Shown in pieces: positions 1-21,268 of a stretch of DNA of 21,268 nt (positions are counted from its first letter, which is position 1; every line of letters starts with the position of its first letter). A program made the translations under genes and the position numbers. The stretch covers positions 1 to 21,268 of the IMG/VR virus record IMGVR_UViG_3300034200_000616. The stretch is one strand, 5' to 3'. The notes beneath the pieces were generated by a model. The model did not search any database. It saw nothing but the letters and a program-made list of their open reading frames with translations, and was not told the origin of the DNA. Origin of the DNA: a virus.

Positions 1-1
1 T

Positions 2-349
2 GATTTAATAGATCCATGGAGCAGAGTTAATTACGGTTCTAATGCAATTCAAGCATTAAACTTAATATTTAAGAACGAAGGTTACAAACAAAAAGACTTT
101 CTAGATGCTGCAATGGATCGTATTTGCGAGGAATTTAGATCTCCATATGACCCACGTGACCATCAAAGAAATCTAGGAAAAGGTTTAAGCCTAGAAGATG
201 TTGCTTGTGACTATGTCCGATATGTTGAATGCTATGTACCAAAAGGTTATGAACATCTCAAACCATGGCAAGTGACAAACAAATCACTTATACCTCATCA
301 CACAAAACATTGGACTTACAACAAACATTTGGAGGCTCACAATGTTTAA
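2..349 (+). CDS. Unidentified protein, 5'-truncated (C-terminal 115 residues)
   Basis: The reading frame is open from the left edge to a TAA at 347-349, so the start codon lies outside the window. The visible 115 residues form a soluble, charged and aromatic-rich domain with conserved-looking pieces such as YGSNAIQALNLIF near the start, PYDPRDHQRNLGKG in the middle and a His/Trp-rich tail (HHTKHWTYNKHLEAH). No family is recognised. It overlaps the next gene (PLP enzyme) by 8 bases, so the two are probably translationally coupled and belong to the same nucleotide/DNA-modification operon. A role in base modification is inferred from context only. Coding status is secure because of the uninterrupted frame and the tight coupling. 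Confidence 0.75.
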   Translation, partial: DLIDPWSRVNYGSNAIQALNLIFKNEGYKQKDFLDAAMDRICEEFRSPYDPRDHQRNLGKGLSLEDVACDYVRYVECYVPKGYEHLKPWQVTNKSLIPHHTKHWTYNKHLEAHNV

Positions 350-1229
350 GATAACCACAGATTCGTCAAGTAAGTACTCACATCGGCATAGAGATCAGTG
401 GTTAGATCTTGCTGGTGATTGGACTGATGAAACACAAGCGCCAAATATAGGTACATTTCATGGAGCAACAATTTGGGATGATTCTGTAACTGGAGTTGGC
501 ACAAAAGGTCGATGGGGAGATCTATTGGTTAAAACCATGGAATCAGATCATTTGGTTTATGTCCAACCAAGAGTCGGTTGGGCAGGAGTTTCGTTAGCTG
601 CTCTGGCAAAAAAATATAACAAAAAGTTAACATTGTTTATGCCTTCATCAAAAGTAGTCAGTGACCATCAATTAGTCTGCATTGAAAGAGGAGCAAATCC
701 AATCTTTCGAAGAATTGCAGCAATGCCAGTTCTGAACAAGTATGCCAAAGATTGGGCAGAACAAAATAATGCTCAATTTGTGCCATTTGGTTTAGATCAT
801 CCCCTAGTTGTTGCAGCTGGAGTTAAATCAACAATTCAACAATGGGGAGACCGAGATGAACCAAAAGATGTTGTATCAGTTATTAGTACAGGAGTTCTTA
901 CAAGAACTCTCCAAATTGCTTGGCCAAATGCAACCTTCCACGGAATTGCAGTTGCTAGAAACCTTCATCCAGGAGAGATCGGAAGAGCGGACGTTACAAC
1001 TTACCATAAAGCTTTCAGAGAAAAAGCTGACTATGCGGACGAAATCAATAAGGAAATTAACTCCGCACCAACATATGATTGCAAAGGTCTAGAAAGGTTT
1101 ATGTTGGACAAAACATCTGCTCCTAAAACAAATTCAACTTTATTGTGGAATGTGGCAGGTGACGTAAAACCAGTTATAATGGACCATTCACAAGTTGATA
1201 GTTTCAGAGAATGGGGTGAAGTTAGATGA
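342..1229 (+). CDS. Fold-type II PLP-dependent enzyme (ACC deaminase / tryptophan-synthase-beta-like), putative DNA or nucleotide modification enzyme
   Basis: The 295-residue protein starts at ATG 342 with a GGAGG Shine-Dalgarno at 331-335. Residues about 50-66 (GVGTKGRWGDLLV) match the position and shape of the Schiff-base lysine segment of ACC-deaminase/D-cysteine-desulfhydrase-like enzymes, making Lys55 the candidate PLP-binding lysine. Residues 71-90 (a beta strand, then GWAGVSLAALA) resemble the substrate-binding loop and helix that follow it. A strand ending in STGVLTR near residue 180 could be the PLP-phosphate loop, although it lacks the usual GSGGT glycines. Family members catalyse beta- or gamma-elimination and replacement on amino acids. 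In a phage, next to a thymidylate-synthase homologue and a kinase, such an enzyme may attach or remodel an amino-acid group on a hydroxymethylated base; that role is inferred. It overlaps the kinase gene by ATGA. Confidence 0.75.
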   Translation: MFKITTDSSSKYSHRHRDQWLDLAGDWTDETQAPNIGTFHGATIWDDSVTGVGTKGRWGDLLVKTMESDHLVYVQPRVGWAGVSLAALAKKYNKKLTLFMPSSKVVSDHQLVCIERGANPIFRRIAAMPVLNKYAKDWAEQNNAQFVPFGLDHPLVVAAGVKSTIQQWGDRDEPKDVVSVISTGVLTRTLQIAWPNATFHGIAVARNLHPGEIGRADVTTYHKAFREKADYADEINKEINSAPTYDCKGLERFMLDKTSAPKTNSTLLWNVAGDVKPVIMDHSQVDSFREWGEVR

Positions 1230-1669
1230 TTACAATCATCGAAGGTTCTGATGGAACAGGTAAAACAACTTACGCTCAAAAGTTAACTGAACGATACAAT
1301 GCACAATATTTACATGCTCAACAACCTAGAACAAGGTTATGGTCCGATGAATACATTCGACCGTTAACTTCTAGTAACATGGTTTTAGATCGATGGCATT
1401 TAGGTGAAGTTGTATGGCCAAAGATCTATGGAAGAGTATCATTGTTTGATGAAACAACATTTGATTATTGCAATTGGGAACTTGCTAAACTAGGAGCTAG
1501 GTTAATCCTATTAACAAGATCAGAAGATGCGATAGCTGAAGAATTGTTAAGACGAGGTGAAGAACTAGAGATTGATTTTGTTCTACACTCAAGATCTTTA
1601 TTTGTAGAAGCTTTTAGACAAGTAAAATATTTAGACAAAACAATAATCCATAGTGAGGTGGTCAGGTAA
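1226..1669 (+). CDS. P-loop (deoxy)nucleotide kinase, thymidylate-kinase-like
   Basis: The 147-residue protein begins with a beta strand and a textbook Walker A motif, GSDGTGKTT, at residues 7-15. A DRWHLGE segment at 55-61 matches the DR motif that contacts the nucleotide base in thymidylate-kinase-type enzymes, and an arginine-rich LID-like stretch (RRGEE) lies at 109-113. At 147 residues it is shorter than cellular thymidylate kinase (about 200-210), as is common for phage versions. It should transfer the gamma-phosphate of ATP to a nucleoside monophosphate. Beside a hydroxymethylase homologue it could phosphorylate a hydroxymethyl-dNMP, as the T4 dNMP kinase does, or act as a hydroxymethyl-base DNA kinase. 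The sequence does not separate these two possibilities. The start ATG overlaps the upstream stop (ATGA), and the stop shares a base with the next start. Confidence 0.82.
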   Translation: MITIIEGSDGTGKTTYAQKLTERYNAQYLHAQQPRTRLWSDEYIRPLTSSNMVLDRWHLGEVVWPKIYGRVSLFDETTFDYCNWELAKLGARLILLTRSEDAIAEELLRRGEELEIDFVLHSRSLFVEAFRQVKYLDKTIIHSEVVR

Positions 1670-2478
1670 TGCATATAATTACAGAAAATCCAAGCGAAGC
1701 TTTAGAGTTAGCAACTCAATATGTAATTGAGCATGGTGAAGCAATATCTCCTCGTGGTATGGTCACTAGAGAGCTGCTTAACGTCACTTTACAAGTTGAA
1801 AAACCATGGAACATACCTGTATCTATGGAAAACCGCAAACTTAACCACAATATTGGTATCAAAGAAGCATTACAACTTGTTGGACAAGTTACTGATCCAG
1901 AAGCAATGACAAATACCAGTCAAGTGTTTGGAAAGTACATGGATAACGGAATACTTCATGGTGCTTATGGTCCACGTATTCACGGTAATCTCAATAAGGT
2001 TGTAGATCAATTAAAGAAAGATTACTCTACAAGACAAGCAGTTTTGACTATATTTGACTCAAATAAAGATCTAAATGTTGATGTGAAAGATGTTCCTTGT
2101 ACATTAAACCTACAGTACTTCATTAGAGACAATAAGTTAATTGCTAGAACAAACATGAGAAGCAATGACGTATTTTTAGGTCTTCCATATGACCTGACTC
2201 AATTTATTGCATTACAAGGTGCAATTGCCAAAGCTTTAGATGTCGAAATGGGTCAATATGTACATGTTGTAGGTAGTTTACACATTTACGATGAACACAT
2301 TCCACAAGCTCAATGGATTAAGGCATATTTTAATGGTTCATTTAAGGATTACGAACCAATGTGGACTGGAAATACAATTGGCGAGATCAGTCATACTGCT
2401 AGATCTATACTAAAAGGCAACATTCCGGATCATTTAACTCGATTTGAAAGATTCTTGGCAGGTAAAATCAATGACTGA
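1669..2478 (+). CDS. Thymidylate synthase family protein, probable deoxycytidylate hydroxymethylase (dCMP-acting)
   Basis: The 269-residue protein has the thymidylate-synthase landmarks. Glu66 sits in the segment equivalent to E. coli Glu58, GAYGPR lies at 98-103, the dimer phosphate-binding arginine region is STRQAV at 120-125, the catalytic Cys144 is in DVPC, RSNDVFLGLP spans 164-173, and HIY is at 205-207. The E. coli Asn177 position (GLPFN) is Asp175 here (GLPYD). In this family Asp at that site selects cytosine over uracil, as in T4 dCMP hydroxymethylase. The tryptophan-containing IWDEW-like segment of canonical synthases is not seen, and the C-terminus lacks the usual terminal PVAI-like tail, so ordinary dTMP synthesis is doubtful. 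Expected product: 5-hydroxymethyl-dCMP. TAATG overlap joins it to the kinase gene, and it overlaps the next gene by 8 bases. Confidence 0.88.
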   Translation: MHIITENPSEALELATQYVIEHGEAISPRGMVTRELLNVTLQVEKPWNIPVSMENRKLNHNIGIKEALQLVGQVTDPEAMTNTSQVFGKYMDNGILHGAYGPRIHGNLNKVVDQLKKDYSTRQAVLTIFDSNKDLNVDVKDVPCTLNLQYFIRDNKLIARTNMRSNDVFLGLPYDLTQFIALQGAIAKALDVEMGQYVHVVGSLHIYDEHIPQAQWIKAYFNGSFKDYEPMWTGNTIGEISHTARSILKGNIPDHLTRFERFLAGKIND

Positions 2479-2605
2479 GCCAGTTGCTAGATGTGAAGCA
2501 TGCGGAGCATGGACTTATCTCTATGCTTTAGATAAACTTATGGGTAATCCTCATTTTTGCATTGATTGTAAAGCAAAGCAGAAAGGAAAACGCCGTGTTG
2601 CCTAA
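2471..2605 (+). CDS. Zinc-ribbon mini-protein (44 aa)
   Basis: The short frame starts at ATG 2471, inside the last codons of the upstream gene, and encodes 44 residues. Two CxxC pairs (CEAC near residue 8 and CIDC near residue 30) are spaced as in a zinc ribbon, followed by a basic tail (KAKQKGKRRVA). Translational coupling to the hydroxymethylase gene and the intact zinc-knuckle pattern support a real gene. The basic tail suggests nucleic-acid binding. Function is unknown. The downstream gene begins inside it. Confidence 0.65.
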   Translation: MTEPVARCEACGAWTYLYALDKLMGNPHFCIDCKAKQKGKRRVA

Positions 2606-2948
2606 TCAAACTGAAGTAGTCAAGCGACTTAGCGAACTTTCTCGTATGTTAGACTCTGCAACAGATGAAATTGCTATGAGTGACGATAAAGCAGTAAGAG
2701 CAAAAGGTTCTTATGAGGTTGCCTATGCAAGATCTTTTCTGCAATCAAATGGATCGATGGACGTCAGAAGACAAGAAGCAATTTTGGCTTGTGCTGATTT
2801 ACGCCTAGCAATGGAAATTGCAGAGGCAGAAGTAAGAGCAATTAAAGAACGAATAAACACTTTAAGATCTCAAATATCTATTGGGCAATCACTTTCAGCC
2901 GCAATTAGACAACAGTTCAGTGCAGAAGGTGTTGGTCAATATACATGA
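2595..2948 (+). CDS. Hypothetical alpha-helical phage protein
   Basis: The frame encodes about 117 residues, rich in Ala, Glu, Arg and Leu, with long predicted helices (SELSRMLDSATDE, then LRLAMEIAEAEVRAIKERINTLRSQI) that would form a helical hairpin or short coiled coil. GTG at 2595 is preferred as start because an AGAAAGGA Shine-Dalgarno lies at about 2580-2587. TTG 2598 and an upstream TTG 2562 are alternatives but sit less well to that site. No cysteines, membrane segments or enzymatic motifs are seen. It is sandwiched between the modification operon and the HNH gene and overlaps the latter by ATGA, so it belongs to the replication/recombination operon. It is not assigned to a named family. 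Confidence 0.72.
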   Translation: MLPNQTEVVKRLSELSRMLDSATDEIAMSDDKAVRAKGSYEVAYARSFLQSNGSMDVRRQEAILACADLRLAMEIAEAEVRAIKERINTLRSQISIGQSLSAAIRQQFSAEGVGQYT

Positions 2949-3211
2949 GAGCGAGAAGTAAAAAAATGGCAAACAAGTACATTCAAAGAAGAATTCTAGT
3001 TAGATATATGCTAGAAACTTATCCAATGTGCCAACGTTGTCATGTAAAAGCCTCAGAGGAAGTGCATGAAGTTAAAAGTAGAGCGCGTGGAGGATCTATT
3101 CTAGAAGTCGAAAACTGCCGAGCTCTTTGCCATAACTGCCATTTTTGGATTACAACTAATCCTGCAGAAGCTCTTAAAACAGGCTGGTTAAAGAATTCTT
3201 GGGATGAATGA
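2945..3211 (+). CDS. HNH endonuclease
   Basis: The 88-residue protein has a complete compact HNH/zinc-finger nuclease: CQRC at 29-32, the first catalytic His pair in VHEVKSRARGGS at 40-51, Asn57 in the middle position, and CHNCH at 62-66 supplying the second zinc pair and last His. The N-terminus is basic, as expected of a DNA-binding nuclease. It probably nicks or cuts double-stranded DNA; roles in phage replication, packaging or homing are all known for this family and cannot be separated here. The ATG overlaps the preceding stop (ATGA), and its own stop overlaps the start region of the next gene. Confidence 0.85.
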   Translation: MRARSKKMANKYIQRRILVRYMLETYPMCQRCHVKASEEVHEVKSRARGGSILEVENCRALCHNCHFWITTNPAEALKTGWLKNSWDE

Positions 3212-3375
3212 TGCCAACTTATGACTACAAATGCCAAAGATGTGGAATCACCGTTGAAGTCAGCCACTCAGTATCAGAGCACGGTCCTAGATGTGATTGT
3301 GGAGAGGTTATGCAAAAGATTTTTACCGCTGTACCCGCTATTTTCAAAGGTGATGGATGGGGAGGCAAAGAATGA
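3211..3375 (+). CDS. FmdB-like zinc-ribbon regulatory protein (54 aa)
   Basis: The 54-residue frame starts MPTYDYKCQRCG, the hallmark N-terminus of FmdB/CxxC_CxxC_SSSS zinc-ribbon proteins, with CQRC at 8-11 and CDCG at 28-31 forming the metal site. It ends with a small FKGDGWGGKE tail that is also typical of the family. A second ATG at 3208 immediately upstream could be used instead; 3211 gives the canonical MPTYDY start. Family members are putative regulators of unproven function, common in actinobacteria and their phages. It is coupled to the HNH gene upstream and by ATGA to the nuclease downstream. Confidence 0.8.
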   Translation: MPTYDYKCQRCGITVEVSHSVSEHGPRCDCGEVMQKIFTAVPAIFKGDGWGGKE

Positions 3376-3710
3376 CAAACCTATCTAGAAAACGTAGAGG
3401 TCGAGAAACTGAATTGATCTTTGCTGAGTATCTAAAACGTCAAGGCTGGATTTATGCAGAAGCTAGTAGTTCATCGGCGGCAGGAACGGATATAAAAGGA
3501 GTTATCGGTGTTGATTGGGAACTAAAGGCTAGAGCAGACTTTGATCCTAAATCAGCAATGAAACAACAAGCAAAAAGAATAAAAGAAGGCGTAATCCCCA
3601 TCGCTGTATTAAGACAGAATGGACAAGGTGAAGCCGACATTGAGAATTGGCCAGCATGTGTTCCAGTAAGAATAATGATCCAATTACTCAAAGAAGCAGG
3701 TTATTTATGA
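3372..3710 (+). CDS. PD-(D/E)XK nuclease, Holliday-junction-resolvase-like
   Basis: The 112-residue protein starts at ATG 3372, chosen because ATGA overlaps the preceding stop and GGGAGG lies just upstream. The fold signature is clear: an N-terminal helix with RGRETELIFAEYLKRQGW (residues 9-26), then GTD at 38-40 and WELK at 49-52, giving the Asp40/Glu50/Lys52 active site of restriction-like and Hjc-type nucleases. It probably resolves branched DNA intermediates of phage recombination and replication before packaging. Placement between a zinc ribbon and whiB in the replication operon fits this. An alternative is a general phage exonuclease of the same fold. Length is normal for small phage resolvases. 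Confidence 0.75.
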   Translation: MTNLSRKRRGRETELIFAEYLKRQGWIYAEASSSSAAGTDIKGVIGVDWELKARADFDPKSAMKQQAKRIKEGVIPIAVLRQNGQGEADIENWPACVPVRIMIQLLKEAGYL

Positions 3711-3985
3711 CAATAAGAGATTTAGAGTTCAAGGTAGAATCAGCTGCTTGGATGAAAGATGCTAATTGCACTGATCCAAGCATTGATCCTGATTGGTTTT
3801 TTCCAGATAGCGAACATCCAACCAATTTAGAACAAAGAGCAGCTTTAAGTATATGCCAGAATTGTCCAGTACAAATGAATTGTCTTGGATATGCAATAAA
3901 ACATTGGCCAGTGTATGGAGTATGGGGTGGCATGAAAAATAAAGACATTAAAGATCTAGTCCGACAAATAAAGGAGCAAAAATGA
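3707..3985 (+). CDS. whiB: WhiB-family transcription factor
   Basis: The 92-residue protein carries the four conserved cysteines of Wbl proteins (Cys21, Cys50, Cys53, Cys59, with spacing CxxC-x5-C in the C-terminal three), which ligate a 4Fe-4S cluster, followed by the GVWGG turn at 71-75 and a basic C-terminal helix. ATG 3707 overlaps the upstream stop (ATGA). Wbl proteins are redox- or NO-responsive factors that bind the host principal sigma factor. The family is restricted to Actinobacteria and their phages, so this gene is the strongest host marker in the window. In a mycobacteriophage a WhiB homologue inhibits host WhiB2 and affects superinfection; a similar role here is inference. Confidence 0.92.
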   Translation: MTIRDLEFKVESAAWMKDANCTDPSIDPDWFFPDSEHPTNLEQRAALSICQNCPVQMNCLGYAIKHWPVYGVWGGMKNKDIKDLVRQIKEQK

Positions 3986-4380
3986 GTGCAGCAATAACAA
4001 TCAAAGGTCGCGTTGGTAAAGATATGGACATTAAGTTTACACAACAAGGTAAAGCTTATGTTCCATTTAGCGTAGTGTCCAATACACGAAAGAAAGTTAA
4101 TGATGAATGGGTAGATGCAGACACAAGTTGGTGGGAATGCAAAGCGTTTGGAGGCTACGCGGAGGCTCTTGTAGATAACATTAAACGAGGCGATCTGGTG
4201 ACTATTACAGGCACAATTAAGCAAACGACATGGATTGACAAAGACGGAAATAAGCGCTCGTCATATGAGGTTTTGGTTGATACTATTGCTAAGCAAATTG
4301 TTGTGCAAAAGTATCATGGCACTCCAAGAACTAAGAATCCAGATCCAGTTGCTTGGGATCCTACAGAAGCGGTGTTCTAA
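3982..4380 (+). CDS. ssb: Single-stranded DNA-binding protein
   Basis: The 132-residue protein is an OB-fold SSB. It opens with ITIKGRVGKDMDIKFTQQGKAYVPFSVV, shows the WWECKAFGGYAE strand at about 50-61, then GDLVTITGTIKQTTWIDKDGNKRSSYEV, all in canonical order. It should coat single-stranded phage DNA during replication and recombination. The protein ends shortly after the OB fold (PTEAVF) and lacks both the long linker and the acidic DDDIPF-like tip that recruits partners in cellular SSBs. It is ATGA-coupled to whiB and TAATG-coupled to the replication-type protein downstream. Confidence 0.93.
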   Translation: MSAAITIKGRVGKDMDIKFTQQGKAYVPFSVVSNTRKKVNDEWVDADTSWWECKAFGGYAEALVDNIKRGDLVTITGTIKQTTWIDKDGNKRSSYEVLVDTIAKQIVVQKYHGTPRTKNPDPVAWDPTEAVF

Positions 4381-4841
4381 TGTCAGTTAAAGCTATGACC
4401 TATGTATGGGAAAACTCTCCTTACAATGGCAATGCTTTAATTGTCCATTTAGCATTGGCAGATCATTGTGATGACCAAGGTATTTGTTGGCCAAGTCAAC
4501 AATATTTGGCAGATAAGTGCAAGATCAGTGTGAGGCAGATCCGTAGAATCATTCATCAAATGATTTCTGATAACTATTTGTTTATAGAACAGCACTCTAG
4601 AGCTGGCATTTCTAATAATCGTTACAGATTGTTATATAAAAAGCCGCAGGTCACTGATGTCCTGTCCACGCATGATGACGACTCAGAACGTCCTGCGGCT
4701 GAGGTCACAGCTATGGCCAGCGGTAGAGGTCAAGCTGGTGGCCACCCTAATCATCATATAACCATCAATAATCACCAGAGAAAAGGTCCACCAGAAGAAG
4801 TTAAATTGTTAATGGAAAAGCTAAGGAAGAAAAATGGATAA
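4380..4841 (+). CDS. Winged helix-turn-helix replication-initiator-like protein
   Basis: The 153-residue protein starts at ATG 4380, which shares a base with the ssb stop (TAATG). Residues about 15-90 form a winged HTH of the phage replication/HTH_36 type: LIVHLALADHCDDQGICWPS, then QYLADKCKISVRQIRRIIHQMI (recognition helix), then a wing with RYRLLY. The C-terminal part is a hydrophilic linker followed by a short Lys-rich helix. Proteins of this kind bind the phage origin and load replication factors; this is inferred from fold and from the position after ssb. The linker-coding DNA is locally more G+C-rich and contains inverted and direct repeats that could be binding sites. Confidence 0.7.
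   Translation: MSVKAMTYVWENSPYNGNALIVHLALADHCDDQGICWPSQQYLADKCKISVRQIRRIIHQMISDNYLFIEQHSRAGISNNRYRLLYKKPQVTDVLSTHDDDSERPAAEVTAMASGRGQAGGHPNHHITINNHQRKGPPEEVKLLMEKLRKKNG
4642..4732. repeat. Inverted repeat and AGGTCA copies inside the replication-type gene (candidate origin)
   Basis: AGCCGCAGG (4642-4650) and its perfect reverse complement CCTGCGGCT (4692-4700) flank 41 bases. AGGTCA occurs three times (4648, 4702, 4727; the first two extend to AGGTCAC), and GTCCTG occurs at 4659 and 4690. The repeats cluster in the linker part of the gene. Some phage origins lie inside the initiator gene, as in lambda O. Function is inferred. Confidence 0.35.
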
Positions 4842-5448
4842 ATGCCTTAGTTGTAGAGGGGTAAGTGAAAAAGGTGCTTGTCCACATTGCAGAAAAAGAT
4901 TAAAAAAAATGCTGAATGAGTTAATTGCTTTCATAGATCTTCTAGTTGCAAGTCCTTCCCTTAGACAACAGGTATCTTCTAAACAAGAAGGTAGAGGCTC
5001 ATTATCTGATAGATCAGTAATCAATGTCCAGATTGTAGATCTTATTGCTAAAACAGGTGTTCAAAGTGTTCTTCAAGCATGGTGTGAATATGTTGTAGAA
5101 ACAAGAAGTCTGGACACTAATTGCCTAAGATCTACAAAGGAGACAAACAAACTACATTCATTGCATCGTGTATTAGATACACATAATGATTGGTTAGCAG
5201 ATAGCGAACTGTGGACTGATTACTACAATGAGATTAAAGAACCATGGACAACATTAAGAAGTATTATCTATGGTGAGAGAAAACCACCTAAGGCTGTTAA
5301 ATGTCCTGTACAAGACTGCATTGGTAGTTTAAGATTAGAACCTAATGGTGATGTCCATTGTCTACATGACAACACGCACCAATGGGCATATGAACAGTGG
5401 TCTAGGTTGGCTAAGTTGATGGTAGAAACCTCTGTACAATCACAGTGA
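4834..5448 (+). CDS. Two-zinc-knuckle actinophage protein, function unknown
   Basis: The 204-residue protein has an N-terminal knuckle (CLSC at 4-7, CPHC at 16-19), a helical middle including a VINVQIVDLIAKTGVQSVLQAW segment and a segment with conserved-looking tryptophans (THNDWLADSELW), and a C-terminal knuckle (CPVQDC, later VHC and HQW). This architecture resembles a hypothetical protein frequent in actinobacterial phages and prophages just upstream of the terminase region; no biochemical role is known. It overlaps the replication-type gene by 8 bases and is the last gene of the left operon; a candidate promoter overlaps its end. Confidence 0.75.
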   Translation: MDKCLSCRGVSEKGACPHCRKRLKKMLNELIAFIDLLVASPSLRQQVSSKQEGRGSLSDRSVINVQIVDLIAKTGVQSVLQAWCEYVVETRSLDTNCLRSTKETNKLHSLHRVLDTHNDWLADSELWTDYYNEIKEPWTTLRSIIYGERKPPKAVKCPVQDCIGSLRLEPNGDVHCLHDNTHQWAYEQWSRLAKLMVETSVQSQ

Positions 5449-5461
5449 TGTAATTTATAAT
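5433..5461 (+). promoter_or_regulatory. Candidate sigma70-type promoter upstream of the terminase-associated HNH gene
   Basis: A perfect -10 hexamer TATAAT (5456-5461) lies 17 bases downstream of TGTACA (5433-5438), which shares four of six bases with the -35 consensus. It sits at the end of the left operon, just before the HNH gene at 5503, where a new transcription unit would be expected. Confidence 0.5.
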
Positions 5462-5502
5462 AGGAATCACCGAACTACAGCTATCTAAAAAATCGGACGC
5501 TA

Positions 5503-5814
5503 ATGAATAAACCATGCTTAGATTGTGGTGTGTTAGCAAATAAACCTAGATGTCCTATGTGCAATAAGAAGTATCAGAAGTTCAAAGCAACCTCTCGTCC
5601 TTCACGTGCAGATAGGGGTTACGATGCAAATTGGAAAAGGTTATCAAAACAACTAAGACTATTACAACCTTATTGTTCTATTTGTAAAGCAACCAACGAT
5701 TTAACTGTGGATCACATAATCCCGTTATCGAGTGGTGGTCTCACAGTTGAATCCAATCTTCAAGTCCTATGTAGACGATGCAACAGCAGCAAAGGTACTT
5801 CCAGTCCTAAATAA
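5503..5814 (+). CDS. HNH endonuclease, terminase-associated
   Basis: The 103-residue protein has an N-terminal zinc knuckle (Cys5, Cys8, Cys17, Cys20), a basic RPSRADRGYDANWKRLSK segment, and a full HNH core: YCSIC around 57-61, VDHIIPLSSGG at 69-79, Asn85, and LCRRCNSSK at 89-97. HNH proteins of this exact type sit beside terminase genes in many cos-type phages and are needed for terminase to cut DNA during packaging. Its position directly before TerS and TerL fits that role. The start ATG 5503 lacks a strong Shine-Dalgarno. A promoter candidate lies 40 bases upstream. Confidence 0.87.
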   Translation: MNKPCLDCGVLANKPRCPMCNKKYQKFKATSRPSRADRGYDANWKRLSKQLRLLQPYCSICKATNDLTVDHIIPLSSGGLTVESNLQVLCRRCNSSKGTSSPK

Positions 5815-5828
5815 CAATTTGTTATACT
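5811..5828 (+). promoter_or_regulatory. Perfect dyad overlapping an extended -10 element
   Basis: ATAACAA-T-TTGTTAT (5811-5825) is a perfect 7+1+7 dyad. It overlaps TGTTATACT (5820-5828), an extended -10 (TG-n-TATACT). No convincing -35 is seen. It precedes the TerS/TerL transcription unit and looks like a promoter with an overlapping operator, or a protein-binding or packaging site. Confidence 0.4.
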
Positions 5829-5960
5829 AAATCCCATAGAGGGCCAACGGGTGGTATGGTATGGCCTAAAACTACATGTAAAAACTACGCTGGATACCCC
5901 GCATCCATGGAAGCGTACAAAGTATCAAAATTATTGATTTGACCAAACTGGAGGAATTTG
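5829..5960. other. Leader region before the terminase genes; candidate cos or packaging region
   Basis: This stretch of about 130 bases carries no convincing gene. It holds a weak GGCCA/TGGCC inverted repeat (5842-5846, 5862-5866), a small TGGAT/ATCCA hairpin near 5891-5907 and the GGAGGA Shine-Dalgarno of TerS (5950-5955). In phages with a terminase-linked HNH gene the cos site often lies here, but no cos sequence can be recognised. Confidence 0.25.
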
Positions 5961-6422
5961 ATGACCGCGGGTCGTCCACGCAAACCTATCGAGCAGAAGC
6001 GCAAAACAGGCCGAACTCCTACAACGGATTCAGGTGGTCGCAAACTTCCTGATGTTCAGAAGATCACTGTCTTGCCGATGGCCGATGGTATTCCTACTCC
6101 TCCTATGGATCTCGGCCTAGAAGGTAGAGAGCTTTGGGGAAAAGCATGGGATCGTGCAATCACTTGGCTTTCTCCTGTAAGTGATTTAACACAAGTCCAT
6201 CATGCATGTCGAGTTGCAGATGATCTTAATTTGGCAAGAACAGTTTACAATACGACACGTGATTCACAAGACGGGCGGCTTGTGGTTGCACTAAGTAAAT
6301 CTTTCCATGAGGCTTTGGCCTCGTTAGGATTTACACCAACATCTCGCTCGCAATTAGGCGTAGCGGAGGTTAAGCGTGTCACAGCTCTCGAACAACTTAT
6401 TGCTACCAAACGAACCAAGTAA
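5961..6422 (+). CDS. terS: Terminase small subunit, P27-like
   Basis: The 153-residue protein begins GRPRKPIEQKRKTGR, a basic N-terminus typical of P27-family small terminases, has LGLEGRELWGKAWDRA at about 52-67 where the family shows a conserved LGxEGxxxWxxA helix, and ends with the FTPTSRSQLGVAEVKR signature near residues 125-140. It recognises phage DNA and hands it to the large subunit. ATG 5961 follows GGAGGA at 5950-5955 with 5-base spacing; the TTG one codon earlier is less likely. The end overlaps TerL by 47 bases. Confidence 0.87.
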   Translation: MTAGRPRKPIEQKRKTGRTPTTDSGGRKLPDVQKITVLPMADGIPTPPMDLGLEGRELWGKAWDRAITWLSPVSDLTQVHHACRVADDLNLARTVYNTTRDSQDGRLVVALSKSFHEALASLGFTPTSRSQLGVAEVKRVTALEQLIATKRTK

Positions 6423-7938
6423 TTCTTGGCCTCCTAAGTGGCTTACACCTGTTTCCGAAGAAGATCAATTAAGAGGCGATGGTCCTGTCTATAAACAGTT
6501 TGCTGAAACAGTATGTCGCGTTACTAAAGATTCATTAGGCGGACAAGCAGGAGAGTTAATTCGTTTTCGTAGTTGGCAAGAGAACCTTCTCAACCATGCT
6601 TTAGCAAGAAAAGAAAACGGTAGATTTAAGCACCGCATTGCTTTAATTGGAATGGCACGTAAAAATGGTAAGTCTGCTCTTGGTGCCTCTGTTGGTCTAG
6701 CAGGTTTAACACTAGGTGGACAAGGTTCTGAGATCTATTCATGCGCAGCAGATAGAGATCAAGCACGAATTGTGTTTGGTACTGCTAAGCGAATGGTTGA
6801 ATTAGACGAAGAATTGTCTAAAATGTTTACTCTTTACCGCGATGCAATTGAATATAAAGATACAGGTTCTGTCTATAAAGTCCTCTCGGCAGAGGCTTAC
6901 ACAAAAGAAGGTCTCAATCCGTCACCTCTTGTGATCTTCGATGAAGTTCATGCGCAGCCAAATCGTGAACTTTGGGATGTAATGTCTCTTGCCGGAGGCG
7001 CAAGATCTGATTCTTTGTTGTTCGGTATTACTACAGCTGGTGTAAAAACTCAGACTGATGGTCAAGATTCTTTGTGTTATTCACTTTACCAGTACGGACA
7101 GCAACTAGTTAAAAAAGAATTAGAGGATCCGTCATTCTTCTTTGCTTGGTGGGAACCAAAGAATGTTGAGGCAGATCATCGAGAACGATTCATGTGGGAA
7201 GAATCAAACCCAGGTTTTAACGACATTGTCGACTCTGAAGATTTTGAGTCTTCGGTGCTTAGAACACCAGAAGCAGAATTTCGAACTAAGCGAACTAACT
7301 GCTTTGTTTCAACAGCTACTGCTTGGCTCCCTACCGGAAGCTGGGACGCATTGGTTGACAAGGACAGAGTGCCAATGCAAGGTGAAGACGTCATTCTCGC
7401 ATTCGATGGAGCCTTCTCTAACGACTCTACAGCACTAATTGCGTGGCTTGTAGGTTCTGAAAAACCACATTTAATGGTTGTAGGACTATGGGAAAGACCA
7501 ATTGATGCGGATCAAGCGTGGCATGTGCCTGTTGCAGAGGTCGAAAAGACTATTATTGACACTTGTAGAGACGGTAGATTTAACGTAAAAGAGATTGTTT
7601 TCGATCCTGCACGATGGAATAGAACCTTTATGGTACTAGATGAAGATGGTTTACCGTGCGTTTCGTATCCAAACTCAGCAGAACGTATGGTCCCTGCTAC
7701 ACAAAAGTTCTATGAAGCTGTAGTCAATCAGTCATTTACACATGATGGTGATGAACGTCTTGCACGACATGTGGCTAACTGTGTGACTAAGCAATCATCA
7801 AGAGGGGTCATGGTTGCTAAAGCTTCATCTAGAAGAAAAGTAGATGCTGCTGTTGCTTCCATCTTTGGTTATGACCGAGCAACACAACCTCCTGCACCTA
7901 AAGAACCAGTTGCAAAATATTTCTCAATACAAGTATGA
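6376..7938 (+). CDS. terL: Terminase large subunit
   Basis: The 520-residue packaging motor shows both domains. The ATPase has a Walker A of the deviant phage type, MARKNGKS (93-100), and a Walker B VIFDE (186-190), followed by a coupling-motif-like GITTAG (217-222). The RNase-H-like nuclease has Asp344 in LAFDGAFSND, Asp410 in IVFDPARW and Asp490 in KVDAAVAS. It translocates DNA into the prohead using ATP and cuts concatemers. The start is GTG 6376, supported by GGAGG at 6365-6369 with 6-base spacing; this creates a long overlap with TerS. TTG 6400 is an alternative. Length is typical. Confidence 0.93.
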   Translation: MSQLSNNLLLPNEPSNSWPPKWLTPVSEEDQLRGDGPVYKQFAETVCRVTKDSLGGQAGELIRFRSWQENLLNHALARKENGRFKHRIALIGMARKNGKSALGASVGLAGLTLGGQGSEIYSCAADRDQARIVFGTAKRMVELDEELSKMFTLYRDAIEYKDTGSVYKVLSAEAYTKEGLNPSPLVIFDEVHAQPNRELWDVMSLAGGARSDSLLFGITTAGVKTQTDGQDSLCYSLYQYGQQLVKKELEDPSFFFAWWEPKNVEADHRERFMWEESNPGFNDIVDSEDFESSVLRTPEAEFRTKRTNCFVSTATAWLPTGSWDALVDKDRVPMQGEDVILAFDGAFSNDSTALIAWLVGSEKPHLMVVGLWERPIDADQAWHVPVAEVEKTIIDTCRDGRFNVKEIVFDPARWNRTFMVLDEDGLPCVSYPNSAERMVPATQKFYEAVVNQSFTHDGDERLARHVANCVTKQSSRGVMVAKASSRRKVDAAVASIFGYDRATQPPAPKEPVAKYFSIQV

Positions 7939-7946
7939 GGAGCATC

Positions 7947-8087
7947 ATGAAAAAACTTGACTTTGCTTTATTAACAGAATTGGCAGGAGTAATTCTTGTC
8001 GCCATCGGGGTCGCTATGTTCTCAGTTCCTCTTGCCTTTGTAACGGTAGGCGGATTTCTTATTTGGGCTACAGAAAAGGCTAATTGA
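7947..8087 (+). CDS. Small membrane protein (46 aa), function unknown
   Basis: ATG 7947 follows a strong GAGGAG at 7937-7942. The 46-residue product is nearly all hydrophobic from residue 9 to 42 (LLTELAGVILVAIGVAMFSVPLAFVTVGGF in outline), enough for two short transmembrane helices with a Ser-Pro turn, with charged residues only at the ends. Its position after TerL and before the fibre block could suit a holin-like or membrane-anchor protein, but single-gene hydrophobicity does not prove lysis function. The stop overlaps the next ATG. Confidence 0.65.
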   Translation: MKKLDFALLTELAGVILVAIGVAMFSVPLAFVTVGGFLIWATEKAN

Positions 8088-8433
8088 TGACCGCTGGTAT
8101 CTACAATACAACCATAGATCAAGGTTCTTTGTGGTCAGTTGTACTAGTTTACACTGATTCTAACAACGTACCTGTGAATTTAACAGGCTATACAGCATCA
8201 ATGCAACTGCGCCAGAACTATAATTCTACAACTGCAGACCTAACTTTGACTACAGCAAATGGTGGAATCACTATTGTTGGCGCTACAGGAACTATTACAA
8301 TCAATGCAACAGCTACTCAAACAGGTTTGCTTGAATCAGGTTTTTATGTTTATGATCTTGAATTAACATCAGGTTCAAACATTTCTCGTTTAATCCAAGG
8401 TCAATTAACAGTTGCAGAGCAGGTGACAAGATA

Positions 8434-8434
<1 letters not shown>
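8087..8434 (+). CDS. Beta-sandwich phage structural protein (fibre/baseplate-associated)
   Basis: The 115-residue protein opens with [39 protein letters not shown], the pattern of a widespread small phage/prophage beta-sandwich protein found next to tail-fibre genes, and closes with [23 protein letters not shown]-like strands and VAEQVTR. It is rich in Thr, Ser and Asn with no cysteine. It likely forms a structural or attachment domain for the fibre encoded next. ATG 8087 is preferred over the preceding TTG because it overlaps the upstream stop by one base; its stop TAA shares a base with the next ATG. Confidence 0.65.
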
Positions 8435-10221
<1,787 letters not shown>

Positions 10222-10240
10222 ACAAGCGAAAGCAGGAATC

Positions 10241-11032
10241 ATGACAGCAAGAATGCAACAACGCCGAGATACGGCAGCAAACTGGACCAGCACAAATCCA
10301 ACACTTGCAGCTGGCGAAATGGGTATTGAAACAGATACCTATAAATTCAAAGTTGGCAATGGTTCAACTGCATGGGCAACTTTGCCATACTCAGTTGATA
10401 TTCCTTCACAAACAGGTCAATCTGGAAAGTTTCTTAAAACAAACGGCACAGTTACAAGTTGGGACACTGTAGCTGGCGATATTGAAGGCGTAACAGCTGG
10501 CACTGGTTTGTCAGGTGGTGGTACAAGCGGTACAGTTACAGTTTCAATTGACACTGCTGTTACTGCTGATCTTACAACCGCACAAACGCTTACCAATAAA
10601 ACTTTAACTTCGCCAATTATTAACACTGCAACTTTTAACGATGGTGTTGTAAAAGGACTTGAAGAAGATGTCAACGTTGTGGCTTCTGCTGCAACTGGCA
10701 CAATCAACTTTGACGTTTCAACTGCTTCTGTTTGGTACTACACATCAAACGCAACCGCGAATCACACACTAAACTTTAGGTATTCAAGTGGAGTAGCGCT
10801 TAACTCAGCACTTGCCACTAACGACGCAATCACACTCGTTTGGCTAAACACTAACGGCGCAACTGCATATTATCCAAATGTGATACAAATTGATGGCAGT
10901 ACTGTAACACCAAAAGTAACTAGTGCAATTAGCAGTGGAAATGCATCAGCTATTGATGCTTATACATTCACAATTATTAAAACAGCTTCTGCAACATTCA
11001 CAGTTCTAGAAACACAAACTAAGTTCGCCTAA
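10241..11032 (+). CDS. Tail fibre protein with Mtd-like N-terminal domain
   Basis: The 263-residue protein starts MQQRRDTAANWTSTNP, then LAAGEMGIETDT and FKVGNGSTAWATLPY (residues about 5-50), the short beta-prism repeat found at the N-terminus of major tropism determinant-like and other fibre proteins. A middle part contains the common fibre motif LTTAQTLTNKTLTSPIINTATF (about 111-132), and the C-terminal half (about 145-263) is a beta-rich domain that probably forms the distal head. It is expected to trimerise and contribute to adsorption. ATG 10241 follows an AGGA at about 10233-10236. The first of three consecutive adhesin-type genes with different architecture starts just upstream, so a composite fibre is likely. 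Confidence 0.8.
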   Translation: MTARMQQRRDTAANWTSTNPTLAAGEMGIETDTYKFKVGNGSTAWATLPYSVDIPSQTGQSGKFLKTNGTVTSWDTVAGDIEGVTAGTGLSGGGTSGTVTVSIDTAVTADLTTAQTLTNKTLTSPIINTATFNDGVVKGLEEDVNVVASAATGTINFDVSTASVWYYTSNATANHTLNFRYSSGVALNSALATNDAITLVWLNTNGATAYYPNVIQIDGSTVTPKVTSAISSGNASAIDAYTFTIIKTASATFTVLETQTKFA

Positions 11033-11042
11033 AGGGGATCAA

Positions 11043-12836
11043 ATGCCTATTTTAGAATCATTTGCTGGAACCTCTGCGCGTGGTTTTGGTTTTGCTACTG
11101 GTTCAGGTTTTAATGGACCTATTGATTACTTAGTAATTGCTGGTGGCGGTGGAGGAGGCACTAACGTAGCTGGTGGCGGTGGAGCAGGTGGCTTGCGTTC
11201 AACTGTAACTGCTACAGGCGGCGGAGGTAGTTTAGAAACTGCTTTAACTATAAACGGTAAATCTGCTTATTACATAACTATTGGTGCAGGCGGAGCAGGT
11301 GGTACAGGATCTGATTCTGTCCGTGGTTCCAACGGCAATAATTCAACATTTGCAAGTATTGTTTCTATTGGCGGCGGTGGTGGTGGAACTTACGATAACT
11401 TGCCAAAGAATGGATTAGTTGGTGGTTCAGGTGGAGGCGGCGCTTCTTCAGCATCTGGACTAGCAGCAGGACTTGGCGGAGCTGGAACTACAAGTCAAGG
11501 TTTTTCTGGTGGAAATGCATTAGTTACTACCGGTACCCATTATCCTTCAGGCGGAGGTGGAGGCGCTGGCGCTGTTGGAGTAAACGCAAGTGGCAATACT
11601 GCTGGAAATGGTGGAGCTGGACTTGCTGTAAGCATAAGTGGATCATCTGTAACATACGCCGGCGGTGGTGGTGGCGGAAATAATGCTCTAGCTGGAACTG
11701 GTGGTTCTGGTGGTGGTGGAAATGGTGCTGTTTCTGGTAGCGCTGGCACACCAGGTTCTACTAATTCAGGTTCTGGCGGTGGCGGCGGTCACGCAGTGGG
11801 AGCTAATCCAGGTTCTTCTGGTGGTTCTGGAATTGTAGTCTTGCGTTATTCAGGAACTACAGCACGAGCAACTGGCGGAACTGTAACCAATGATGGTTCA
11901 AACACGATTCACACATTTACTTCATCAGGAACATTTACTCCTACTGGTGCAACAATTACTGCTAAAGCAACTGGCGGAAGTATAACAAGTGATGGAACTT
12001 ATTGGTACCATACATTTTTTAATTCAGGAACATTTTCTCCTGCTTCAACATTATCCTGCGATCTTTTAATAGTTGCAGGTGGCGGCGGTGGCGGTAGAGG
12101 TACAGCATCAGGTGGCGGAGGCGCAGGCGGTCTCAGAGGTTTTACTTCACAATCGTTAACTGCAAGTTCTTACACAGTTACTGTTGGTTCAGGCGGAGCA
12201 GGTGCGACTGTATCTACTGCTCAAGGTAGCAGCGGAGGTACATCATCAGTTGTAGGAACTGGGTTTTCACAAGCATCCTCAGGTGGAGGCTCAGGCGCTT
12301 CTGAATCAACTGGAGTATCTACTGGATCAGCTGGTGGTTCTAGTGGCGGTGGCAACTATCGTGGTAACGCATCAGCATCTGGAAACTCTGGTGGCTATAC
12401 ACCAGCAGAAGGTTTTACTGGTGGAACAGGCCAAAATAACGGCCCTAGTGGTAACTGGACAGGCGGCGGTGGAGGCGGAGCAACTGCTAATGGACAAACT
12501 TCACCAAATGCTTTTACAAGTGGTTCAGGAGGAGCAGGTTCATCTGCGTATTCATCTTGGGGTTCTGCTACTGGTACAGGTCAAAATATTTCTGGCACTT
12601 ATTGGTTTGCAGGCGGCGGAGGAGCTTCGGCTCAAAATGCTGGCGGAACAACGTGCGTTGCTGGAGTAGGCGGTAATGGTGGCGGAGGAGCAGGAATTTC
12701 AGATCAAACTGGCGGTTCTACTCTTGCTGGCATTAGTGGAACAACAAATACCGGCGGCGGCGGCGGCGGTGCTAGTACTCAAGGCGGCGGCGGCGCTGGT
12801 GGTAGCGGTATAGTTATAATTCGTTATGCAGTCTAA
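11043..12836 (+). CDS. Glycine-rich adhesin with two polyglycine domains
   Basis: The 597-residue protein has a short N-terminal region (1-27) and two large glycine-rich domains with matching borders. Domain 1 opens with YLVIAGGGGGG near residue 29 and closes with GSGIVVLRYSG near 272. A linker holds two similar short beta segments (HTFTSSGTFTP and HTFFNSGTFSP). Domain 2 opens with LLIVAGGGGGG near 344 and closes with GSGIVIIRYAV at the C-terminus. Runs of G spaced by small residues are typical of polyglycine-II sandwich adhesins, such as the receptor-binding tip of phage S16. It probably forms the receptor-binding end of the fibre encoded upstream; this is inferred. AGGGG precedes ATG 11043. 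Confidence 0.8.
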   Translation: MPILESFAGTSARGFGFATGSGFNGPIDYLVIAGGGGGGTNVAGGGGAGGLRSTVTATGGGGSLETALTINGKSAYYITIGAGGAGGTGSDSVRGSNGNNSTFASIVSIGGGGGGTYDNLPKNGLVGGSGGGGASSASGLAAGLGGAGTTSQGFSGGNALVTTGTHYPSGGGGGAGAVGVNASGNTAGNGGAGLAVSISGSSVTYAGGGGGGNNALAGTGGSGGGGNGAVSGSAGTPGSTNSGSGGGGGHAVGANPGSSGGSGIVVLRYSGTTARATGGTVTNDGSNTIHTFTSSGTFTPTGATITAKATGGSITSDGTYWYHTFFNSGTFSPASTLSCDLLIVAGGGGGGRGTASGGGGAGGLRGFTSQSLTASSYTVTVGSGGAGATVSTAQGSSGGTSSVVGTGFSQASSGGGSGASESTGVSTGSAGGSSGGGNYRGNASASGNSGGYTPAEGFTGGTGQNNGPSGNWTGGGGGGATANGQTSPNAFTSGSGGAGSSAYSSWGSATGTGQNISGTYWFAGGGGASAQNAGGTTCVAGVGGNGGGGAGISDQTGGSTLAGISGTTNTGGGGGGASTQGGGGAGGSGIVIIRYAV

Positions 12837-12849
12837 CTAGGGGGATAAA

Positions 12850-13044
12850 ATGACAGTAACTAAGATCAAACAAAACAAACCGACTCAATGCTTTTCATAT
12901 GAAGTTAATATGTTAGTGCATATTATTGCAGACGATGAAGCAGCAGCTAAGTCACAACTTGATGAAAAAGGTGGCATTGTAACCAAACGTGATGTCAAGT
13001 TAGTAAATACAGTAATTCTTTACGGCGAAGATAAGGATAAGTAA
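12850..13044 (+). CDS. Hypothetical small protein (64 aa)
   Basis: The 64-residue frame follows an AGGGGG Shine-Dalgarno just upstream of ATG 12850. The product is a mixed alpha/beta protein with VNMLVHIIADDEAAAKSQL in the middle and a VNTVILYGED strand near the end, no cysteine pairs and no membrane segment. The next gene begins immediately after its stop. No family is recognised. Position suggests a fibre-associated accessory, for example a chaperone, but this is not shown by the sequence. Confidence 0.65.
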   Translation: MTVTKIKQNKPTQCFSYEVNMLVHIIADDEAAAKSQLDEKGGIVTKRDVKLVNTVILYGEDKDK

Positions 13045-13386
13045 ATGGGTCACTATGCAAAAGTAGAAGATGGAATTGTCACACAAGTTATTGTTGCTGA
13101 TGGACCAGACTGGTGTGAACAAAACTTAGGTGGAGAATGGGTTCAAACCTCATATAATACAAAAGGCGGAGTTCATTCAAATGGCAAGTTTCCAATTCAC
13201 AAGAACTACGCTGGCATTGGTTACACCTTTGATGGCGTCGGGTTTGCAGCACCGCAACCGTTTGCTTCTTGGACAAAGAATATAGACACTTATCTTTGGG
13301 AAGCACCAACTCCGATGCCAACGGAGGGCGGTCCCTACAAGTGGGACGAAGACACACTTTCTTGGGTTGAAGTGCCAACAGAATGA
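13045..13386 (+). CDS. Small fibre-associated protein widespread in aquatic phages
   Basis: The 113-residue protein begins HYAKVEDGIVTQVIVAD, continues WVQTSYNTKGGVH and KNYAGIGYTFD, and ends FASWTKNIDTYLWEAPTPMPTEGG with WDEDTLSWVEV. This order of motifs is familiar from short proteins encoded beside tail-fibre genes in many cyanophages and marine phages; no function is established. The aromatic-rich, beta-prone composition fits a virion component. It starts directly after the preceding stop and overlaps the glycosyltransferase by ATGA. Confidence 0.7.
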   Translation: MGHYAKVEDGIVTQVIVADGPDWCEQNLGGEWVQTSYNTKGGVHSNGKFPIHKNYAGIGYTFDGVGFAAPQPFASWTKNIDTYLWEAPTPMPTEGGPYKWDEDTLSWVEVPTE

Positions 13387-14483
13387 AAAAGGTCGGGGGA
13401 CCAATAAGATTTCACGTTGTGGCATTGCCACACACACAAGTAACAAAAGACTTTACAAGCTGCGCATTCACCGAAAAGGTAAGGCGCTTCTGTATCATGA
13501 TGACAGATCTTGGCCATGAAGTTATTCTTTATGCTGGATCAGAAAATGAAGCACCTGTAACAGAACTAGTAACTTGTATTTCAGAAGATGAAAGACAAGC
13601 TGCTGTAGGTAATAATCACTATACTTCAGCTTCATTTGATACAACTTTACCGCATTGGCAAATGTTTAATGGCAATGTCATTAAAGAAATGACCGATAGA
13701 CTACAACCAAAAGACTTTATTTGTCTTATTGGTGGATATGCTCACAAACCAATTGCAGATGCTTTCCCAGATCATATGTCAGTAGAGTTTGGCATCGGTT
13801 ATGGTGGGACTTTTGCAAGATACCGTGTGTTTGAGTCTTATGCATGGATGCATTCAATCTATGCAGGTCATAAAAATCCAACCACAGTAGATGGTGGATT
13901 CTTTGATGCAGTTATAAATGGTTACCTCGAGCCTAAAATGTTTCCAAAAGGATCAGGCAAAGGTGACTATTACTTCTATATTGGACGCATGATCGAGCGA
14001 AAAGGCTTTAGAATTGCTCAAGAAGTATGTGAACGATTAGGCAAAAGGTTAATTTTGGCAGGTCCAGGTGATGAAAGAGGCACCGGTTATGGCGAGTTTA
14101 TAGGCAATATTGGTCCTGAAGAGCGAGCAGAACTAATGGGAAATGCCATTGCTTTGTTTGCTCCAACTACTTATATTGAACCATTTGGAAATATAGTAGT
14201 AGAAGCTCAGACTTGTGGAACTCCAACAATCACAACCGATTGGGGAGCTTTTACAGAAACTAATATCCACGGAATTACTGGTTTTAGATGTAGATCTCTT
14301 GCAGACTTTATTAAAGCTGCAGAAGATGTAAAAGATCTTGACAGAGATTTTATCAGAAAACAAGCAATAGAAAAATACTCACTTAAAGCAATTGCACCTA
14401 AGTATGAAGATTACTTTCAAAGGTTGTTGACCCTATGGGACGATGGCTGGTATCAACTAAGCACAGAAAAGGCAGATAAATGA
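13383..14483 (+). CDS. Glycosyltransferase, GT-B fold (GT4-like)
   Basis: The 366-residue protein has a two-domain GT-B layout. The N-terminal part includes a LGHEVILYAGSENEAP strand-loop (43-58). The C-terminal half carries the donor-binding signature: YIGRMIERKGF (199-209), LILAGPGD (223-230), and EPFGNIVVE (266-274), the EX7E motif of GT4-type retaining transferases, followed by CGTPTITTDWGA. It transfers a sugar from a nucleotide-sugar to an unknown acceptor. Lying between fibre genes and portal, it may glycosylate virion proteins; given the hydroxymethylase homologue at 1669-2478, glycosylation of hydroxymethylated DNA is an alternative. ATGA overlaps exist on both sides. Confidence 0.88.
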   Translation: MKKVGGPIRFHVVALPHTQVTKDFTSCAFTEKVRRFCIMMTDLGHEVILYAGSENEAPVTELVTCISEDERQAAVGNNHYTSASFDTTLPHWQMFNGNVIKEMTDRLQPKDFICLIGGYAHKPIADAFPDHMSVEFGIGYGGTFARYRVFESYAWMHSIYAGHKNPTTVDGGFFDAVINGYLEPKMFPKGSGKGDYYFYIGRMIERKGFRIAQEVCERLGKRLILAGPGDERGTGYGEFIGNIGPEERAELMGNAIALFAPTTYIEPFGNIVVEAQTCGTPTITTDWGAFTETNIHGITGFRCRSLADFIKAAEDVKDLDRDFIRKQAIEKYSLKAIAPKYEDYFQRLLTLWDDGWYQLSTEKADK

Positions 14484-15925
14484 GTCTATCGAATAGACTG
14501 CGTAAAGCAGGAGAAAAAAGGTCAAACAATCAGTACCTTGAACCATTTTTACCTGGCCGCGCTCTATATGCAACTCCAGCTGGAGTAGATGTAAACTCTG
14601 ATACAGCAATTCGCATGTCAACTGTTTATGCTTGCGTACGACTATTAGGTGACACTATTAGTTCTCTTCCACTTTCTGCTTATGTCCGTCGTGGACGTTC
14701 TAGAATAAATTATGCATCAGTATATGGCGATATGCCTGCTTGGATTAACAAACCAAATCCTGATTCAACTCGTTTAGAGTTCTATGAGCAAGTAATTTCT
14801 TCTCTAAACCTTCATGGCAATGCATTCATTTTAACCGTACGTGACGATCTGGGCGACGTTCAAGAACTTTACTGCATAAACCCACTCCAAGTTCGTATTC
14901 GTCGTCCTGATCCAATGGGCGAGATTGAGTACATAGTTACGCTTGCCCAAAATGCGCAAGATCCGGTAAACCAGTTCTACGATAATGCACAACCTTTTGA
15001 TCCAATGTCAGTAAAAACAATGGTGCTAACAAAGAATGAAATGCTACACATTCCTATGTTTAGACTACCTGGACAATTGCTTGGACTTGGCCCTATTGCA
15101 GCAGCTCGCATTACTTTAGGTTCTGCTATGGCCGCAGAAGTTTATGCAGCAAGTTACTTTGGAAATGCAGCAAATCCTGGTGGAGTTATTGAATCTCCAG
15201 GTGAAATGACTGAAGAGCAAGCCGCTGACATTGCACGAAACTGGAATATGTCACACACAGGACCTTATCGTGCAGGAAAGCTTGGCATTCTAACTAGCGG
15301 CGCAACATTTAAGCCGCTTACTCTTAATGCTGCAGATGCACAATTGCTAGAAGTACGCAGGTTTGGTGTAGAAGAAATTGCTAGACTATTTCGTGTACCT
15401 GTATCTTTACTTGGTCATCCTGTTGCAGGAGCAATGTCATTCGCATCTGTTGAAGCTCAGAACTTATCATTTGTTCAGCACTCTTTAAGACCTTTACTAG
15501 AAAGACTAGAACAAGCACTATCACCATTGCTTCCTGAATCAGATGGATTTATTAAGTTTAACCTAGACGCTCTACTACGTGGAACAACACTAGAACGCTA
15601 CGATGCCTATACAAAAGGTTTACGCGAAGGTTTCTTGAGTCTAAACGATGTCCGTTATGTAGAAGATCTTGCACCTCTTGGAGAGTCTGGAGATCAATAC
15701 CGTGTTCCGCTGCAGAATATTGATGCGGCAGATGCAAAAGATGTTGGCTTAAACCTACGTGCCGATATTGCAGCCAAGTTAATTCAAGTAGGTTTTGATC
15801 CAAAATCAGTAATTGATGCTGTTGGTTTACCTGATATGAATCACACAGGTTTACCTTCAAATCAATTACAACCAATCTCTACAATCGATCCAGCGGATCC
15901 AAAAGCAGCATACGAGGTTGAATAA
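14480..15925 (+). CDS. Portal protein, HK97-type
   Basis: The 481-residue protein matches phage portal proteins throughout: TAIRMSTVYACVRLLGDTISSLPLSAY near 42-68, LEFYEQVISSLNLHGNAFI near 98-116, an IPMFR loop, LGPIAAARITLGSAMAAEVYAASYFGNAANPGGVI near 200-236, and EIARLFRVPVSLLGHPVAGAMSFASVEAQNLSF near 297-330. It forms the dodecameric ring at one capsid vertex through which DNA enters and to which the tail attaches. It is ATGA-coupled to the glycosyltransferase and its stop shares a base with the protease start, so portal, protease and capsid follow the HK97 order. Confidence 0.94.
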   Translation: MSLSNRLRKAGEKRSNNQYLEPFLPGRALYATPAGVDVNSDTAIRMSTVYACVRLLGDTISSLPLSAYVRRGRSRINYASVYGDMPAWINKPNPDSTRLEFYEQVISSLNLHGNAFILTVRDDLGDVQELYCINPLQVRIRRPDPMGEIEYIVTLAQNAQDPVNQFYDNAQPFDPMSVKTMVLTKNEMLHIPMFRLPGQLLGLGPIAAARITLGSAMAAEVYAASYFGNAANPGGVIESPGEMTEEQAADIARNWNMSHTGPYRAGKLGILTSGATFKPLTLNAADAQLLEVRRFGVEEIARLFRVPVSLLGHPVAGAMSFASVEAQNLSFVQHSLRPLLERLEQALSPLLPESDGFIKFNLDALLRGTTLERYDAYTKGLREGFLSLNDVRYVEDLAPLGESGDQYRVPLQNIDAADAKDVGLNLRADIAAKLIQVGFDPKSVIDAVGLPDMNHTGLPSNQLQPISTIDPADPKAAYEVE

Positions 15926-16890
15926 TGCCATATTACATTTCTCAAGCACAAAGCGATTGTGATGGATGGGCAACTGTAAAACAAGAAGCAAATGGTTCAT
16001 ATACAACCATTGGTTGTCACCAAAGCAAAACAGATGCAATCGACCAAATGATTGCAATATCTCTGGCTGAGAATATTGAACCAGGCGGAGAAGTAAACTC
16101 AAGGAGCAAAATGAAAAAAATCGAACGACGCACATATACTGTGCAAGATGTTGAAACTCGGGCAGATGACGATGGAAAGCTACGCTTGTCAGGATATGCA
16201 GCAAAGTTTGATAGTCCTAGCGTTCCACTACCATTCGTCGAAACAATCGCTAAAGGTGCATTTAGAAAAACTTTAACAGAAATACCTGATGTCCGATTAC
16301 TAGTTAATCATGAAGGACTTCCATTAGCTCGTACTAAAAATGGTACAATGACGCTAACTGAAGATGACATTGGATTAAGATTTGATGCTGAATTAGCAGA
16401 TACTCAAGAAGCAAGAGATCTACATGCTCTTATTGCTAGAGGCGATGTAGATCAGATGAGTTTTGCATTCCGTGTAATTAGACAAAAGTGGAACGAAGAC
16501 CGCACTATGCGTGTTTTAACAGAAGTATCGTTAGCTGATGGTGATGTTTCAGTAGTTACTTATCCAGCTTATCCAGCCACTTCAGTCGAAGCTCGTGAGC
16601 ATCTAAAAAATGCTATTGATGCCGTCAAAGAAGGAAGAGAAATATCTGGAGACTCTCTACTAGTTCTAAAAAGCATTTTTGAAGACCTGAGTGAAGGTCA
16701 TGACTATGTAATGAAGTCAGTAGAACTAATGGCTCAATTACTAGGAAATCAAGAAGTTGAAATCGAAGACGACATGGAAGATTCTACTTACATGGAAGAT
16801 GAAGAAGATAAAAACCTTGTAGAAGAAGTTTCTGTACCAAGATCTATATCTCTTCGTCTAGCAAAAGCAATAGTAAACAACACAAAATAA
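15925..16890 (+). CDS. HK97-type prohead protease with an extra N-terminal domain
   Basis: The 321-residue frame has three parts. Residues 1-62 form a small domain (YYISQAQSDCDGWATVKQ, then TIGCHQSKTDAIDQMIAISLAE) also found in other actinophage genes near the portal. Residues 63-230 are the HK97-family serine protease: RLSGYAAKFD near 87-96, ETIAKGAF, His129 in LLVNHEG, and Ser179 in QMSFAFRV, the likely catalytic pair. The C-terminal 90 residues are acidic. It matures the prohead by cutting the capsid protein's delta domain. An internal ATG at 16111 with a strong AAGGAG may give a second, protease-only product of 259 residues. Confidence 0.9.
   Translation: MPYYISQAQSDCDGWATVKQEANGSYTTIGCHQSKTDAIDQMIAISLAENIEPGGEVNSRSKMKKIERRTYTVQDVETRADDDGKLRLSGYAAKFDSPSVPLPFVETIAKGAFRKTLTEIPDVRLLVNHEGLPLARTKNGTMTLTEDDIGLRFDAELADTQEARDLHALIARGDVDQMSFAFRVIRQKWNEDRTMRVLTEVSLADGDVSVVTYPAYPATSVEAREHLKNAIDAVKEGREISGDSLLVLKSIFEDLSEGHDYVMKSVELMAQLLGNQEVEIEDDMEDSTYMEDEEDKNLVEEVSVPRSISLRLAKAIVNNTK
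16101..16113 (+). promoter_or_regulatory. Internal Shine-Dalgarno and in-frame start in the protease gene
   Basis: AAGGAG (16101-16106) is followed after four bases by ATG 16111, in frame at codon 63, exactly at the border between the N-terminal domain and the protease domain. The next codons (MKKIERRTY) read like a natural protein start. This predicts two products from one gene. Confidence 0.6.
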
Positions 16891-16893
16891 TAT

Positions 16894-16916
16894 TCTGTTA
16901 GCAAATAGTTAACAGA
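16894..16916 (+). terminator. Stem-loop between protease and capsid genes
   Basis: TCTGTTA (16894-16900) and TAACAGA (16910-16916) form a 7-bp A+T-rich stem with a 9-base loop just after the protease stop. No T-run follows, so it is more likely a weak attenuator, mRNA-processing or stability element than a full intrinsic terminator. Confidence 0.3.
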
Positions 16917-16948
16917 TACCGAAGTCGGAGCGAGACTCACACCCCAAA

Positions 16949-17042
16949 AGCGCCGTGATGCTTATCGCCACCACCTCGATTAAACTCATAAGGAGCAGAA
17001 TACAATGTCATACCTTGACAAAGTAATCGAGCGCCGTGATGC
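16949..17042 (+). repeat. 13-base direct repeat spanning the capsid leader and capsid codons
   Basis: AGCGCCGTGATGC occurs at 16949-16961 in the capsid leader and again at 17030-17042 inside the capsid coding sequence, about 80 bases apart. The leader (16917-17004) is locally G+C-richer than its surroundings and ends with the capsid Shine-Dalgarno AAGGAG at 16990-16995. Confidence 0.45.
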
Positions 17043-18348
17043 AGTTAAGGCAGAAATGGATGCAGTTCTTGAAGCAGTAGCTGAAGAGAACCGTACCGAC
17101 CTTACTGCAGAGGAGACCGAGAAGGTTGACGCTCTTGTAGAAGAGTCACGTTCACTCGATACAAAAATCGAAAAACTGAAGTCACAGGCTGATGCAGACG
17201 CTAAGGCTGCAGAAATCCGTTCAGCAGTTGCACCAGTTGCAACACCAGTAGGCGGCGCTCGCGTTGTCTCTGAAGCTCGTACATACACACCAGAAGCAGA
17301 CGTTTCATTCGTAAAAGATGCGTACAACGCACAATTTAAGAATGACTTTGCTGCATCTGAGCGTCTTGCTCGTCACATGCGTGAAGAGAAAGTCGAAAAT
17401 CGTGCAGTTGCCACTGGCAACTTTGACGGTCTTGTGGTACCACAGTACCTAACAGATCTAGCTGCACCATTTGCACGTGCTGGCCGTCCATTCTTGGATG
17501 CTGCAACAAACAAGCACACACTACCTGCAAGCGGAATGACACTAAATATCAGCCGCATGACAACAGGTACAACAACTGCAATCCAAGCAACACAAAACTC
17601 AGCAGTGTCAAACACTGATGCAGATGACACACTATTGACTATCAATGTGCGTACAGTTGCAGGACAGCAAGACATTTCACGCCAAGCAATCGAGCGCGGT
17701 ACAGGAATTGATTCATTCATTCTTGCAGACCTAATTCGTTCATGGCACACAACACTAGATAGCCAATGCTTAAACGGCGATGGCACATCAGGAACAGTTC
17801 TTGGTCTTGATAATTCTGGTGGAAATGCAATCACTTACACATCTACTGCTCCAACAGTTCAGCTTCTTTATCCTAAGCTCGCTGATGCTGTACAGCAAGT
17901 TCAGACAACTGCATTCCAGCAACCAACACACTGGATCATGCACCCACGCCGCTTAGCTTATCTAATTGCAGCAGTGGATTCATCAAACCGTCCACTTGTT
18001 GTACCAACAGCAGGCGGTCCAATGAACACAATTGCATCTGGTGCAGGAGCAACATCATATGGTAACTCAGGTTACTCATTGATGGGTCTTCCAATCATCA
18101 CTGATGCAAATGTCGGAACAACTTTCGGCGCAGCAACAAATCAAGACAAGATCTATTGCGTTGCAGCACCTGAAATGCACCTTTGGGAACAACCAGGAAC
18201 ACCATTTGCATTGAACTTTGATGCAACTACTGCTGGTAGTTTGACAATCAAGTCTGTTGTTTATGGCTACGCAGCCTTCTCAGCAGGTCGTTACCCAGCA
18301 GCTGCCTCGATTATCTCAGGCACCGGTTTGGTAGCTCCAACATTCTAA
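17005..18348 (+). CDS. Major capsid protein, HK97 fold, with N-terminal delta (scaffold) domain
   Basis: The 447-residue protein has an N-terminal helical, highly charged region (residues 2-80, ERRDAVKAEMDAVLEAVAEE and later EKVDALVEESRSLDTKIEKL), the coiled-coil delta domain that serves as a built-in scaffold and is removed by the prohead protease. The HK97 core follows: VVPQYLTDLAAPFARAGRPFLDA near 145-168, the TTAIQATQNSA-type E-loop region, DISRQAIERGTGIDSFI, HWIMHPRRLAYLIA near 310-325, and the ASIISGTGLVAPTF-like end. It builds the icosahedral shell. No separate scaffold gene is present, which matches this domain. ATG 17005 follows AAGGAG. Codon choice looks more C-rich than in neighbouring genes, as expected for a highly expressed gene. 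Confidence 0.94.
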   Translation: MSYLDKVIERRDAVKAEMDAVLEAVAEENRTDLTAEETEKVDALVEESRSLDTKIEKLKSQADADAKAAEIRSAVAPVATPVGGARVVSEARTYTPEADVSFVKDAYNAQFKNDFAASERLARHMREEKVENRAVATGNFDGLVVPQYLTDLAAPFARAGRPFLDAATNKHTLPASGMTLNISRMTTGTTTAIQATQNSAVSNTDADDTLLTINVRTVAGQQDISRQAIERGTGIDSFILADLIRSWHTTLDSQCLNGDGTSGTVLGLDNSGGNAITYTSTAPTVQLLYPKLADAVQQVQTTAFQQPTHWIMHPRRLAYLIAAVDSSNRPLVVPTAGGPMNTIASGAGATSYGNSGYSLMGLPIITDANVGTTFGAATNQDKIYCVAAPEMHLWEQPGTPFALNFDATTAGSLTIKSVVYGYAAFSAGRYPAAASIISGTGLVAPTF

Positions 18349-18366
18349 GCAAAGCTTAGAACAATA

Positions 18367-18411
18367 GTGTAGAGCCGGTAAGACTCCCCCGACTTATCGG
18401 CTCTACACCTT
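18367..18411 (+). terminator. Strong stem-loop terminator after the capsid gene
   Basis: GTGTAGAGCCGGTAAG (18367-18382) pairs with CTTATCGGCTCTACAC (18393-18408) over 16 bp with one G-U pair. The loop is ACTCCCCCGA, and the stem is followed by a short CTTT. It would end or reduce transcription after the abundant capsid message, or protect its 3' end. Its loop C-run can pair with the G-run at 18416-18420. Confidence 0.75.
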
Positions 18412-18425
18412 TAATGGGGGTAAGT

Positions 18426-19121
18426 ATGAAATCGTCACATAAAGTTTCAATTGGAGCATGTGATCCAGGTTCAGTTAATGCTGCTTGGGCATATACAATG
18501 ATTCAATTGACACAAGCTAGAAGTTCAAGATTAGGTCCATTCATAAGAATTGAAGGATCTGGTTTATTAAGTAAGTTACGTAATCGTGTAGTTGCAACTT
18601 TTTTAGATAATACAAAGTCTGATTGGTTGCTAATGATAGACACAGATGAGCAATTAAGTGTGCAAGCATTTGATAAGTTAATTGAAACTGCTCACGATAA
18701 AGATAGACCAGTTGTAGCAGGACTTTATTTTGCAGCTTGGGATGCAAATGAAAACTTATATCCTGTTCCTGTTCCATTGATCTTTAATGATACTACTAAA
18801 GGCTTTGCGCCTATAAATGACTACAAACGTAATGCAATTTTTGAGATTGATGCTGCTGGTACTGGTTGCATACTAGTCCATCGTAGTGTACTTGAAAAAA
18901 TGCGCGAAACAGCAGATCCAAACCAAGGCACAAACTGGTGTTGGTTTTGGGATGGACCTATAAATGGTGAATGGATAAGTGAAGACTTACTATTCTGCCG
19001 TAAAATCAAGCATTTAGGTTTCCCTATTTATGCCAATACAGGTGCCATATTGCCGCATCAGAAAAGATACTGGTTACATGAAGGACATCATACTGAACGG
19101 CAAAGTAATGAAGATATTTAA
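18426..19121 (+). CDS. GT-A-fold glycosyltransferase (GT2-like)
   Basis: The 231-residue protein has a GT-A nucleotide-sugar fold: DWLLMIDTDEQ (67-76) with the metal-binding DxD at Asp72/Asp74, a VVAGLYF strand, AAGTGCILVHRSVLEKM (143-159) as a membrane-free acceptor-side segment, and EWISEDLLFCRKIKHLGFPIYA (182-203) with a SED motif typical of the catalytic-base position, then LPHQK. ATG 18426 is preferred over ATG 18414 because GGGGG at 18416-18420 is then correctly placed as Shine-Dalgarno. The gene sits directly after capsid, a position used in actinophages by transferases that glycosylate capsid or tail proteins. The acceptor is not proven here. Confidence 0.8.
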   Translation: MKSSHKVSIGACDPGSVNAAWAYTMIQLTQARSSRLGPFIRIEGSGLLSKLRNRVVATFLDNTKSDWLLMIDTDEQLSVQAFDKLIETAHDKDRPVVAGLYFAAWDANENLYPVPVPLIFNDTTKGFAPINDYKRNAIFEIDAAGTGCILVHRSVLEKMRETADPNQGTNWCWFWDGPINGEWISEDLLFCRKIKHLGFPIYANTGAILPHQKRYWLHEGHHTERQSNEDI

Positions 19122-19266
19122 GAAAAAACAAACAGCAACAGCTTTGCCCGATTTAGAACGAGCAATGCAGCCTAAATTAGAGAAAAGGATAACGCATGGC
19201 ACTAACAAACGCCTATTGCACCCTGTCGGATGTGAAGAATGCTCTTGCAATCGAGGACATCAATGA
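19108..19266 (+). CDS. Possible small basic protein overlapping the connector gene (52 aa)
   Basis: The frame from ATG 19108 starts within the end of the glycosyltransferase gene and encodes MKIFKKKQTATALPDLERAM and a Lys/Arg-rich continuation, then a CEECSC segment that overlaps the connector gene by about 70 bases. The first 28 residues fill the otherwise empty 19122-19195 gap and look protein-like. The second half lies in another frame of the connector gene and may be spurious. The Shine-Dalgarno is weak. It could equally be non-coding leader. Confidence 0.35.
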   Translation: MKIFKKKQTATALPDLERAMQPKLEKRITHGTNKRLLHPVGCEECSCNRGHQ

Positions 19267-19804
19267 CGATTTAGCTATAGAAGCTGCAATTGCTGCTGCA
19301 TGTAGAATGATTGATGACTACACCGGTAGATTTTTTTACAAAGATGGCACAACTGCCGCACCTGTAGTTCGTTATTACACACCAAACGATTGGTGGGTCT
19401 GTAATACAGATGACTTTATTTCGCTTAGCGAAATTGCAACAGATGATAACTTTGACCGCAATTACACAACAATTTGGTCCGCAACAGATTACATGATAGA
19501 ACCAATTAACAACCCACGTAGAGGTTGGCCTTATACACGAATTTTAGCCGTTGATCGATACCTTTTCCCTCGTTTATATCCTCAAACTGTAAAAGTAACA
19601 GGAGTATGGGGATGGTCTGCTGTACCTTCAGAGATCAATTTAGCTGCACGTTTGCAAGCATCTAGATTGTTTATTCGAAAGCAATCTCCTTTTGGAGTTG
19701 CCGGTTCTGTTGATATGGGAACAGTAAGATTAACCTCTAGATTAGATCCAGATGTTGAAGCATTGATCCGTCCACTTAAGAAGTTAAACGGAGTTGCATA
19801 CTAA
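19196..19804 (+). CDS. Head-tail connector / adaptor protein (HK97 gp6-like)
   Basis: The 202-residue protein starts ALTNAYCTLSDVKNAL and has DDLAIEAAIAAACRMIDDYTGRFFY near 25-49, the DnaQ-like first helices of the head-tail connector family, a Trp-rich beta middle, and a C-terminal helix set (SEINLAARLQASRLFIRKQSPFG, 143-165; DPDVEALIRPLKKL near the end). It docks under the portal to form the neck. The order portal, protease, capsid, connector, terminator, tail tube is the normal one for siphoviruses. ATG 19196 has an AAAAGGAT upstream; its stop shares a base with the next start. Confidence 0.8.
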   Translation: MALTNAYCTLSDVKNALAIEDINDDLAIEAAIAAACRMIDDYTGRFFYKDGTTAAPVVRYYTPNDWWVCNTDDFISLSEIATDDNFDRNYTTIWSATDYMIEPINNPRRGWPYTRILAVDRYLFPRLYPQTVKVTGVWGWSAVPSEINLAARLQASRLFIRKQSPFGVAGSVDMGTVRLTSRLDPDVEALIRPLKKLNGVAY

Positions 19805-20211
19805 TGCTACCAAGTAAAGTCCGAGAAGGATTAAAAAACAATTTACAAGAAATAGATGGACTTAGAGTTTATGATTTAGTCCCTGATGTAATTGTGCCAC
19901 CATGTGCAATAATTGGTCAATTAGATCTTACATTCGATCTTAATAATGCTCGTGGATTAGATCAGGCAAACATAGATGTAATGGTTATTGTCCAGAGATT
20001 CTCTGAAAGAACAGGCCAAGACAAGCTCGATAAATATCTTTCTGGTTCAGGAGATTATTCAATAAAAGCAGCAATTGAATCAGATCGTACTCTCGGTGGA
20101 GAAGTCGATACGCTTAGAGTTACTGCGGCTCAATCAGGAGTTTATCAAGCTGCTGATGTTGAATATTTATCATACCGATACCAAGTAACCATATATGGAG
20201 ATGGAGCATAA
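19804..20211 (+). CDS. Probable tail terminator / head-tail joining protein
   Basis: The 135-residue protein is a compact alpha/beta protein with an N-terminal amphipathic helix (VREGLKNNLQEI), a LRVYDLVPDVIVPPCAIIG segment, a VMVIVQRFSERTGQDKLDKYLSGSG part, and a C-terminal EYLSYRYQVTIYGDG strand. This arrangement matches small proteins encoded between connector and tail-tube genes, usually the tail terminator or neck protein that caps the tail. Assignment rests on position and overall pattern. It is TAATG-coupled on both sides. Confidence 0.6.
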   Translation: MLPSKVREGLKNNLQEIDGLRVYDLVPDVIVPPCAIIGQLDLTFDLNNARGLDQANIDVMVIVQRFSERTGQDKLDKYLSGSGDYSIKAAIESDRTLGGEVDTLRVTAAQSGVYQAADVEYLSYRYQVTIYGDGA

Positions 20212-20387
20212 TGTCATATACAATAAAATCCGATAATTTTGTATTCGGAAACAAGAAAAAAGGTGAACAAATCACCGAAAAAGAATTACTCGATGCTGGT
20301 TGTAACCCTGAAGCACTAGTTAAGGGTGACCATTTATCAAGTAATACACCAACCAAACCAGCAATAGAAAAAGGAGCGGACGAATAA
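20211..20387 (+). CDS. Hypothetical small protein (58 aa) before the tail-tube genes
   Basis: A 58-residue frame fills the gap between the tail terminator and tail-tube genes, with TAATG overlaps at both ends, which supports its reality. The product is hydrophilic: a basic FGNKKKGEQITEKELLDAGCNPEALVKGDHL segment resembles short head/tail accessory proteins that carry a small helix after ITEKEL, and a Ser/Thr/Pro-rich tail follows. No function is recognised. Confidence 0.7.
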   Translation: MSYTIKSDNFVFGNKKKGEQITEKELLDAGCNPEALVKGDHLSSNTPTKPAIEKGADE

Positions 20388-20794
20388 TGGCCCGTTTAGT
20401 TCTTACCAACGCATATATTACTATCAATGCAGTTAATCTTTCTGATCATATTGCAAGTGTTACTCTAACAACAAATGACGATGTTGTAGAAACAACTGCA
20501 TTCGGTTCAACCGCACGTACACGTATTGGTGGACTTGGCGATAATTCAGTAGCAATTGAATTCCATCAGGATTATGCAACAAGCAATGTTGAAGCAACAA
20601 TTTATCCACTACTTGGAGCTACAACAGCAGTTGTAGTTAAGCCAAATGGTGCGACAACAGCAGCTGATAATCCATCTTATACATTCACGGCTTTAGTTTC
20701 AGAGTGGACTCCATTAAATGGAGCAGTTGGAGAATTAGCAACTGCATCTGTAACCTGGCCAATTAGCGGCGAAGTAACTAAGGCGGTAATCTAA
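20387..20794 (+). CDS. Major tail (tube) protein, copy 1
   Basis: The 135-residue beta-rich protein begins RLVLTNAYITINAVNLSDHIASVTL and includes DDVVETTAFGSTARTR (31-46), IEFHQDYATS and a C-terminal strand block LVSEWTPLNGAVGELATASV. This is a small lambda-gpV-like tail-tube fold, the ring that stacks to make the siphovirus tail. AAGGAG lies upstream at about 20370-20375 and the start shares a base with the preceding stop. It is followed by a close paralogue. Which of the two is the main tube protein cannot be told from sequence. Confidence 0.8.
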   Translation: MARLVLTNAYITINAVNLSDHIASVTLTTNDDVVETTAFGSTARTRIGGLGDNSVAIEFHQDYATSNVEATIYPLLGATTAVVVKPNGATTAADNPSYTFTALVSEWTPLNGAVGELATASVTWPISGEVTKAVI

Positions 20795-21183
20795 TGGCAC
20801 GTATTGTATTAACTAACGTAGCAGTTACTTTTGGAACAACAGATATTTCATCTTATGTTACTTCTGTGACTTTAGGATCTACTTACGATGTTGTAGAAAC
20901 TACAGCTTTTGGTAACACAGCACGTACACGTGTGGCTGGACTTGCTGATAACAGCGTTGCTGTTGAGTTTAATCAAGATTATGCTGCAGGAGCTTTAGAA
21001 GCAGTTATTTACCCAACACTTGGTACTGGAGTCTCAATGACTGTGCGCCCGGTTGCTGGTACATCACCTGCATATAGTTTTACAGCTTTAGTTTCAGAAT
21101 GGACACCACTAAATGGTGCCGTTGGTGAACTTGCAACTGCATCAGTAACTTGGCCAATCAGTGGTACAATCACCAAATCCTAA
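20794..21183 (+). CDS. Major tail (tube) protein paralogue, copy 2
   Basis: The 129-residue protein aligns along its whole length with the preceding gene. About 80 of roughly 130 positions are identical by eye, including VETTAFG, TARTR, DNSVA and a 29-residue identical block near the C-terminus (from FTALVSEW to TWPISG). A small deletion lies at residues 90-95, and the N-terminal half differs most. It is therefore a tandem duplicate that has kept its fold. Both may co-assemble, or one may be a variant subunit. Starts with TAATG overlap. Confidence 0.8.
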   Translation: MARIVLTNVAVTFGTTDISSYVTSVTLGSTYDVVETTAFGNTARTRVAGLADNSVAVEFNQDYAAGALEAVIYPTLGTGVSMTVRPVAGTSPAYSFTALVSEWTPLNGAVGELATASVTWPISGTITKS

Positions 21184-21201
21184 TCTAACAAGGGGGAAAT
21201 C

Positions 21202-21268
21202 ATGGACGGTCTTGGAATCAAAGTAAAAACAACAGATGGCAATCAGATAACTTACAAACTAACTCCTC
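21202..21268 (+). CDS. Start of a gene cut by the window edge, probable tail-assembly chaperone
   Basis: ATG 21202 follows an AGGGGG at 21190-21195. The visible 22 residues (MDGLGIKVKTTDGNQITYKL, then TP) read as a beta-hairpin start. The gene right after the tail-tube gene is usually a tail-assembly chaperone with a programmed frameshift, which would lie outside the window. Identity is inferred from position. Confidence 0.5.
   Translation, partial: MDGLGIKVKTTDGNQITYKLTP

Follow-up and report, generated by a model that had tools for sequence, protein, structure and literature searches.

The window analysed here is a whole stretch of 21,268 nucleotides (virus record IMGVR_UViG_3300034200_000616), and its genes include those for a WhiB-like protein, a terminase, a portal and a capsid protein; the terminase is so named because it resembles the protein annotated as large terminase in Pontimonas phage phiPsal1, and the phiPsal1 portal is the top-ranked phage match of the window's portal (38% identity). 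Two further records overlap it: one of 35,274 bp, identical across 10186-18833, and one of 21,164 bp, in which just two bases differ across 5908-18833, near its own end; over the adhesin gene described below, the three records of this phage show zero variation. The 35,274-bp record begins near window position 8110 and, running in the opposite direction, ends near 10186, from which we conclude that it carries nearly the whole of a circularly permuted genome of about 37 kb. The stretch 8110-10186, which holds the collagen-repeat gene, is flanked by both ends of this record, the assembly having probably broken on the repeats. The cultured Planktophila phages E7 and F5 (records OX376640 and OX376641 were taken as these two) measure 39.1 and 38.9 kb and carry WhiB and glycosyltransferase genes, according to excerpts of PMC10202952. 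Elsewhere in the window, two adjacent paralogous major tail proteins are encoded (20387-20794 and 20794-21183), the second of which is not the same in the window and in the 35-kb record (several residues differ), the adhesin region being identical; a threonine-dehydratase-like gene (342-1229; phrog_7093, E 9.9e-29; PALP under the Pfam cut-off) adjoins thymidylate kinase-like and thymidylate synthase genes, in a small phage.

The slot of interest lies between terminase and portal, outside the tail module. With its flanks, and with D standing for the glycine-rich domain and l for a segment of about 25 residues, it comprises the following features:

8084..8434, + strand: 116-aa protein of the conserved flank, matching L-shaped tail fibre assembly (phrog_3304) and reaching 94-100% identity in many backbone relatives
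8434..10221, + strand: collagen-like fibre protein, upstream of the exchanged segment (PF01391; tail-fibre PHROGs)
10241..11032, + strand: fibre protein with an Mtd_N anchor domain (PF18454, E 3.9e-15, residues 6-43)
11043..12836, + strand: tandem glycine-rich adhesin CDS, 597 aa, D-l-l-D, intact with an ATG start (two PF21722 stretches; AlphaFold model)
11043..11102, + strand: N-terminal anchor peptide MPILESFAG..., residues 1-20, probable fibre docking (pLDDT about 41-44)
11118..11852, + strand: glycine-rich domain 1, residues 26-270 (best PF21722 stretch 26-269)
11859..11942, + strand: segment l1, residues 273-300, probable C-terminal hairpin of domain 1 (predicted strands 280-283, 287-292, 296-300)
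11949..12041, + strand: segment l2, residues 303-333, N-terminal hairpin of domain 2 (predicted strands 313-316, 320-325, 329-333)
12048..12833, + strand: glycine-rich domain 2, residues 336-597 (second PF21722 stretch; fold match with Z 15-16)
12850..13044, + strand: 64-aa protein, possible dedicated assembly partner of the tandem form (9-80 nt downstream of tandem genes)
13045..13386, + strand: 113-aa protein, general neighbour of Gly_rich_2 proteins (phrog_7759, function not assigned)
13383..14483, + strand: glycosyltransferase, downstream flank of the exchanged segment (PF00534, phrog_3408)

Glycine makes up 32% of the adhesin, with 16 runs of at least four glycines. The first half opens with DYLVIAGGGGGG and ends in GGSGIVVLRY, the second opens with DLLIVAGGGGGG and ends in GGSGIVIIRY; between them, HTFTSSGTF and HTFFNSGTF lie inside two copies of about 28-31 residues, which were found as DNA repeat families D9 and D10 and are spaced by 99 nt. 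Domain 1 aligned to domain 2 scores 417 (500 shuffles: 224 +/- 14, maximum 275) and l1 aligned to l2 scores 97 (2000 shuffles: 19 +/- 5, maximum 45), so that both similarities exceed what composition produces; a profile alignment of l1 with l2 (hhalign) reaches a probability of 98.6%. The Pfam family Gly_rich_2 (PF21722) matches in two stretches (E 4.5e-27, 96 bits against a curated cut-off of 24.3) and PHROG 2295, function not assigned, matches as well; a scan of NCBIfam gave no match. The initial annotation had described two similar halves with these motifs and HTF-SGTF copies, which the shuffles, Pfam and the repeats bear out. A tblastn search with the whole adhesin against 50,697 phage records found nothing, with low-complexity filtering as a likely reason; two junction queries against the phage records found nothing at E 1e-5, and at E 10 the second junction matched 19 records.

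The AlphaFold model built with 85 aligned sequences (A5) has a mean pLDDT of 90.3 and a pTM of 0.67, the latter making the head-to-head arrangement unsure. Its best PDB matches in Foldseek are the tail tip of mycobacteriophage Bxb1 (E 1.4e-4) and the fibre of phage Pam3 (2.3e-4), followed by LTK/ALK, and its best viral fold match, at the top of BFVD, is A0A222YVH7, a protein of Synechococcus phage Bellamy (E 9e-42). In VIA-align, residues 318/320-597 superimpose on Bxb1 9d93_Qa (Z 15.8, 186 residues, 28% identity) and residues 318-597 on Pam3 7ypx_A (Z 15.4, rmsd 2.4, 180 residues, 27% identity), the ALK/LTK rows being middling (Z 6.7-8.9, 16-21% identity). The rows of the structural aligner cover only 304-597, i.e. 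the second half, and head 1 is confidently modelled within the full-length model; as modelled, the second head is a TNF-like/glycine-rich fold. No helix is predicted in residues 1-50, of which 1-20 are of low confidence, and by DSSP most glycine stretches of the model are neither helix nor strand. Excerpts of PMC9608196 describe the glycine-rich domain of Pam3 as a stem with a hypervariable tip and with dihedrals close to β-sheet, which calls for caution in assuming polyglycine-II helices here. T-even gp38 (e.g. of S16) is not among the best 40 Foldseek PDB rows, an absence we do not take as evidence. Sequence searches of solved structures gave one meaningless row for the full adhesin, none for the A1 query, and with A5 weak Pam3 rows only (E 2.2-2.5), plus unrelated rows.

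HMMs for D and l typed 253 distinct ORFs from the fetched loci, 223 of them complete; as some of the searching was targeted on this protein, on its domains or on its junction, the shares of architectures that follow are not natural frequencies. Among the matches listed, 84 of the 223 complete ORFs are DllD, 59 lD, 52 D and 16 DllDlD, the rarer forms being Dl (9), lDDl (2) and DD (1); the orders DlD and lDl do not occur among them, and l and D are equal in number in 170. The l HMM finds 328 occurrences in the real ORFs among the matches listed, against 3 in shuffled ones. Even where only D was typed, 48 of the 52 ORFs listed end in an l-like tail of 20-60 residues, as judged by a loose pattern; a profile built from 49 of these tails reaches a probability of 82% against l1 and l3 and of 49% against l2, over only 18-19 columns. 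The tails and the counts together indicate that nearly every domain has one hairpin, either before or after it, so that the two 'linkers' of the present protein would belong to the domains as hairpins, one at the C-terminus of domain 1 and one at the N-terminus of domain 2. The short segment thus looks like part of the fold, with l1 presumably packing into head 1, and the protein appears to read D·l + l·D. The two halves had earlier been described as joined by the short segments; both copies are there, but the joining role is probably wrong, each copy looking like part of its neighbouring domain. A tree of the domains is poorly resolved (7 of 118 inner branches are starred) and needs 22 changes of hairpin position, from which we gather, on a weak tree, that the two forms intermingle rather than fall into two clean lineages; first and second domains are not separated on it, and it is too weak to date the duplication. 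An 869-aa protein in a 106-kb virus record (L008:10169-12775) has the same D-l-l-D order at its C-terminus.

Three other accounts of this sequence have to be weighed against two folded heads with a hairpin each. With its glycine content and a single-sequence AlphaFold pLDDT of 31.7, it could be taken for a low-complexity reading frame without a defined fold; we reject this as practically impossible in view of the model and the shuffle controls, given that PF21722 matches all 85 proteins of A5, that pLDDT rises to 90.3 with the alignment, and that the D HMM has no domain match in 253 shuffled ORFs. The l segments might instead be independent spacer or shaft repeats, with no circular-permutation-like pairing, which would be compatible with an adhesin and would agree with their adjoining each other between the two domains and with the end of the first Pfam stretch before l1. 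The lack of DlD and lDl orders in the 223 complete ORFs listed and the presence of l or an l-like tail at nearly every domain speak against spacers, as do, at the level of the model, the confident prediction of both segments as three strands and the location of l2 inside the part that superimposes on the TNF-like fold of Pam3; we consider spacers unlikely. Finally, both domains and both segments are clearly homologous, as they would be if domain 2 had arisen recently from domain 1 in this lineage, the segments being a duplicated spacer. D1 and D2, however, are 48% identical over 231 aligned positions, and among the matches listed 334 of 369 other domains resemble D1 more than D2 does (best 66%, over 223 aa, to a single-domain protein, the closest relative of D1) and 309 of the 369 resemble D2 more than D1 does (best 60%), which makes a recent origin very improbable. 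The D-l-l-D order recurs in about 100 distinct proteins among the matches listed, and the duplication, if any, is therefore old; the internal duplication proposed in the initial annotation stands as far as homologous halves are concerned and is not supported as a recent event. Nor are two domains in series unusual, as had been supposed, since the ORFs listed include the 84 D-l-l-D and 16 D-l-l-D-l-D proteins and since gp38 and gp41 of cyanophage Bellamy are tandem as well; the supposition that they would be unusual in actinophages likewise gives way before the fold of the Bxb1 tail tip and the single-domain versions in the cultured actinophages phiPsal1, E7 and F5.

Counted over loci with at least 700 nt downstream, with the window's own records left out, and among the matches listed, the 64-aa gene follows 86 of 103 tandem loci at a gap of 9-80 nt, against 2/56 lD, 0/52 D and 1/12 Dl loci (3/120 for the single-domain loci together). 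The 113-aa gene lies near 91/103 tandem, 36/56 lD, 36/52 D and 5/12 Dl loci, and, where there is room upstream, a gene like that of the Mtd_N fibre precedes 41/75 tandem loci, against 4/53 lD, 5/46 D and 1/8 Dl (again among the matches listed). The median pairwise identity is 75% for the 64-aa and 66% for the 113-aa proteins, against lower values of 57% and 54% for the heads. Neither small protein matches a Pfam family, and the 64-aa protein also has no PHROG match. At E 1e-5, the 113-aa family (e.g. window 13045-13386; L030, L344, L345, L262, L263) is represented in 19 of 50,697 phage records, with hosts among actinobacteria, SAR11, methylophiles, roseobacters and cyanobacteria; several of these phages also have a Gly_rich_2 protein. 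The glycosyltransferase that closes the slot (13383-14483) has its nearest relatives in cyanomyophage genes (about 40%), and in Synechococcus phage ACG-2014f a similar gene also comes shortly after a collagen-repeat gene; in the backbone relatives L300, L316 and L317 it is replaced by an unrelated-looking protein of similar length.

To compare the slot between backbone relatives, 80 of these were fetched via the portal; the slot is fully covered in 32, and the other 48 were left out. These 32 do not count as independent, since L314 is the present phage and near-duplicates remain (for example, L271/L275, L293/L294/L296, L308/L309 and L303/L316 look like the same alleles). Eleven slots hold a tandem adhesin with the 64-aa and 113-aa genes, 5 a single-domain protein with the 113-aa gene only, and 16 none of the three (10, 3 and 8, respectively, at a portal identity of at least 95%). 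In these covered relatives the 64-aa gene is present in 11/11 tandem slots and 0/21 others, and the 113-aa gene in 16/16 Gly_rich slots and 0/16 others. At a portal identity of at least 95%, the remaining full tandem adhesins share only 41-49% identity with the present one, and the terminase, where present, is 96-100% identical, with terminase and portal reaching up to 100%.

The exchange has sharp borders in half of the 12 relatives compared. In six of them (L278, L271, L275, L280, L269, L283) colinear DNA runs to 10375, which is about residue 45 of the Mtd_N fibre, just after the Mtd_N domain; in the two with a tandem protein (L278, L280) similarity returns at 12807, within the final codons of the adhesin gene, and in the four without Gly_rich_2 (L271, L275, L269, L283) at 13384 or 13392, at the start of the glycosyltransferase. 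In the remaining six, colinearity is lost at other points between about 8415 and 11182. Slots without Gly_rich_2 hold, for example, two or three genes of 155-244 aa, often with one of 72-81 aa, or an ORF of 669 aa; six proteins from such slots (L271, L269, L300, L272) have no Pfam family, and one L272 slot protein matches a tail fibre PHROG. Their first gene often has the same MPI-type start peptide as the adhesin, an MPI(I/L)(G/E)..A(S/G)-type start being common to Gly-rich and non-Gly-rich proteins of the slot. The 72-81 aa genes (L283:7677-7904, L272:6497-6715, L329:7231-7458) have a near-constant AKLAALGLTAEEIAAL-type tail and are perhaps the counterpart of the 64- and 113-aa partners.

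Single heads appear to move as well: among the matches listed, 117 tandem proteins include six domain-swap pairs, with an identity of 85% or more in one head and of 65% or less in the other. By per-column entropy and insertion sites, the A5 alignment has variable segments between the glycine motifs; the hypervariable loops expected at the outset are thus variable across relatives, but mostly because the whole cassette or a single domain has been replaced, rather than through loop hypermutation. Excerpts of PMC10202952 report, from recruitment, a variable 5-kb island at the tail fibre of E7 and F5 that is possibly linked to host recognition. E7 and F5 also each encode a 113-aa homologue and, in neighbouring genes, two single-domain Gly_rich_2 proteins. 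Near-identical viruses thus carry quite different tips in the same place, and host recognition has probably been changed there.

Among the closest known systems, the Pam3 fibre gp24 (PDB 7ypx, 7yfw; PMC9608196) shares with the modelled head 2 a TNF-like sandwich with a glycine-rich tip, and it has a partner protein, the chaperone gp25, of which the two conserved small downstream genes here, function not assigned, may be counterparts. It differs in having one head and an N-terminal helical docking domain, where the present protein has two heads and a short N-terminal peptide; on the strength of the model, we file head 2 as sharing its domain fold with gp24, and the protein as not a gp24 orthologue. 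The best fold match, the glycine-rich chain of the Bxb1 tail tip (PDB 9d93 chains Qa, Qb), also comes from an actinophage and so provides a precedent in this group, although it has a single domain and sits at the tail tip, whereas the present protein is tandem and its gene lies between those for terminase and portal; excerpts of PMC13252515 and PMC13243795 discuss polyglycine-rich domains in mycobacteriophages. The T-even gp38 adhesins (S16, PP01, T2) resemble it in alternating glycine motifs with hypervariable loops at a fibre tip (excerpts of PMC12892980), but consist of a β-helix and a PGII sandwich, while the nearest solved folds here are TNF-like/glycine-rich tips. In a Klebsiella phage fibre that resembles Pam3 gp24, host-adaptation mutations fall in the glycine-rich domain (excerpts of PMC12671077). 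Gp38 and gp41 of the cultured phage Bellamy have two Gly_rich_2 domains per protein, as here, but in the order l-D-l-D, head to tail (the first l was assigned by eye), rather than D-l-l-D, and the 64-aa neighbour gene was not found in a 12-kb Bellamy stretch. The aquatic actinophages phiPsal1, E7 and F5 also have Gly_rich_2 proteins with a 113-aa homologue; these proteins are single-domain, in contrast to the tandem here, and the 64-aa gene was not found in the scanned stretches of the three phages.

Fold, gene context and exchange lead us to regard the protein as probably the distal receptor-binding fibre tip of an aquatic actinobacterial phage; the receptor-binding role that it had been given from the start is supported by the fold match to Pam3 gp24 and Bxb1, the fibre-cassette context and the allele exchange. 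The adhesin would carry two TNF-like/glycine-rich heads at the distal end of the fibre, with l after the domain in head 1 and before it in head 2, a circular-permutation-like pair that would place the two l segments side by side. Docking on the Mtd_N/collagen-like fibre encoded just upstream is probably the task of its short N-terminal peptide; a rigid core would be built from the glycine runs, and contact with the host surface would fall to the variable loops that separate these runs. The 113-aa protein, joined in the tandem form by the 64-aa protein, probably helps in folding or docking. Everything beyond the Mtd_N anchor would be exchanged as a cassette between near-identical genomes, with single heads also swappable. 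The location of the gene between terminase and portal, and the presence, in the 35-kb record, of a separate 510-aa protein that has tail PHROG matches and is encoded after the tape-measure-like gene, mean that the fibre could sit elsewhere on the virion: the cassette might decorate head or neck and bind no receptor, the true receptor-binding protein being the tail protein after the tape measure. The Mtd_N and collagen-like fibre genes and the fibre-assembly match upstream, the modelled fold match to the Pam3 and Bxb1 tips, and a strong allele exchange, as expected for host recognition, make us doubt such a decoration.

Beyond a receptor-binding tip in this one phage, we propose tentatively, and with less assurance, that such proteins may be widespread bivalent adhesins, in which a C-terminally and an N-terminally closed head stand back to back, accompanied by a near-obligatory 64-aa partner and moving both as cassettes and as single heads, so that each fibre could offer two independently exchangeable specificities. 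The domain and its fold are known; within the literature searched, where the identifiers Gly_rich_2 and PF21722 do not occur, the back-to-back arrangement, the dedicated small neighbour and the sharply bounded exchange seem to be new. Gly_rich_2 proteins are abundant in uncultured aquatic phages, where they are annotated merely as 'glycine-rich'; for these, the analysis offers a rule, one hairpin per head at either end, and ties two small protein families without assigned function to the adhesins. It also marks the place where near-identical actinophages exchange their probable host-recognition part, which could help to predict the hosts of uncultured actinophages.
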